This document shows, piece by piece, positions 1 through 64,000 of a stretch of 64,000 bases of DNA. Each line of letters begins with the position of its first letter. Position 1 is the stretch's first letter. Both the position numbers and the translations under genes were made by a program. The notes beneath the pieces are model-generated. The model did not search any database and was not told the origin of the DNA. It saw only the letters and a list, made by a program, of their open reading frames with translations. Source of the DNA: Anabaena sp. UHCC 0204 (GTDB lineage: Bacteria; Cyanobacteriota; Cyanobacteriia; Cyanobacteriales; Nostocaceae); assembly GCF_009711975.1 (NCBI RefSeq), contig NZ_VIKW01000012.1:1-64000 (forward strand), given 5' to 3'.

Positions 1-639
1 GTTGTTGCTAGTGTGATCGCTAGTATTGCGTCTCCAGCACACGCAGCAGTATTCAGTTTTTCCTTTTCAACCGTTAGTAATGTAGGTTCTAGTGATCGTA
101 TACCTGGTACTGTTACTGGTTTTATAGCTCTACCACAAACAAATGGTACTAGCCCAGCATATGAGATTGCTATTACATCTTATCCTGATGCTCTCATTGG
201 TATACCCTATAAGAGTTTTTCTGTATTTAAAACAATTCCCTTCACAATATATCAAAATAGCTTTACAGTGCTTAATGATACATTAATTGATGCAAATTTT
301 TTTGCTGTGTCTCAAGATTGGAATATTGGTTTTTTGTTAAATGGTAATTATGAGGGGAATTACTTTAATGCACTTTCAGGGCAGCAGAATCAAGTAATGA
401 ATTCTAATGGGTTTACAGGAGCTACATACTCTAAAATTACATTTCGTCCTGTTCAGTTACATAGTAATGGTGAAACTTATTCAAACTCCTTTCAACAACC
501 TGCTGATGTAAACGCTACTTCAGTCCCAGAACCAAGCGGGACTATCCCCACATTATTTGTGTCCATACTCGCTTTAGGATTTCTAAAAAAAACTAGAAAG
601 CATATTGTATCAAAAATTAGCATTAATAATGTTGTTTAA
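1..639 (+). CDS. PEP-CTERM anchored exported protein (5' end outside window)
   Basis: The frame is open from base 1, so the true start probably lies upstream; the first GTG at 13 falls inside what looks like a signal peptide. The first residues are hydrophobic and end in an AHA-A signal-peptidase-like site near residue 15. The mature part is rich in Ser, Thr, Asn and aromatic residues and matches no enzyme I recognise. The C-terminus has the sorting signal of the exosortase system: VPEPSG near residue 177, a hydrophobic helix (TLFVSILALGF), then a basic tail (KKTRKH). Such proteins are exported and processed by exosortase, often for surface or matrix roles. The substrate role is unknown. A strong terminator-like hairpin follows. 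Confidence 0.8.
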   Translation, partial: VVASVIASIASPAHAAVFSFSFSTVSNVGSSDRIPGTVTGFIALPQTNGTSPAYEIAITSYPDALIGIPYKSFSVFKTIPFTIYQNSFTVLNDTLIDANFFAVSQDWNIGFLLNGNYEGNYFNALSGQQNQVMNSNGFTGATYSKITFRPVQLHSNGETYSNSFQQPADVNATSVPEPSGTIPTLFVSILALGFLKKTRKHIVSKISINNVV

Positions 640-678
640 ACCCGTCTATAATAAACAATTAAAATTGATAATCAAAAT

Positions 679-704
679 GGTGCGTTACATTTAATTAACG
701 CACC
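679..704. terminator. bidirectional hairpin between convergent genes
   Basis: A perfect 9-bp inverted repeat, GGTGCGTTA and TAACGCACC with an 8-nt loop, lies between the convergent PEP-CTERM gene and gcvP. It also resembles the GGTGCGTTA-type palindromic repeats common in cyanobacteria, so it may be both repeat and terminator. Confidence 0.5.
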
Positions 705-714
705 CTACAATTAA

Positions 715-3594
715 CTAACTATAAGCCTCCATCGGTAAACAAGAACAAACAAAATTCCTATCCCCAAAAGCAGCATCTATCCTACCCACACTTGGCCAGA
801 ACTTATATTCCTTATTCCAACTTGCAGGATAAGCAGCTTGTTCACGGGAATAACCATGATTCCACTCACCAATAATCAAACTTTCCGCAGTGTGAGGAGC
901 ATTTTTCAAAAGATTATCGTGAATATCCATTTTACCAGATTCAATTGCGGCAACTTCCTCACGAATCGCAATCAAAGCATCACAAAATCTATCTAATTCC
1001 TGTTTAGATTCACTTTCTGTTGGTTCAACCATAATTGTCCCAGCAACAGGCCAAGAAACAGTAGGTGCATGAAAACCATAATCCATTAACCGCTTCGCAA
1101 TATCATCAATTTCGATCTGCGCTGATTTCTTCAAACTTCGCAAATCTAAAATACATTCATGTGCTACTAAACCATTTTTTCCCTGATACAAAACCGGATA
1201 ATAAGACTCTAATTTCTTAGCGATGTAATTAGCATTAAGAATTGCAATTTTGGTTGCTTTAGTTAAGCCATTTGCACCCATCATGGCAATATACATCCAA
1301 GAAATAACCAAAATACTCGCACTACCCCAAGGTGCAGCAGAAACCGCACCCAAATCACCACCCATTCTCACCACAGAATGTCCTGGTAAAAACGGCACAA
1401 GGTGAGAAGCAACACCAATGGGACCCATACCGGGACCACCACCACCATGAGGAATACAGAAAGTTTTGTGTAAGTTCAAGTGACAAACATCTGCACCAAT
1501 ATCACCAGGACGACAAATACCTACTTGGGCATTCATATTAGCCCCGTCCATGTAAACTTGTCCACCGTGACTATGAATGACAGCACAAATTTCTTGAATT
1601 GCTTCTTCAAATACCCCATGAGTTGATGGATATGTCACCATTAAAGCTGCTAATTCATGACTATGTTTTTCAGCTTTGGCTTTTAAATCATCAACATCAA
1701 TATTACCATGATCATCACAAGCAACTCCCACAACTTTCATTCCACACATTACCGCACTAGCCGGATTTGTGCCATGGGCAGATTGAGGAATTAAACAAAT
1801 GTTGCGATGTCCTTCTCCGCGACTTTGATGATATTCATGGATTACCAGAAGTCCAGAATATTCACCTTGAGAACCAGCATTTGGTTGTAAGGAAATTCCG
1901 GCAAAACCTGTAATTTCTCCTAACCATGCTTCTAATTGTTGAAACAGAATTTGATAACCTCTAGTTTGGGAAATTGGCGCAAAAGGATGAATTTTTCCAA
2001 ATTCTACCCAAGTTACAGGAATCATTTCTGAAGTTGCATTTAACTTCATGGTACAAGAACCCAAGGGAATCATTGAAGTTGTTAATGATAAATCCTTGGT
2101 TTCTAGTTGATGTAAATAACGCAACAATTCAGTTTCTGAATGGTAACGGTTAAAAACTGGATGGGTGAGATAATTACTTGTTCGTGATAATTGATAATTA
2201 GAAATTGGTAATTCTTCCACAGTAAAAGGTAATTGATCTTTCAGCGCAAAAATTTGCCAAATGTCAATTAAATCTACTTCTGTGGTAGTTTCATCTAAAG
2301 AAATACCAATAGTTGAATTATCAAAAATTCGTAAATTGATATTTCTCTCATTCGCAGCGTCAAGAATTGCTTCTAATTTGGTATTTCCCAACTCTACCCG
2401 CAGCGTGTCAAAGAAGTTTTCAGAACTGATTTTGTAACCTAACTTTTTCAATCCTGCTGCTAAAGTTGCAGTAAGTTCATGAATATTTTCAGCAATTTCC
2501 CTGAGTCCATCTGGACCATGATAAACTGCATACATACTCGCCATTACTGCCAATAAAACCTGGGCTGTGCAAATATTACTGGTGGCTTTATCTCTGCGAA
2601 TATGCTGTTCACGGGTTTGCAAAGCTAGACGTAACGCAGGTTTACCATGAATATCTTTTGATACTCCCACAATTCGCCCTGGAACTAGCCGTTTATACTC
2701 TTCTTTAGTGGCAAAATAAGCAGCGTGTGGTCCCCCAAATCCCAAGGGAATTCCGAAGCGTTGGGTGCTACCTACGGCTATATCAGCCCCTAATTCACCA
2801 GGGGGTGTGAGTAATATTAAACTTAAAGGATCTGCGGCTACAGTCACCAATGCACCCTGAGCATGGGACTTTGTGATAAAATTGCGGTAGTCGTAAATAG
2901 TACCATCAGTTGCAGGATATTGAAGAACTGCCCCAAAAATGGTTTCTGTGAAATCAAAAGTTTGATGATCACCGATAATGATATTTATACCAAGAGGTTT
3001 AGCTCTTGTTTGCAATACATCAATGGTTTGAGGATGACATTCACGGGATACAAAATAGTTATGTGATTTATTTTTGCAGATACCATAACTCATACTCATG
3101 GCTTCTGCTGCTGCTGTCGCTTCATCTAATAAAGAAGCGTTAGCAATTTCTAACCCGGTTAAGTCTATGATCATAGTTTGGAAATTTAGCAATGCTTCCA
3201 AACGTCCTTGGGCAATTTCTGGTTGATAAGGGGTGTAAGCTGTGTACCAACCGGGATTTTCAAGAATATTACGTTGAATTACAGCAGGAGTAATACAGTC
3301 ATAATAGCCCATGCCAATAAATGAGCGATAAACTTGATTTTTGTCGGCTATTTGTTTTAGTTTTGCTAGTGCTGCATATTCGCTTTGTGCTGCTGGTAAT
3401 TTTAGTTCTTGATGAAAGCGAATTGCTTGGGGTACTGTTTTATCAATTAAGTCTTCAAGGTTGGTCAAACCTAATAATTCTAGCATTTGCTGTATATCAT
3501 CAGAGTTTAGTCCGATGTGTCTTTGAGCAAAGCTGCTTAATTTCTGACTGTTGTCAGCCAGAATATGGCGAGTACGAGGGGGATTAGCTACCAC
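715..3594 (-). CDS. gcvP: glycine dehydrogenase (decarboxylating), P-protein
   Basis: PLP-dependent P-protein of the glycine cleavage system. It decarboxylates glycine and passes the aminomethyl group to the lipoyl H-protein. In cyanobacteria this processes photorespiratory glycine. At 959 aa it has the usual length of the single-chain form. The N-terminal half contains the family segment FAQRHIG. The C-terminal half has the glycine-rich PLP site [18 protein letters not shown], whose Lys is the expected Schiff-base residue. gcvT and gcvH are not adjacent. The upstream gap holds a 28-bp palindrome but no glycine-riboswitch-like structure that I could see. Confidence 0.97.
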
Positions 3595-3719
3595 TAATGG
3601 TTCTCCGTGTTCTATTATATTAATATATTGTAATGATTACTCTAAAAAATTAGGGTTTTTCTAGAATAGACCTCTGGTGAAAATTAAATGTGCATAGTTT
3701 CAACCCCTTGTAGAGGCTT

Positions 3720-3747
3720 GTAGAGACGTTCCATGGAACGTCTCTAC
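3720..3747. repeat. 28-bp perfect palindrome (REP-like)
   Basis: Bases 3720-3747 are a perfect palindrome, GTAGAGACGTTCCA plus its complement. A degenerate relative (GTAGAGACGTTCC, then GGAACATTTCTA) occurs near 31631-31658. It sits between gcvP and the 1277-aa membrane gene, both on the minus strand, and could terminate the upstream transcript. Confidence 0.6.
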
Positions 3748-3786
3748 ATTCTTTTCTCCCTTAACTAATAAGTATTGGATCTCTCT

Positions 3787-6700
3787 TCAATCCCAATTTG
3801 CAAATTCATCGCTCATATTACGAAGTAAGGCTGTAATTTGGGTACGTCGGGTTTCAAAGTTAGCAGCAATGTAAATTAACAAAATACCAACGAATAAACC
3901 AACAATCCATTTTAAGAAAGAATAACTGAGGCTAAAAATTACTAATTGATAAATGCTAGTAATGAAAAAAGTAGCTGTACCAACATAGAGAAAGGCGCGG
4001 ATTTTTAAACCTAAACCGGCGAAAATGGTAATCAGACTAAAAATACCGGGGATAAAAGGCAGATTTTGATAAAACAAAATTGTCCAACCGCACATTAACC
4101 CACTTCCTAATATTCGTACACTGTGACGCAGGGGTTTAGATGTTGATAATTTTAGTTGTTCATCTATTTGGGCAATATATAGTAAAGATAAACCTATGGG
4201 TGTAATGTACCAGAGAGAATCTCTGAGGTTTAAATCATTAAACCAAGTAAATAATGCCCAATCAATTAATACTAAACTGATGTATGTAAAACGGATTTGT
4301 GTTGCAGTTTTGGCTAAAAAGACATAGTAAGCAGCAACAATAACTAAGGTAAGAGGATAAGTTTGTAGTCCCGTTGTTGCTAAAATGATTAATGGTAGGA
4401 TGTATGCTGTGCGTTGCCAAGGTGTTTTTGACCAACCTAATCTTTGCCAAGGTAGGATATATAGGAAATAGGCAAATAGGCAAGATATCGCCCCATTCCA
4501 AGGTAGCAATTGTGCAGATAATAATTGTCCTATTGGTAAGTTTTGCAAGTAAAAACCAATCATTCCTACTTCTACTAAACCAAAATAAACCCAGATTTCC
4601 TGATTTGTTTCTTCTGCATTTTCTCTGCCTTGCCAAATAGCATAACGAACTAAAAATAATCCTGTTCCTAATACTATAGATAAGTTAATTTGGATAGGTA
4701 AATTAATTGCCAATAGGAATAAAATACTACTCCAACACCAATGGAGATGGGCAATATTTTTGATTTCTCTCGGAGTTAGACAAAGGTAACTAATCAGCCA
4801 AGGTGTGAGGATACGATAAGCATACATGATGCTAGTACCAAGGGCTGACATAGCAATTAATCCATCACCTAAAGCCCCTCCTGAAGATAGAGACATTTGA
4901 TAAAATAGGAGTTCGTAGGCAGAAATTGATACGCCAATAATACCAAAATAAAGGAGTGGTTTAAATGCTTCTCTTCGTCTTCCTACACCAATTAAAATTA
5001 AGGCTACACCCAAAGAACAAAAACCTGTAAAGTCGGCAAATGTGGTTAACCGGAAAATGATACTAAATGCACCATAGATGAGGGGGAGAATGTGGAAACT
5101 ATTGGGTAATGTTTGTAATTGATGTTTTCGTCGCCACCATTCCCCGAATAGTTGAGTTGTTAAACCTAAAATGATGTTAGCTATGGCGATTCTTATAATT
5201 GAATGTTCGCCAAATCCTAATATTTCGGCTGTTAATAATTCTAAACACCAACCAATTCCATAAAATGCCGCTTCTTTGGATTCTCCCCAACTGCGATAGA
5301 CAATTGATCCTAAAATTATGGCTGTAGTGATGACATAAAGATACTCTGTTTTGATAATCCCTTGATAGATTAAGCTGGAGTGGAGAGTTAGGGCTGATAA
5401 TTCTATTGTACATAATGCGATCGCCCATTTATCACTTGCTGCTGCATAAATTGTCGCTAATTCTGTACCTTTGCGTAAAAGAAAACCACGCCATAGCCAT
5501 AAACTCAGAATTGTTAATGCAGTAACAATAAACCAACCGGATATTGTTAATTGGATTAAACCAAATACACCTTCCCATAATAATGCTGTGAGCAAACTTA
5601 GCCCAAAACCAATAATTGTTGCTGCATATATTTGGTTTCTTAAATAGCGAGTATTGATTAACATCACCCCTACACCTACACCCAAACCAATTAATCTAAT
5701 TCCTGGTGAGGGTAGAGTTAATAATTGGGAAATACCCACAGATAAAACACTTAAAAAACTATTAGTAGTCCGATTTGGTTCATTTGTACGAATAGCTAAA
5801 CCTGTTAATGCTAAAGGTGTAATTAACCAAATTATTCTGAAAGAGTTTTGATTTTGCCAATTACCATACCAATAAGTTTGAGCATTTACCCACAATAGAG
5901 AAAAACTGATTGCAGCCAATACTAAACCAATATGCCATGCACTACGTCGTCTTATGCCTTCACCAAGGCTAAATACCCATTCAGCTATCATCACAGCTAA
6001 TAAAATACCTGCCCAAATCTCTTGATTTAAACTTGGAAAAAACCAATTAATGCTAGAAAAAAGTGTCAATACTCCCATGCTATGAGTTAGGTATATTAAG
6101 GGAGGAGAAAAGGCTGCCCGACGTTGAACAAATGTAGCTAGAGTAATAGTAGAAAATAAAAGATTAACTGTCCTTAATGTTGGATTTACTAAACCAATAA
6201 TTGTTAAACAAATTCCTAAAGTTAGAGTTAGCTGTTCTCCAAAATTTGCCAATTCTTGATTTTCTTGATCATGTAATTTATCTGTTATCCATAACATCAA
6301 GATAATGTAAGGAAATAAAGCAATACTTAATAATGCCCAAGGTTCATTTTGTGAGTTAGTTAAAGTAGTAGCTGTACTAATTACTAATCTTTGTAATTCA
6401 TTAGGTACTAACCGCCAACCTAGCCAAATTGTCTGTAAACCTATTAAGAAAATAGCGATAAAATCAAATTTTAAATTATATCTTTGCAAGCGACGACTCA
6501 AAAACCACAAACTCAAACCACTGACTATAATCGCTTGGGCTGGTTGAGTGATAACTGAAACTACCCAACCTAAAAATAATAAACTTCCTCCTAGCTTTTC
6601 CCACAGTACAGGAGGATTGGTAGAGATATTTTTTGCTGATAGCCAAATTACCAAACCGCCACAAATTCCAATTGCTAAACCTAATTGAGTAATATTAACT

Positions 6701-7620
6701 CCACTGAGGAAAATAGCCCTTGTTAGTAAAGTAAATAAAGCATAAACTAGAAAGGTAAAATATAAACTAATTCCCGATTGTGGAGGTTCTGAATTTGTAT
6801 TTTCTTCTGGTTGGGTTAATTGATTATAAGCAGTAATAGCTGTTGTTCCTACCATTGCTAAATAAACAGCGATTAGAGGAAAATTTGATAATTTCCAACC
6901 CCAATGTAAATAACTCAAACCAATAATATTAACTAAAGGTAATTTACCAGTGGGAAAATTAGTAATAATATGGCGATTTTGGCAAAGTTGATTAGTAATA
7001 AATGTGAGAGTCAGTGAAGCAATTCCCATCACAATTAAGTTCAATGGATTTTGCCACAAACTGAAGCTATCCATTGCCCAAAAGTTGATAGGAACTAATA
7101 ACAATGTCACAATTAATAACGTCTGTGCAGTTAACCTTAAATTGCTCTGCTTCGCTGCCCAAATCGTAAAACCACAAAAACTTAAAGTATAGGCAAATAA
7201 CACTCCATACTGTCCAACTGCGGGAAATCTTTCCCACTGACTTGCAGCGAGAACACCGGAGGAAAGCACTACTAAAAATACACCCAAAAATAGCAACCAC
7301 CGCACACTTAACTCTTCACCAAAAGATTGCAACAGCGAATTAACAAAACTGGGTTTTTTCGGTGCTTTTGGGATAGGAACAATTAACGGTCTGTTCGCGG
7401 CTGTAGGAGGTATCAAAACTACGTCTGGTTCAGATTCAGTCTGAGGTGTAAATACCACAGCAGAAACGAGATACTGTCGGGCTATTTGCTTAACCTGATC
7501 ATCAGATATTAAACCCAGTTCTAGTAAGTAATCTAGTCCTAGCAATAAGTCAGGATGATCTGATGGTACTCTAACTGGGATTTTCTGCGATCGCTCAAAA
7601 GGATCAAAAGGTTGTGTCAT
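3787..7620 (-). CDS. giant polytopic membrane protein (DUF2157-like N-terminal segment)
   Basis: 1277 aa. The first ~110 residues are soluble and contain a short helical segment (DLLLGLDYLLELGLISDDQVKQIARQYL) of the kind found before DUF2157 membrane domains, then a Pro-rich linker. From about residue 115 to the end the protein is almost continuous hydrophobic helices, roughly thirty or more. The first helix pair with the SQWERFPAVGQYGVLFAY loop is the part that resembles DUF2157. No catalytic motif is visible. Only short loops separate the helices, and the final ~25 residues are charged. Related large membrane proteins of unknown function occur in cyanobacteria. It may have grown by internal duplication of membrane segments. 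Confidence 0.75.
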   Translation of the reverse strand: MTQPFDPFERSQKIPVRVPSDHPDLLLGLDYLLELGLISDDQVKQIARQYLVSAVVFTPQTESEPDVVLIPPTAANRPLIVPIPKAPKKPSFVNSLLQSFGEELSVRWLLFLGVFLVVLSSGVLAASQWERFPAVGQYGVLFAYTLSFCGFTIWAAKQSNLRLTAQTLLIVTLLLVPINFWAMDSFSLWQNPLNLIVMGIASLTLTFITNQLCQNRHIITNFPTGKLPLVNIIGLSYLHWGWKLSNFPLIAVYLAMVGTTAITAYNQLTQPEENTNSEPPQSGISLYFTFLVYALFTLLTRAIFLSGVNITQLGLAIGICGGLVIWLSAKNISTNPPVLWEKLGGSLLFLGWVVSVITQPAQAIIVSGLSLWFLSRRLQRYNLKFDFIAIFLIGLQTIWLGWRLVPNELQRLVISTATTLTNSQNEPWALLSIALFPYIILMLWITDKLHDQENQELANFGEQLTLTLGICLTIIGLVNPTLRTVNLLFSTITLATFVQRRAAFSPPLIYLTHSMGVLTLFSSINWFFPSLNQEIWAGILLAVMIAEWVFSLGEGIRRRSAWHIGLVLAAISFSLLWVNAQTYWYGNWQNQNSFRIIWLITPLALTGLAIRTNEPNRTTNSFLSVLSVGISQLLTLPSPGIRLIGLGVGVGVMLINTRYLRNQIYAATIIGFGLSLLTALLWEGVFGLIQLTISGWFIVTALTILSLWLWRGFLLRKGTELATIYAAASDKWAIALCTIELSALTLHSSLIYQGIIKTEYLYVITTAIILGSIVYRSWGESKEAAFYGIGWCLELLTAEILGFGEHSIIRIAIANIILGLTTQLFGEWWRRKHQLQTLPNSFHILPLIYGAFSIIFRLTTFADFTGFCSLGVALILIGVGRRREAFKPLLYFGIIGVSISAYELLFYQMSLSSGGALGDGLIAMSALGTSIMYAYRILTPWLISYLCLTPREIKNIAHLHWCWSSILFLLAINLPIQINLSIVLGTGLFLVRYAIWQGRENAEETNQEIWVYFGLVEVGMIGFYLQNLPIGQLLSAQLLPWNGAISCLFAYFLYILPWQRLGWSKTPWQRTAYILPLIILATTGLQTYPLTLVIVAAYYVFLAKTATQIRFTYISLVLIDWALFTWFNDLNLRDSLWYITPIGLSLLYIAQIDEQLKLSTSKPLRHSVRILGSGLMCGWTILFYQNLPFIPGIFSLITIFAGLGLKIRAFLYVGTATFFITSIYQLVIFSLSYSFLKWIVGLFVGILLIYIAANFETRRTQITALLRNMSDEFANWD

Positions 7621-7685
7621 AAATTGTAGCTTTATAAGTATATACTTGTAATTATGGTTTCGATTTTAGTATATGTTGGCTTACA

Positions 7686-8072
7686 TTGTGCCACTTATCT
7701 AGCTGGGTAAATATTAAGACCTGTAAACATCCTTTGATATTATTTACCATTGGATGTCCAATATCTTCTGCACTTGGAAAAATTGATCCTTTCAATAGCA
7801 AAGCATATATTGGACGTGGTAGATTCCTAGCTTTCATGAATAACTACAAAGGAGCAATTCAAGACTATAAACAAGCTATTAATAAATATCCTGAATTAGT
7901 TGAGCCTTACATGGATCTTGCGGTAGTTAGTTGTGTATTAGAAAATAAAAAAAGAGCAATCAGAGATTATCAAAAAGCGGTAAATATCTCGAAAAGACAA
8001 GGATGAATAGAAAAGCAAAACGAAGCAATGAAAAGGCTTCGAGAAATACAACAGAATCAATGTTCATTATAA
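7686..8072 (+). pseudogene. broken TPR-repeat gene fragment
   Basis: From TTG at 7686 the frame encodes 106 aa ending in about two tetratricopeptide repeats (RFLAFMNNYKGAIQDYKQAINKYP and the following helix pair). The frame closes at TGA 8004-8006. Past that stop the same frame continues for 21 more sense codons (IEKQNEAMKRLREIQQNQ) to TAA at 8070. That continuation reads as the normal amphipathic C-terminus of a TPR protein. The N-terminal ~35 residues are Cys-rich and not TPR-like, so the 5' end also looks lost. I read it as a decayed TPR gene. A short functional 106-aa protein is less likely. Confidence 0.6.
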
Positions 8073-8150
8073 TCACCTATCACCTATTCATGTTTTAAAA
8101 GAGTAGAATGTGAGATTATGCTTGATCAATCCTAATTAAAATCATAGTTT

Positions 8151-8921
8151 ATGAAAGTTGTAGAAGAAACCAAGACTAGATTAGTCATTAAACATCAACC
8201 AATAGCCAACTGGTTCTCAGGTAGTATATTATTTATCGCAGGATTAAGTTTTTGGATTTATTTAATAGCTTTTGATTTTACTTCCCTGCGTCTTACCTGC
8301 AAACGTTCCGCACCTCCAGAAATTAACTGCGAATTAAATAAATTTGCATTTTTGGGAAGGATAGAAAAACGCAAAATCTTTGATCCTCAACAAGCATACA
8401 TTCAAACAAAAATCGGTAGTAAAGGCAGTAAAAATTATCAAATAATTATTGTTAGTAAATTTGGAGAATTTCGGCTTTTACCTCATGTTAGCTATCAAGA
8501 TAATGAGAAATTTGTGATTAAATTTAATAGCTTCATAAATTCTAATGAAAGCTTGTTGATATTACAACAAAATCAGCGGAGCTATCTATTATTTATCAGC
8601 TTATTTATGTTAGTGATGACAGTAATTGGTGCTTCCTTAGCAACATCATCTGCCACAACCTGCACCTTTTATAAAAGTATCAATAAAGTTTGTATAGAAC
8701 GTCAAGGTTTACGTAGCAAGGAAATGATCGAGTATCCTCTAGAAGATATTGTGAATTTACATATTCAAGATAAGCAAGTTAAATATTCTAAAGTTTATCG
8801 GGCTGTAATTTTCCTTAAAAATACTCAAGAGATTCCCATTAATCCCCAATATACAGATAAAATAAGTGTCGAAAATGTAGTTACTAGAATTCGTTATTTT
8901 CTCAGTGGTGAATTTTTATAG
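8151..8921 (+). CDS. hypothetical two-helix membrane protein
   Basis: 256 aa, not recognised by name. One hydrophobic helix lies at about residues 20-42 and another at about 143-165. The soluble segment between them is about 100 residues with an IVVSKFGEFRLLP core. The C-terminal part after helix two is a beta-rich region (TCTFYKSINKVCIERQGL onward) reminiscent of small membrane-associated PH-like domains. The ATG at 8151 follows AT-rich DNA with no clear Shine-Dalgarno. The gene stands alone, with a degraded TPR gene before it and a convergent defence-like pair after it. Confidence 0.6.
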   Translation: MKVVEETKTRLVIKHQPIANWFSGSILFIAGLSFWIYLIAFDFTSLRLTCKRSAPPEINCELNKFAFLGRIEKRKIFDPQQAYIQTKIGSKGSKNYQIIIVSKFGEFRLLPHVSYQDNEKFVIKFNSFINSNESLLILQQNQRSYLLFISLFMLVMTVIGASLATSSATTCTFYKSINKVCIERQGLRSKEMIEYPLEDIVNLHIQDKQVKYSKVYRAVIFLKNTQEIPINPQYTDKISVENVVTRIRYFLSGEFL

Positions 8922-9016
8922 AACTGAGAACATAATTTGATAATCTAGAATTTCTAATTGATTTTTGAACATACAGCACTTCTCGATGTTATGAGTTACA
9001 AAACTCTACCCCCTTT

Positions 9017-9619
9017 TTATATTGGCTCAAATTTAGATATAGCATTGATAGCCCTTTGTAGGCTTGGGGAATATAACTTAGCTACTTCCATTTGCCAGTA
9101 GTTATTAACAAAGTAAATCAACTGTCCATTATAGTCTCTACCTACCTTTGCAGTGCTGTTGGACTGTGGAACTATAGCCTCATGCAATTCACGTTTTTTA
9201 GATTTTCTCGCTATATTAATCAATGTTTGTTTCGGATCACTAATTTCGTCTACATTTTGAGGAATCAATGTTTGTGAAACTACTAAGAATTTGGCAAAGC
9301 TTTCACTATCAGCTAAAAGCCATGCTTCTACTTCCCTGACAGCGATACGAAACAACAGATTAGGATGTTTTGGATATGGTAGCCATTCTTGAATTAGTTC
9401 TTGTGGACACTCTGCTCTGTCAAGGTCTGTTAAAACTATATAAGGCGTTCCTTTGGCAGCATTATTAAATCCTTTTATATTCTTTTTAAGATAGCCGAAA
9501 CCGTTTTTAGAATAACAATTACCCACTATATAAGGGCGGTTTGATTGGTGTAAAATTGCTCGCAATACAGCTTCACTCAGTGGGTCTTCAACAGCTAAAT
9601 TAATAGGTATCAAATCCAC
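9017..9619 (-). CDS. DUF4276-like / TOPRIM-like putative nuclease partner of the adjacent ATPase
   Basis: 200 aa. An acidic residue near the N-terminus (NLAVEDPLSEAVL) and a downstream DxD (IVLTDLDRAECP) give the spacing of a TOPRIM-type metal site. The segment REVEAWLLADSESFAKFL is the hallmark I associate with DUF4276 proteins. The gene starts with GTG whose G is the last base of the ATPase stop TAG (TAGTG), so translation is probably coupled. Pairing of an AAA/ABC-type ATPase with a TOPRIM-like nuclease is the architecture of OLD and PARIS-type anti-phage systems. Assignment to the DUF4276 family is by recognition only. Confidence 0.65.
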   Translation of the reverse strand: MDLIPINLAVEDPLSEAVLRAILHQSNRPYIVGNCYSKNGFGYLKKNIKGFNNAAKGTPYIVLTDLDRAECPQELIQEWLPYPKHPNLLFRIAVREVEAWLLADSESFAKFLVVSQTLIPQNVDEISDPKQTLINIARKSKKRELHEAIVPQSNSTAKVGRDYNGQLIYFVNNYWQMEVAKLYSPSLQRAINAISKFEPI

Positions 9620-10782
9620 TATAAATGAATCTCCAATTGATTAATTTCAGCTGGTTTAGTTAATGGCAATACGGCTTCAGCTATGCTTAAACCTCCTTCT
9701 AAAAGATCACGTACATTATCAATTAATGATGCGGTAGTAACTTTAGTTCCTTCTGGACTTGGTGTTAAAAGTAGGATTTCTTCACCTCCAATTCCTTCAT
9801 CTTCCAGTAAATCTGCGCTATGTGTAGTAAGTATTATTTGTCTTTTTTTCTGACGCTGTATTCGATACATTAAAGAAGGAAGTTTTTTTACTATAGCTGC
9901 ATTTAAAGATAACTCTGGTTCTTCAAGAAGCAGCGGTGAATCAGTTTCTAGTAATGACCATAGCAAGCCGATTAGACGTAATGTTCCATCGGAAAATTGA
10001 TCTTCCCTTTGTTTACCAGCTTGAGGTCGCCAATGCTCATATACTGCTTCTAAATGAGGAACACCCATTTCATCTTTTATATCAGTAAGATGTTTCAATT
10101 GAGGAACAGCAGAACGCAACGCATTTTCAATCTTTGTTAGTCGAGATTTGCGAGTCTTTTCAGGAGTTTTGGTAATGCGTTCTAGAAAACTTCTGCCAAA
10201 AGCATCTTCTGAAATTCCCGGTCCAGAAAATGCCTCTGGATAACGGAGTAATTGCGGTACAAGGTGTAGATATAGAACTGATTCAAAAAACTTAGCAATT
10301 TCTCGAAAATTGGCATTAGCACTAATTTGCTCTAAGTGCGTCTGTGTTCGTCGTAATTCATCTTTTTTATCATCTATATCTGGTCTATTCACTATTATTT
10401 CATTTCCCTTCCATACACGCTCATATGCCAAAATAGGTTGACGATAACCTCTAGTTTGTTGGGTTATGCCAATAGCATATTTCCATATAAGTTTATGTTT
10501 TTTAGGTTCATTACCAGAATATTCAGATAGATGTACTTCAATTTCAATCTTGGGATTTTGCCTCGCTGACAAACAGCGAATTTTAGATACTCCTCCACGA
10601 TCTTTTACCGCTGTCTGTAAACCACCTCCAGGTTTAGCAATGTCACGTAAAAAGCGAAATACGTCTAGAAAGTTAGATTTACCACAAGCGTTAGGACCGA
10701 CTATAAAAACTCTGTCACCTAATCCAACATCTACTGACAGAAAATTACGCCAATTCTTGAGGATGATATGAGAAATAAACAT
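9619..10782 (-). CDS. AAA/ABC-type ATPase (RecF/OLD-like, AAA_21)
   Basis: 387 aa with a complete set of ATPase motifs. Walker A is GPNACGKSNFLD near residue 33. The signature-like segment is FSDGTLRLIGLLWSLL near 270. Walker B is LLLEEPELSLN near 288, and the switch His is in ILTTHSADLL near 322. The N-terminus LKNWRNF is the typical start of RecF/OLD/AAA_21 proteins. No coiled-coil arms of SMC size are present. It is the first gene of a two-gene unit and overlaps the TOPRIM-like partner by one base. It probably acts as the sensor/regulator ATPase of a defence module. Confidence 0.8.
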   Translation of the reverse strand: MFISHIILKNWRNFLSVDVGLGDRVFIVGPNACGKSNFLDVFRFLRDIAKPGGGLQTAVKDRGGVSKIRCLSARQNPKIEIEVHLSEYSGNEPKKHKLIWKYAIGITQQTRGYRQPILAYERVWKGNEIIVNRPDIDDKKDELRRTQTHLEQISANANFREIAKFFESVLYLHLVPQLLRYPEAFSGPGISEDAFGRSFLERITKTPEKTRKSRLTKIENALRSAVPQLKHLTDIKDEMGVPHLEAVYEHWRPQAGKQREDQFSDGTLRLIGLLWSLLETDSPLLLEEPELSLNAAIVKKLPSLMYRIQRQKKRQIILTTHSADLLEDEGIGGEEILLLTPSPEGTKVTTASLIDNVRDLLEGGLSIAEAVLPLTKPAEINQLEIHL

Positions 10783-10891
10783 TAGGAATAAAGAGAAGAT
10801 TGCAACAGACCAGTTAAAAATAGTAAATTGACTATTTCTTCATCCTATTATAGCTATTTTCCTGGTATAAGCCCTAAATAGATGTTAAGAA

Positions 10892-10913
10892 GTGATTGAT
10901 GATTACCAATCAC
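10892..10913 (-). terminator. putative ilvC terminator
   Basis: A 7-bp inverted repeat (GTGATTG and CAATCAC, 8-nt loop) lies 22 nt beyond the ilvC stop. On the minus strand it is followed by TTCTTAAC, so the U-tract is weak. Confidence 0.4.
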
Positions 10914-10934
10914 CTCTTTTGCAATTACCCAAAA

Positions 10935-11945
<1,011 letters not shown>

Positions 11946-12002
11946 TTATAAAGGCTGTCATGAAATTGGCAGACTTATGATTGTATCGCAAATTGGCCAG
12001 TT

Positions 12003-12075
12003 GTCAGTTGTTCGTTGTCAGTTGTATTTTTCTCCTTTCTTACTCCTGACTCTTGACCACTGACCACTGACAAAT
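12003..12075. repeat. STRR-like heptamer repeats (TTGTCAG / CTGACCA)
   Basis: The spacer between ilvC and ndh contains repeated TTGTCAGTTG units and, 40 nt on, ACTGACCACTGACAA in the opposite sense. This matches the short tandemly repeated repetitive sequences of heterocystous cyanobacteria. Confidence 0.6.
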
Positions 12076-12189
12076 CCGCTACTTTTATTTTTTTTTAAGA
12101 AGTTCAAGATAAACAGAAATAATTGTGACATTTTTGATACAAATTTGTTAAGAATAGTTACAGCAGTGTCATGCAAGGAAATATTTCTT

Positions 12190-13548
12190 ATGGTTGATCA
12201 GGTTGACAAAACACCAGTACATCAAGTTGTGATTATTGGCGGGGGCTTTGGGGGACTGTATGCCGCTAAGTCTATGGCTAAGGCCAATGTGCAAATCACT
12301 CTGATTGATAAACGCAATTTTCATCTCTTTCAACCTCTTCTGTACCAAGTAGCTACAGGTGCTTTATCCCCAGCGGATATTTCCTCTCCCTTGCGTTCTG
12401 TCCTCAGCAAGAGCAAGAATACAAAGGTGCTATTGGGTGAAGTGAATGATATTGACACCAATGCCCAAAGTGTCATGGTGGGCGAAGAAACAGTCCCCTA
12501 CGATACCTTAATTGTGGCTACAGGGGCGAAGCATTCATATTTTGGTAAGGATAACTGGGAAGAATTTGCACCCGGTTTGAAGACTGTGGAAGATGCAATT
12601 GAAATGCGTCGGCGGATTTTTATGGCTTTTGAAGCCGCTGAAAATGAAAATGATCCGGTTAAACGCCAGGCTTTGTTAACTTTTGTAATTGTCGGTGGTG
12701 GTCCAACGGGGGTAGAATTAGCAGGAGCGATCGCTGAATTAGCAACTAAAACCCTCAAAGAAGATTTCCGCAACATTGACACCTCAGAAACCAGAGTTTT
12801 ATTGTTAGAAGGTTTAGATCGTGTGCTTCCTCCCTTTGCACCGGAATTATCTCACACAGCAGAAGCATCATTAAAGGCTTTGGGTGTAGATGTGCAAACC
12901 AAAACATTAGTAACGCATATTGAAAATGATATAGTTACGATTAAGCAAGGTGATGAAGTTAAAGAAATTGCTGCGAAAACTGTGTTGTGGGCTGCGGGTG
13001 TGAAAGCCTCGCCAATGGGGAAAGTTTTGACAGAGAAGACAGGAGTTGAGAGCGATCGCGCTGGTCGTGTTATCGTTGAACCAGACCTAAGTATTAAAGG
13101 ATTTCCCAACATTTTCGTAGTTGGTGACTTAGCAAATTTTGCCCATCAAAATGATAAACCCTTACCGGGAGTTGCACCAGTCGCCATGCAAGAAGGCGAA
13201 TATGTAGCTAAACTAATTCAAAAACGTCTGAAAGGTGAAGCATTACCCCAATTTGAATATGTAGATAGAGGTAGTCTAGCAATGATTGGGCAACACGCCG
13301 CAGTTGTTGATTTAGGTTTCCTCAAACTTAGAGGTTTCTTCGCATGGTTTTTCTGGTTATTTGTACATATCTACTTCTTGATTGAATTTGATAATAAGTT
13401 AGTTGTGATGATTCAATGGTTGTGGAGTTATTTTACCCGCAATCGTGGCGCGAGATTAATTACAGGTAAGGAAACCATTGCACCTGTACCAATTGCAAAT
13501 AGTGATAGTCACACGCCAGTTATCACAAAAAAGCCGTTGAATGTGTAG
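12190..13548 (+). CDS. type II NAD(P)H dehydrogenase (NDH-2)
   Basis: About 452 aa from the ATG at 12190. A TTG at 12145 would add 15 non-homologous residues. It is a single-subunit, non-proton-pumping quinone reductase of the respiratory/thylakoid membrane. Two dinucleotide-binding folds are visible: GGGFGGLYAA at residue ~16 for FAD and FVIVGGGPTGVELAGAIAELA near ~165 for NAD(P)H. The FHLFQPLLYQVATG and VGDLA segments are typical of Ndb proteins. A hydrophobic C-terminal stretch (GFFAWFFWLFVHIYFLIEF) provides membrane contact. Three paralogues are common in cyanobacteria, and I cannot say which this is. Confidence 0.92.
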   Translation: MVDQVDKTPVHQVVIIGGGFGGLYAAKSMAKANVQITLIDKRNFHLFQPLLYQVATGALSPADISSPLRSVLSKSKNTKVLLGEVNDIDTNAQSVMVGEETVPYDTLIVATGAKHSYFGKDNWEEFAPGLKTVEDAIEMRRRIFMAFEAAENENDPVKRQALLTFVIVGGGPTGVELAGAIAELATKTLKEDFRNIDTSETRVLLLEGLDRVLPPFAPELSHTAEASLKALGVDVQTKTLVTHIENDIVTIKQGDEVKEIAAKTVLWAAGVKASPMGKVLTEKTGVESDRAGRVIVEPDLSIKGFPNIFVVGDLANFAHQNDKPLPGVAPVAMQEGEYVAKLIQKRLKGEALPQFEYVDRGSLAMIGQHAAVVDLGFLKLRGFFAWFFWLFVHIYFLIEFDNKLVVMIQWLWSYFTRNRGARLITGKETIAPVPIANSDSHTPVITKKPLNV

Positions 13549-13704
13549 TTGGTAGTTTGTTAATAAGTCCTCAGATTAGTAAGTAGTCTGGGGATAGACA
13601 AAGATGAGCGTTTTTTCTAATTTCATGTATATTTGTTTCCCTATGTACTAAAATGGCTGTATTTCGTATCGCTAATCCCTTCCCACTAGAAGAATATAGA
13701 TTAA

Positions 13705-13760
13705 ATGAACCACGAAGGCACGAAGAACGCGAAGGAAGAAGGAAGAAGGAAGAAGATAGG
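13705..13760. repeat. dispersed repeat (ATGAACCACGAAGGC family)
   Basis: ATGAACCACGAAGGCACGAA here is nearly identical to the start of the 17414 region. It is followed by four GGAAGAA-like heptamers. The 13549-13821 gap holds nothing else I can identify. Confidence 0.5.
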
Positions 13761-13821
13761 TAATCTTATACTGGGGAGGATGTAGTATCGCCATTCTATA
13801 TTTAGGGAATAAAACAATACT

Positions 13822-14994
13822 ATGTCTAACGATGATATAAATATTCAAAACAATCGAATTATATTTTTTGGTTTATTTATTGGGTTTATATTTATTTCAG
13901 TTGTAATTTATCCAATTTCAATTATTTTAACTACTGGAGAATGGACTGAATTATTAGAAAAAAAGTATGAATACGTAATTAAAGTTTTAACAACTGCTGG
14001 TTTAATTTTTGGTGGAATTGTAGGATGTATTAATATTTTCTTTGCAGCCAAACGAGCTTATGCTATGGAAGCAACAGCTAAGGCTGCTAATGAAAGTGCG
14101 ATCGCTGCCAATGAAAATGCTAAAATTGCCCGTGAAAACTTAAAAATATCAGAAGATAAGCAAATTACAGAACGCTTTGCTAAAGCCATAGAACAGCTTG
14201 CAAGTGAAAAAATTGAAGTCAGATTAGGCGCGATTTATACTTTAGAGAGAATTGCCAAAGATTCAGAAAAAGATCAATGGACAATTATGGAAGTCCTCAC
14301 AGCTTTTGTGCGTGAGAATGCACCTATTAAAAAAGAAGATAAATCACAGGATAAAAAAGAGATACAAGAATTACCAAAGCTCAGGCTTGATATTCAAGAA
14401 TGTCTAACTGTAATTGGACGACGCGAACACCCAGATAAACCAGGTAATAGACTTGATTTAAGTAATATTAATATCAGCAAAGCCAATCTTCAAAAAGCCA
14501 AACTTGAAGGAGCTAACCTTGAAGGAGCTAACCTCCAAGAAGCCAACATTGAAGGAGCTAACCTCCAAGAAGCCAACATTGAAGGAGCTAATCTTGAAAG
14601 AGCCAATCTTCAAAAAGCCAAACTTGAAGGAGCTAATCTTGAAAGAGCTAACCTCCAAGAAGTCATTCTCATTAAAACAGACCTCGAAGCAGCCAACCTC
14701 AGACAAGCCAAACTTATGGGAGCTATCGTCTATGATGCCAAATTCATAAAAGCCAAACTCTACAAAGCCAACCTTGAAAAAGCAGAACTCCAAGATGCAG
14801 ACCTCAAAAATGCCAACCTCATGATGGCTAACCTCTCAGGAGCCAACCTCTCAGGAGCCAATCTCTCAGGAGCCAACCTCTCAGGAGCCAATCTCTCAGG
14901 AGCCAATCTCTCAGGAGCCAATCTCTCAGGAGCCAACCTCTCAGTAGCCAATCTCTCAGGAGCTACAATGCCAGACGGGTCAATTCATGATTAG
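13822..14994 (+). CDS. membrane-anchored pentapeptide-repeat protein
   Basis: 390 aa. Two N-terminal hydrophobic helices lie at about residues 12-37 and 56-75. A helical linker rich in [13 protein letters not shown] follows. Next is the segment [20 protein letters not shown], a conserved domain that precedes pentapeptide repeats in many cyanobacterial proteins. From residue ~212 to the end the chain is pentapeptide repeats (A-N/D-L-x-x), predicted to form a right-handed quadrilateral beta helix. The last nine repeats are almost all ANLSG and derive from a 15-bp tandem DNA repeat. Cellular role unknown; such proteins are often thylakoid or plasma-membrane associated. Confidence 0.88.
14826..14962 (+). 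repeat. nine-unit 15-bp coding tandem repeat
   Basis: Nine head-to-tail copies of a 15-bp unit (AACCTCTCAGGAGCC) encode ANLSG. Units differ almost only at the silent third base of the Asn codon (AAC/AAT); unit eight has a GGA to GTA change (ANLSV). The homogeneity points to recent slippage or unequal crossing-over. Confidence 0.9.
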
Positions 14995-15138
14995 GAAGAT
15001 TTGATTCTTGTAAATTTTCAATAAACAAGGCTTTCTCACCCACAAAACCGAATATCCAAAACAGTCGCTACCATTTTCTAAACTGAATCATATTACTACA
15101 TAATAGAAATAGAAATTCTATCTTTAGGATTGTCAAGA

Positions 15139-15948
15139 ATGTATCAAACAGATCCGCCACTTTCCCCTAAAGAAACATTACCGACAATGTATGATCTTCC
15201 TAGCGAAGACCCGGAGGAACCTGGTTTGCCAGATCAATTTCATTTATTCCAACCACAATTATTAGCAGAAACATTCCGTCCACCTAACTATCCTAGCGAC
15301 CAAATATTTACAGTTAGTGATATGAATCTTTATTATGATTCTCGTCACCCACTTTGGTATAAACGCCCAGATTGGTTTGCAGTTTTAGGTGTTCCTTCTC
15401 TTTATGAAAATAAAGAGTTACGTTTAAGTTATGTGGTTTGGCAAGAATCTGTTAATCCTTATGTTGTCGTTGAATTACTCTCACTGGGAACGGAAAAAGA
15501 AGACTTAGGGCAAACATTAAGAGATGTCGAAAAACCTCCTGGTAAATGGGAAGTTTACGAACAAATTTTAAGAGTACCCTATTACGCCATCTTTGATCGT
15601 TATAAATCTGAATTTAGAATGTTTCAGTTAACTGGCGCTCGTTATGCTGAAGTAAACTTATCAGATTTCCGGTTTTGGATTCCAGAAATAGAATTAGGTT
15701 TAGGAGTATGGCAAGGAAGTTATAAAACCGTCGAAATGCCTTGGTTACGTTGGTATGATAAAGACGGTAATTGGATGTTAACCAGCACAGAAGAGGAAAG
15801 ACAAAAAGCCGAAAAAGAAAAACAAAAAGCCGAACAAGAAAGACAAAAGTTAGATCAAGAAAGGCAAAAGTTAGATCAAGAAAGGCAAAAAACAGAAAGA
15901 TTAATTGCCCAACTGCGATCGCTTGGTGTTGAACCTGATTTAGAATAG
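15139..15948 (+). CDS. Uma2 / DUF820 family PD-(D/E)XK putative endonuclease
   Basis: 269 aa from the ATG at 15139; a TTG three codons earlier is unlikely. The N-terminus SPKETLPTMYDLPSEDPEEPG and the RPDWFAVLGVPSLYENKELRLSYVVWQE...VVVELLS core are typical of DUF820/Uma2 proteins, which are strongly expanded in cyanobacteria. The P-D-W (PD) and later E-L-L segment correspond to the restriction-endonuclease-like active-site strands. The C-terminal ~50 residues are a charged coiled coil built from repeated QERQKLD units. The biological target is unknown. Confidence 0.85.
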   Translation: MYQTDPPLSPKETLPTMYDLPSEDPEEPGLPDQFHLFQPQLLAETFRPPNYPSDQIFTVSDMNLYYDSRHPLWYKRPDWFAVLGVPSLYENKELRLSYVVWQESVNPYVVVELLSLGTEKEDLGQTLRDVEKPPGKWEVYEQILRVPYYAIFDRYKSEFRMFQLTGARYAEVNLSDFRFWIPEIELGLGVWQGSYKTVEMPWLRWYDKDGNWMLTSTEEERQKAEKEKQKAEQERQKLDQERQKLDQERQKTERLIAQLRSLGVEPDLE

Positions 15949-15995
15949 ATGCAATCTCTCCTTCTATCAACAGTCTTTAATTGTCAATGCTGTAG

Positions 15996-16014
15996 GGGCG
16001 CAGGGTCTGCGCCC
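15996..16014. repeat. GC-rich hairpin repeat
   Basis: GGGCGCAG and CTGCGCCC form an 8-bp stem with a 3-nt loop in an otherwise AT-rich gap after the DUF820 gene. It resembles the TAGGGGCGCAGG repeats scattered in Nostocales and may act as a terminator for the upstream gene. Confidence 0.45.
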
Positions 16015-16115
16015 TCCGTTATCTTATATCCAATTCCAACTAGGAACAAGAAATAAATTAAGTATTTAGCAAGAATAACCAGTACATTAATGAAAAGGAT
16101 ATAAAAAATAGACTG

Positions 16116-17402
16116 ATGAATCCAATCGCATCTACCTTAACTTCTATTATCAGCACAGACAACGCCGTTTTATCGTGGGAAAATCTCACCCCCACCCAGC
16201 AGCACAATATCCAACAAGGGATAGACTCCAAAAGCCGCCCCAGTTGTATCGTGTATCCCCACAGCCAAGCAGAATTAGCCGCAGTTATAGCGATCGCCAA
16301 CAGCAATAAATGGCGCGTTCTGCCTTGTGGTAGGGGCAGTAAACTTCATTGGGGTGGTTTAGCTAAAAATATTGATCTTGTTGTCAGTACCGAACGCATA
16401 AACCAACTCATAGAACACGCAGTTGGTGATTTAACTGTCACCGTCGAAGCAGGGATGAAATTTGCCCATCTTCAGGAGATTTTGGCAAAATCGGGACAAA
16501 CATTAGCTTTAGACCCTGCTAAACCAGAATTAGCTACCATTGGGGGTATCGTGGCTACTGCTGATACTGGTTCTCTGCGTCAACGTTATGGCGGTGTCCG
16601 TGATCAACTTTTAGGTATAACTTTTATCCGTGCAGATGGCCAAATTGCCAAAGCGGGGGGACGAGTCGTCAAAAATGTGGCAGGTTACGACTTAATGAAA
16701 TTATTTACTGGCGCTTACGGTACATTAGGAATTATCAGCCAAGTCACTTTTCGAGTTTATCCGATTCCCGAAACTTCAGCGACAGTTATCTTAACTGGGA
16801 AAGCAGAAGCCATATCCCAAGCAGCAAGAACTTTACAAAATTCCGAGTTAACACCAACTCAAGCTGATTTATTATCAAGTAAATTAGTTGCTAAGTTAGA
16901 TTTGGGGACAGAATTAGGATTAATTGCCCGGTTTCAAAATATTAGTGAAAGTGTGCAAGAACAGTCAAAGCGACTTTTAGCAATTGGCGAAAAATTAGGT
17001 TTACATGGGATAATTTATTCAGCAGATCATGAAGCTGATTTATGGCAACGATTACCAGAACAAATACATGATCATGTTACAGAAGCGACAATTACCTGCA
17101 AAATAGGAGTATTACCAACTGCGGCAGTGGAGATTTTAAATAAAATAGAAATTGGTTTAATTCATATTAGTAGTGGCTTGGGTGTGGTGCGGTTAGAAAA
17201 TCAAGAACAAATTTTGCCATTACGAAATTTATGTAAAGCAAATTCTGGTTTTTTAAGTATTTTATCTGCACCTGTTGAGTTAAAGGCAAGGGTTGATGTT
17301 TGGGGGGATATTGGTAATAGTTTGACGGTAATGCGGGGAATTAAGGAACAGTTTGATGGTAATTATATTTTAAGTCCTGGTCGGTTTGTTGGTGGGATTT
17401 AA
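16116..17402 (+). CDS. glcE: glycolate oxidase FAD-binding subunit GlcE
   Basis: 428 aa FAD-linked oxidase (PCMH-type fold). The FAD-binding core contains LPCGRGSKLHWGG near residue 65 and the downstream LATIGGIVATADTGSLRQRYGGVRD segment. GKVVKNVAGYDLMKLF-like sequence (GGRVVKNVAGYDLMKLFTGAYG) is the GlcE hallmark. It works with GlcD (not in this window) and the Fe-S subunit GlcF encoded immediately downstream to oxidise photorespiratory glycolate to glyoxylate. The gap to GlcF is short, so the two are probably one transcript. Confidence 0.93.
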   Translation: MNPIASTLTSIISTDNAVLSWENLTPTQQHNIQQGIDSKSRPSCIVYPHSQAELAAVIAIANSNKWRVLPCGRGSKLHWGGLAKNIDLVVSTERINQLIEHAVGDLTVTVEAGMKFAHLQEILAKSGQTLALDPAKPELATIGGIVATADTGSLRQRYGGVRDQLLGITFIRADGQIAKAGGRVVKNVAGYDLMKLFTGAYGTLGIISQVTFRVYPIPETSATVILTGKAEAISQAARTLQNSELTPTQADLLSSKLVAKLDLGTELGLIARFQNISESVQEQSKRLLAIGEKLGLHGIIYSADHEADLWQRLPEQIHDHVTEATITCKIGVLPTAAVEILNKIEIGLIHISSGLGVVRLENQEQILPLRNLCKANSGFLSILSAPVELKARVDVWGDIGNSLTVMRGIKEQFDGNYILSPGRFVGGI

Positions 17403-17461
17403 GATTTAAGAGAATGAACCACGAAGGCGCAAAGAACACGAAGTTAAGAGGGGGAAGAGAA

Positions 17462-18814
17462 ATGCAAGAAGTTTCAGATGGTGTTGTTAATAATGTTGCT
17501 AGTATTAAGAATTTGAAGGGTTTTGATGAAAGTCATCCACCTGATCCTAAGTTGATTGATAGTTGTGTTCATTGTGGGTTTTGTCTGGCTACTTGTCCTA
17601 GTTATCGGATATTAGGAAAGGAGATGGATTCACCCAGAGGACGTATCTATTTAATGGATGCTATTAATGAGGGGGAAATTGCTCTCAATACGGCTACTGT
17701 TGAACATTTTGATTCTTGTTTGGGTTGTCTAGCTTGTGTTTCTACTTGTCCTTCTGGTGTGCAGTATGATAAGTTGATTTCAGCAACTAGACATCAGGTG
17801 GAAAGAAATTATAATCGCAGTTTACCTGATAAGTTAGTTCGACAATTGATTTTTTCTCTATTTCCTAATCCTGATCTTTTAAGAATTTTACTTTTCCCAT
17901 TATTAGTTTATCAAAAGTTAGGAATTTCTCAGGTATTACAAGCAACTGGATTAATTAAAGCTATATCTCCCCGATTAGCGGCAATGGAATCTATTTTACC
18001 GCAAATAACTCTCAAATCTTTTCAAGATAATTTACCAGATATTATCCCTGCAAAGGGTGAAAAAAGATATCGGGTGGGTGTAATTTTAGGATGTGTGCAA
18101 AGGCTGTTTTTCTCTGGTGTAAATGAAGCGACGGTAAGGGTTTTAACAGCAAATGGTTGTGAAGTGGTAATTCCTAAATCTCAAGGTTGTTGTGCTGCAC
18201 TTCCTGAACATCAAGGACAAACGGAACAAGCGAAAACATTAGCAAGACAAATGATTGATAGTTTTGCTGATACTAATGTGGATTTTGTGATTATCAATGC
18301 TGCTGGTTGTGGTCATACTTTGAAAGAATATGGTCATATTTTAGCAGATGATCCAGAATATGCCGAAAAAGCTCAAGCATTTGCAGCAAAAGTTAAAGAC
18401 GCACAAGAGTTTTTAATTAATGTGGGTTTAACAGCTAAACTTTCACCTTTGACTGATAAAAATCTCACTTTAGTTTATCAAGATGCTTGTCATTTATTGC
18501 ATGGTCAAAAAATTAGTGTCCAACCTCGTCAACTTTTAAATAAAATTCCGGGAGTAACTTTAAAAGAACCAATAGACGCGGCTTTGTGTTGTGGTAGTGC
18601 GGGGGTTTATAATATGTTGCAACCAGAAGTTGCGGAAGAGTTAGGTAAACAAAAAGCTCAGAATTTAATCAATACTGGTGCTGATTTAATTGCTTCTGCT
18701 AATCCTGGTTGTAGTTTGCAGATTAGTAAATATTTACAGGGTAAGACTATTTCTGTAATGCACCCAATGGAATTGTTAGATTATGCGATTCGGGGTGATA
18801 AATTGGAGATATAG
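17462..18814 (+). CDS. glcF: glycolate oxidase iron-sulfur subunit GlcF
   Basis: About 450 aa from ATG 17462. The longer reading from 17414 begins MNHEGAKNTK, which is simply translation of a dispersed repeat also found at 13705, so I prefer 17462. Two 4Fe-4S motifs are present near the N-terminus (CVHCGFCLATCP and CLGCLACVSTCP). Two CCG domains follow (SQGCCAALPEHQGQ near residue ~245 and DACHLLHGQ...ALCCGSAG near ~365), which bind the additional cluster or electron-transfer partner. Electrons from glycolate go to the quinone pool. The partner glcE lies upstream. Confidence 0.93.
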   Translation: MQEVSDGVVNNVASIKNLKGFDESHPPDPKLIDSCVHCGFCLATCPSYRILGKEMDSPRGRIYLMDAINEGEIALNTATVEHFDSCLGCLACVSTCPSGVQYDKLISATRHQVERNYNRSLPDKLVRQLIFSLFPNPDLLRILLFPLLVYQKLGISQVLQATGLIKAISPRLAAMESILPQITLKSFQDNLPDIIPAKGEKRYRVGVILGCVQRLFFSGVNEATVRVLTANGCEVVIPKSQGCCAALPEHQGQTEQAKTLARQMIDSFADTNVDFVIINAAGCGHTLKEYGHILADDPEYAEKAQAFAAKVKDAQEFLINVGLTAKLSPLTDKNLTLVYQDACHLLHGQKISVQPRQLLNKIPGVTLKEPIDAALCCGSAGVYNMLQPEVAEELGKQKAQNLINTGADLIASANPGCSLQISKYLQGKTISVMHPMELLDYAIRGDKLEI

Positions 18815-18856
18815 GAAATGCGTTTCCCAATCTAATGAGGTACAGAATCTAAGAAG

Positions 18857-18970
18857 TGTAAGGGCGAAGCATTTGGTGTAAGGGCGAAGCATTCGGAAAA
18901 TAAACTTGGGAAAAAACCGATAATTAATCGCCCGAATGCTTCGCCCCTACTTGGGAAAAAACCGATAATT
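18857..18970. repeat. cluster of direct and inverted intergenic repeats
   Basis: GTGTAAGGGCGAAGCATT occurs nearly twice in tandem (18857, 18876). The second copy is exactly complementary over 15 nt (18882-18896) to 18932-18946. In addition CTTGGGAAAAAACCGATAAT is directly repeated around 18905 and 18950. The gap between glcF and the glycosyltransferase holds no gene. Confidence 0.8.
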
Positions 18971-19074
18971 TGTACCTCACGGGAATGGGAATTGCTATTT
19001 TACTTTCATTCACCCATAATTCTGGATAACATAGGCTATTATTGACCAAGCTGTAAATACCATAGTGTTACTAT

Positions 19075-20349
19075 ATGAGACTCAGCTTGTGTATGATAGT
19101 CAAAAATGAAGAAATTGCCTTGCCAAAATGCCTGGGAAGTGTTAAGAATTTTGTTGATGAAATTGTAGTTCTCGATACAGGTTCAACTGACAAAACACCC
19201 CAAATTGCTCAACAATTTGGCGCTAAGGTCCATTATTTTGCCTGGAATAATAACTTTAGTGCGGCTAGAAATGAGGCTTTAAAATATGTTACAGGTGATT
19301 GGATTTTGGTTTTAGATGCTGATGAAACTTTGACACCGGAAATTATGCCTTTACTCAAAGCAGTTATTAGCAAAGAAGAATATATTGCGATTAATTTGGT
19401 ACGTCAAGAAGTTGGTTCAACACAATCACCTTATTCTCTAGTTTCTCGATTATTTCGTAATCATCCAGATATCTATTTTGATCGCCCTTATCATGCTTTA
19501 ATTGATGATAGTATTACGGCAATTTTAAATAAAGAACCAACTTGGCAAATTGGTTATTTACCAGGGGTAGCGATTCTGCATACTGGTTATCAAAAAGCGG
19601 TGATTAATGAGCAGAATAAATATGTTAAAGCCGCAGCCGCAATGGAAGAATTTTTTGCAACTCATCCCCATGACTCTTATGTATGCAGTAAGTTGGGGGC
19701 TTTGTATATGCAAATGGGGAAGATTCAGGAGGGAATGGAGTTATTAAAACGGGGTTTAAATCAAATTCTTGGAAATCAAGTTGATGAAGATCAAAAACCG
19801 TTGCATAAATTAAAATATTTGCAGTTACCAAAAGTTGATGCTGCTATTGATGAGGATATAAATTATGATATTTTGTATGAATTACATTATCATTTAGGGA
19901 TTGGTTATACATCTTTAAAAGATATATCTCAAGCTATTTCTCATTATCAAGCTGCGGTGAAGTTACCTATTTATCCACTTTTAAAATTAGGAGGATATAA
20001 TAATTTAGGAAATTTATTGAAAAGTGTGGGAGATTTACAAGGGGCAAAAACTGCTTATGAAACATCTATCAAAATAGATCCTAATTTTGTGATTGGTCAT
20101 TATAATTTAGGCATGATATGTAAAGCAATGGGATTGTTTGCTGAGGCTATTAATTGTTATGACAATGCTATTAATTTAAATCCTGATTATGCTGAAGCTT
20201 ATCAAAATCTAGGGGTTGTGTTGTTGAAAATTGGCGATGTTACAGCTAGTCTAGCAGCTTTTGAATATGCGATCGCTCTCCATGAATTGAACAACCCCGA
20301 AGAAGCACAGCGACTTCATCAGGGGTTGGAGGAAATGGGTTTGCTATGA
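19075..20349 (+). CDS. family 2 glycosyltransferase with C-terminal TPR repeats
   Basis: 424 aa. The N-terminal ~230 residues are a GT-A glycosyltransferase: SLCMIVKNEEIALPKCLGSV at the nucleotide-binding start and WILVLDADETLTPE as the DxD-type metal site near residue 80. The remainder contains at least four tetratricopeptide repeats (for example YNNLGNLLKSVGDLQGAKTAYETSIKIDP and two following units), probably for protein contact. The acceptor is unknown. Cyanobacteria have several such GT2-TPR proteins. Its stop is only 3 nt from the convergent aspC stop. Confidence 0.88.
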   Translation: MRLSLCMIVKNEEIALPKCLGSVKNFVDEIVVLDTGSTDKTPQIAQQFGAKVHYFAWNNNFSAARNEALKYVTGDWILVLDADETLTPEIMPLLKAVISKEEYIAINLVRQEVGSTQSPYSLVSRLFRNHPDIYFDRPYHALIDDSITAILNKEPTWQIGYLPGVAILHTGYQKAVINEQNKYVKAAAAMEEFFATHPHDSYVCSKLGALYMQMGKIQEGMELLKRGLNQILGNQVDEDQKPLHKLKYLQLPKVDAAIDEDINYDILYELHYHLGIGYTSLKDISQAISHYQAAVKLPIYPLLKLGGYNNLGNLLKSVGDLQGAKTAYETSIKIDPNFVIGHYNLGMICKAMGLFAEAINCYDNAINLNPDYAEAYQNLGVVLLKIGDVTASLAAFEYAIALHELNNPEEAQRLHQGLEEMGLL

Positions 20350-20352
20350 TTT

Positions 20353-21519
20353 CTAAATCCGAGAATGCACGAATTTCTCTAATCTATCCATTCCCTTTTC
20401 AATCGTCGCCATATCAGTAGCGTAGGAAAGACGAATATTTTTATCAGCACCAAAAGCGACACCAGGAATGACTGCAACTTGATGCGCTTCCAATAAAGCA
20501 TCACAAAATTCCAGGGATTTCAAACCGGTTTTGCTGATATCAGGAAATAGGTAAAAAGCACCGTCTGGTTTCGCGGTACTCAAACCAGGAATAGCGTTGA
20601 GTCTGTCAAACATGACCTGACGACGTTTAGCGAAAGCTTGGCGCATTTCCTCTACACAGTCTTGGGAACTCTCCAAAGCTGCGATCGCCCCATATTGAGC
20701 AAAAGTACACACATTCGATGTACTATGTCCTTGAATGGTGCTGGCGGCTTTGATAATTTCCACGGGTCCTGCTAAATAACCCAAGCGCCAACCGGTCATT
20801 GAATAACCTTTAGCAAAACCGTTACTAATCAAAGTCCGGGAAAAGATTTCCGTTCCTAACGAACCAATGCTGATATGTTCTGCACCATCATAGAGAATTT
20901 TTTCATAAATCTCATCAGACACAACATAGATATCTGCATCAACTATTACCTGCGCCAAGGCTTTAATTTCCCCTGGCGTATATACCATCCCTGTGGGGTT
21001 AGAAGGGGAGTTAAGAATAAATAACTTAGTTTTTGGGGTAATAGCTTTTTTCAGTTGTTCTGGGGTAATTTTATAGCCAGTAGAAGCATCTGTTTCCACA
21101 ATTACCGACTTTCCACCCACTAGAGTTACCATTTCGGGATAACTTAGCCAGTAGGGTGCGGGGATAATTACCTCATCACCGGGGTCAATCAGTGCCACCA
21201 TTAAATTATAGAGAGAATGCTTACCGCCGTTTGTGACCAGGACATTCTCTGACTTATAATCAAGACCATTATCATTTTTCAGCTTCTGGGCGATCGCTTC
21301 CCTTAACTTTGGTTCTCCAGCGGCTGGACCATACTTGGTTTTACCTTCATCCAAAGCTTTCACTGCTGCGGCTTTGATATGCGCTGGAGTATCAAAATCT
21401 GGTTCTCCAGCACTAAAACTGCAAACATCTATCCCCCCGGCTTTCATGGCCTTAGCTTTAGCTGCGATCGCTAAGGTGATGGAGGGTGTTACCTGACTTA
21501 CTCTTGCTGCCAGCTTCAT
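20353..21519 (-). CDS. aspC: aspartate aminotransferase (class I PLP aminotransferase)
   Basis: 388 aa, fold type I aminotransferase of subgroup I-gamma. Key segments are [10 protein letters not shown] near residue 37, [20 protein letters not shown] near 167 and the PLP lysine motif [17 protein letters not shown] near 230. It interconverts oxaloacetate/glutamate and aspartate/2-oxoglutarate. Part of this gene and its upstream region occur again as a decayed copy at 24905-25019 and 25877-25961. The three-base gap to the convergent glycosyltransferase leaves no room for a separate terminator. Confidence 0.93.
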
Positions 21520-21641
21520 GCTACTTTTTTTGGCGAATCTCTATCCTATCTCTCTAAGGATATCCCAGAATCCTATGCGATATTTGCCCTTTCTAAATTC
21601 TTTTTTACCCAAACATGGGACGGATTAATTTACTTCAAGTC

Positions 21642-21706
21642 TTGACAAGACGAAAAATTTAGTTTACACTAATGTTAAGAGTAGAAATCTGTTCGCGCAT
21701 ATATAG
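21642..21706 (+). promoter_or_regulatory. composite promoter element, copy 1
   Basis: TTGACA (21642-21647), exactly 17 nt, TACACT (21665-21670), then a conserved block GTAGAAATCTGTTCGCGC followed by CATATATAG (21681-21706). The same arrangement recurs at 41986, 53619 and 55401. The next gene on this strand is the GUN4 kinase at 22073. Confidence 0.7.
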
Positions 21707-21718
21707 TAAACTTTTGGA

Positions 21719-22072
21719 TTGTCTGAATCAGGATTTACAGGATTAAAGGATTTACAGGATTGTGATATTATCATTACCTAAACTATCCTGATATGGCTAC
21801 GCCACGCTTCGCTATCAGACAAATAAAAATATCCAAATCTCCACTAAAAATCATCCAATAACATCCTGAAAATCCTCAAATCCTGGATATCTTGATTCTG
21901 ACAAATAAAAATATCCAAATCCCCACCAAAAATCATTCAACAACATCCTGTAAATCCTTAAATCCTGGAAATCCTGATTCAGACAATTAAACGCAGATGA
22001 ACGCAGATAAACGCGGATGTTATACTAATTTTTAATTTCTCTCCCAATCCTGCAAATCCTAATTCTGACAAT
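21719..22072. repeat. block of ATCCTG-type dispersed repeats upstream of kinase
   Basis: The block opens with GTCTGAATCAGGATTTACAG (forward sense) at 21721 and continues with reverse-sense copies ending in CCTGATTCAGACAAT. Two ~81-bp units (about 21828-21908 and 21909-21989) are tandem direct repeats. A last partial copy abuts the kinase ATG. No ORF is supported here. Confidence 0.8.
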
Positions 22073-23557
22073 ATGCAATCCTGGACACCTAACACCCCAC
22101 TACAGAACGGACAGTATATCATTAAAAGAGCGATCGGTGGCGGTGGCTTTGGTGAAACCTATCTCGCAGAAGATACAGAAGAAAACAGGTTGGTTGTGAT
22201 AAAAACCCTCAACCGGGAACAACAACAAAAACCAGACTTTGCGGAAATACAAAAGAGGTTTAGAAAAGAAGCCTTAGATTTATCAAAATGCTATCATCCC
22301 CATATTGTCCAAGTTTACGACAATTTTCCCGAAGATGGACTTTGGGCTATTGTCATGGAACATATTGACGGTGATGATTTAGCAGCCTATGTTGAAAGCT
22401 ACACTGCTGAAAATGGTTACTTGTCAGAAACCGAAGCTTTGCGCTACATTGACCAAATCGGACAAGCTTTAGAAGTAGTTCATGAACGGAAACTTTTACA
22501 TCGAGATGTGAAACCCAATAATATTTTGTTGCGACGGGAAAGCAAAGAAGCAGTATTAATTGATTTTGGGTTAGCGCGGGAATTTCAACCTGGTAAAATC
22601 AAAAGCATGACAGCGATGATAACCGAAGGTTATGCACCCATAGAGCAATATGAACGGCGTGGAGATTTTGGTTATTATACAGATGTTTATGCTTTAGCAG
22701 CGACATTATATAGTTTATTAACGAATAGAGTTCCCATTCCTGCTAATTATCGCGCTGAGGAAGATGTCAAGTTATCACCACCGCAAAAATTTAATCAGCA
22801 GATTAGCGATAAGGTAAATGCTGCTATTCTCAAAGGTATGGAGTTAGAACCCCAAAACCGTCCGCAGACTGTGCGGGAGTTTAGGGAAATTTTGGGTTTG
22901 GTTATTCAACCTGTTTCTACACCTCAACCACAACCAAGACAACAACAAAATATCCCCACACCTCTACCACCTCCACCCCAAACTGTTCGTTTACCACGAC
23001 CTTATTCTTTCGTACCTAAGACAAAGGAAATTTTCATTCCTCAAAGTTCCACACCTCAACCAATAAACCAAGAAGTAGAATTAAAATCATCCTGTGGAAT
23101 GGACTACAGCAAACTGCAAAACTACCTCAAAGCTGAAAAATGGAAGGAAGCAGACGAGGAAACCAGACGGGTAATGTTAGCGGTTGCGAAACGGGAAAAG
23201 ATTCGTTGGTTAGATTTTGAACACATTAATAATTTTCCCTGTGAAGACCTCCGAACTATTGACCAGTTGTGGGTAAAATATAGTGATGGTAAATTTGGTT
23301 TTTCTGTGCAGAAACGGATTTATCAAGGTTTAGGTGGAACGAGAGAATATAACTCAGACATCAGAGAGAAGTTCGTAGCTGAGGTAGGATGGAGAAAAGG
23401 AGGAAAGGCTGGGATTATTACTTTTGACAAAAAAGCACCAGAAGGCCACCTCCCGATTCCGTGTGGGTTTCAGTGGGGAGTGATGGTTTGGTGGTTGGGT
23501 GGTGGCTGGGGATTGGCTTGTTGTCTCTTCTCTCGCGTCGAGACTTGTAAACTGTAA
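22073..23557 (+). CDS. Ser/Thr protein kinase with C-terminal GUN4 domain
   Basis: 494 aa. Kinase domain at about residues 13-280: glycine loop GGGGFGETYLAE, catalytic Lys in VVIKTL, HRDVKPNN catalytic loop, DFG in LIDFGLARE, and APE-like APIEQYE. A Pro/Gln-rich linker spans about 285-335. The C-terminal ~145 residues (MDYSKLQNYLKAEKWKEADEET onward) are a GUN4 domain, the tetrapyrrole-binding fold that in stand-alone form stimulates Mg-chelatase. It ends in the usual LFSRVETCKL. Such fusions are typical of cyanobacteria and may couple tetrapyrrole state to phosphorylation. It is flanked on both sides by ATCCTG repeats and preceded by composite promoter element 1. Confidence 0.92.
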   Translation: MQSWTPNTPLQNGQYIIKRAIGGGGFGETYLAEDTEENRLVVIKTLNREQQQKPDFAEIQKRFRKEALDLSKCYHPHIVQVYDNFPEDGLWAIVMEHIDGDDLAAYVESYTAENGYLSETEALRYIDQIGQALEVVHERKLLHRDVKPNNILLRRESKEAVLIDFGLAREFQPGKIKSMTAMITEGYAPIEQYERRGDFGYYTDVYALAATLYSLLTNRVPIPANYRAEEDVKLSPPQKFNQQISDKVNAAILKGMELEPQNRPQTVREFREILGLVIQPVSTPQPQPRQQQNIPTPLPPPPQTVRLPRPYSFVPKTKEIFIPQSSTPQPINQEVELKSSCGMDYSKLQNYLKAEKWKEADEETRRVMLAVAKREKIRWLDFEHINNFPCEDLRTIDQLWVKYSDGKFGFSVQKRIYQGLGGTREYNSDIREKFVAEVGWRKGGKAGIITFDKKAPEGHLPIPCGFQWGVMVWWLGGGWGLACCLFSRVETCKL

Positions 23558-23584
23558 CATTTAAGGGTTACAGAAAAATATTAA

Positions 23585-24066
23585 GTCTGAATCAGGGTAT
23601 CCAGGATTTAAGGATTTACAGGATGTTAGTTTGCATCTAAATATCCCCGACTTCTGCGATAATTAATGTGATAAATGAGAAGATTGTTAAAAGTTGTCGG
23701 GGATCTGAATTTCTCAATTGTCTGAATCAGGATGTCCAGGATTAAAGGATTTACAGGATGTTGGTTTTAAATGTGATGTTTTAGAGATTTATTTAATCAT
23801 CAATTTTCAAATTGAAAATGTGAGAGTTTAAATAAAATTACCCAACAATCATTAACTTACATAATAAAATTAATATCTAAAAAATCCCCATATCTTAAAA
23901 ATCCTCACCTCTCAAAAATCCTCAACGCAAACTAAAATCCTGTAAATCCTCAAATCTTGGATATCCTGATTCAGACAAATAAAATCTTCAACCTCCCACC
24001 TCCCACTAAAAATCATCCAATAACATCCTGTAAATCCTAAAATCCTGGATATCCTGATTTAGACAA
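23585..24066. repeat. block of ATCCTG-type dispersed repeats downstream of kinase
   Basis: Forward-sense copies begin at about 23585 and 23719 (GTCTGAATCAGG...GGATTTACAGGATG) and reverse-sense copies end at about 23981 and 24065. The outer copies (23585-23630 and 24024-24065) are near-complementary over about 43 nt. An inner inverted repeat is formed by ATCCCCGAC near 23643 and GTCGGGGAT near 23696. No gene is supported in this gap. Confidence 0.8.
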
Positions 24067-24088
24067 ATAAATTAAATCATAAATAACT

Positions 24089-24505
24089 ATGTCAGCAAGA
24101 GATTTATTTCATCAAGCAGTTAGAACAGCACTAGAAAAAGAACAATGGTTAATTACCGATGATCCATTAGAGGTAGAATTAGAAGATACAACCTTGAAAA
24201 TTGATTTAGGTGCAGAAAGATTAATTGCAGCGGAAAAAGGAGAAGAAAAGATTGCTGTAGAAATCAAAAGTTTTGCTAGTAACTCAGCAGTAAGTGAATT
24301 TCATACAGCATTAGGACAATTTCTCAATTATCAAATCATGTTAGAAGAAACAGAATCACAACGAGTATTATATTTAGCAGTTCCCGAAGAAACTTATAAA
24401 TCTTTCTTTCAAACTCGACTTGCTAAAATTGCAGTAGCAAGACATAAACTTAAAATCATAGTATATAATCCCATAATGGAGGTAATTATCAAATGGCAAA
24501 TTTAG
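24089..24505 (+). CDS. xisH: XisH family protein
   Basis: 138 aa. MSARDLFHQAVRTALEKEQW and the core KIAVEIKSFASNSAVSEFHTALGQFLNY match XisH, first described as a factor controlling fdxN-element excision during Anabaena heterocyst differentiation. The family is far more widespread than that element. The IDLGAERLIAAEK...VEIKSF stretch (D...E-x-K) has the spacing of a PD-(D/E)XK nuclease fold. It overlaps xisI by 13 nt, so the two are co-translated. No fdxN gene or xisF recombinase is visible here. Confidence 0.93.
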   Translation: MSARDLFHQAVRTALEKEQWLITDDPLEVELEDTTLKIDLGAERLIAAEKGEEKIAVEIKSFASNSAVSEFHTALGQFLNYQIMLEETESQRVLYLAVPEETYKSFFQTRLAKIAVARHKLKIIVYNPIMEVIIKWQI

Positions 24506-24828
24506 AAAATTATCGTCAATATATTCAAACCATACTCCAGGAACATAGTCAATTTAAACCTAAATATGATGAAATAGATAATGAATTGATTTTTGATACC
24601 ATTCATGATCATTATCAATTATTCCGTGTTGGTTGGAATGGTTTAAACCGGATTTATCATAGTGTGATTCATTTTGATATCAAAGATAACAAAATCTGGA
24701 TTCAGCAAAATACGACAGAAACAGATTTAGCTGAACAACTCGTAAATATGGGAGTACCAAAAGAGGACATTGTTTTTGGTTTACAACCACCCTATAAACG
24801 TCCTTATACTGGTTATGGTGTGGCTTAA
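24493..24828 (+). CDS. xisI: XisI family protein
   Basis: 111 aa. It shows the family pattern ENYRQYIQTIL near the start, QLFRVGWNGLNRIYHSVIHFDIKDNKIWIQQNTTE in the middle and GVPKEDIVFGLQPPYKRPYTG at the end. It is the obligate neighbour of XisH and starts 13 nt inside it. The tight coupling, small sizes and nuclease-like partner also fit a toxin-antitoxin or defence-type pair, but that is inference. Confidence 0.93.
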   Translation: MANLENYRQYIQTILQEHSQFKPKYDEIDNELIFDTIHDHYQLFRVGWNGLNRIYHSVIHFDIKDNKIWIQQNTTETDLAEQLVNMGVPKEDIVFGLQPPYKRPYTGYGVA

Positions 24829-24904
24829 TTTTTGTTGATTTTATCCAATCTTTTTTTCCAAAAATCCCACTCCCACATTTCCAACTTCTCAATTAAACCT
24901 TAAC

Positions 24905-25019
24905 GGGCGATCGCTTCCCTGAACTTTGGTTCTCCAGCACCAAAACTGCAAACATCTATCCCCCCAGCTTTCATGGCCTTAGCTTTAGCTGCGATCGCTA
25001 AGGTGATAGATGGTGGTAC
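24905..25019 (-). pseudogene. remnant of a second aspC copy
   Basis: On the minus strand this reads [18 protein letters not shown], then [19 protein letters not shown] and a stop. It matches aspC codons ~10-41 fused to codons ~72-80. The missing 90 bp (30 codons) lies exactly between two 12-bp direct repeats TGGTTCTCCAGC in the intact gene (21310-21321 and 21400-21411). DNA identity outside the deletion is very high. It begins right after the modD stop. Confidence 0.88.
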
Positions 25020-25020
25020 A

Positions 25021-25869
25021 TTATTTCCGTGTCATCTTCGCACCAATATCCGCAGGTTTACCAAAATATGGATAACTAGTCACTAAAATATCTACACCTG
25101 TGCTGGCATAATTATGAATATTTTCCAAATTAATCCCACCTGCTGCTGCTAGTTTTAAACTAGGATATTTCCCCTTTAATTCTGTAACCAGATTAGTAAG
25201 TTCTCCAGTAGGAATTTTATCGAATTGAATTAAATCAACTCCAGCTTCAGCAACCATCCAAGCATCCGTAGACGTTTCTACCTCAATACAAATTTTTTGT
25301 TCGGGAAACCGTTGTCGCATTTGGTTGATACGCTCAATTATTTCGGCAATACTATCTATAAATATCAAGTGTTGTTGGAAAATCAAAACTGTTTCTGATA
25401 GTCCCAAACGATGGGGAGAAGCACCACCAGCTAGAATTGCTTTCATAGAAATACTTCTCGTACCAGGAAAGCATTTGCGTGTCGTGACAACCGCTACGGA
25501 AGGATTCACAATTTTGGCAGCATTCACCAATTCTTTAGCACGGGAAGCTATACCAGAAGTGTATTCCATCAAATTTAATCCTACTCTCCAACCAATGTGC
25601 AATGCTGCGGCTGAACCACTGGCTTTCAGAATTAATTGTTGTTCTGGTAAACAAGTACCGCTTTCTACCAAATATTCAACCGTCGCACCACATTTTTCAA
25701 ATACTCTAGCTGCTTCTTCTGTCGCACAAATAGTCATGGGGTGACGGGTAGAAAATTCAATTTCTCCTAATTCCTTACCTATACTTAGTCCATAGGTAGT
25801 TAAATCTAGGAAAGGTACATCTTCTTGAATTAATTGAGCGATCGCTTCGTCGGAAAAGAACATTCTCAT
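25021..25869 (-). CDS. modD: ModD-like protein (quinolinate phosphoribosyltransferase family)
   Basis: 282 aa. The sequence [90 protein letters not shown] and the C-terminal AAAGGI barrel strand match ModD, a NadC paralogue often found with molybdate transport genes. Its precise reaction is unsettled. No mod transport genes are adjacent. The gene sits between the upstream region and the coding remnant of a duplicated aspC, so it may now use the aspC-type promoter. NadC itself is the alternative, but the RKCFPG and SETVLIF segments favour ModD. Confidence 0.8.
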
Positions 25870-25876
25870 TTGCGGT

Positions 25877-25961
25877 TTTTGTGGCGAATCTCTAACCTAT
25901 CTATCTCAGGATATCCCATAATCCCCAACGATATTTGCTTTTTATAACTTCTTTTTTAACT
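25877..25961 (-). repeat. duplicated aspC upstream region
   Basis: About 85 bp immediately upstream of modD match the region upstream of aspC (21525-21610). Shared blocks are GGCGAATCTCTA, GGATATCCCA, CGATATTTGC and CTTCTTTTTTA at the same spacing. The rest of the gap to 26244 holds one degenerate ATCCTG repeat near 25975-26020 and AT-rich DNA with no gene. Confidence 0.8.
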
Positions 25962-26215
25962 TTGTCCTGATTTGTACATCTCTAAATCCCGTAAATCCTG
26001 ATTCTGACAATTCCTGATCGGGTATTTCCAGAAATTAAATATGCTTTTTTACACCTTGATTATTGGTGATTTTATCTATAGAAATGAAAAATAGAATAAT
26101 TTTTTGTAAAAGAGAAAATTTGTTGTGTTGTGCGATCGCTATTATTATAAACTGACGATATATTTTATTTTGCTAATTTTTTATGTTTATAGATGTTGTT
26201 TTAAATTAAATTTCA

Positions 26216-26234
26216 GGGCGGAGAAAATCCGCCC
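26216..26234. terminator. hairpin downstream of ogdA
   Basis: GGGCGGA and TCCGCCC form a 7-bp GC stem with a 5-nt loop just after the ogdA stop. On the minus strand TGAAATTTAA follows. It belongs to the TAGGGGCGGATT-type palindromes common in cyanobacteria. Confidence 0.5.
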
Positions 26235-26244
26235 CTACGAGTGT

Positions 26245-27888
26245 TTAAACTTCGCAGCTTAACTCGCCTGATTTTTGTGTGAAACGACGGTTTTCTCGAT
26301 AATCTACGCGGCAATCTATGACTGCTGGTACATCTTGGGCAAGGGCTTCTTTGAGTAAGGGAATGAAATCTGCAACAGATTCAACTCGATAACCTTTTAA
26401 TCCCATACTTTCGGCAAATTTGACAAAATCAGGATTACCAAAATGGACAAAAGATGAGTTACCTTGTCCAAATTGATTTTCTTGTTTCCACTCAATTAAA
26501 CCATAGCCACCGTCATTAAAAATCAGTGTTACAAATGGTGTTCCGACTCGCAAAGCTGTTTCTAATTCTTGGCAATTCATCATAAAACCACCGTCACCAG
26601 TTGCAGCCACAACTTTGCGATTGGGATAAACTAATTTTGCGGCTAATGCCCCAGGAATAGCAATACCCATAGCAGCAAAACCATTAGAAATAATGCAAGT
26701 ATTTGGACTATGACAATGATAATGTCTCGCAATCCACATTTTATGTGCGCCAACATCAGAAATGACAATATCATCGGGTCCCATAACTTGCCGCAAGTCA
26801 TAAATTAGTTTCTGCGGTTTAATAGGAAACTCATCATCTTTGGCGTATTCTTCGTAATCAGCGCGAATGTTAGAACGCAAACTAATAGAATAGGGATTGG
26901 GTTTATTTTGTCTGTCTGCTAATTTTAATATTTCATTCAGGGAATCAGAAATATCTCCAACTATTTCTACTTTGGGAATATAACTACTATCAATTTCCGA
27001 AGAAGTTGCTGCCACATGAATAATAGGAATTTTCCCGTCAGGATTCCATTTTTTCGGGGAAAATTCAATTAAATCATAGCCAATGGCTATCACTAAATCG
27101 CTATTATCAAAACCGCAGGTAATAAAATCTCGTTGTTGTAATCCTACAGACCAAAGTGCTAAAGGATGAGTATAGGGAATGACACCTTTACCCATAAAAG
27201 TATTCACAACCGGAATATTCATTTGGGTAGCAAATTGCGTGACTGCGTCACTAGCATGGGCGCGAATTGCTCCATTTCCGACTAAAATGATGGGATTAAT
27301 GGCTTGGGAAATTGCGCCCGCTGCGGCGCGAATGCTGGCAAAAGAAGCATAGGTTTTTTCACTATTATCCTTATTTAAAGGTTTGCCTTCGACAGGCATA
27401 GCAGCAATATTTTCTGGTAAGTCAATGTGAACTGCACCGGGTTTTTCAGTTTGCGATCGCTTGAAGGCTTTTCTCACAACTTCGGGTGTAATACTCGGTC
27501 TAACAATCTGTTTATTCCACTTAGTAACTGGCGCAAACATTGCCACTAAATCTAAATATTGATGGGATTCAATGTGCATTCTATCTGTTCCCACTTGCCC
27601 AGTAATTGCCACTAATGGCGCACCATCTAGATTCGCATCTGCCACCCCAGTCATTAAATTAGTTGCCCCAGGACCAAGGGTAGAAAGACATACTCCCGCT
27701 TTTCCTGTTAACCTCCCATACACATCCGCCATGAATGCTGCACCTTGTTCATGACGGGTAGTAATAAATTGAATTGATGATTTTTTTAACGCTTCTAAAA
27801 CGTGCAAATTTTCTTCACCAGGAAGTCCAAAAACATATTGAACTCCTTCATTTTCTAAACACTGTACTAACAATTCTGCGGTATTCAT
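26245..27888 (-). CDS. ogdA: 2-oxoglutarate decarboxylase (acetolactate-synthase-like ThDP enzyme)
   Basis: 547 aa ThDP enzyme. The catalytic Glu is in TTRHEQGAAFMADVYGRL near residue 47, and the ThDP/Mg motif GDGGFMMNCQELETA...NDGGYG is near 428-460. By sequence alone it would be annotated acetolactate synthase large subunit. The family directly paired with an SSADH gene corresponds to the Synechococcus PCC 7002 A2770/A2771 pair, where the enzyme decarboxylates 2-oxoglutarate to succinic semialdehyde and closes the TCA cycle. The upstream neighbour here is exactly that dehydrogenase, 104 nt away. A true AlsS-type acetolactate synthase remains possible, as no IlvH small subunit is nearby. Confidence 0.78.
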   Translation of the reverse strand: MNTAELLVQCLENEGVQYVFGLPGEENLHVLEALKKSSIQFITTRHEQGAAFMADVYGRLTGKAGVCLSTLGPGATNLMTGVADANLDGAPLVAITGQVGTDRMHIESHQYLDLVAMFAPVTKWNKQIVRPSITPEVVRKAFKRSQTEKPGAVHIDLPENIAAMPVEGKPLNKDNSEKTYASFASIRAAAGAISQAINPIILVGNGAIRAHASDAVTQFATQMNIPVVNTFMGKGVIPYTHPLALWSVGLQQRDFITCGFDNSDLVIAIGYDLIEFSPKKWNPDGKIPIIHVAATSSEIDSSYIPKVEIVGDISDSLNEILKLADRQNKPNPYSISLRSNIRADYEEYAKDDEFPIKPQKLIYDLRQVMGPDDIVISDVGAHKMWIARHYHCHSPNTCIISNGFAAMGIAIPGALAAKLVYPNRKVVAATGDGGFMMNCQELETALRVGTPFVTLIFNDGGYGLIEWKQENQFGQGNSSFVHFGNPDFVKFAESMGLKGYRVESVADFIPLLKEALAQDVPAVIDCRVDYRENRRFTQKSGELSCEV

Positions 27889-27892
27889 AAAT

Positions 27893-27984
27893 TTGGTAAT
27901 TGGTAATTGGTAATTGGTGACTTGCCCTGAGCGAAGCCGAAGGGTTGGTAATTGTCAATTGTCAATTGTCAATTGTCAATTATC
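27893..27984. repeat. composite STRR inside the SSADH-OgdA operon
   Basis: Repeated GGTAATT heptamers, then a core CTTGCCCTGAGCGAAGCCGA, then four CAATTGT heptamers. The same composite, with one base change in the core, lies at 40160-40248. It nearly fills the spacer between the two genes. Confidence 0.85.
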
Positions 27985-27992
27985 CATTGCCT

Positions 27993-29360
27993 TTACTTCA
28001 CCCAAATAGTTTTCACATTGACAAATTCATGTAAGCCTTGAACACTTAATTCTCGTCCGTAGCCAGAACGCTTAATTCCCCCAAAAGGTAAACGAGGATC
28101 AGATTTGACCATACTGTTAATAAATACTGAACCGGCTTCAATTTCTTGAATTAGGCGATTTTGTTCTTCTTTATTGTTTGTCCATGCACTTGCACCCAAA
28201 CCAAAAGGACTATCATTAGCTAATTTAATCGCCGCTTCGATATCAGGAACTCGAAATAATAATGCCACAGGACCAAAAAATTCTTCTTTGGCAATGGGTA
28301 TATCTATGGGAATATCTATGATAATTGTTGGTGGATAAAAGTTCCCCGATAATTCGGTTAAAGGATGCCCACCTGTGATGACTTTACCCCCACTTTTAAC
28401 GGCATTTTTAACTTGTTGATCTAAGTCTTGGAGAATATCAGGAGTTGCTAATGGTCCCACATCTGTATCTGATGACATCGGATTACCAACTTTCAAAACT
28501 TGGAATTTTGCTAACAGCAATTTTTCAAATTTATCAGCCACAGATTCAGCAATAATAAAGCGTTTAGCAGCAATACAAGATTGCCCATTATTCAACATTC
28601 GGGCTGTGACTGCGGTAGATACTGCTGTTTCTAAATCAGCACTTTCTAAAACAATAAATGGGTCACTTCCCCCCAATTCTAAAACAGTTTTTTTGATTTG
28701 TTTCCCAGATGCAACCGCGAGCGATATTCCTGCTGGTTCACTACCTGTTAAAGTGGCAGCTTTGACTCGATCATCAGCCATTAAATCGGCAACTTGAGCA
28801 GCACCAATTAATAATGTTTGAAATGCACCTGTAGGAAAGCCAGCACGATTGATAATATCTTCAATTGCCAGAGCGCACTGTGGCACATTAGAAGCGTGTT
28901 TGAGTAACCCCACATTGCCCGCCATGAGTGCTGGTGCAGCAAACCGAAAAACTTGCCAAAATGGAAAATTCCAAGGCATGACGGCAAGAATTACCCCCAA
29001 AGGCTGATATTTTACAAAGCTATGACTAGCATCAGTGGCAATGGTGACATCAGCCAGAAAACTAGGGGCATTTTCGGCATAATAACGACAAACCAGGGCG
29101 CATTTTTCAACTTCAGCGATCGCCGCTTTCAATGTTTTACCCATTTCCAGGGTCATCAATTTCCCTAAATCTGCCTTTTCTTGGTCTAAAATGGTCGCTG
29201 CCTGTTCTAACCAGTGCGATCGCTCTAAAAAACTTGTCTGACGGTATTGTTCAAAAGCTTTTCCTGCCAAATCTAACTTAGCAGCAATTTCTGTATCTTT
29301 GAGCGGCTCAAAGGTTTTGAGCGTTTCCCCAGTGGTGGGATTAATGGTGGCTATAGCCAT
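27993..29360 (-). CDS. gabD: succinate-semialdehyde dehydrogenase (NAD(P)+)
   Basis: 455 aa from ATG 29360, preceded by a GGGAGGT Shine-Dalgarno at good spacing; an upstream in-frame start at 29375 overlaps that site and is less likely. It is of the aldehyde dehydrogenase superfamily. Segments are MPWNFPFWQVFR near residue 130, catalytic Glu in LELGGSDPFIV near 235 and the nucleophile Cys in NNGQSCIAAKR near 268. It oxidises succinic semialdehyde to succinate. Together with the downstream 2-OG decarboxylase it forms the cyanobacterial TCA bypass. The order (dehydrogenase first) and shared strand suggest one transcript. Confidence 0.88.
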   Translation of the reverse strand: MAIATINPTTGETLKTFEPLKDTEIAAKLDLAGKAFEQYRQTSFLERSHWLEQAATILDQEKADLGKLMTLEMGKTLKAAIAEVEKCALVCRYYAENAPSFLADVTIATDASHSFVKYQPLGVILAVMPWNFPFWQVFRFAAPALMAGNVGLLKHASNVPQCALAIEDIINRAGFPTGAFQTLLIGAAQVADLMADDRVKAATLTGSEPAGISLAVASGKQIKKTVLELGGSDPFIVLESADLETAVSTAVTARMLNNGQSCIAAKRFIIAESVADKFEKLLLAKFQVLKVGNPMSSDTDVGPLATPDILQDLDQQVKNAVKSGGKVITGGHPLTELSGNFYPPTIIIDIPIDIPIAKEEFFGPVALLFRVPDIEAAIKLANDSPFGLGASAWTNNKEEQNRLIQEIEAGSVFINSMVKSDPRLPFGGIKRSGYGRELSVQGLHEFVNVKTIWVK

Positions 29361-29535
29361 GACCTGACCTCCCATTAAAAAATAGTTTGAGGTAGCTTAC
29401 CAGTTTTACACACATTCATCACAGAAGCTACCACGAAAATTAACTTGGTAGTTGAGAATAGCAGACAAATCAATTCAAAATCTACCCCAAGTACCAAAAA
29501 AATTGAAAATCACAAAAATTATCTCTTAATATTAA

Positions 29536-31161
29536 CTATTCATTCATTTTAGTTTGATAAAGCTTGATCGAACGATCAATGCCTTTAAAACGAAAGTCTC
29601 CTATATCATGAAAATCTGATTTTTGTCCTAGCATATTATAAGTTACTTCACTAATTACACATTCACCAGGAGAACAAATTCCTTCCATTCTTGCTGCTAA
29701 ATTAATTGTTGCTCCCAAAGCCGTATAATCTACCCGTTGAGAACTACCAACATCACCAACAACAGCTTTACCACTGTTAATAGCAATCCGTAGTTGTAAG
29801 GGTTCTTGCCAAAAATTATTGGCATTCAGATGTTGTAACCGAGTTAACATTCCCTTCGCAGATGCCACAGCCCGATCTGCATGACCGGGATCTGGATCAG
29901 GAGCGCCAAAAAATGCCATAATACAGTCACCAATATATTTATCTAAAGTGCCACTATACAAAAATACTTCTTTCAACATTTCTTCAAATAAATTATTTAA
30001 TAATTTAGCAATTTCTGTGGGTGTCAATTGTTCAGAAATGGCCGTAAAACCTACCAAATCGGCAAACAAAATACTTATTTCATTTTCTTTAGGAGCTAAA
30101 CGTCCACCCGGCAAACTACCTTCAGCAATCAATTCTTGCACAACTGCTGGCGAATGATATCTTTCTAAACGATGACGAATTACCTCTTCAGTTTTCAGCT
30201 TTTCTACTAATAACCACCGTTGCACACTAGAAGCTACAAGATTCGCTAAGGCTGAAAAAAAGCTGAGTTCTTCTTCACCTTCACTTTCCCAATGAGATGA
30301 AGAAAGACTAGCATCAGCATAGAGAACTCCAATAACATTATGTTCATCCCATAATGGTACTGCCATTGCACTACGAATACCTTTAACTAAAATACTTTGC
30401 TCACTAGAAAACCTTTCATCAGCCTGGGTATCAGCACTTTGAATAGCAACTTTTTCAGCAAATACTTTTTGACAAATACTGCGACTAATCCAACTGCCAT
30501 CTATTGCCAGAGTTTCCTGATCAGAAATCTCTCTAGTCGCAGAATTTATTAAATCTAAATTGCCAGAACTATGAACTTCAACTAATAATGCTAACCGATC
30601 AATACTATCCAGATAACGAAAAACTACTTGTTGAACTTGGGAGAAAATTTCCTCAATGGATGCAGCAGCACAAAGATTTTTAGCTATATCAACTAAATCT
30701 TTAAGCCGGGCGATAGTTGCATCTTTATTATTATTTTTACTATTAATTCCACTAGCTTCTATCCATTGCTGTTGTAATTGTTCAACATTTCTTAAAATAG
30801 TTCTTTGTGGAGAATTGTTTCCTTGTGTTGATAGCTCATTTACAAATTCATCTTCCTCAGTTTTAATAAATTTAACGACTAATTTGATATTACCCAGGGA
30901 AATCACATCATTATTAGATAACTGTTGAGTGCTGGTAATCAGAAACTGGTTAACTTGCGTACCATTTTTACTACCTAGATCCTCAATAGTCCACACACCC
31001 TCAGCTATTTTGACGATTCGCGCATGGTTGCGAGAAATTCCTCCAAAAGGTAACAACAAGTTACATTCTGGCAACCTTCCGATAATAAATATGTCTTGAT
31101 CTACTGGAACTAATGTTTCGGTAGTTCCTTCTTGTTGGAGGATGAGTGTGAGTTGATTCAT
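29536..31161 (-). CDS. class III nucleotide cyclase with FHA and GAF domains
   Basis: About 541 aa from ATG 31161 (an upstream frame to 31224 adds 21 residues with no homology signal). Domain order is FHA (IIGRLPECNLLLPFGGISRNHARI...LGSKNGTQVN, residues ~20-100), a linker helix, GAF (~150-310) and a cyclase homology domain (~340-515). Metal-binding Asp residues are in ILFADLVGFTAISE and DKYIGDCIMAFFG. The Lys in LDKYIGD and the VDYTALGATINLAARME segment fit an adenylate cyclase. FHA-containing cyclases are known in Anabaena (CyaD type), but I would not assign the name. It probably makes cAMP in response to a GAF ligand and a phosphothreonine partner, such as substrates of the nearby Ser/Thr kinases. 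Confidence 0.88.
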   Translation of the reverse strand: MNQLTLILQQEGTTETLVPVDQDIFIIGRLPECNLLLPFGGISRNHARIVKIAEGVWTIEDLGSKNGTQVNQFLITSTQQLSNNDVISLGNIKLVVKFIKTEEDEFVNELSTQGNNSPQRTILRNVEQLQQQWIEASGINSKNNNKDATIARLKDLVDIAKNLCAAASIEEIFSQVQQVVFRYLDSIDRLALLVEVHSSGNLDLINSATREISDQETLAIDGSWISRSICQKVFAEKVAIQSADTQADERFSSEQSILVKGIRSAMAVPLWDEHNVIGVLYADASLSSSHWESEGEEELSFFSALANLVASSVQRWLLVEKLKTEEVIRHRLERYHSPAVVQELIAEGSLPGGRLAPKENEISILFADLVGFTAISEQLTPTEIAKLLNNLFEEMLKEVFLYSGTLDKYIGDCIMAFFGAPDPDPGHADRAVASAKGMLTRLQHLNANNFWQEPLQLRIAINSGKAVVGDVGSSQRVDYTALGATINLAARMEGICSPGECVISEVTYNMLGQKSDFHDIGDFRFKGIDRSIKLYQTKMNE

Positions 31162-31375
31162 GAGTGTGGTACATTCATACTGGAATCTAGGGATGCAATT
31201 ATTGGCAAAATTAGGTAAACACAAAGTTTATCTTTTTCAGCACTTACACCATAAATAAGTAGTCGGTCACAATTAAATTCATTAGTGGAGACTCTTAAAG
31301 GAAAACGGGAAAATAATCTGTATAATTAATTCTATCTGAATACTTAACAGACATCTGCTTGATGATTAGGTTGTC

Positions 31376-31417
31376 GGTGGTTCAACAGCAGTTGGTTGAG
31401 ATCCACCAAAATTTTTT
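31376..31417 (+). terminator. hairpin with U-tract in a gene-free gap
   Basis: GGTGG (31376-31380) pairs with CCACC (31403-31407), extended by CAAC/GTTG with a bulge, and is followed by TTTTTT at 31412. It looks like an intrinsic terminator on the + strand although no + gene precedes it. A TATAAT-like box lies near 31320. The gap 31162-31693 holds nothing else I recognise. Confidence 0.35.
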
Positions 31418-31693
31418 GTGTAAATTCTAACATTTTATTTATGATACTATTAACGGCAATAAAACGACTACAAAATAGTCATTTTTACTAATAAATTAGC
31501 ATGAGAAGCGTAAAAATTAATTTTATAATATTTTGGATTGTCTCCAACTTACTGGATACAATTTAGAACCAGGAAATCATCGCAGAGATATGGTGAAATT
31601 TACAATTTAATTGGATTACCTAGAATCTTTGTAGAGACGTTCCCTGGAACATTTCTAGTGAAAATATCTATTTGCCCATTTTTTGACAAAATT

Positions 31694-31785
31694 AGGACTT
31701 ACGCAATATATGACTGAAAGCCTTATGATTGCTTAGGGGTAATTCATGAATTACCCCTACTCTCGTTCTGTTTTGCGTAAGTCCT
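31694..31785. mobile_element. MITE-like element with AGGACTTACGCA terminal inverted repeats
   Basis: Perfect 12-bp terminal inverted repeats, AGGACTTACGCA at 31694 and TGCGTAAGTCCT at 31774, enclose 92 bp with no coding capacity. A 24-bp perfect palindrome centred on TTCATGAA (31735-31758) sits inside. AAAATT is present on the left edge and one base from the right edge, a possible target duplication. AGGACTTACGCA-ended elements are common in Nostocales. Confidence 0.7.
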
Positions 31786-31797
31786 GAAAATTAACAG

Positions 31798-32679
31798 TTA
31801 AATTTGTGGTAATTCTAAGGGGATACTACCAAGGAGTCCTTTCCGAAAATCAGTGATCATTTGTCTAGCAGCACGTTCTACATCTCCTTTATAGCGATGT
31901 TCTGCTAATGCGTGCAAGTACGCTTCTCCTGTGTGGATGATGGAGTCGAGATCATATCTTGTCAGTAATGGGTGAGGTGGTAAAAAATGAGGCTGTGTTT
32001 CTTGGAGTTGATTAAGTATATCTACGAATACTCCGGCTATTAACTGGTTATCATAGGATGCTTCACCGATATCATCACAAATGGCTAATTTGACTCCTGC
32101 ACTTTGGTCGTCGAGTCGGGCGGGAATAACACCGGGGGCATCTAGTAATTGTAGCTGGTCAGAAATTCTTACCCAACGCAGTTGGCGAGTCACACCAGGA
32201 CGGGCGGCACTCTCTACGACTCGCTTTCCTAATAATCGGTTAATTAAAGCTGATTTACCAACATTGGGAAAACCAATCACGACAGCGCGGACGGGACGGG
32301 GTAACATTCCCCGATCTTTGCGGCGTTGGTTGAGTTCTATACCCGCGGCTTGAGCGGCTTTTGCTACTGCGGTGATACCTTGACCATGTTGGGCATTGGT
32401 AAAATATGGAACTTCGCCTTGATTTTTAAACCATTCTATCCAGCGCGATCGCACTTGTGGCAAAATCATATCTACTCGGTTAAGTACCAATATCCGTGCT
32501 TTAGTTCCTACCCATTCATTCATTTGCGGGTGATTTGTCGCTAGGGGAATGCGAGCATCACGTACTTCTAAAATCACATCAACACGCTTTAACTGTTCTT
32601 TGAGATTTTTCTCAGCTTTAGCGATGTGTCCCGGATACCATTGGATAAGATTTAATTTGTAATTTTGAGTTATGGACAT
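31798..32679 (-). CDS. ylqF: ribosome biogenesis GTPase RbgA/YlqF
   Basis: 293 aa circularly permuted GTPase. The motif order is G4 first (VLNRVDM near residue 62), then G1/P-loop (GFPNVGKSALINRLLGKR near 135), then G3 (DAPGVI near 180). The N-terminal IQWYPGHIAKAEKNLKEQLKRVDVILEVRDARIP is the family signature. It acts late in 50S subunit assembly. Length and order are normal. It is followed by a small VOC gene on the same strand upstream. Confidence 0.94.
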   Translation of the reverse strand: MSITQNYKLNLIQWYPGHIAKAEKNLKEQLKRVDVILEVRDARIPLATNHPQMNEWVGTKARILVLNRVDMILPQVRSRWIEWFKNQGEVPYFTNAQHGQGITAVAKAAQAAGIELNQRRKDRGMLPRPVRAVVIGFPNVGKSALINRLLGKRVVESAARPGVTRQLRWVRISDQLQLLDAPGVIPARLDDQSAGVKLAICDDIGEASYDNQLIAGVFVDILNQLQETQPHFLPPHPLLTRYDLDSIIHTGEAYLHALAEHRYKGDVERAARQMITDFRKGLLGSIPLELPQI

Positions 32680-32699
32680 TTATTGTTTGTTAGTTTTTA

Positions 32700-33080
32700 C
32701 TAATGAGTTATAGTAGATTGATGTAGAATTAAACGGTTGCCATCAGGGTCATAGGCGTAAATTTCTTGACCGTGAGAAGCTATGGAAATTTTTCCTGGTG
32801 GGGGATATCCTAAAAATGTTAGGTGAGATATGGCAATTTCTAAATTATTCACTTCTAAACACAAACTTAGCGGACTTTTGGCATTAGTCACGAATTCCGC
32901 TTCATTTTCTGGTTTAGGTCGAAAAATACCTAATTTTAAACTAGCGATTTGAAACTCCCCATAGACATTGGGGATGAGGTTTTTTGGTTCTTGTTCTAAT
33001 AATTGAGTATAGAAATTAACGATATTATCAAAATTAATCGTGGCTATGGTGACAATTATACTATTATATTGCATATTCAT
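32700..33080 (-). CDS. VOC (glyoxalase/bleomycin-resistance fold) family protein
   Basis: 126 aa with the paired beta-alpha-beta-beta-beta pattern of the vicinal oxygen chelate fold: NSIIVTIATINFDNIVNFYTQLLEQEP at the start and GHGQEIYAYDPDGNRLIL-like ending (SHGQEIYAYDPDGNRLILHQ). Metal ligands cannot be fixed without alignment. Substrate unknown. It lies 20 nt upstream of rbgA on the same strand and may be co-transcribed. Confidence 0.8.
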   Translation of the reverse strand: MNMQYNSIIVTIATINFDNIVNFYTQLLEQEPKNLIPNVYGEFQIASLKLGIFRPKPENEAEFVTNAKSPLSLCLEVNNLEIAISHLTFLGYPPPGKISIASHGQEIYAYDPDGNRLILHQSTITH

Positions 33081-33362
33081 TGCGGATCACTTTGGCAACC
33101 GCTCCAGGAGACACTACGCGAACAGCGTAACTAGGGCAGGAAATATATCAACAAATCATCATTGCCAACGCCGTTGATTTAAGGTTTGTAAGGCAATTGC
33201 AAAGCGATCGCGTTGATATACCTACAAGCAGCTGTTAAAGCTAGGGAATACATTTATTTTAAGAAAGTTCTTCCTTATCAATTTTATCATAACAAGTTTA
33301 AAATCCTTTGTCAACCTCCAATACTCTCTTTTTGCGCTTTTTTCTAGAAGTAATTTATTTTG

Positions 33363-33397
33363 GAGATCCCCAAGTTCTCTAAGAAGTCGGGGATCTC
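33363..33397. terminator. inverted repeat downstream of the Rpn gene
   Basis: GAGATCCCC (33363-33371) pairs with GGGGATCTC (33389-33397). It is a member of the GATCCCCGACTT palindrome family also seen near 23643-23705. It lies 14 nt after the stop of the minus-strand Rpn gene. The rest of the 33081-33410 gap has one CGCTACGCGAACAGCG-type fragment and no gene. Confidence 0.5.
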
Positions 33398-33410
33398 ACT
33401 AAGATCATTT

Positions 33411-34343
33411 TTAAGCAAATCTAGCTAATAATTCCTCACGGGATAATTGTAGAAGCAAAGGAGTAAATTCTTCTCTATTCATAGCAATCAGAGGGTTGAT
33501 AATTGTTGCTAACTGTGAATCAACTTCCCCAAAACGCACTTGTAAAATACTTTCAATCATAGCGCGTCTTTCTCTTTCTATGCCTCTATCAAGTCCTAGT
33601 TTTTCCCCTTCTTGTCGTTCTTGTTTTTTAATCTCTTCTAATTGTTGTTGATACATTTCTGATAATTTCATAATTAACTCCTGATCATCTTTATCAATAT
33701 CGTTTTCCTGACGCTGACGAGCCGATAACACAGCAATTAGGTTATGTACTAATTGTATAATATCCGCAAGAAAGGGACTATTATTTGCTAGTGCTTCTAA
33801 TTCTTCTACTGCTTGTCTTTGTACTTTTCCTCTCCCTAAAATCCTCAAAAACAGCGTTTCAGGTGTACTCGGTAGTTGATGAATCACCACAACTACGGTT
33901 TTAAATAATTTTGGCAAAAAATAGATGCCTTTACCCCAGTTTGTTTCATCCAGAGTACCATTACCACTCTCTAGGATTTCTACTGATGCTGTAGGCGTAA
34001 AAATCCATAGTTGAGGTAATTCAGTTTCATCTATTCGCGTCTCATTCCGTTTCGCTTGCCGTTCTAAGTCTGCATGAACGTCAAATAATTTACCAATACA
34101 ACTGCGAATTTCACTCTTACTGACGGGATTACGAAATGGTTCAAATATGGCATAATTTGCAGCCATTCTTCCTAGTAATCCTAGTGTTTCTAAGCTTTGT
34201 ATGGGTTGGGGTGAAGGAATAAATAATACATCAATTTGTCTGACTTCTGCTGTGATATCTTTGCTGGTTTCTACTTGTCCATAGGGTGTTAATAGTTCCG
34301 TTAGATATTGTTTTGCAAATTGATCATGTATAAAGCGAGTCAT
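33411..34343 (-). CDS. Rpn-like protein with C-terminal DUF4351
   Basis: 310 aa. The N-terminal RFIHDQFAKQYLTELLTPYGQVETSKDITAEVRQIDVLFIP contains the D...E-V-R-x-I-D-V pattern of a cyanobacterial PD-(D/E)XK-related family. The middle is helical. A charged coil (QQQLEEIKKQERQEGEKLGLDRGIERERR) leads to the C-terminal DUF4351 domain (ILQVRFGEVDSQLATIINPL...LLQLSREELLARF). Proteins of this type are expanded in cyanobacteria and linked to Rpn recombination-promoting nucleases. It stands alone, flanked by repeats. Confidence 0.75.
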   Translation of the reverse strand: MTRFIHDQFAKQYLTELLTPYGQVETSKDITAEVRQIDVLFIPSPQPIQSLETLGLLGRMAANYAIFEPFRNPVSKSEIRSCIGKLFDVHADLERQAKRNETRIDETELPQLWIFTPTASVEILESGNGTLDETNWGKGIYFLPKLFKTVVVVIHQLPSTPETLFLRILGRGKVQRQAVEELEALANNSPFLADIIQLVHNLIAVLSARQRQENDIDKDDQELIMKLSEMYQQQLEEIKKQERQEGEKLGLDRGIERERRAMIESILQVRFGEVDSQLATIINPLIAMNREEFTPLLLQLSREELLARFA

Positions 34344-34567
34344 TTATGCTAATTTTGGACTAATACAGAAATATCAATTTAATTTAACATTTTTTGGATG
34401 ATAGCAAAGTTGCTGCAAGCAGTTCGCTTAATCTGAATACCGCAAAAAGTAAGGGTTTAGCACTGCTAAACCCTTATACATCTAGGTTTTTCGTAATCTT
34501 GTAAAAGTTCTAATGTCAGCCGTTACGAGTATAATTCAAAACCTAAAATTTAAACTCTAAAATTCGG

Positions 34568-34846
34568 TTATCCTTGCCAAGGGGAAGGAATTGGTGTGGT
34601 AGAAATCACCTTTTGTGCCATTAGCCTCACAGCACTTTTTCCACAATTTGGGCATTCTACTTCTAAAAATTGTGCAGATGACACATCTACCTCACATAAT
34701 ATCCCTTGTTTGCAGTGCCAACACTCACAAATAACCCTACACACTGGCTGGTTACAGTCAAGTATCTTGACGTGCTGAAAATTTTGGGATTCGCTTTCCT
34801 GTTTCCTGGGTTTAGGGAATTTTTTGACTTCTTGAACTTCCATCAT
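34568..34846 (-). CDS. small zinc-ribbon-like protein
   Basis: About 92 aa from ATG 34846 (an earlier TTG at 34864 is less likely). Four Cys arranged as CWHC near residue 47 and CPNCG near 70 make a zinc ribbon. The tail is basic/hydrophobic. Other Cys residues lie just before the first pair. I do not recognise a named family. It may be a small nucleic-acid or protein-binding factor. Confidence 0.5.
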   Translation of the reverse strand: MMEVQEVKKFPKPRKQESESQNFQHVKILDCNQPVCRVICECWHCKQGILCEVDVSSAQFLEVECPNCGKSAVRLMAQKVISTTPIPSPWQG

Positions 34847-34920
34847 TTCACCGTCTAACTGCAAGTATGTTTAGAGCTTACTTGATGCTTTCTTATCTTT
34901 CAACTATGCACCAAATTTAG

Positions 34921-34965
34921 CAGAATTGGTAATTGGTAATTGGTGATTGGTCATTGGTAATAATT
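34921..34965. repeat. STRR (GGTAATT heptamers)
   Basis: About five imperfect heptamers GGTAATT / GGTGATT / GGTCATT in tandem, in the spacer between the zinc-ribbon gene and the glycosyltransferase. Confidence 0.75.
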
Positions 34966-35000
34966 CTTTCCCCCTGCACTCTGCCCCCTTCCTGCTGCCC

Positions 35001-36269
35001 CTATTTACTAGCTAATGCAGGTTGTCTGACGGATTGCTGTAACAGTTGAGTATATAGTTCGTCTAACTGAATCGCTACACCATCCCAGCTAAACTGATTA
35101 ATAACCCGTCTTTTCGCGGCTTTACCCAATTCTTGCTGCCAGGCAGGATTACTAAGAATTCGATCAATGGCGTGATTAAAAGCTGGTACATTTTGCGGTG
35201 GGACTAATAAACCTGTTTCTTCATTGACAACAGTAAACTGAAGTCCACCGACATCACTAGCGACGACAGGTGTACCACTGGCCATGGCTTCGATCGCAAC
35301 CAGTCCAAAGGGTTCGTAGTGGCTAGGAACAACACAAACATCCGCAGCAGCATAATAAGCTGGTAAGATATCGCGGCTGAGACAACCGGGAAAGGTTGTG
35401 CATTCACTCATTCCTAATTCGTTGACAATGGCTTCAATGCGATCGCGTTCTCTACCATCACTATTCCCTGGTGTACTACCACCACCAATAATCAACTGCA
35501 ATTGTTTTGATTCATAAAATTTAGACTCCCGCATTGCCCGCACTAAGGTTTCTATACCTTTGCGGTGGTCAAATCTGCCGACATATAACACTACTTTGGC
35601 TTCTGGATTGATGTTTAATGCGTCCCTTGCGGCTTGTCTTCCCACTGAACCAAACTTTTGAATATTTGTACCGCAGGGAATAATATCAATGTTGCCTTTA
35701 TGGGAAACAAGCGATCGCATATGTTCCTGTTCTTGAGGACTGGTTGCGACAATTCTTTCTGCTGTTTCTAATACTTGTTTTTCTACTAATAAACGTTGAC
35801 TCGCAACCAGGGGAATATTCTCTATGGTGTTGTATTTGATCACTCCTAAAGAATGATATGTATGCACCTGTTTAGTTCCTTGTCTTTTCTTTAATTCCAT
35901 CCCCACCCAACTAGATAACCAATAGTTAGTATGAGCTAAATCATATTTAACATCAGTTTCTTTCTGAAATTTCATTAACTGATTTACAAATTTTGGCAAA
36001 TACTGAAAACCATGATCTCGTGAAATAAATTCTACTGGACCGGCTGTTAAACGAATCGTTCGACAATTAGAGTTATGTTGCACTATCGTTTCTTGATCAG
36101 CACTCACTTTCCGGCTAAACATATCTACTTGCCATCCTAGCTTTCCCAAGGCTTCACCAACTTGGCGGACATAAACATTTTGTCCTCCAGCCTCTTCTCT
36201 GCCGATTTCAATCGCTGGATCACCGTGAACTGAGATTAAGGCAATGTGTTTGTTAGTGGTAGAGTTCAT
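35001..36269 (-). CDS. family 4 glycosyltransferase, sucrose-phosphate-synthase-like
   Basis: 422 aa GT-B enzyme. The N-terminal ISVHGDPAIEIGREEAGGQNVYVRQVGEALGKLGW contains the GGQ-x-Y/V-V segment shared by sucrose synthases and sucrose-phosphate synthases. The nucleotide-sugar site is VLYVGRFDHRKGIETLVRAM near 230. The catalytic E-x7-E region is PSHYEPFGLVAIEAMASGTPVVASDVGG near 320. The length is that of the minimal cyanobacterial SPS without the phosphatase domain. A generic GT4 for polysaccharide is the alternative. The 36270-36812 gap upstream is AT-rich and holds no gene I can support. Confidence 0.7.
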   Translation of the reverse strand: MNSTTNKHIALISVHGDPAIEIGREEAGGQNVYVRQVGEALGKLGWQVDMFSRKVSADQETIVQHNSNCRTIRLTAGPVEFISRDHGFQYLPKFVNQLMKFQKETDVKYDLAHTNYWLSSWVGMELKKRQGTKQVHTYHSLGVIKYNTIENIPLVASQRLLVEKQVLETAERIVATSPQEQEHMRSLVSHKGNIDIIPCGTNIQKFGSVGRQAARDALNINPEAKVVLYVGRFDHRKGIETLVRAMRESKFYESKQLQLIIGGGSTPGNSDGRERDRIEAIVNELGMSECTTFPGCLSRDILPAYYAAADVCVVPSHYEPFGLVAIEAMASGTPVVASDVGGLQFTVVNEETGLLVPPQNVPAFNHAIDRILSNPAWQQELGKAAKRRVINQFSWDGVAIQLDELYTQLLQQSVRQPALASK

Positions 36270-36812
36270 AGATGTGTTTTATTCCTGATTTTAAGAAGGT
36301 AGAAGATATTTTCCCTAGCATGGCGATCGCCATACTTGCGATTATTAAACGTAAATCTGATTTTTATTTGGGGAACTTTGACTAACTAATACTTAGTCTA
36401 TCTTAATTAGAACCTAAATGTTAATTTATATCTCCCAAATTCCATATTTATATCTAATACATTTGATAGATATTTTCTCTATATATTCATATACTAAATC
36501 AAGATAAATTAGCCTATCATAGTCCATTAATTTGCCTATGATAGAACCTTTATGAAATAGTCAAGCTAGATCATAATTTAGATATTTGCAGTTAGTTATT
36601 GCTAGGTTTCATCTCATGAAAATAATTTCAATCAAAGTTAAATGAACTAAAGTTTAGTTGCCGAAAATATCACCTTAATTGCTATCATTTTTCCAGCCTT
36701 GAGTTAATTAAGACAAGTGTATTAGCTTATACTATTCTTACATTGCGATAATTTTTGTTAATTTAGATACAATTTTTCCTATTTTCTCCCTCATCAAAAA
36801 AAGTCCAAAAAT

Positions 36813-36852
36813 AAGCAGTGCAGATAACCTGATGTGGCTACCTGCACTGCTT
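36813..36852. terminator. strong bidirectional terminator after rbp
   Basis: An 11-bp perfect stem, AAGCAGTGCAG (36813) and CTGCACTGCTT (36842), with an 18-nt loop. TTTTT follows on the + strand and TATTTTTGG on the minus strand. It ends the rbp transcript and overlaps the stop of the small ORF below. Confidence 0.8.
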
Positions 36853-37002
36853 TTTGATTACATTTGGACTTTCGCCAGTAACGAAAGAAATTTCGACACG
36901 CCGATACTGATACCTGAAACCTAGACATCTAAGCACAACTTCCTGTTCAGACAAGCTTTCTAGGAAGGTGGTATCCCAAGAAGCTTTAAGAATTATTCTC
37001 AA
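36838..37002 (-). CDS. possible 54-aa downstream cistron of rbp
   Basis: From TTG 37002 the frame encodes RIILKASWDTTFLESLSEQ, then a Val/Leu-rich and basic segment ending IKKQCR. It starts 24 nt after the rbp stop and ends inside the terminator stem. Composition is protein-like. There is no clear Shine-Dalgarno and no family that I recognise. The frame stays open upstream into rbp, where it is a shadow. Confidence 0.3.
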   Translation of the reverse strand: MRIILKASWDTTFLESLSEQEVVLRCLGFRYQYRRVEISFVTGESPNVIKKQCR

Positions 37003-37025
37003 AGCATATTGATTAAACAGACAAT

Positions 37026-37523
37026 TTAGTTGGTAGTTTGTGCGGCTAACATTTGTTTTAGCTTTTCTAGATCCGCTGCCCAACGGGGATCTGGACGAAT
37101 AGCTTCGTTATCAACACTGGTAGCAGTCTCACGAGTACCACCACCACCACGCCGAGATTTCTTACCTCTATCCCGTCGGCCGCCTTCTTTGTTGCTGCTA
37201 GGAGTAGGAGTGCTACTACCTTGAATAACAGGTTTGGGAACTGCTGGTTGTTCCTCACCTTCCTCACCTTTAGTCCGTGGTAAAGCTTTTTCTAGCTTAA
37301 TGGGAGTATCTTTGAACAATTGACCATTATATTTTTCAATAATTTGATCTGCTTGTTCGTCATTATTTACTGTTAAAAAACCGAACCCACGACATTTGCC
37401 TGTTTTGCGGTCTTTAATTAGTTTGGTAGTGACAGCATCGCCTTCTTCTGCAAACACAGCTTGCAAATCTTGACGATCTATTTCTTCTTTTGGCAGATTT
37501 CCTATATATAGACGAATTGACAT
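37026..37523 (-). CDS. RRM-type RNA-binding protein (Rbp family)
   Basis: 165 aa. A single RNA-recognition motif occupies residues 1-80: RNP2 is LYIGNL at the N-terminus and RNP1 is KCRGFGFLTV near 43. The C-terminal half is low-complexity, with a Gly/Arg/Lys stretch (GGRRDRGKKSRRGGGG) and a short terminal helix (RWAADLEKLKQML). Cyanobacterial Rbp proteins respond to cold and bind mRNA, including photosynthetic mRNAs at the thylakoid surface. The longer C-terminus, unlike the ~100-aa Gly-rich forms, suggests the Rbp3-like class. The 37524-37930 leader region is AT-rich and without genes. Confidence 0.9.
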   Translation of the reverse strand: MSIRLYIGNLPKEEIDRQDLQAVFAEEGDAVTTKLIKDRKTGKCRGFGFLTVNNDEQADQIIEKYNGQLFKDTPIKLEKALPRTKGEEGEEQPAVPKPVIQGSSTPTPSSNKEGGRRDRGKKSRRGGGGTRETATSVDNEAIRPDPRWAADLEKLKQMLAAQTTN

Positions 37524-37930
37524 GGACTATACCTCCAGATTGGGAATAAACAGGGCAAGACAAAAACAATTAATTGGCTTTGGCTTTTGAATAGATACTA
37601 TGGACTAAAACTGCCACAAACCAATTTTTTTAATCCAAACTATCAACTTATAGAATACAGTTTTTTGTTGGGATCAAGCTTCTTTGGCACGAAAGTGCAA
37701 CTGCACTCGTCGGCTAATATCACCTTAATTCTAGGAATTGTAAATTTAATAGCCCACTATCCACCACAGTAAATTAGTTCTTCTTAATTCTTGCCCGCAG
37801 AATAAAATGCCATTGCTTAACACTATCATGGTATTTTCTACGTAGCTAGTACAGCAGACACTTTTCCGCTATTAGCATTGTTGCATCGTAGCATCAAACA
37901 CATTTTTTAGGCAAGAGGGAAGATATTTTC

Positions 37931-37961
37931 AACTGACAACTGACAACTGACAACTGACAAA
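37931..37961. repeat. STRR (AACTGAC heptamers)
   Basis: Four exact tandem heptamers AACTGAC between the M48-like gene and rbp. Confidence 0.85.
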
Positions 37962-37969
37962 TTCCCTAA

Positions 37970-40096
37970 TTAAGAACCTGTCAGCATGATATAAGCACCC
38001 CAAGCTTGAGCGGAAATTGCGATGATGGTAGACCAAATAGGATGAGGGCTATTGATTTTTGTGCCACCTTGAGTTTCTAAAGTTTGGATATCAACCCAAG
38101 GAGTTGCACCTCTTCGTAACCAACCTGTAACTGTGATCTGTCTACCAATTAAGTCTTGAGAATTAAATGATTTACCTGGCCAGGGAATATGATGTAATTT
38201 CATTAAACCTTGGTTAGATTGGAGGATCATATCTTGTGCTAGACAATTGCCAATACCGGGACGACCTAATAGTTTACCACTCAGACGGACTCTAATACTA
38301 TTAATTGGTAAAATAGACGGTTCGGCTAATAGGTTAATAAGGTGTTCATTCTTTTGGATATTGTCAGGTGTAATATCAGGAAATAGGGTATTTATCCGCA
38401 TCACTGTGCCAATGCTAAAGCCGATTAACATACAACCTGTGACAAAAGACCAATTATCATATATCCACTTTAGGTTTAACCAATGTATGGTGTATGCTGT
38501 TTGCCACAGTAACCAAGTCAGTCCAGCAAAGACGACACCAAGGGGGATTCCTAACCAAGGGGCGATTTGTAAACAGAAGGTTTGGGGCTTAATCAGAATT
38601 GGTTGTTGTGGGTTTGTCTGATGTAGTTCGGTGTCTAAATGCCAGTGACGGGCTATTTGACAAAGACGTTCGATGCGATCGCCCATTAAAGGATGACAAC
38701 TGTTAATTGTAAACCATTGGCGATAGGGATGAAAATTTTCCCACTTGAAAAATGATTCAAAGGGTAGATGACCGGCTGTGCTACCTAAAACTATGCTGTG
38801 TTGATATGCCACAGGCGCGAGGATATTCAGGCTTTCTAACTGCCAACAGGTATGTTCTTTGAGGCTGATATCATGAGCTACACCAATGGATATTTTCAAT
38901 AAAGCGCGAATTAGTCCATTGGGATTTCCAGTAATTTCTGCGGACATAGCATCGTTATGGTAAAGCCGTAATCGGGAATTAAGCAAGGCTGTTCCTGTGA
39001 AAAGACACCAAATTCCATAACTAATCGCAGCTAAAACTGTACCTGGCCAACGCCAAATTTTTCCCTGGTGTTGATTTCCCCAAACGGAAATTTGCTGATA
39101 TATGCCATAAAATGGCATTGTCACGAGTAAAACTAGGGACATTACCACAAAATCCCAGCGTCCAATTTGCCCTAAAGATAAAGCATAGACGGCGGCGATT
39201 TCATCATCTGCCAGTTGTTCTAATAACCCTTGACTAACTGTGATTCTCGCTGTGCGGGGTAGGTTGCCATAGGTAATTATCATGGGGGCAGAAATTGGCA
39301 AGATTCTCAGTTTGGGAGTTAACCAACGCCGCTGTTGACAAGTTCTTTGGACTACCCTCAGTGTTTCCCGACTGTAGGAATTTAATTTTTCTTTGGGTAA
39401 CTCTTCTTGGCCGGAAAATTGTGCGAGTAGCCAGTCGAGTAACCAAGGAGACAATACCATTAAGATTACAAATAATCCTAAAATCAATGTACTAGGATCA
39501 CGATATAAAATCTGGATGGGCTGTAAGTATGGCAGTTGATATAAAATTTGATTGATTAAACCCAAGACCAATTTAAGCATTTCTCGGCACATCCAAAAAA
39601 GTGCCATAAATGTCAAGAGGGCAATTATCCGGGAAGGAATGACATTAGACTTGCGTAAAGGTTGCCACACTTTGGCACGTCTAGCTTGTCGCCAATAAAT
39701 ACTCAGTGGTTGGATATGGTCCTGATTATCAGCACCCACATAAGCGGTTTGTGGCTGTTGTCGTGTAGGATTTAAACTGGAAGCAAGTCCAGTATTGGTT
39801 TTGCGAGATTTTTTCTTCTGGTTTTTGCGTTTATGCAAGTGTTCAAGAGCAAGTGTGGCCCATTCTTGAACTTGGGGATTACTATTAGCGATCAGATTTT
39901 GGCACAGGGCGATCGCCTTTGAGACTTCGCCAGTGCGGGCATAGGACATAACTAACCCCACTTGTGCCTGTAAACAAATCTTTTCTTGGCTTTGATCTTT
40001 GGCTAGTGGTTCAAGGTTAGCGATCGCTGTGTAGTAATTCCCCTGCTTGAGGGCCGCTAAACCAGCCTCCAAACATGATTCAGCGTGGGAAGGCAT
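37970..40096 (-). CDS. M48-like membrane protein with a destroyed catalytic site, N-terminal TPR
   Basis: 708 aa from ATG 40096. Residues ~1-90 form TPR-like helices. Two hydrophobic helices follow at ~158-225, then an M48 peptidase-like domain at ~240-490 and further helices at the C-terminus. The M48 core is clear from VSQGLLEQLADDEIAAVYA and AEITGNPNGLIRALLKI and from HPLMGDRIERL. Where HtpX/Ste24 have HExxH, this protein reads ALSLGQ (39167-39184), losing both His and the Glu. The third ligand Glu also appears replaced. It is therefore predicted to be a non-catalytic pseudoprotease. The C-terminal ~100 residues contain a small beta domain (VRLSGKLLGRPGIGN). Confidence 0.8.
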   Translation of the reverse strand: MPSHAESCLEAGLAALKQGNYYTAIANLEPLAKDQSQEKICLQAQVGLVMSYARTGEVSKAIALCQNLIANSNPQVQEWATLALEHLHKRKNQKKKSRKTNTGLASSLNPTRQQPQTAYVGADNQDHIQPLSIYWRQARRAKVWQPLRKSNVIPSRIIALLTFMALFWMCREMLKLVLGLINQILYQLPYLQPIQILYRDPSTLILGLFVILMVLSPWLLDWLLAQFSGQEELPKEKLNSYSRETLRVVQRTCQQRRWLTPKLRILPISAPMIITYGNLPRTARITVSQGLLEQLADDEIAAVYALSLGQIGRWDFVVMSLVLLVTMPFYGIYQQISVWGNQHQGKIWRWPGTVLAAISYGIWCLFTGTALLNSRLRLYHNDAMSAEITGNPNGLIRALLKISIGVAHDISLKEHTCWQLESLNILAPVAYQHSIVLGSTAGHLPFESFFKWENFHPYRQWFTINSCHPLMGDRIERLCQIARHWHLDTELHQTNPQQPILIKPQTFCLQIAPWLGIPLGVVFAGLTWLLWQTAYTIHWLNLKWIYDNWSFVTGCMLIGFSIGTVMRINTLFPDITPDNIQKNEHLINLLAEPSILPINSIRVRLSGKLLGRPGIGNCLAQDMILQSNQGLMKLHHIPWPGKSFNSQDLIGRQITVTGWLRRGATPWVDIQTLETQGGTKINSPHPIWSTIIAISAQAWGAYIMLTGS

Positions 40097-40159
40097 ACAA
40101 ACTTTGGTACTCCAATCGGTTCTCGGTGACAAATAGGACTAAATTGAGATACCCTGATA

Positions 40160-40248
40160 GTTGGTAATTGGTAATTGGTGACTTGCCCTGAGCGTAGCCG
40201 AAGGGTTGGTGATTGGTAATTGTCAATTGTCAATTGTCAATTGTCCAC
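40160..40248. repeat. composite STRR overlapping the prfC 3' end
   Basis: Same composite as 27893-27984: GGTAATT heptamers, core CTTGCCCTGAGCGTAGCCGA, then CAATTGT heptamers. Its last bases encode the final codons and stop of prfC. Confidence 0.85.
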
Positions 40249-41865
40249 TGATTGTTGATTAGACAGAACTGGAGCGATCGCACTGAGTTTTAACTCTGGA
40301 TGATCACCCTCTAACTGTTGACAATTCCATTCATTGCGGAATAACAATACTGGTCGTCCCATACTATCTTTCACAGTAGTAGTATTGAATAAACGTCCTA
40401 CCTGATTTAACGCTTCCCAACCACCCTGAACCCAACGGGCGACACTGTAAGGTAATAAATCGAGGATAGTTTCTACACCATACTCATTTTGTAAGCGGAA
40501 TTGTACCACTTCAAATTGCAATTGACCAACCGCTGCTAAAATTGGCTCACGCTTGGCTTCATCACTTGAATACATAATTTGGACAGCGCCTTCTTCTCGC
40601 AATTCGGAAACACCTTTTTGAAATTGCTTAAATTTGGAGGGGTTGGGGTTTCTCAGAGTGGCAAATAGTTCGGGCGAAAAATAAGGGATTCCCTCATATT
40701 CTAGCTTCTTTCCTGTGTAAATTGTATCACCAATTGCAAAAACACCCGGATTGTTTAAACCAATTACGTCCCCTGGATAAGCAACATCAATAGATTCCCT
40801 TTCTTGGGCAAACAGTTTTTGTGGACGAGATAGACGGATAACTTTGCCGGTTCGAGCGTGGTTTACTGTCATATCTTTTTCAAACTTGCCTGTGCAGACC
40901 CGGACAAAAGCCACTCTATCTCGGTGTTTGGGGTCCATGTTCGCTTGCAGTTTGAAAATAAATCCTGTAAATTCAGGATAAGTTGGGGGAATGTCCCCAG
41001 CCGTGCTGCTATGTGTTCCTGGTTTGAGAGCAAAGTCTAGGAAGTTTTTGAGAAATAATTCTACCCCAAAGTTGGTCATGGCGCTCCCAAAGAAGACTGG
41101 GGTCATTTTGCCTGCGTGTACCAAGTCTAAATCTAGTTCTGGACAAACTCCTTCTAAGAGTTCTAATTCGTCTTTAAGTTGCTGATAGAGTTCTGGATCT
41201 AGTAATTGTTCCATGCGGCGATCGCCTAGATCGAGGATAGTATCCCGCGCTTCTTTACTACCATGAAAACTCCGTTCAAATAAATGAATTTGCTGCTGTT
41301 GACGGTCAAAAACGCCTTTAAAGCGATCGCCCATCCCAATCGGCCAATTCACTGCATAAGTCTGTAATCCTAACTCTTTCTCAATTTCATCTAACAAATC
41401 TATTGGTTCTCTACCCGGGCGATCGAGTTTATTCACAAAGGTAAAAATTGGGATTCCCCGCAGTTTACACACTTCAAACAATTTCCGGGTTTGCGGTTCT
41501 AAACCTTTAGCCGCATCAATCAGCATAACTGCATTATCTGCCGCAGCTAAAGTCCGATAAGTATCTTCACTAAAATCTTGGTGTCCAGGAGTGTCAAGTA
41601 AATTAATTTGACAGTTGCGATAAGCAAATTGTAACACTGTTGAGGTAACAGAAATCCCCCGTTGTTGTTCCATTGCCATCCAGTCAGAAGTTACTTTCCG
41701 CTGATCTCTGCGGGCTTTTACCGCTCCCGCTTCGTGAATTGCACCCCCGTATAATAATAGCTTTTCAGTTAACGTAGTTTTACCAGCATCAGGGTGAGAA
41801 ATAATCGCAAAGTTGCGACGCTGTTCCACCGCTTCACCTAGTTCTGTTTGCAGTTCAATGGACAT
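40237..41865 (-). CDS. prfC: peptide chain release factor 3
   Basis: 542 aa translational GTPase that recycles RF1/RF2 from the ribosome. G1 is [16 protein letters not shown] near residue 22, G2 is QQRGISVTS near 67, G3 is [16 protein letters not shown] near 88 and G4 is VNKLDR near 143. The later domains contain the RF3-specific [13 protein letters not shown] and [16 protein letters not shown] segments. The stop codon falls inside an STRR, so the last residues (QQSVDN) are partly repeat-derived. Confidence 0.96.
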
Positions 41866-41985
41866 ATATAATTTGTTTGTAACTTAACTAAATGTAATCT
41901 TTTTCAGGATGATAAAACAAATTTGTAAATTCTATTAATTCTTACATCTGATCAATCTTAATCCAGAAATTAATGAGTGAGGTAG

Positions 41986-42050
41986 TTGACAAATACCCAA
42001 CTTTCCCTTACTATAACATTATAGTGGAAATCTGTGCGCCCATATATATA
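41986..42050 (+). promoter_or_regulatory. composite promoter element, copy 2
   Basis: TTGACA (41986-41991), 17 nt, TACTAT (42009-42014), then GTGGAAATCTGTGCGCCC followed by ATATATATA (42024-42050). It is the clearest of four copies. A degenerate ATCCTGATTCTAACAAT repeat follows at about 42140-42170, as it does after copy 1. The next + gene is the DUF4870 protein. Confidence 0.72.
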
Positions 42051-42187
42051 AGGGTAAAAATTTTCCAAAACATTCAAATCAAAATTATTAAAAATAACAC
42101 TTCAACGGGATTGATATTTATCTTCATCCAGAAAATATGCAAATCCAGAAAATCCTGATTCTAACAATGGTATAAGATAAAAACAAC

Positions 42188-42278
42188 ATACCTTGTCCAT
42201 TTTTTGTAGGTTGGGTAGAACGAAGTGAAACCCGACGCATTTGTTGGGTTATGGCTAACGCAAACAACCCAACCTACA
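42188..42278. repeat. palindromic TGTAGGTTGGG repeat, copy A
   Basis: TGTAGGTTGGG (42205) and CCCAACCTACA (42268) enclose GTAGAACGAAGTGAAACCCG. The first 62 bp (42188-42249) are identical to 53402-53463. The repeat contributes the first codons of a spurious upstream extension of the DUF4870 gene. Confidence 0.85.
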
Positions 42279-42328
42279 AATCAAGACTTTTTTTGATTTG
42301 GACGAGGTATGGAACAAGAAAAGGATTT

Positions 42329-42700
42329 ATGGAGCAAAAAATGTACGACAGCGATAAACGTAAACTCTTATCAGTGTTGTGTCATGGAGCAATTTTTTTT
42401 AGTACCACAATTGTCTCCATTGGTTTACCCATAGCCATACTCTTTGTATCAGATGATCCTGTCGTCAAGGACAATGCAAAGGAATCTATTAATTTCCACT
42501 TTAACGTTTGGTTCTATGGAGCAATTCTAGGAGCTTTATTTTTTCTAACTGGTTGGTTGGTTTTACCCCTAATCGTGTTGTTCCCAATCGCCGGTTTAGG
42601 ATATATCATCCACTGGGGGTTAACAATCTGGGCGTTAATTGGCGTTTTTAGCAATCCTGATCAACCTTGCCGTTATCCGTTTATTTTCCGAGTGTTTTAG
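42329..42700 (+). CDS. DUF4870 membrane protein
   Basis: About 123 aa from ATG 42329 (a second ATG at 42341 is possible). A start at 42251 would begin inside a dispersed palindromic repeat and is rejected. The sequence has the DUF4870 layout: SDKRKLLSVLCHGAIFFS, a first helix SIGLPIAILFV, the conserved VKDNAKESINFHFNVWFYGAI, and two further hydrophobic helices ending with Asn-Pro-Asp. The role is unknown. It lies about 280 nt downstream of composite promoter element 2. Confidence 0.85.
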   Translation: MEQKMYDSDKRKLLSVLCHGAIFFSTTIVSIGLPIAILFVSDDPVVKDNAKESINFHFNVWFYGAILGALFFLTGWLVLPLIVLFPIAGLGYIIHWGLTIWALIGVFSNPDQPCRYPFIFRVF

Positions 42701-42984
42701 GGTAAGATTAAGAAAAATATGGTAGTTTGATGAATCATAAACCTTTGATTAAACAAGTTACCAAAATTAATTGAGTGATTTTTTTTAAGATTGTTTTTTA
42801 CAAACTTATCCTCAGCAAATGTCCATCAAGGTGTAAAATATAAAATTGCCCCACAGCTTCATCAACAGTAGGGCAAAGACAGTTAAAGCACTGTTTCTAG
42901 TTTGTCTGAATAGAGCAAGCTAAAATCTTGCTTTTGTGACGCTTTATTCTGTGTCCATTGTATTGTTTTGTCTGCACAAAATTT

Positions 42985-43962
42985 ATGTTTCCTATACATC
43001 GTCCTCGTCGTCTGCGTAGCCATACCCAATTACGCCGTATGGTACGTGAAACTGTTTTAACTACTAGCGATTTGATTTATCCATTGTTTGCTGTACCAGG
43101 AGAAGGTATAGCCAAAGAAGTCAAATCTATGCCCGGTGTCTACCAACTTTCAGTAGACAAAATTGTTGAAGAAGCTAAAGAGGTTTATGACTTAGGAATT
43201 CCGGCGATTATCTTATTTGGAATTCCGGCAGATAAAGACATAGATGCTACAGGTGCGTGGCATGATTGTGGTATTGTTCAAAAAGCAGCAACTGCCGTTA
43301 AAAATGCCGTTCCTGATTTAATTGTCATGGCTGATACTTGTTTGTGTGAATATACAAGTCATGGACATTGTGGTTATTTACAAGTTGGTGATTTAACTGG
43401 AAGGGTTTTAAATGATCCAACTTTAGAATTATTAAAGAAAACCGCAGTTTCTCAAGCTCAAGCTGGTGCAGATATTATTGCACCTTCGGGAATGATGGAT
43501 GGTTTTGTTCAAGCAATTCGCGCAGGTTTGGATGAGGCGGGATTTGAAGATATCCCCATTATGTCTTATGCTGCTAAATATGCTTCGGCTTATTATGGTC
43601 CGTTTAGAGATGCAGCGGACTCAACACCACAATTTGGGGATAGACGCACTTACCAAATGGACCCCGGTAACGCCCGTGAAGCACTGAAAGAAATTGAGTT
43701 GGATATTGCTGAAGGTGCTGATATGCTGATGGTAAAACCAGCTTTGGCATATATGGATATTATTTGGCGTGTTAAGGAAGCTACTAATTTACCTGTGGCT
43801 GCTTACAATGTTTCCGGTGAGTATGCGATGGTGAAGGCTGCGGCTTTAAATGGTTGGATTGATGAGCAGCGCGTTGTTATGGAAACTTTGACTGGCTTTA
43901 AACGGGCTGGTGCTGATTTGATTTTAACTTACCACGCTAAGGATGCGGCTCGGTGGTTGTAA
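42985..43962 (+). CDS. hemB: porphobilinogen synthase (delta-aminolevulinic acid dehydratase)
   Basis: 325 aa from ATG 42985; the frame to 42958 adds nine residues without family signal. It condenses two 5-aminolevulinate into porphobilinogen for heme, chlorophyll and bilin synthesis. The Schiff-base lysines are in [15 protein letters not shown] near 198 and [13 protein letters not shown] near 250. The metal site reads [14 protein letters not shown], retaining the three cysteines of the zinc-dependent class in place of the aspartates of the plant Mg type. A long inverted-repeat terminator follows. Confidence 0.96.
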
Positions 43963-43973
43963 GTTAGGATTTT

Positions 43974-44034
43974 ATCTCACGCAGAGACGCAGAGGCACGG
44001 AGAGGGTTTTTGTGTTTGGGCGTGAGATTTTTTG
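43974..44034 (+). terminator. hemB terminator-like inverted repeat
   Basis: ATCTCACGC (43974-43982) pairs with GCGTGAGAT (44020-44028), followed by TTTTTTG. The long loop contains GCAGAGACGCAGAGGC, part of a dispersed repeat also seen near 50520 and, inverted, near 53280. Confidence 0.55.
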
Positions 44035-44116
44035 TATTTTGTGTGTAGTTGTGGCTAGTGACAAAAAATATACAAATTAGTTAGAATAAAATTTAACTCC
44101 AGCTAATGAAATAGAG

Positions 44117-45880
44117 ATGACTGACAAATCCTCAAAAATTCAAATTAAGGAAACTCCGAAAATTTGTGCAATTGATTTAGATCCAGAAATTATTGAAGCT
44201 TTACGAGATAGAGGCTTGCAGTGTTTCTCTGGTACATTAGGTTCTCAGGTCAAAGTACCCAATTTTAATATAGGTAATCAATATCCATGCTTGCCAAACT
44301 TTGATTTTCCACCTAATCTCCACGAATACGATATTGTAATTGTGGATTTACAAACACACGATCCAATAGAATATAAAGCATCTGAGCATACGCACTTGTC
44401 AACGAAAGGAAGTAAGCAACATATTCTATTAAGTAAATACCCCGAAAAAATTTTTGACCCGCGACCACTTTCTGCAAGTATTCTTTATAAAGAGCTAGTA
44501 GAACTAGTTGAAGTTGAGAAAGAAACATTAATTATTGTATTTTCTGCTGCAAATGAAGTGATTGAATATAATTTTTGTTCACTAACACCCTATGGACATC
44601 AAGAGTATAACCCTGAGAGTCATTCTCTATATGTGTTTCTTCCTTTTTTACAGGGCATACTCAATAAGAATGGTAAAAACGTAATTATATCATCAAATAT
44701 ACGAGAAGAAGTTAAAAATATTCTATATAAATACAGTAAAGATTTTAGATACTCGGCTATATTTGAACATCCTACAGAATGGGTTCCGGATGAAAACAGA
44801 TATATTGATCAAAATAAATTTATTCCTTTATTATTGAATAATACTAATGAAATTATAGGGTTTATATATTCTACCTATCATTCTCATCCATCAAGAGTTT
44901 TTGTTTTTCCTCAAATAATCAATAAAAAAAGAGAATTTTTAATTGAACTACTTGATGAAGTATTACCTGAAATATTTCCTAAAATTTTTCCTTACAATGA
45001 CCAGTTTTCCTGGCTGAAATCAGAGAAATATTTACTTCCTAATCAGAAAGATTTTATAGCAAAAAAAGAAAAAATAGAGGATGAACATAAAAAGCTTGTA
45101 GCACAAATAGAAGATGATATTAAACAGAATCAAGTTCAATACCAGTTTTTACATGATCTACTATCTGAAACAGGAGATTCACTGGTTAAATCTGTTGAGC
45201 AATTCTTGATCTGGCTTGGTTTTACAAATATTATTAATATGGATGAAACTAAACCAGAGATTAAAGAGGAAGATATTCAAATTCCTTTAGATAATGGTTT
45301 GTTAGTAGTTGAAATTAAAGGTATTGGAGGAACTTCCAAAGATCGTGAATGTTCACAGGTAAATAAAATTAAAAATAGAAGACAAAAAGATCGTCGTACT
45401 TTCGATGTTTTTGCTCTGTATTTAGTAAATCATCAACGATATTTACCACCCCATGAAAGAGAAAATCCTCCATTTACCCAACATCAGATTGATGATGCTA
45501 AATATGAGGAAAGAGGTTTACTAACTACCTATGAACTTTTTCAGTTGTACTTTAACATTGAGAAGGGTTTTATAAAAAAAGAAGATGCTAGAGATGCTTT
45601 ATTGCAATATGGACTCGTGCAGTTTAAGCCATCAAATGCTCAGTTTATTGGAACTCCTTTAGAGATTCATCATAAAGGAACAGTTGTAATACTGCAACTT
45701 GACAATATTCCTTTATATACAGGCGCAAGAATTATTATCTGTAATAATGGGGATTACTACAGTGCAGAAATAATAGAAATTAAGGATAAGGGTAAAATAG
45801 TTCCATCAGCTTCTCATGGTGAAATTGGTGTTAAACTCAGCTGTAGCGTACTCAAGACATCTCAACTGTATCTAAATTAG
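44117..45880 (+). CDS. unrecognised protein with a C-terminal PD-(D/E)XK-like segment
   Basis: 587 aa, AT-rich compared with hemB before it. The N-terminal ~120 residues (ICAIDLDPEIIEALRDRGLQCFSGTL...HEYDIVIVDLQTHDP) look like an alpha/beta Rossmann-type or receiver-like domain. The centre (120-310) has no motif I recognise. Residues ~310-345 are a coiled coil. Residues ~350-440 contain SVEQFLIWLGFTNI...EEDIQIPLDNGLLVVEIKGIGG, the spacing of a restriction-endonuclease-like D...E-x-K site. The tail (~500-587) is beta-rich. Large single proteins with a terminal nuclease-like domain are frequent among defence effectors, but this is only inference. Confidence 0.6.
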   Translation: MTDKSSKIQIKETPKICAIDLDPEIIEALRDRGLQCFSGTLGSQVKVPNFNIGNQYPCLPNFDFPPNLHEYDIVIVDLQTHDPIEYKASEHTHLSTKGSKQHILLSKYPEKIFDPRPLSASILYKELVELVEVEKETLIIVFSAANEVIEYNFCSLTPYGHQEYNPESHSLYVFLPFLQGILNKNGKNVIISSNIREEVKNILYKYSKDFRYSAIFEHPTEWVPDENRYIDQNKFIPLLLNNTNEIIGFIYSTYHSHPSRVFVFPQIINKKREFLIELLDEVLPEIFPKIFPYNDQFSWLKSEKYLLPNQKDFIAKKEKIEDEHKKLVAQIEDDIKQNQVQYQFLHDLLSETGDSLVKSVEQFLIWLGFTNIINMDETKPEIKEEDIQIPLDNGLLVVEIKGIGGTSKDRECSQVNKIKNRRQKDRRTFDVFALYLVNHQRYLPPHERENPPFTQHQIDDAKYEERGLLTTYELFQLYFNIEKGFIKKEDARDALLQYGLVQFKPSNAQFIGTPLEIHHKGTVVILQLDNIPLYTGARIIICNNGDYYSAEIIEIKDKGKIVPSASHGEIGVKLSCSVLKTSQLYLN

Positions 45881-45949
45881 GAAATATTAGAAGTATCACT
45901 AACTTCATTACAATATCCTTAATTTGTTGAACTTTCTCAGCCAACATAT

Positions 45950-46246
45950 TCATAAATTAAGGATGTACTGACTGATAATTTCTTTTAATTCTTGAGGTGC
46001 TTCACTAGCAATAGCCGCTCCCAAATCAGGACGGATAACCCACCACCAAAGCAAGGTTTCTAACTGGGTTGGTGGCTCATTATCGGGACACCATTCAATA
46101 TAACCTTCATTCACACCAATAAGATTTGCACAAATTTCATTAGCTATAGTAACACGTTCATCTAATTTTTTAAACTGTACGATATCTTGCCAATTCACTT
46201 CATTGGGAATTGAGCTTAAAATTGATTGTAAATCTATAGTCAGCAT
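45950..46246 (-). CDS. small acidic protein, putative immunity partner
   Basis: 98 aa, acidic, with a Trp-rich segment (QLETLLWWWVIRPDLGAAIA). It starts 7 nt inside the end of the HNH-type gene and follows it in the toxin-then-immunity order. No named family recognised. Function as an antidote is inferred from size, charge and arrangement only. Confidence 0.55.
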   Translation of the reverse strand: MLTIDLQSILSSIPNEVNWQDIVQFKKLDERVTIANEICANLIGVNEGYIEWCPDNEPPTQLETLLWWWVIRPDLGAAIASEAPQELKEIISQYILNL

Positions 46247-46656
46247 TCAATAATTCCTCCAAAAGCTCTAATAACTCTCAAGCCAAAATCTTGTTGTTCT
46301 TCAAATGACTGAATACTAATCCATTCTCTAACTGTAATATTTAATGAGTTTGTGATTTCTGGTTGTATAGAATTATAAAAATTAGTGATTTCTTGGTGAA
46401 TTGAACCTTTACCATGTTCAAGACGGACTAAATTTCCTGTATTATGAATTGCCTCTGCACCAAATCTTTGTAAATTGGAAGTTGTTTGTCCGACAATATG
46501 ATGCCAAGCTTGTCTATTACCTGCTGCACCCATTGTTCTTTTAAATTCACCAAAGCTTTTAAAATTTTGCCCTCCTCTTCTAGGAAAAATTTCGGTTCTT
46601 GATGCTAGTTCTTGGGCTAGTCTTTTTGCTATGTCTTCCCTGCTTTCTTCTGTCAC
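46240..46656 (-). CDS. HNH/HH-type nuclease domain, orphan polymorphic-toxin C-terminus
   Basis: 138 aa from GTG 46656. The core GNRQAWHHIVGQTTSN, then AEAIHNTGNLVRLEHGKGS and IHQEITNFYNS, gives the His-His, Asn, His order of beta-beta-alpha metal (HNH-superfamily) toxin domains. No secretion signal, RHS or hemagglutinin region precedes it. The frame remains open for nine codons upstream to a TAG at 46684, without a good start, so the 5' part may have been lost. It is paired with the 98-aa protein by a 7-nt overlap. Confidence 0.6.
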   Translation of the reverse strand: MTEESREDIAKRLAQELASRTEIFPRRGGQNFKSFGEFKRTMGAAGNRQAWHHIVGQTTSNLQRFGAEAIHNTGNLVRLEHGKGSIHQEITNFYNSIQPEITNSLNITVREWISIQSFEEQQDFGLRVIRAFGGIIEC

Positions 46657-46991
46657 TTCTACTGCAATTGTTATTTTTATTCCCTACTAGATTGTAACAT
46701 TTCCCCCAAACTATAGCAGTTTGCTGTTGAATGATCTACCAAAAAAGGCTGAAATTATTTCACAGTCAGGATTTTAGTGCTATTATATAGTCTGGGTTCG
46801 CTACACTGTAACCTAGTTACATCTACTGCACAGATATTTTAACCGTCTTCTGACTAAGGTTCAGGATAATTCAAAATGAGGAATAGCGATCGCTCGCTAA
46901 TTATCCATTACTAATCTAGTGCTACGCTTGACGGTATTCGGGACAATGGCACGATAAAATTCTATAACGATAAATTGTAATAAAGGTCTAA

Positions 46992-47975
46992 ATGGCAGAA
47001 ACACTATTTTTCAACGCCCTGCGGGAAGCTATTGACGAAGAAATGGCACGCGATTCTAGCGTATTCGTTCTGGGTGAGGACGTAGGACACTACGGCGGTT
47101 CTTATAAGGTTACTAAAGATTTACACCAAAAATATGGTGATTTGCGAGTTTTAGATACCCCCATTGCCGAAAATAGCTTTACTGGGATAGCTGTAGGGGC
47201 GGCTATGACTGGGTTAAGACCGATTATTGAAGGCATGAATATGGGCTTTTTGCTCCTCGCTTTCAACCAAATTTCTAACAATGCGGGTATGTTACGCTAC
47301 ACTTCTGGTGGTAACTTTAAAATCCCTATGGTGATTCGTGGACCTGGGGGTGTGGGTAGACAGCTAGGTGCGGAACATTCCCAACGTCTAGAAGCTTATT
47401 TCCAAGCTGTTCCTGGTTTAAAAATTGTGGCTTGTTCCACACCTTATAACGCTAAAGGATTGCTGAAGGCTGCTATCCGTGATGATAACCCTGTGTTATT
47501 TTTTGAACACGTTTTACTTTATAACTTAAAAGAAGACCTGCCAGAAACAGAATATGTGCTACCCCTAGATAAAGCTGAAGTTGTCCGTCCAGGTAAAGAT
47601 GTGACAATTCTCACTTATTCGCGGATGCGGTATCATGTCCTGCAAGCTGTGAAGGTTTTGGAAAAACAAGGTTATGATCCAGAAGTTATTGACTTAATTT
47701 CCCTGAAACCCCTTGATTTTGAGACTATTGGCGCATCAATTCGCAAGACTCACCGAGTGATTGTTGTGGAAGAGTGCATGAGAACTGGGGGTATAGGTGC
47801 AGAATTAACAGCCTCCATTAATGACCGCTTATTTGATGAATTAGATGCACCTGTATTGCGGCTTTCTTCCCAAGATATCCCCACACCTTACAACGGTAAT
47901 CTTGAGCGTCTAACTATTGTCCAACCAGAGCAAATCGTGGAAGCAGTCCAGAAAATGGTGGCTTTAAGAGTTTAG
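46992..47975 (+). CDS. pdhB: pyruvate dehydrogenase E1 beta subunit
   Basis: 327 aa. The family opening [47 protein letters not shown], the [18 protein letters not shown] segment and the C-terminal transketolase half ([16 protein letters not shown]) are all present. It pairs with E1 alpha, encoded elsewhere, to make acetyl-CoA. The 46657-46991 gap upstream contains a HIP1 site and AT-rich DNA but no gene. An STRR separates it from secD. Confidence 0.95.
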
Positions 47976-47983
47976 AAATTCGG

Positions 47984-48019
47984 GTAATTGTCAATTGTCA
48001 ATTGTCAATTGTCAATTAT
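47984..48019. repeat. STRR (CAATTGT heptamers)
   Basis: Four CAATTGT-type heptamers in tandem between pdhB and secD, the same unit as at 27958, 40218 and 61500. Confidence 0.8.
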
Positions 48020-48092
48020 TCCCTATCCAAACTTCTACTCACAACTGGCAAAAAGAACGTTATTATAACCTTTGTCAGTTGTGAGTGATGGT

Positions 48093-49505
48093 ATGCAAAA
48101 ACAGCGATCGCTATTAGCGTTAATTATAGTTTTGGTCATCGCCGCTATTGCGGTGATTGCGACGATTCCTGTCCCCTTGGGATTAGACCTACGGGGCGGT
48201 TCACAGCTTACCATTCAGGTGAAACCAACTGCGGAAATTACGCAAATCACTGAAAGAGAATTGGAAGCTGTGAAAAGAGTAGTCGAAGGGCGAATTAATG
48301 GTCTTGGTGTTTCTGAGCCATTAATTCAAACTATCGGTACAGATAAGATATCCGTGCAATTGCCTGGTGTCAATGATCCAGAACAAGCAGAACGGGTATT
48401 AGGAGGCACAGCGCAGTTAGAGTTCCGTATCCAAAAACCGAATACAGAAACTCAGCTTTTTGCTTTTCAGATCACACGAAATGACCTGAAAACCAAGCGG
48501 GAAGAGTTGAGAAAAAACCCAGATCAAGCGGCCATTGAGAAAAATAAGGCAGAGTTTGACAAAAATAATCAAGCGATCGCCGAATTGTTTGAAAGTACCA
48601 ATCCACCATTAACTGGTAAATATCTCCAGGATGCCTACGGTCAGCCCACTCAAGGCAATAACTGGGATGTGGCTATCCGTTTTGATCAAAAGGGTGGTGA
48701 ACTCTTTGCAGGACTCACAAAAGACTTAGCCGGAACTGGTCGTGGTATCGGCATTTTCCTCGATAATGAACTGATTAGTTCGCCTAGTGTCGGAGTAGAA
48801 TTTGCAGCCACTGGGATTACTGGCGGTTCTGCTGTCATTACAGGTCGTTTTCAAGCCCAAGAAGCCAATGATTTAGGGGTGCAGTTGCGTGGTGGTGCAT
48901 TACCCGTGCCTGTAGAAATTGCGGAAAGAAGAACGGTAGGCGCGACTTTAGGAAAAGATAGTATTCAAAGAAGCATATATGCTGGTATCGGGGGTCTGAT
49001 TTTAGTATTAATATATATGGTATTGTACTACCGACTACCAGGAATGATCGCGAATGTGTCACTAGTGATTTATTCCCTACTCACTTGGGCTGCTTTTTGT
49101 TTATTGGGTGTCACTCTGACTTTACCGGGAATTGCTGGTTTTATACTCAGTATCGGTATGGCGGTTGATGCTAACGTCTTAATTTTTGAACGCACAAGGG
49201 AAGAATTAAGAGCAGGTAAATCTTTATATCGTTCTGTAGAATCAGGTTTTTACCGCGCCTTTTCTAGTATTTTAGATAGTAATGTTACTACCTGGATTGC
49301 TTGTGCTGCATTGTTTTGGTTAGGTTCAGGGCTAGTTAAAGGTTTTGCTCTTACCTTGGCTTTAGGAGTAGCGGTGAGTATGTTTACCGCCATTACTTGT
49401 AGTCGCACATTGATGTTTTTAGTTATTTCCATTCCCTCTTTGCGGAAAACAGAACTTTATGCTCCTAATGTGCCAGTAGCGAATCAGACAGGAGTGGCAC
49501 AATGA
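48093..49505 (+). CDS. secD: protein translocase subunit SecD
   Basis: 470 aa from ATG 48093. An N-terminal helix ([21 protein letters not shown]) is followed by the conserved [15 protein letters not shown], a large periplasmic P1 domain, and a five-helix RND-type block beginning [25 protein letters not shown] with [21 protein letters not shown]. It uses the proton gradient to assist Sec export with SecF. Its stop overlaps the secF start (ATGA). Confidence 0.96.
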
Positions 49506-50482
49506 AACTACATATTAACAAAGCCCGCGGAACTTGGTGGACTATTTCCGTGATGCTGATCCTCAGCGGTATCATCTCAATGGTGATATCTTACTTGAAT
49601 CCCAGTATAAATGCGCCTCTGCGTCCTAGCTTGGATTTTATCGGGGGAACAAGGTTACAATTTGTTCGGGATTGTAACCAACCTGGTAACTGTGACCAAC
49701 CTATAGATATTAACCTGGTGCGAGAAGTGGCTAAATCTCAGGGACTGGGAGATAGTAGCATTCAATTAATCTCTGAAAAAATAGGAGACAAGAATGTAGA
49801 AAATGGCATTAATATCCGCACAAAAAACCTGGAAACAGAACAGCGGACAAATTTGCAAAATGCGTTAACTGAAAAAATCGGCACTTTTGACCCACAAAAA
49901 AATCAAATTGATTCTGTTGGTGCAACTTTAGGAAAGGAGTTATTTACTTCTGGGGTTTTGGCTTTGATAGTTTCCTTTATCGGTATTATTATCTACTTAA
50001 GCTTCCGCTTCCAGTGGGATTATGCCATTTTTGCGATCGTTGCCACACTTCACGATGTCTTTATTACAGCAGGGATATTCTCAATTTTGGGTTTGGTTTT
50101 AGGTATAGAAGTAGATAGTCTCTTTATTGTCGCCTTGCTGACTATCACAGGTTTCTCTGTTAATGATACAGTGGTAATCTATGATCGCATCCGGGAAACT
50201 ATCAAAATTAACCCTGATCGACCAATTGCGGATATTGTTGATGATGCTGTCAATCAAACTTTGTCTAGGTCAATCAATACCAGCTTAACAACCATGTTGT
50301 CGTTATTTGCCATTTTCCTATTTGGTGGGGAGACGTTGAAATATTTTTCGCTGGCTTTAATTATCGGCTTTATAGCGGGGGCTTATTCTAGTATTTTTAT
50401 TGCTAGTACCCTCCTAATCTGGTGGCGAGAACGTCAGGAAAATTACTCAGTCGAAAACTCTGTTAGTTCCCAAGATAGTTAA
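49502..50482 (+). CDS. secF: protein translocase subunit SecF
   Basis: 326 aa. An N-terminal helix, then [11 protein letters not shown], a P1 domain, and the RND helices with [16 protein letters not shown] and [17 protein letters not shown]. It overlaps secD by 4 nt, so translation is coupled. The 50483-50706 gap downstream carries a GCAGAGGC-type dispersed repeat and no gene. Confidence 0.96.
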
Positions 50483-50706
50483 TTGATTGGCGTTGCTGAT
50501 TAAGAATATGATTTTACCTCACGCAGAGGCGCTCCAGTCTCACAGAGTAAGAATTTGCAATTTTTCAGTTTCATACTTCAATATGGCTATCAGCAACGTC
50601 AATTTATTAATGGGTGATTACCTCGTTCCCCGTTTCAACCTATTCCCTGTTCCCTTGTTTTGTAACGAGATTTTGAATCGTTAACAGCAATCCCTAATTT
50701 CTTCCT

Positions 50707-51135
50707 ATGGATAAGTCTGAAGAAGCACAAATTAAGATAGAAGAATTAAATAACTTAGATCCAGTTTTTGCTCAACAAATACAAAAGCTACACAAACTGA
50801 CAGTATATGGAAGATGGTTATTTTCTAGCTGTTTATGGCTAATTATTGCGCCTTTTTGCTTGTGGGATTTACGAGTGGAAATCGCTTTGTTACAAGACTA
50901 TTTTACTTGGGTAGGATTACGATATGCACTAATTTTTCATCCCTTGGCTACCCTGGGTTTAGGTTTTTGTATTGGGATGACGCTTTCTGTTTTAGTCTGG
51001 CAAAGTCGTAATATTATTTGGGGATTACCACTACAAGAACAGGAACGTTTAAAAGAACAAGTTTCTCGTATTCGTCAGCAAGGATCTACTCATCCTCTAT
51101 GGAAGTGGGTTTGTCAGTCAAAGGGGTATAGGTAA
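50707..51135 (+). CDS. small conserved membrane protein
   Basis: 142 aa. A soluble helical N-terminus (~35 residues), a helix at about 38-56 (WLFSSCLWLIIAPFCLWDL), a second at about 77-98 (HPLATLGLGFCIGMTLSVLVW), and a charged C-terminus. It looks like a cyanobacterial conserved hypothetical; no function assigned. Confidence 0.65.
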   Translation: MDKSEEAQIKIEELNNLDPVFAQQIQKLHKLTVYGRWLFSSCLWLIIAPFCLWDLRVEIALLQDYFTWVGLRYALIFHPLATLGLGFCIGMTLSVLVWQSRNIIWGLPLQEQERLKEQVSRIRQQGSTHPLWKWVCQSKGYR

Positions 51136-51262
51136 TCAGAAATAGAAAGAAGTATTTTAAATTTTTAATTAAAATGTTGCATATCTATATACACCTTGAG
51201 TATTTTTCAGGAAAATATGCCATAACAGAAGCGAAGATACTACGAAAATTAGGTCTCTATAG

Positions 51263-51730
51263 ATGAAATATTCTCAGATTCAATTTAGCCAAAGCCATGC
51301 GGATATTGATCTTTACCAACTTCAGGAACTGTTTAATCTTGCTGCTTTTTGGGCAAAGGAACGAAGCATTAAGGATTGGAGTATAGCGATCGCTAACAGT
51401 GAACCTGTGATTTCTATTTCAGATGGAGAATCATTAATTGGCTTTGCTAGAGCAACTTCGGATGGTATTTATCGCGCTACAATTTGGGATGTTGTGATTC
51501 ATCCAGATTATCAAGGGAAGGGATTGGGAATCAAGTTAGTAGAAACGGTTTTAACTCATCCACGGATGCAGGTAGAACGGGTATATCTGATGACTACTCA
51601 CCAACAGACATTTTACGAGAAAATTGGGTTTCAAGTCAATAGTACAACGACAATGGTTTTATTTAATCAGTCGAATTTTGATGCTTTTGCTAATGGAGAG
51701 ATTCATCTTCAGGAGTCATTAGAGGCATAG
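51263..51730 (+). CDS. GNAT family N-acetyltransferase
   Basis: 155 aa. The acetyl-CoA-binding motif A is clear: ATIWDVVIHPDYQGKGLGIKLVETVL near residues 72-97, with the Q/R-x-x-G-x-G/A turn (QGKGLG). The C-terminal FYEKIGFQ motif B is present. Substrate unknown. Its last 41 nt overlap the convergent histidine-kinase-like gene. Confidence 0.88.
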   Translation: MKYSQIQFSQSHADIDLYQLQELFNLAAFWAKERSIKDWSIAIANSEPVISISDGESLIGFARATSDGIYRATIWDVVIHPDYQGKGLGIKLVETVLTHPRMQVERVYLMTTHQQTFYEKIGFQVNSTTTMVLFNQSNFDAFANGEIHLQESLEA

Positions 51731-52598
51731 ATATTTGCCATCTCGTTAACTGTGGTGTTTCTTCTTTTTTGATGGGGAAAGGTAAAATTTCTAATTTTCC
51801 TCCCATCAATTCTACTAAAGTTTGATTAAGTGAAAATTTCATTCCTGGTGGTAGAACTATATTTTTCTGAGTTGTTTGATTTGCCGATATCATCAAATTT
51901 ATAGGTTCATTTGTAGGTACGGCATCAGTGGGGACATCTAACCAGATATATACATAATTATCTAAAGATGCAAGACTGCTAGAAAGATAAATATTCCCTT
52001 CTTGCATTTGCAAAATTGTCGTCTCTATCAAATTTATTAATACTTGTCTGAGCCAACGAGAATCTGCTAAAATACAAATTTCTGATTCTGGTAATGATAA
52101 ACTAAAAGGATAATTCCGATTGGCTGCTAAGAGATAAGTTAAGTTATAAACTTCCTGTAAAACTTCCGTTAGTGACAAAGTTTCAATATCTAATTTATTT
52201 CTGCCAGATTCTATTTTAGAAACATTGAGAATTTCATCAATTAGTTTGAGTAATAGTAGAGATTTTTCGTGAGCTTGTTCTACAAATTGCCGCTCTTCGT
52301 GAGGGTTTTCACACAAATCTGCTAAAATCAATTGATGTAAGCTAATTATACTACTTAAGGGCGATCGCAATTCATGACTAGTTCTAGCTAAAAAACCCGC
52401 TTTAAACTGACTCATTTCCCGCGCTTGCTGATAGGCTAATTGGGTTTGCTTCAATTCTTGTAAAAGTTCAGTTTCTGGCTGGAGTGGAGCATTTTGAGCA
52501 GGTATGGATGGAGATTCGGCGGGCTGGAGGAATAATTTACAAAAACCTATTCCTAATCCTATTCCTGTTCCTAAATATAGCCAGTTACTAAAATTCAT
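51690..52598 (-). CDS. degenerate sensor histidine kinase
   Basis: About 302 aa from ATG 52598. One N-terminal membrane helix, a linker, then a HisKA domain whose H-box reads ARTSHELRSPLSSIISLHQL near residue 80. The following ATPase part is eroded: the N-box region reads RQVLINLIETTILQM with no Asn at the usual place, and no DxGxG or GxGLG box is visible before VELMGGKLEI. It may dimerise and accept phosphate but is unlikely to autophosphorylate. It lies 5 nt after sua5 and shares its 3' 41 nt with the GNAT gene. Confidence 0.75.
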   Translation of the reverse strand: MNFSNWLYLGTGIGLGIGFCKLFLQPAESPSIPAQNAPLQPETELLQELKQTQLAYQQAREMSQFKAGFLARTSHELRSPLSSIISLHQLILADLCENPHEERQFVEQAHEKSLLLLKLIDEILNVSKIESGRNKLDIETLSLTEVLQEVYNLTYLLAANRNYPFSLSLPESEICILADSRWLRQVLINLIETTILQMQEGNIYLSSSLASLDNYVYIWLDVPTDAVPTNEPINLMISANQTTQKNIVLPPGMKFSLNQTLVELMGGKLEILPFPIKKEETPQLTRWQISMPLMTPEDESLH

Positions 52599-52603
52599 GG
52601 TTG

Positions 52604-53191
52604 TCAATTATCAAATAAATTATCTAACTTAATACTACCTTGTCGTAAAATCTGCCAACTGCTTCCAGTCCATTTCGCAACGGTGGAAGGTATGCCCAAA
52701 CCTTGATATTCTATAGATTCTAAAGTGAGAACTTGGGGAAATTGAGCTTCTATTTCTGCTTTGGTTTCTAATGCAGGTTGTCCTGATAAATTAGCACTAG
52801 TTGTGGCCATTAATCCTGTTTGCGCCAAAATAGTTTGAGCAATTTGATGATTGGGGACTCTAATACCAATAGTGCTGGGATTAGTAGGATTAATGACTGG
52901 AGGAATTTTATCACTAGCTGGTAAAACCAAAGTCAAAGCACCAGGCCAACATTGATTAACAACTTTTTGCCAAATTTGATATTCTACATCATTTCCTTTC
53001 ACATAATCCCATAAATCTTCAGCTTTAGCCGCCATTAAAATCAATGGTTTATCCAAACTGCGTTGTTTAGCAGCATAAATCAATTCTGCTTGTTTAGGTA
53101 TGGTAGCCAATGCAGGTACGGTATCTGTAGGGAAGCTGATTAATTTTCCAATTTTTGCAGCCTCTATCAGGACTTCTAGAGAAACATTCAT
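52604..53191 (-). CDS. sua5: L-threonylcarbamoyladenylate synthase (Sua5/YrdC/YciO)
   Basis: 195 aa from ATG 53191; the frame to 53248 adds 19 unlikely residues. The YrdC-like core shows GKLISFPTDTVPALA near residue 15, YAAKQRSLDKPLILM near 40, WPGALTLVLP near 82, IGIRVPNHQIA near 106 and ATTSANLSGQPA near 127. It makes threonylcarbamoyl-AMP for t6A37 of tRNA. The length is of the short YrdC type. It probably forms an operon with the downstream kinase-like gene. Confidence 0.9.
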   Translation of the reverse strand: MNVSLEVLIEAAKIGKLISFPTDTVPALATIPKQAELIYAAKQRSLDKPLILMAAKAEDLWDYVKGNDVEYQIWQKVVNQCWPGALTLVLPASDKIPPVINPTNPSTIGIRVPNHQIAQTILAQTGLMATTSANLSGQPALETKAEIEAQFPQVLTLESIEYQGLGIPSTVAKWTGSSWQILRQGSIKLDNLFDN

Positions 53192-53401
53192 AAATATGTA
53201 ATTCTCAATTATTAATTTCTTACAGCAGTTTTCATGTATTTGTACCACACACTAATCTTTCTATTCCTTTCTTTCTTTGCGCCTTTGCGTCTTTGCGTGA
53301 GATATAAAAATGTGGTTCATTTACCCATAAAGACATTGTTCAACTTCAATACTAGAAACTTTAGAAACATTTTCGCCATTAGTAATCATAATATCTTAAC
53401 A

Positions 53402-53490
53402 ATACCTTGTCCATTTTTTGTAGGTTGGGTAGAACGAAGTGAAACCCGACGCATTTGTTGGGTAACATACGTCAACCTAACCTACATTAA
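53402..53490. repeat. palindromic TGTAGGTTGGG repeat, copy B
   Basis: Bases 53402-53463 are identical to 42188-42249, and the right arm is degenerate (TCAACCTAACCTACA). The 53192-53618 gap has no supported gene; just upstream, CGCCTTTGCGTCTTTGCGTG is another dispersed repeat. Confidence 0.85.
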
Positions 53491-53618
53491 TAGGATATAA
53501 GTTATTTGTATAGGATTTTGGCAAAAAAGAATTTTCTCAATTATTGGTGGTTTATTCTCATTATTATTGAGAATCTTATCAAGAATGTAACGAGTTTTGG
53601 TGATCTCAGCCAGGGGGC

Positions 53619-53685
53619 TTGACAGTGTTTCGAGTTTTAGGTATGCTTATGGTATTAGTGGGAAAGTGTGCGCCCATATATATAG
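53619..53685 (+). promoter_or_regulatory. composite promoter element, copy 3
   Basis: TTGACA (53619-53624), 17 nt, TATGCT (53642-53647), then GTGGGAAAGTGTGCGCCC followed by ATATATATAG (53658-53685). It lies 206 nt before the intact Rpn gene start. Confidence 0.68.
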
Positions 53686-53818
53686 AGTTTTTATTCATCA
53701 AGATCATAATTGCTTAAATAAATCCCAGAAGTAGGGAAATAAGAAAATAATATTTGTTCTCATAACGAAAATACCAAGACGTTATCTTGTATCTCAAGAT
53801 GAAGATGCAATTACGGTA

Positions 53819-53890
53819 GATATAGAATTGGGAAATATGGTTAAAATCGCCAGATAAATAAGTAATTAAGAAATATCAAGATCAGGAATA
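53819..53890 (+). pseudogene. 3' remnant of an Rpn/DUF2887 gene
   Basis: About 70 bp match the end of the intact copy (54702-54765): GGTTAAAATCGCCAGATAA, then AGTAATTAAGAAATATCAA and GGAATA immediately before ATG. It is what remains of the first unit in a tandem array. Confidence 0.8.
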
Positions 53891-54736
53891 ATGCACACAG
53901 ACACAATATTCTACCAAATCTTCCTCACTTTCCACACACTATTATTTGAAATCCTGGGAGAACCTACAGAAAATGCCACAGATTATAAATTTACTTCTGT
54001 GGAAGTGAAAGAAAAAGCATTTCGATTTGATGGAATTTTTATGGCAGATAGCGTAGAAAAACCCATCTATTTTGTAGAAGTGCAATTTCAACCCAAACCA
54101 GATTTTTACTGGGAATTAATCGCCGAAATCAACATTTATCTGAATCAATTTAAACCAGTACAAGATTGGCAGGGGGTAGCTTTATTTGCGAAACGGAGTT
54201 TAGATGTAGAAGAATTGAGTGCTTATCAACAAGAATTGATTAATAGTGGGAGAATTAAACGAATTTATTTAGATGAATTACCAGCGGGTTCAATTGGAAT
54301 GGGGTTAATTGAGTTAATTGTCAGTAAGGAAGCACAAGCACCGGAATTAGTTAAAACCCTCATGGCAAGAACTAAGGCAGAAGTTGAGAATGACAGAGAA
54401 AAACAAGGTATTATAGAATTGTTAGAGACTGTTTTATTGTCCAAGTTTTCACAATTAAGCCGTCAGGAGATAGAAGCAATGTTTTTAGTGAGTGATATTA
54501 AGCAAACAAGAGTCTATCAAGAAGCAAAGCAAGAAGGTAGACAGGAAGGTAAAAAAGATGAAGCAACAAACTTACTGTTAAGGATATTATCTAAACGGTT
54601 TGGAAAGTTGGAAGATAGTTATATTCAAAACATCAACAGTTTGAATATAGAACAACTGGAAAAGCTAGGGGAAGCATTATTAGATTTTGCAGATATAAAT
54701 GATTTGGGAAAATGGTTAAAATCACCAGATGAATAA
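53891..54736 (+). CDS. Rpn family PD-(D/E)XK protein (DUF2887 + DUF4351)
   Basis: 281 aa. MHTDTIFYQIFLTFHTLLFEILGE at the start and FRFDGIFMADSVEKPIYFVEVQFQPKPDFYWEL supply the D...E-x-Q nuclease-like active-site strands of DUF2887/Rpn proteins. A helical middle, a Glu/Lys/Gly-rich joint (QEAKQEGRQEGKKDEAT) and a C-terminal DUF4351 (LLLRILSKRFGKLED...LNIEQLEKLGEALLDF) follow. Rpn proteins have been linked to RecA-independent recombination. It is the only intact member of a local three-unit array. Confidence 0.85.
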   Translation: MHTDTIFYQIFLTFHTLLFEILGEPTENATDYKFTSVEVKEKAFRFDGIFMADSVEKPIYFVEVQFQPKPDFYWELIAEINIYLNQFKPVQDWQGVALFAKRSLDVEELSAYQQELINSGRIKRIYLDELPAGSIGMGLIELIVSKEAQAPELVKTLMARTKAEVENDREKQGIIELLETVLLSKFSQLSRQEIEAMFLVSDIKQTRVYQEAKQEGRQEGKKDEATNLLLRILSKRFGKLEDSYIQNINSLNIEQLEKLGEALLDFADINDLGKWLKSPDE

Positions 54737-54765
54737 GTAATTAAGAAATATCAATATTAGGAATA

Positions 54766-55032
54766 ATGCACACAGACACAATATTCTACCAAATCTTCCT
54801 CACTTTCCACACACTATTATTTGAAATTCTGGGAGAACCTACAGAAAATGCCACAGATTATAAATTTACTTCTGTGGAAGTGAAGGAAAAAGCCTTTCGA
54901 TTTGATGGAATTTTTATGGCAGATAGCGTAGAAAAACCCATCTATTTTGTAGAAGTGTAATTTCAGCCAAAACCGGATTTTTACTGGGAATTAATAGTAG
55001 AGATAAATATCTATCTGAATCAATTTAAACCA
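54766..55032 (+). pseudogene. truncated Rpn/DUF2887 copy with nonsense codon
   Basis: Near-identical to 53891-54157 for the first ~190 bp. A CAA to TAA change at 54958-54960 stops it after 64 residues, right in the active-site strand. The same frame continues with QPKPDFYWELIVEINIYLNQ and similarity ends abruptly at 55032. The 55033-55400 stretch that follows has no gene I can support. Confidence 0.9.
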
Positions 55033-55400
55033 TTATCTTCACTAGAGAAACCAAATCTATTTTCCATTGTGGTTATAAATGCCAGAGTATCTATAGCCAT
55101 AAGTGATCCTTGATATCGGTATTATTTGATGTGCCTGGATTGTAAACAGGTTTATCTATGTACCTTTAAGTTAAATCAAAACTTGGGAAGTTACAAAAAT
55201 AGTCATAATATGATACATATTCCCTACGAATTATACACTAGTTACTTAGTACGGAAATAGCAGAAGAGGAAAAAAGCTAGAATCTGTGCAACAAACAGCA
55301 CAGAATTTTGCTACTGATAGTGTTATTCATAAATAAGAATAAACATAAAGTTTCCATTTCTTAAAAAAGTTGGGAAAACAGAATATTTCTAAATAATTGC

Positions 55401-55460
55401 TTGACAAATTTAGCAATTAATTCTACTATATTTATAATGGGAATCTGTGCGCGCATATAG
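55401..55460 (+). promoter_or_regulatory. composite promoter element, copy 4
   Basis: TTGACA (55401-55406), 17 nt, TACTAT (55424-55429), then ATGGGAATCTGTGCGCGC followed by ATATAG (55437-55460). It lies 167 nt before the kinase-FGE gene. Confidence 0.7.
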
Positions 55461-55626
55461 GGTCAGTTTGGTAATTAATGAAACTTTCAATTCTTGAATT
55501 TTTTAACTTTCCCCACGCAAACTAATGTAGGTTTTAACTAATTTTTTGTGATAGAAATAAATATCGTTTTGACAACTTAATAAAATTGGGGATGAATTTG
55601 GACAAGATGCTATTTTCCCAACATTC

Positions 55627-57465
55627 ATGCAAATTTGTCAAAATCCCAATTGTTCCAACCCCTTCAACCCAAAAACCTCTAAATCTTGCCTAAGTTGCCA
55701 AGAAAGTAACTTTGGGGAAATGCTGCGAAACCGTTACCGGGTTTTGAGGTTATTAGGTGAAGGTGGATTTAGCAGAACCTACGCTGCTGAAGATGTAGAT
55801 AGACTGAATGCACCTTGTGTAATTAAGCAATTTTTCCCCCAAGTCCAAGGAACTGGACAACGTGCTAAAGCAGCCGAGTTTTTCCGAGAAGAAGCTTTTA
55901 GATTATATGATTTGGGAGAAAATCATTCCCAAATTCCGCGACTTCTAGCTTACTTTGAACAAGGTTCTAGTTTGTATTTAGTGCAGGAATTTATTATTGG
56001 CAAAACTCTTCTAGAAGAACTTCAAAATCAAGCTTATAGCGAAGCAGAAGTGCGGCAACTTTTAGCTGACTTATTACCAGTTCTAGATTTTGTTCACAAA
56101 CACAATGTTATTCACCGCGATATCAAACCCGAAAATATTGTTCGTCGGGATAGTGATAAAAAACCCGTATTGATTGATTTTGGTGGTGCAAAGCAAGTTA
56201 CTCAAACCAGTATCGCTAGACAAGCGACAGCTATTTATACCCTTGGTTATGCACCAACAGAACAAATGGCCGGATTTGCTTGTCAAGGAAGTGATTTATA
56301 TGCTTTGGGTGTAACTTGTGTGCGGTTATTAACTCAAGATTTACCATTACAAGATGATTATGGACAACTTCAAGATCATCTTTATGATGCCATGAATGCT
56401 AAATGGTTATGGACAGAACGTTTACGAATTAAAGGAATTACTATTAGTGAGGACTTAAAGCAAATATTAGATAAATTACTCCAACATTTTGCTAGTGATA
56501 GATATCAGTCAGCACTCGATGTATTAGATGATTTAAACTATGCCAAATCTCCCGTAGCCCTCAAGTTTTCCTCTCTTCCTAAAGCGCCATTAACACCGTC
56601 ACCGCCGACAAAAATTGTTGTTCCCTTACCTCTTTTATATAACTTTGATTATTGTGTTATTACCGTAAATACTTCTGGGAGAGAAGTGAACCGTGATAGA
56701 CGTAATACTAAATATTTTGTAGAGGAATTAGGCAGAAATACTACTTTAGAAATGGTATCAATTCCGAATGGAACTTTTATTATGGGTTCTTTGAGTTGTG
56801 AAGGTGATGATGATGAACGTCCCCAACATCAAGTAATAGTTCCATCTTTCTTTATGGGGAAATATCCTATTACTCAAACACAGTGGAGAACAGTAGCAGC
56901 TTTACCTAAAATTCAACAATCATTAAACCCCAACCCATCAAAATTTAAAGGTGCAAATCTGCCAGTAGAAAATGTTTCTTGGTATGAAGCAGTGGAATTT
57001 TGTGCCAGATTATCAATTAAAACTGGAAGAAAATATCGTTTACCGAGTGAAGCAGAATGGGAGTATGCTTGTCGGGCAGGAACTACCACATCTTTTCATT
57101 TTGGAGAGACAATTACTTCCGATTTAATTAACTGTAGTGGTAGTGATACTTATTCTGTCGAACCAAAAAGTAGATTTCGTAAAGAAACAACTAGTGTTGG
57201 TTATTTTGAAATTGCGAATGCTTTTGGTTTATATGATATGCACGGGTTAGTGTGGGAATGGTGTGCAGATCCTTGGCATAATAACTATCATGGCGCACCT
57301 ACAGATGGTAGTATATGGGAAGCTGGGGGTGATCAACATCGTCGGGTTTTAAGGGGTGGTGCATGGAATTTTAGTGCCGAACTTTGTCGTAGTGCTAGTA
57401 GAAGCTGGAATGAAGCAGACGGTGGTTTACGAATTTGTGGATTTCGGGTAGTATTTTCTGTTTAA
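55627..57465 (+). CDS. Ser/Thr protein kinase fused to a formylglycine-generating-enzyme-like (FGE-sulfatase) domain
   Basis: 612 aa. A four-Cys zinc ribbon (CQNPNCSN...CLSCQE) occupies residues 4-25. The kinase domain spans ~35-300: glycine loop LGEGGFSRTYAA, Lys in CVIKQF, catalytic HRDIKPEN, LIDFGGAK, and APTEQMAG. After a Pro-rich linker the C-terminal ~240 residues form an FGE-sulfatase/SUMF1 domain: MVSIPNGTFIMGS, PVENVSWYEAVEFCARLS, YRLPSEAEWEYACRAG, and RVLRGGAWNFSAELCRSASR...GFRVV. Such kinase-FGE fusions occur in cyanobacteria; the FGE part probably binds and does not modify sulfatases. Composite promoter element 4 lies upstream. Confidence 0.92.
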   Translation: MQICQNPNCSNPFNPKTSKSCLSCQESNFGEMLRNRYRVLRLLGEGGFSRTYAAEDVDRLNAPCVIKQFFPQVQGTGQRAKAAEFFREEAFRLYDLGENHSQIPRLLAYFEQGSSLYLVQEFIIGKTLLEELQNQAYSEAEVRQLLADLLPVLDFVHKHNVIHRDIKPENIVRRDSDKKPVLIDFGGAKQVTQTSIARQATAIYTLGYAPTEQMAGFACQGSDLYALGVTCVRLLTQDLPLQDDYGQLQDHLYDAMNAKWLWTERLRIKGITISEDLKQILDKLLQHFASDRYQSALDVLDDLNYAKSPVALKFSSLPKAPLTPSPPTKIVVPLPLLYNFDYCVITVNTSGREVNRDRRNTKYFVEELGRNTTLEMVSIPNGTFIMGSLSCEGDDDERPQHQVIVPSFFMGKYPITQTQWRTVAALPKIQQSLNPNPSKFKGANLPVENVSWYEAVEFCARLSIKTGRKYRLPSEAEWEYACRAGTTTSFHFGETITSDLINCSGSDTYSVEPKSRFRKETTSVGYFEIANAFGLYDMHGLVWEWCADPWHNNYHGAPTDGSIWEAGGDQHRRVLRGGAWNFSAELCRSASRSWNEADGGLRICGFRVVFSV

Positions 57466-57475
57466 ATTTAGTAGT

Positions 57476-57491
57476 GAGGACTTTAGTCCTC
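57476..57491. terminator. GAGGACT hairpin between convergent genes
   Basis: GAGGACT and AGTCCTC form a 7-bp stem with a 2-nt loop, 11 nt after the kinase-FGE stop. It resembles the dispersed GTGAGGACTAAAGTCC palindromes and lacks a clean U-tract. Confidence 0.4.
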
Positions 57492-57592
57492 AACATCAAC
57501 TAATACAAAAGGGCGTAAATTAAACAAGCATTAAAAATACCGGAAAAGCCAGTTTTATATGCTTCTTTAATTCTTAATTCCGCCCTATGGCA

Positions 57593-58273
57593 CTAATCTA
57601 AATTAAATTCCACAAACTTCGGTAATCCTGGATATACCATATTCCGATCTATGGCTGAGAAAATCTTATTATTAGTATGATCAGAATTTAAACAACGACA
57701 AACTAATTGGGCAACATCTGCACGATGAATAGTACCCACAATCTGGGGATTTTCTGTGATCATGCCGTTGTTGGTTGCTGGTTCTGATTTTAAACCACCA
57801 GGACGAATAATTGTATAGTTAAGTCCGCTGGCAATTAAGTATTGTTCAGCTTTTTCCTTTTCAATTAAAACTGGTTTGAGTGCTTCTAAAGCTTGAGGAG
57901 GCATAGCAATAACACTATCACCGCTACCAATAGAAGTCACCAAAATAAACTTTTTTACTCCTGCTTTTACTGCGGCATCAATGAGATTTTTATTGCCGAT
58001 ATAATCAGGTTTGATATTATCTGTAGGTAAACCGCCTAGCGTACTAATAACAGCGTGAATAGGTTCATTTCCTAACATTCCCCGTTCAACATCAGCTACA
58101 TTTAAGGCATCTCCTAAAACTGGATGAATACCCATTGCTTTTAGTTCCACAGCAGCGGCTTCTGTCCTCAAAAGGGCTTTGACTTTAATTTGTTGTGCTG
58201 TTAAGTATTTAGCGATTTCTTGGCCAACACCGCGACTTGCACCAGCTAGGAAAATGTAAGATGTGCTTGACAT
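57593..58273 (-). CDS. atypical SDR (NAD(P)-binding, NmrA-like)
   Basis: 226 aa. The N-terminal IFLAGASRGVGQEIAKYL is the dinucleotide-binding glycine motif. Later VISTLGGLPTDN, KKFILVTSIGSGDS and NYTIIRPGGLKSEPAT match atypical short-chain dehydrogenases of the SDR_a5 type, which lack the YxxxK catalytic pair in the usual position. Substrate unknown; relatives act as assembly or redox-sensing proteins in cyanobacteria and chloroplasts. Confidence 0.82.
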   Translation of the reverse strand: MSSTSYIFLAGASRGVGQEIAKYLTAQQIKVKALLRTEAAAVELKAMGIHPVLGDALNVADVERGMLGNEPIHAVISTLGGLPTDNIKPDYIGNKNLIDAAVKAGVKKFILVTSIGSGDSVIAMPPQALEALKPVLIEKEKAEQYLIASGLNYTIIRPGGLKSEPATNNGMITENPQIVGTIHRADVAQLVCRCLNSDHTNNKIFSAIDRNMVYPGLPKFVEFNLD

Positions 58274-58325
58274 AATTAGTCTATAAAAAAGATTCTATGT
58301 TTAGATTTAGCACAAAAGTGTCATT

Positions 58326-58841
58326 TTAGAACGGAACTATTTCAAATGCAAAAGTAGCAATCAGGCGTTCATCAATATAGACTTGGATTTGATGTTTACC
58401 TAAAGGATCTCCAGGAGAAACAGTCCAAAAATTTTCAATTACACCATTAATAGGTGTTGTTGTGCGCTGGGAAATTGCTGTTTTTCCATCTGTTGAGATA
58501 GAGAAATTTTTACTATCTTGTGTTATCCAAGTTTCGGGAGGTTTTGGTAAAGTTAAAACTTCGCGCCATTTGACTTTACCTTGATAGTTATCAAGTTTAA
58601 TTCTCCAACCATAAGCATCACCTTCTTTTAAAGGAACTGTAGTTGTTGGGAAAAAATTGACTTTTCCTTCTGAGTCAACTATCCTCACGCCAAATTCAGT
58701 TTTATTAGCAACTGATTGAGCATATTTTAGTGGACTTTCTGCTAAAGCTATACTAGCGTTACTAAAAACAGGTGTTATTACTCCTAATGTCAAAGACAAA
58801 GAAACTAATAAAACCTGGGGGGCTAAAATTTTTGTGAACAT
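58326..58841 (-). CDS. secreted protein of unknown function
   Basis: 171 aa with a signal peptide (hydrophobic LLVSLSLTLGVITPVF, then a cleavage region near ALAES). The mature part is beta-rich (FGVRIVDSEGKVNFFPTTTVPLKEGDAYGWRIKL, and a final GKHQIQVYIDERLIATFAFEIV strand pair), suggesting an immunoglobulin-like fold. No family named with confidence. Confidence 0.65.
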   Translation of the reverse strand: MFTKILAPQVLLVSLSLTLGVITPVFSNASIALAESPLKYAQSVANKTEFGVRIVDSEGKVNFFPTTTVPLKEGDAYGWRIKLDNYQGKVKWREVLTLPKPPETWITQDSKNFSISTDGKTAISQRTTTPINGVIENFWTVSPGDPLGKHQIQVYIDERLIATFAFEIVPF

Positions 58842-58857
58842 TATTTTCTAGTAAATA

Positions 58858-58886
58858 AGTAGGATACAAAATGTATATATCCTACT
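58858..58886 (-). terminator. hairpin between the 114-aa gene and the secreted-protein gene
   Basis: AGTAGGATA (58858) and TATCCTACT (58878) form a 9-bp stem. On the minus strand TATTTAC follows. Confidence 0.45.
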
Positions 58887-58910
58887 TTAAAAAAATATTT
58901 TTGGCAATTG

Positions 58911-59249
58911 TTAATCTTCATCAAGTGCAGGTAAAATTTCTTCAAATTGCCATAATTGATCTTTATTTTCCAGAAACCAAATTCGAGTTTCGGTGGTTAA
59001 CTTCCCCCAAATAACATCAACAGGAACGTGGGGAGAAGCATACTGAAATTCTTCACCAAGAATTCTGAGATTATCCTCTATATTAGGAGGAATACCAAAA
59101 TCCTCCCAATCAATTTTGACAGTTCTGCCGGTAACTCCCGCAGTCGGATCAAAAATCAATTGTGCGGCTCTAATTAAGTCAGCAAAGTGTTGTGATTTTA
59201 GTCCAATTATTTCTTGGATTTGAGATGATTTGTGAGGATCTTGAGACAT
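58911..59249 (-). CDS. conserved hypothetical protein
   Basis: 112 aa from ATG 59249 (GTG two codons earlier also possible). Soluble, acidic, Trp-containing. It starts SQDPHKSSQIQEIIGLKSQHFADLIRAAQLIFDP and ends WQFEEILPALDED. I recognise no motif. It lies upstream of the secreted-protein gene on the same strand with a hairpin between. Confidence 0.6.
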   Translation of the reverse strand: MSQDPHKSSQIQEIIGLKSQHFADLIRAAQLIFDPTAGVTGRTVKIDWEDFGIPPNIEDNLRILGEEFQYASPHVPVDVIWGKLTTETRIWFLENKDQLWQFEEILPALDED

Positions 59250-59360
59250 TTTCACTGGAGTTATGTAGATGTATAATTTAGAGAAATTATTGCCAGAGAT
59301 GATCCCATTACCTCTAGTTTAACTCACAAAATCCAGATGAAATCAATATTTTATCATTAA

Positions 59361-59726
59361 TTATGCAGTTTCGACTAAAACTGTAACTGCGGCTACAGCT
59401 ATCAACATTTCGTCATTTTTATCGTTGAGAGAAGGAATTGCTAAACCATCAACCACCATTCCTCCTGCTTCTAATATGAGCGTTTTTTTACCAAAAGGTA
59501 AGACTGCTAATACTTCTGCTGCTCGTACTTGTTCGGGGTAGGGAACTGCAACTTTGACTTCGACAATCATCTCATTGGGATCTTTTAAACCAGCTACTTC
59601 CATAATACCAAGAAGGGCATTATGAGCGATCGCATTCCTAACTGCTCTTGCTGCTGCTACTGTGGGTTCTTGTCCATGTTGGTCTACACCCATTCCCATT
59701 TCGATAATAAACCGTTTTAGTGCCAT
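59361..59726 (-). CDS. Lin0512 family protein
   Basis: 121 aa from ATG 59726. LKRFIIEMGMGVDQHGQEPTVAAARAVRNAIAHNALLGI and the ending LIAVAAVTVLVETA match the Lin0512 family (TIGR02058 type), small alpha/beta proteins related to ring-cleavage-type folds but of unknown function. The frame upstream to 59768 is a repeat-free extension without family residues. The region 59727-60039 beyond contains a minus-strand open frame I do not trust. Confidence 0.8.
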   Translation of the reverse strand: MALKRFIIEMGMGVDQHGQEPTVAAARAVRNAIAHNALLGIMEVAGLKDPNEMIVEVKVAVPYPEQVRAAEVLAVLPFGKKTLILEAGGMVVDGLAIPSLNDKNDEMLIAVAAVTVLVETA

Positions 59727-60039
59727 AAATTTGCAAATTCTCTCTTGTTTAAAATCAAATTGTATCAATTAATATTCTATTATTTTTAATAAACCATCAT
59801 AAAATACTTGAAAACTTTTAGAGCTATTTTCTAATCGCTTACAATCCATAATTTTGTCCCAAACGACATTTCTAAAACAAAGGTTTTCGGTGGTTCTGCA
59901 CTGTGTCGTCGGGCGTTGTGGTAATGGGTTTTTAGTGCGGTTGAGCCTGTTAAGAGCCGCACTAATTTGAAAAGTATGATCAGAGTCAAGATTAAAGACA
60001 AAGATGAGTATGAGTCTATCCACTTAAGCGATTGATTGG

Positions 60040-60159
60040 ATGGATAGAGAAAAGAGGGGAGGCATTCCGGTTAAATTAATCCGTATGCGAGTAGCAGTTA
60101 AGGCTGTTAAACTGTTGTTTAAAGAGCTAGTAGTTTTACAAGGAAAAGTTCTAGACTGA
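60040..60159 (+). CDS. possible 39-aa basic small protein
   Basis: ATG at 60040 opens a frame of 39 codons (MDREKRGGIPVKLIRM, then Val/Ala/Lys/Leu-rich, ending GKVLD). It forms a basic amphipathic helix pattern and ends 37 nt before the next gene. No clear Shine-Dalgarno. It could be a small protein or a remnant. Confidence 0.25.
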   Translation: MDREKRGGIPVKLIRMRVAVKAVKLLFKELVVLQGKVLD

Positions 60160-60196
60160 AGAAAGGTAAACCAAAATATAACAGAAGGGAAGAGTT

Positions 60197-61459
60197 ATGA
60201 CTCCCAATCCCATCATTATGCGATCTGTGGAACAACTAGGCTACCGAGTCACTGTTGGTGATGTAGCTACTCAGGTAGGATTAAATGTAGCTGAGGTTAA
60301 TCAAGGTTTATTAGGTCTAGCCGCTGATGCTGGGGGACATTTGCAGGTTGCAGAATCAGGTGATGTTGTTTACCAATTTCCACGCAACTTTCGAGATATT
60401 TTACGGAATAAATACTTGCAAATGCGTTTGCAAGAATGGTGGAAAAAAGTTTGGTCTGTACTATTTTACCTAATTCGGATTTCCTTTGGCATCCTTTTAG
60501 TGGCTTCTATCTTGCTGATTACTGTGACTATTATCATTATTATGACTGCTAGTTCAGATCGAGATAATGACAATCGTAGCAGTAGTAGTTCTAGAGGTTT
60601 TAATTTCTTCTTTTTCCCGGATTTATTCTGGTATTTTAGCCCAAATTACCGCGATCGCTACCAAGAACGGCGACGAGAACAGGGCGAAAATAGTGAAATG
60701 AATTTTTTTGAAGCAGTGTTTTCATTTCTATTTGGTGATGGTAATCCTAATGCCAATTTGGAAGAACGACGCTGGGAAGAAATTGGGGCGGTGATTAGTA
60801 ATAATCAAGGTGCAGTAGTAGCTGAACAAATTGCTCCTTATTTAGATGATATTGGAGAAACATATCAACAAGAATATGAAGATTATATGTTACCTGTGCT
60901 GGTCAGATTTAATGGCAGACCACAGGTAAGTGCTGAAGGTCAAATAGTCTATTATTTCCCAGAATTACAGGTAAGAGCTAGTAAGAAGCCGCGGCGCTCA
61001 ATATCTGAATATCTCCATGAATTTTCCTGGCAGTTTAGTGCTGCTAGTTCTGGACAACTTATGCTCAGTGCTGGTTTAGGAGGAGTGAATTTGATTGGGG
61101 CGTTAATCCTGGGAAATTTATTGAGAAATGGCACAATTGCGGCTCAAGTCGGCGGATTAGTTGCTTTTGTGCAAGGGATTTATGGACTTTTATTAGCTTA
61201 TGGTACGGGTTTTCTCGCCATACCATTAATCCGTTATTTTTGGATTAAGTGGCGCAATGATCAAATTTCTACTCGCAATCATCAACGCCAAGAACGAGCT
61301 AGATTATTAGCAAGTGCAGATTCTTCTTTACAGAAGAAGATAGCCTTTGCTCGTGAATTTGCTACGGAAAAAGTCATTGGTAAGGATGATTCAGTTTACT
61401 CTACTGAAACAGATTTACTAGAACAGGAATTTCAGAATAAACAAATAGGTAATGGGTGA
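60197..61459 (+). CDS. conserved cyanobacterial/plastid-type membrane protein
   Basis: 420 aa. The N-terminal ~65 residues (MRSVEQLGYRVTVGDVATQVGLNVAEVNQGLLGLAADAGGHLQV) form a winged-helix-like domain. A helix lies at ~88-115, followed by a Ser/Asp-rich loop and an aromatic stretch (FNFFFFPDLFWYFSPNYRDRY). A second copy of the helix-turn pattern appears at ~195-260 (EEIGAVISNNQGAVVAEQIAPYL...GQIVYYFPEL). Two or three helices span ~285-350. It is similar in layout to plant chloroplast proteins of the At5g03900 type, but that is from memory. Function unknown. Confidence 0.7.
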   Translation: MTPNPIIMRSVEQLGYRVTVGDVATQVGLNVAEVNQGLLGLAADAGGHLQVAESGDVVYQFPRNFRDILRNKYLQMRLQEWWKKVWSVLFYLIRISFGILLVASILLITVTIIIIMTASSDRDNDNRSSSSSRGFNFFFFPDLFWYFSPNYRDRYQERRREQGENSEMNFFEAVFSFLFGDGNPNANLEERRWEEIGAVISNNQGAVVAEQIAPYLDDIGETYQQEYEDYMLPVLVRFNGRPQVSAEGQIVYYFPELQVRASKKPRRSISEYLHEFSWQFSAASSGQLMLSAGLGGVNLIGALILGNLLRNGTIAAQVGGLVAFVQGIYGLLLAYGTGFLAIPLIRYFWIKWRNDQISTRNHQRQERARLLASADSSLQKKIAFAREFATEKVIGKDDSVYSTETDLLEQEFQNKQIGNG

Positions 61460-61530
61460 TAGGTAATAGGTAATAGGTAATAGAGATAATTACCAATTAC
61501 CAATTGTCAATTGTCAATTATCAATTGTCA
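61460..61530. repeat. STRR between convergent genes
   Basis: Tandem GGTAATA heptamers, then complementary AATTACC units, then CAATTGT heptamers fill the spacer between two convergent genes. The first and second groups can fold back on each other (GGTAAT with ATTACC). Confidence 0.85.
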
Positions 61531-61535
61531 ATTAT

Positions 61536-62681
61536 CTATTTAGCTTGAATGGGTGTCAGGGCTACACCTTGGTAGTAATATCCTAAGATTTGCAGGTGGT
61601 TTGCGCCGCGTTTTGCTAGTTCGTAAGCCCCCCATTGGCTCATGCCTACACCATGGCCAAAACCTAATCCTTGTAGGAGAAAACCACCATTTGCATCTTT
61701 ACCAACTGTAAAACGGGTACTTTTAATCCTGAGTGCAGTTCTGACTTCTTCACCTTTGAGGACTTTAGTCCCTTTATCACCGATGATTTTGAGGGTTTTA
61801 ACACTTTTGAAGGGTGAAAGGGTTTCCACAATCATATCTTTGACATTACCAATACCAGAAATTCTGGTGCTAATTTCTCCAGGAGTAAAGGTTTTTACCC
61901 AGTTACATTCTTTAATGTTTTGGTCAAAGTCTGGTACAGCCCGGAGGTAAGGTTCTTTGCTGGTCCAGACATCTTCGACATTTTCGGTGTGTCCACCAGA
62001 ACAAGCATGAAAGACAGAAAGAATGATTTGATTGTTGTAGGTTAAGATTTTGCCGGCGGTGGTGTCTACGGCGTTGTAGGTTCTGGAGGATTCGCTGCTG
62101 ACACCTTTATAAATTTGCCAACGATCTGGACTATCCCCTAAATCATAAACGGGATTTCTCCGTTGTTTTTCTCGTTCATAAAGGGCATAGGTACGGGCAG
62201 CGATCGCTTGAGCTTTAAGGGCTTCGTCTGGCCAGCGAGAATCCATTTCTCCACCAATGACACTGTAGAGATATTCTTCTAAATCTACCCAGTTCACCGC
62301 AGTTAAGCCTTTTTCTGTGGGTATTACTAAGGTTCTACCACGAAACCAGCGATCGCCAATATAAACAAATCCCTTATTCGTGGGTTCAATCCAAAATAAC
62401 CCCGATTTCCATCTATCTAAAGCCACTCCTCCAGGTACTGCTTGAGCCGCAAATGCACTCATTCCCGGTAATTGTCCCAGAGTTTTACCACTACTATCTT
62501 TAACAATAGCTGTTGTCGAAGCACCAACTTTTACCTGCTTAACTTCTCTTTCAATTGCTACACGCAAAATTACAGATGCTTGAGCAGGAGCTAGTAAAGC
62601 AAACCAGAGGAAAATACCTATCCACCAATGTCTACCTTTAATTTCCGAAAAGAAAGCGCCTAATAACAGTTGGAATTTCAT
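61536..62681 (-). CDS. SpoIID/LytB domain protein
   Basis: 381 aa with an N-terminal membrane/signal segment (WIGIFLWFALLAPAQA, about residues 21-36). The SpoIID domain shows VNWVDLEEYLYSVIGGEMDSRWPDEALKAQAIAARTYALYE near 130-170, the catalytic-type Glu in GGEM, SVFHACSGGHTENVEDVW near 225 and GLGFGHGVGMSQWGAYELAKRG near 345. SpoIID proteins are lytic transglycosylases acting on denuded glycan strands; in cyanobacteria they are thought to act in septal peptidoglycan and filament cell-cell structure. Confidence 0.92.
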   Translation of the reverse strand: MKFQLLLGAFFSEIKGRHWWIGIFLWFALLAPAQASVILRVAIEREVKQVKVGASTTAIVKDSSGKTLGQLPGMSAFAAQAVPGGVALDRWKSGLFWIEPTNKGFVYIGDRWFRGRTLVIPTEKGLTAVNWVDLEEYLYSVIGGEMDSRWPDEALKAQAIAARTYALYEREKQRRNPVYDLGDSPDRWQIYKGVSSESSRTYNAVDTTAGKILTYNNQIILSVFHACSGGHTENVEDVWTSKEPYLRAVPDFDQNIKECNWVKTFTPGEISTRISGIGNVKDMIVETLSPFKSVKTLKIIGDKGTKVLKGEEVRTALRIKSTRFTVGKDANGGFLLQGLGFGHGVGMSQWGAYELAKRGANHLQILGYYYQGVALTPIQAK

Positions 62682-62783
62682 GCTAATTGTCTCATCACCA
62701 GCGTCTACTATTCTAGTCTGACATTTCTCCTATCCAGGAAATAAAGGGAATATTGATTGATTTTTTTCTTGTTTATTGCCTGT

Positions 62784-64000
62784 TCATGGTGTCAATATTT
62801 GGGGAGTATCATAAACTTCATTACCAACAATCCCAATTAAATTTAACTTGCTCAAAACTTCCGTAGCTTCCATCAGTTTATTCGGTGTAACTTGGCCAAT
62901 CCGTCCTACCATGACAATTTTATTACACAAAGATGCCACAATTCTACCATCAACTGTATCTAAAACTGATGGTGCATCTATCAGCACTAAATCATAATTT
63001 TGTCCAAATAAATCTATTAGTTCTTTCATCCGTTCAGAACTAAGTAAAGTGACTGCATCTTCTGGGATTGGTCCTGCTGTCAAAACGTCAATAGCTGGAT
63101 GAATAGGTTGAATGTAATTATGAAATGATGTATTTTCATCATCAATAAGCAATAAGGATAAACCCCAATCATTGGTTAATCCTAAAGTTTTATGCAAACT
63201 GGGCGATCGCAGATTAGCATCAATTACTAATACCCTTTGGTGCATACGCGCCGCACTAGCTCCTAACCCTAAAGCCAAGGTTGTTTTACCTTCTCCTGGT
63301 AATGCCGAAGTCAACATTAAGGATTTTAAAGGTAGAGAATTATTGAGGATTTGAATATTTTGGTAAATGATATCTAATGCTTCATGACTGGGTAACTGTC
63401 TAATACTTTCTTGAGGAAAAATATCTACATCTCTCCGTTTATTTCTGCCGATATTTTGAAGTTTACTTTGCCAACTATCTGGTTTTTTTCCTAATTTAGG
63501 AACTGATCCCAGTAACTGAATATTCGTCAGCTTTTGTAAATCTTGAGGATAAAAAATAGCTCGATTAAACTTCTCCCAGGCTAAAGCTGCTAATAAACCT
63601 AATATTGGACTAATGAATACTCCACCAATTATTAACAACCATCGTAAATTACCTATATGGATTCCTAAAGCTGGTTCTTCTAAAGTCTGCCAGTTAAAAC
63701 CCTCTTGAGCAATTTTTAATCCTAATGAATGTTGCGCTTGGATTAGTTGTTTCAGTGTAGTTCGATAAATTTCTATATCAGAAACTAACCCTTTATATTC
63801 AGTAATTAAACTGGGAAATTTATTAAGTTGTGAACGAAGTTCTTGTTCGGATTTTATTAAATAAGCATCATTAGCAATGAGTCCTAATGCAGTCATTTTT
63901 AATTGCGTTAAATCATTCTCTAATTTAGGGTTTATGTCTACTAAAGGTTGTAATTTATTACTAATAGGAATAGTTTGATTTTTCTCTTGTTGTTGTATTA
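62784..64000 (-). CDS. Wzc-like polysaccharide co-polymerase / tyrosine-kinase, N-terminus outside window
   Basis: The frame is open through base 64000, so the visible ~405 residues are the C-terminal part. A periplasmic coiled coil (LRSQLNKFPSLITEYKGLV) precedes a membrane helix (WLLIIGGVFISPILGLLAALAWE). The cytosolic BY-kinase domain follows with Walker A TSALPGEGKTTLALGLG, Walker A' RVLVIDANLRSPSLHKTLGL and Walker B YDLVLIDAPSVLD. The C-terminus ends ...VYDTPQILTP with one Tyr, so the usual Tyr cluster is absent. It probably controls exopolysaccharide chain length. Confidence 0.9.
   Translation of the reverse strand, partial: IQQQEKNQTIPISNKLQPLVDINPKLENDLTQLKMTALGLIANDAYLIKSEQELRSQLNKFPSLITEYKGLVSDIEIYRTTLKQLIQAQHSLGLKIAQEGFNWQTLEEPALGIHIGNLRWLLIIGGVFISPILGLLAALAWEKFNRAIFYPQDLQKLTNIQLLGSVPKLGKKPDSWQSKLQNIGRNKRRDVDIFPQESIRQLPSHEALDIIYQNIQILNNSLPLKSLMLTSALPGEGKTTLALGLGASAARMHQRVLVIDANLRSPSLHKTLGLTNDWGLSLLLIDDENTSFHNYIQPIHPAIDVLTAGPIPEDAVTLLSSERMKELIDLFGQNYDLVLIDAPSVLDTVDGRIVASLCNKIVMVGRIGQVTPNKLMEATEVLSKLNLIGIVGNEVYDTPQILTP

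Follow-up and report, generated by a model that had tools for sequence, protein, structure and literature searches.

Element copies in the window and their genes

The window, i.e. the whole analyzed stretch of 64,000 nucleotides from Anabaena sp. UHCC 0204, carries four copies of a promoter-like element, all on the forward strand. Copy 1 (21642..21705, +) has its −35 box TTGACA at 21642-21647, the −10 box TACACT at 21665-21670 and a conserved block at 21681-21705. Copy 2 (41986..42048, +) is arranged in the same way, with the −35 box at 41986-41991, the −10 box TACTAT at 42009-42014 and the block at 42024-42046, as are copy 3 (53619..53682, +; −35 box 53619-53624, −10 box TATGCT 53642-53647, block from 53658) and copy 4 (55401..55459, +; −35 box 55401-55406, −10 box TACTAT 55424-55429, block 55437-55459). 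The spacer between both boxes is exactly 17 nt long in all four copies, and the blocks of copies 1, 2, 3 and 4 read GTAGAAATCTGTTCGCGCATATATA, GTGGAAATCTGTGCGCCCATATATATA, GTGGGAAAGTGTGCGCCCATATATATA and ATGGGAATCTGTGCGCGCATATA, respectively. If up to three mismatches are allowed, the block has four matches in the window compared to 0.02 expected by chance, and none of 100 shuffled sequences reaches four.

Direct reading bears out the four positions and the TTGACA-N17-TAnnnT layout given in the sequence-only reading of this DNA. The consensus proposed there holds in so far as the block is present in all four copies, but a single copy alone has its symmetric part TGCGCGCA without deviation. Likewise, the distance of 7-10 nt between the −10 box and the block agrees with the observed lengths of 10, 9, 10 and 7 nt (copies 1 to 4), but the sequence of this gap is semi-conserved and not random.

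Copy 1 lies upstream of a Ser/Thr kinase with a GUN4 domain (22073..23557, +; Pfam PF00069 3.4e-42, PF05419 6.4e-39). Copy 2 stands between the divergent gene prfC, which encodes release factor 3 (40237..41865, −; Pfam RF3_C 9.5e-45), and a gene for a DUF4870 protein (42251..42700, +; Pfam PF09685 8.3e-23), the conserved start of which is probably at 42329 or 42341. The same DUF4870 gene start is preceded by the element at locus L017. Downstream of copy 3 a DUF2887/DUF4351 protein is encoded (53891..54736, +; Pfam PF11103 1.4e-69, PF14261 4.6e-22), and the relatives of this gene have the element at their 5′ side and, at four loci, a convergent element at the 3′ side too. Copy 4 precedes a Ser/Thr kinase with an FGE-sulfatase domain (55627..57465, +; Pfam PF00069 6.9e-34, PF03781 4.1e-56) of the MQICQNPNCSNPFNP type, which recurs downstream of the element in low-copy genomes.

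Some further repeats were observed in this region. The repeat taccttgtccattttttgtaggttgggtagaacgaagtgaaacccgacgcatttgttggg occurs twice in the window (42190-42262 and 53402-53463), each time close to an element copy. A repeat of the TTGTCTGAATCAGGATTTACAGGATTTGAGGATTTACAGGAT type is abundant in both orientations and often begins 20-60 nt past the block; it is found in the window at 21720-22060 and at the loci L001, L005, L007, L009, L010, L020 and L028. A truncated second DUF2887 copy, interrupted by an in-frame stop, lies directly behind the intact gene (54766-55080).

Anatomy of the element

The general layout is TTGACA, a spacer, TAnnnT, a gap, and then [AG]TGG[AG]AAnnTGTGCGCnCATATA(TA)n. 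Among 94 non-redundant copies the spacer is 17 nt long in 80, 18 nt in 11, 16 nt in two and 15 nt in one, a tally which is partly pre-selected as many of these copies were found with the promoter pattern. With both hexamers and a spacer of 16-18 nt the element conforms to a sigma-70-type promoter. The gap between the −10 box and the block is mostly 6-7 or 9-10 nt long in the non-redundant copies and is semi-conserved, of the types TTATgTTATgA or ATTATA. The identity of spacer and gap amounts to 80-81% at 12 loci that were found with patterns fixing the −35 and block letters. The block is followed by a (TA)n run of variable length, and beyond the block the predicted transcript sequence differs between element classes. 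Judged by the distance from the −10 box, the block would start about 0-4 nt past the transcription start and cover about +2 to +25.

The covariance model suggested by the sequence-only reading was built from 45 copies, themselves TTGACA copies. This model, R1, is in effect sequence-only. The four window copies score 48.9, 55.8, 54.7 and 48.6 bits with it. An exact TTGACA is present in 34 out of 35 non-redundant R1 matches extending to the −35 box. In 44 non-redundant R1 matches (of 75), for which the exact block was not required, the block letters are near-invariant, except that a single site within the block varies freely (C 17, G 17, T 6, A 2). This free position is the dyad partner of a T which is invariant in 44/44. 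As the free position faces an invariant T, the palindrome TGTGCGCnCA is not the conserved feature, and the earlier suggestion of a symmetric TGCGCGCA repressor operator is not supported.

A search for the block without the promoter gave 62 matches in 23 out of 386 genomes, with no match of the reversed control pattern in any genome listed. In 26 of the 32 distinct matches that could be read the strict promoter pattern is present; the remaining six have TTGACA (three), TTGATT (two) or nothing clear (one).

We rejected two readings of the block itself. A leaderless micro-ORF, and thus a leaderless peptide, does not fit with the block starts GTAG (10) and CTAG (5) that occur besides GTGG (43) and ATGG (27) in the 94 copies, nor with changes that fall on the first two positions of the codons, nor with the variable (TA)n. 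A T7-like promoter was dropped in view of the sigma-70 promoter in front of the block and of the changing (TA)n spacing.

Distribution among cyanobacteria

The strict pattern of promoter plus block occurs six times in the 5.74-Mb genome, compared to zero for the reversed pattern. With R1 we found ten copies of 41.9-60.8 bits, the weakest of them at an E value of 7e-10 and the next match at 0.28. Four of the ten lie in the window, all on the + strand, and the other six at C7, C15, C16, C32, C66 and C79. The further copies anticipated by the sequence-only reading thus exist in the genome, and they exist in other Nostocales as well: the strict pattern is present in 29 out of 145 genomes of the family (16 out of 56 genera; control 0). 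The genus to which the window belongs is represented by seven genomes in that search, and each of them is a carrier. R1 matches were found in 47 out of 386 genomes of the phylum and 24 out of 142 genera, all belonging to the same order as the genome studied.

A scan of named stretches gave 90 stretches, and all 80 listed titles are cyanobacterial. Carriers among the listed stretches include Dolichospermum, Anabaena, Sphaerospermopsis, Cylindrospermum, Aphanizomenon, Cuspidothrix and Trichormus, and further Richelia, Iningainema, Okeania, Symploca, Oscillatoria and Microcystis. Nostoc (Anabaena) sp. PCC 7120, a laboratory strain, does not occur in the 80 titles. One stretch outside the 80 titles, L182, looks like a chance match. 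The number of matches per genome ranges from one to 41; high numbers from the phylum search are lower bounds, since it considered no more than 13 candidates in each genome and its list of matches was truncated. Two genomes of the order (G251 and G062) contain the element about 40 times each. G251 has 41 R1 matches at an E value of 1e-3 or better, and all 24 that were read show TTGACA and a block-like stretch. In this genome (L299-L318) the variant block often ends in GCGCGCCTATAATTGACTTCCCAA, and three copies precede genes with a MID(H)D RLFKELI-like start (L306, L312 and a relative in L313). One copy of G356 is, flanks included, identical to the copy found in Microcystis novacekii (L135, L192), and on this ground we take genus g67 for Microcystis.

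Viral contigs gave no match to the strict pattern and plasmids none to copy 3, and phages gave chance matches alone (E 0.7) with copy 2 as query. On these outcomes we rejected a phage or plasmid origin. The window has no Rfam match at gathering score, and six and seven further loci gave sub-threshold eukaryotic matches alone. The block was not found in cyanobacterial work among the open-licence papers listed for six block sequences, nor was the element described in the titles and abstracts of the open-licence literature that were listed by topic.

Conservation beside prfC

To follow a single site through the genomes the prfC loci were fetched by protein search, blind to the element. The gene is present in all 24 carrier genomes, and 16 of these have an R1 match beside it (17 matches, two being in one locus). 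Among 25 prfC loci from other genomes of the family, mostly non-carriers, there is no R1 match. The mean pairwise identity over the 16 loci is 77.5% for the element compared to 40.7% in the preceding and 31.6% in the following stretch of 110 nt, while one must keep in mind that three of the 16 elements are identical and that detection by R1 leaves some bias towards the model. Five of the 16 copies do not show the strict block pattern. The gene downstream of the prfC-side element differs between species and is sometimes convergent. Eight of the 24 carriers have no copy beside prfC and have either lost it or never had it.

That 16 of 24 carriers keep the prfC-side element within diverged flanks is an argument for conserved function and against recent duplication, as the sequence-only reading had supposed.

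Genes around the element copies

For the neighbour counts, copies with identical sequence were collapsed, orthologs and tandem copies were counted separately, and the numbered genomes (G) and loci (L) overlap. Open reading frames are greedy longest-ORF calls and not gene predictions. The next ORF is co-directional for 103 of 200 sequence-distinct copies and convergent for 67, no call was made for 20, and ten lie inside an ORF of the opposite strand. Many copies are found about 80-370 nt before an ORF start. Copies that are antisense inside a gene are kept between related genomes, as in an MFS transporter gene (L150, L188, L035), a family-38 mannosidase gene (L260, L276, L286) and an Okeania methyltransferase/glycosyltransferase gene (L108, L117, L147, L172). 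We rejected the reading as a simple promoter of the next gene because the 67 convergent copies are too many for it.

Of the genome's ten copies, five are next to a Ser/Thr kinase, and the kinase model matches 47 regions of this genome. Three of the five are downstream (22073, 55627 and one on C32 at 561 nt), one is divergent (C15) and one convergent (C7). Across genomes, 27 out of 103 copies with enough flank (of 151) have a kinase catalytic motif no more than 1.5 kb away, compared to any kinase motif in three out of 33 control windows from the same contigs; in 24 out of 103 it is downstream and co-directional, a number that includes tandem copies and orthologs separately and does not represent independent events. 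The co-directional downstream proteins fall into 37 clusters and the convergent ones into 34, with 25 of 42 and 25 of 73 listed for the cluster families. Among those listed, kinases (at least four), Uma2 (at least three), FGE (at least two), GUN4 (at least two), DUF2887, DUF29, DUF7149 and GmrSD are co-directional, and PIN (at least six) and kinases (at least four) are convergent.

With PADLOC all three tested kinases match PD-T4-6 models: the protein of 55627-57465 at 1.2e-104 (residues 1-323), that of 22073-23557 at 1.1e-76, and the kinase of L272 at 5.2e-52, here second to mad6 (6.5e-57). As PD-T4-6 models are kinase models, we regard these matches as a lead and not as a defence assignment. 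For the Microcystis-type gene of L261 the match is to a type IIG restriction enzyme (1.1e-139). No PADLOC match was obtained for the DUF4870, DUF2887 and DUF29 proteins and the L306 protein, and the latter has no Pfam match either. We further report that the kinase-FGE proteins of L272, L268 and L329 possess RGGSW...GFRVV-type C termini that vary between relatives, which we take to resemble the targets of diversity-generating retroelements.

Inward-facing pairs

Among the copies listed, neighbours within 6 kb of each other face inward in 14 cases and outward in none, and in 33 cases they stand in tandem. Named loci add five inward and no outward pairs, leading to 19 inward and no outward pairs among the copies listed; this list is incomplete, and the 19 pairs represent about eight gene families, so that the effective number is nearer eight. 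Between the paired copies lie a kinase (11 pairs, assigned by Pfam of relatives or by sequence resemblance), DUF2887 (four), DUF29 (one), PIN alone (one) or no gene of at least 100 codons (two). In the best sampled family, the MAYFTPGQ kinase-FGE family with five loci, the 3′ copy lies 104-106 nt past the stop codon in all five, and the 5′ copy 80-94 nt before the start in four loci and 1,491 nt before it in one. In G073 the kinase has been deleted between two retained copies, and its first codons remain.

The two copies of a pair were compared with all other combinations. Spacer and −10 box are 50% identical within the 19 pairs compared to 55% otherwise (4953 of 5000 permutations reach this likeness or exceed it), and as they are no more alike within pairs, paired copies belong to different promoter classes. 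The identity of the block is 78% within pairs and 77% otherwise, and 1281 of 5000 permutations are as good, so that there is no sign of co-evolution between paired copies. Inward pairs hinted at the terminal inverted repeats of a transposon or MITE; since the promoter parts of paired copies differ, this candidate was rejected.

Tandem arrays and transcript structure

Tandem arrays occur in many genomes and comprise three to five copies in L050, L125, L180 and G364. The largest one, in G062 (L333/L334), has 38 R1 matches on one strand within 8.5 kb, where the copy common to L333 and L334 was counted once; it begins behind a COX3 gene and ends 140 nt before hypF. Its unit of about 190 nt contains a promoter-like stretch, a HIP1-like GCGATCGC and a T-run; R1 aligns here only from about position 25, and the −35 box TTGACT was read by eye. 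A relative (G013, L332) has an array of 13 copies. Arrays of the Microcystis type have a longer unit of about 230 nt, in which the element is joined by a leader and by the first codons of a type IIG restriction gene (DUF7149), and several of their copies are truncated fragments (L261, L263, L265). Two of them contain an IS200-like transposase ORF (Y1_Tnp 7.5e-8). The leader of the same three loci has a possible hairpin GGTTTTTGAG...CTCAAAAATC, read by eye, with variants that keep the pairing.

Arrays of 3-5 copies, arrays of 13 and 38 copies with a promoter-like stretch in each unit of about 190 nt, and copies facing the 3′ ends of genes would fit with a multicopy family of small non-coding RNAs comparable with NsiR1. 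A small RNA family had also been among the suggestions of the sequence-only reading. A discrete RNA with its own terminator is not supported: a purpose-made scanner detected a terminator-like site within 300 nt downstream of one out of 89 dispersed copies, compared to three each in the antisense and upstream controls. The transcript diverges between classes past the block, no Rfam match is above threshold, and the many copies about 80-370 nt before an ORF start speak against it as well. We therefore consider a small RNA family decidedly improbable.

The arrays also bear on a selfish dispersed repeat, i.e. a mobile or recombinogenic, promoter-bearing sequence that is kept by copying and has no shared host function. 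The range from one to 41 matches per genome and the tandem duplication would fit, as would the Microcystis-type copies, which are fragments of a restriction-gene promoter and leader with the IS200-like ORF in two arrays, and so would the gene lost between retained copies in G073 and the eight carriers without a prfC-side copy. The conservation beside prfC in 16 genomes despite diverged flanks speaks against it, and paired copies, at 50% identity within and 55% between pairs, are not terminal inverted repeats. We regard this explanation as very doubtful.

At the RNA level the block could serve as a 5′ tag, forming the first 22 nt or so of an mRNA leader, an antisense RNA or an array RNA, to which a protein or a trans RNA would bind and set stability or translation. 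Its place at the 5′ end of the presumed transcript, its asymmetry, a length exceeding that of usual operators and the arrays without a gene per unit agree with such a tag. In addition, the sequence TGGRAA recurs in inverted form within 40 nt downstream in 15 out of 94 copies, compared to 5.3 in shuffles (direct repeat 2), and in 10 out of 24 copies of G251, compared to 2.1 (direct repeat 1); this weak excess of TGGRAA...TTYCCA could close a 5′-terminal stem. The 94 predicted transcripts, however, have a mean folding z of +0.15, with z below −1.5 in seven, and covariation is absent, the own pairing scoring −3.73 and swapped ones −3.71 (in G251, 391 of 1000 swaps are as good). Also, a (TA)n of variable length follows the block. 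In our view an RNA tag is possible but unlikely. The 5′ leader mentioned in the sequence-only reading is to be judged in the same light: as a structured leader it finds no support in folding and covariation, while roughly every second copy could plausibly give rise to an ordinary mRNA leader (103/200 co-directional).

A partial inverted repeat, of which one arm covers the −10 box, has a mean arm of 3.65 compared to 2.76 with shuffled gaps, and none of 300 shuffles reach it. If own gaps are exchanged for swapped ones the signal is weakly specific (9/300, then 22/500 and 81/500). As the left arm of this repeat would be untranscribed, it is a hint at DNA rather than RNA.

A proposed dispersed promoter family with a start-proximal block

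The explanation we favour, with a confidence slightly short of even, is a dispersed family of sigma-70-type promoters in which the start-proximal block is the target of one putative trans-acting factor. A near-consensus TTGACA-N17-TAnnnT promoter would carry a built-in asymmetric recognition block of about 22 bp. At this block one putative regulator would act while transcription is being initiated, either on the DNA or on the polymerase, similar to what happens at lac-type or LexA-type start-site operators. Accessory genes such as Ser/Thr kinases, DUF2887, DUF29 and type IIG restriction genes may thereby be joined in one regulon. Because the module is also found convergent at the 3′ end, the regulator might govern the sense and the antisense transcript of a given gene at once. 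Copies would have spread by duplication, as tandem arrays and as promoter-plus-leader fragments. The dispersed, copied module in bloom-forming cyanobacteria is apparently a previously undescribed control element.

In favour of a promoter with its own regulator are the 26 of 32 block matches with a strict promoter and five more with TTGACA or TTGATT, the conservation beside prfC, and the lack of RNA fold and covariation. The inverted TGGRAA half-sites, the −10 dyad, the kinase association and the 19 inward compared to no outward pairs point in the same direction. Against it one can hold that the block is conserved at more positions than a single dimeric regulator would require, that the core dyad of the block is broken at an invariant T, that the swap test of the −10 dyad is weak, and that eight of 24 carriers do without the prfC-side copy. 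In addition, 67 out of 200 copies are convergent, and arrays of 38 and 13 copies are odd as plain gene promoters. If the element is read as a plain gene promoter, it is chiefly the arrays and the orphan copies that lack an explanation.

A further reading, which we consider quite unlikely, is a lineage-wide ‘start tag’ system. Here one factor would recognize the 22-nt start on sense mRNAs, on convergent antisense RNAs from the 3′ end of the same genes and on decoy or sponge RNAs of the arrays, so that a set of kinase, nuclease and restriction genes would be switched in a bistable or titratable manner. Several genes of this proposed set look like phage-defence genes.

If the promoter family forms a regulon, many uncharacterized Ser/Thr kinases, DUF2887, DUF29 and restriction genes would be under one control. 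The inward copies bracketing genes would represent a testable scheme of sense/antisense control, and the arrays a natural experiment in promoter or decoy dosage. The module is conspicuous, being 60 bp long, common to many genera and without an Rfam match in the stretches scanned.

Comparison with known systems

The operators lacO1 and the LexA boxes are located at transcription start sites. The element resembles them in that the site lies over the first 20 bp or so of the predicted transcript of a sigma-70 promoter and is shared by several genes, but its block is asymmetric and longer. We are not aware of a cyanobacterial operator similar to the block. A second concept to which the element can be related is that of mobile promoters and promoter-bearing repeats, as a promoter sequence is common to unrelated loci with unrelated flanks and has been copied within genomes. 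It differs from them in that no insertion-sequence ends were seen and in that it is kept through speciation at the orthologous prfC site.

The ncRNA element DGR1 is present in 70 copies in Nodularia spumigena, the transcribed regions of which share 98% identity or more, and related DGR targets are FGE-sulfatase proteins (PMC3610870). Both are multicopy elements in Nostocales genomes, and several kinases near our element carry an FGE-sulfatase domain. Only promoter and block are common to our element classes, which sets the element apart from DGR1 as described there.

NsiR1 is described as an RNA of about 60 nt from a tandem array upstream of hetF in Nostoc with DIF1-motif promoters (PMC9045159, PMC3610870). 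The promoters of our element are TTGACA-type and not of the DIF1-motif type. NsiR1 is confined to one locus, whereas the element is dispersed over many loci, lacks a consistent terminator and forms its largest array between a COX3 gene and hypF and not at hetF. Common to both are tandem repeats in Nostocales with a promoter per unit, which for our element is a likeness of the array loci alone (L050, L125, L180, L332, L333/L334) and of predicted promoters, and one NsiR1 copy is antisense to a neighbouring gene. Within the literature considered here, NsiR1 is the nearest described array (PMC9045159, PMC3610870, PMC4734099).
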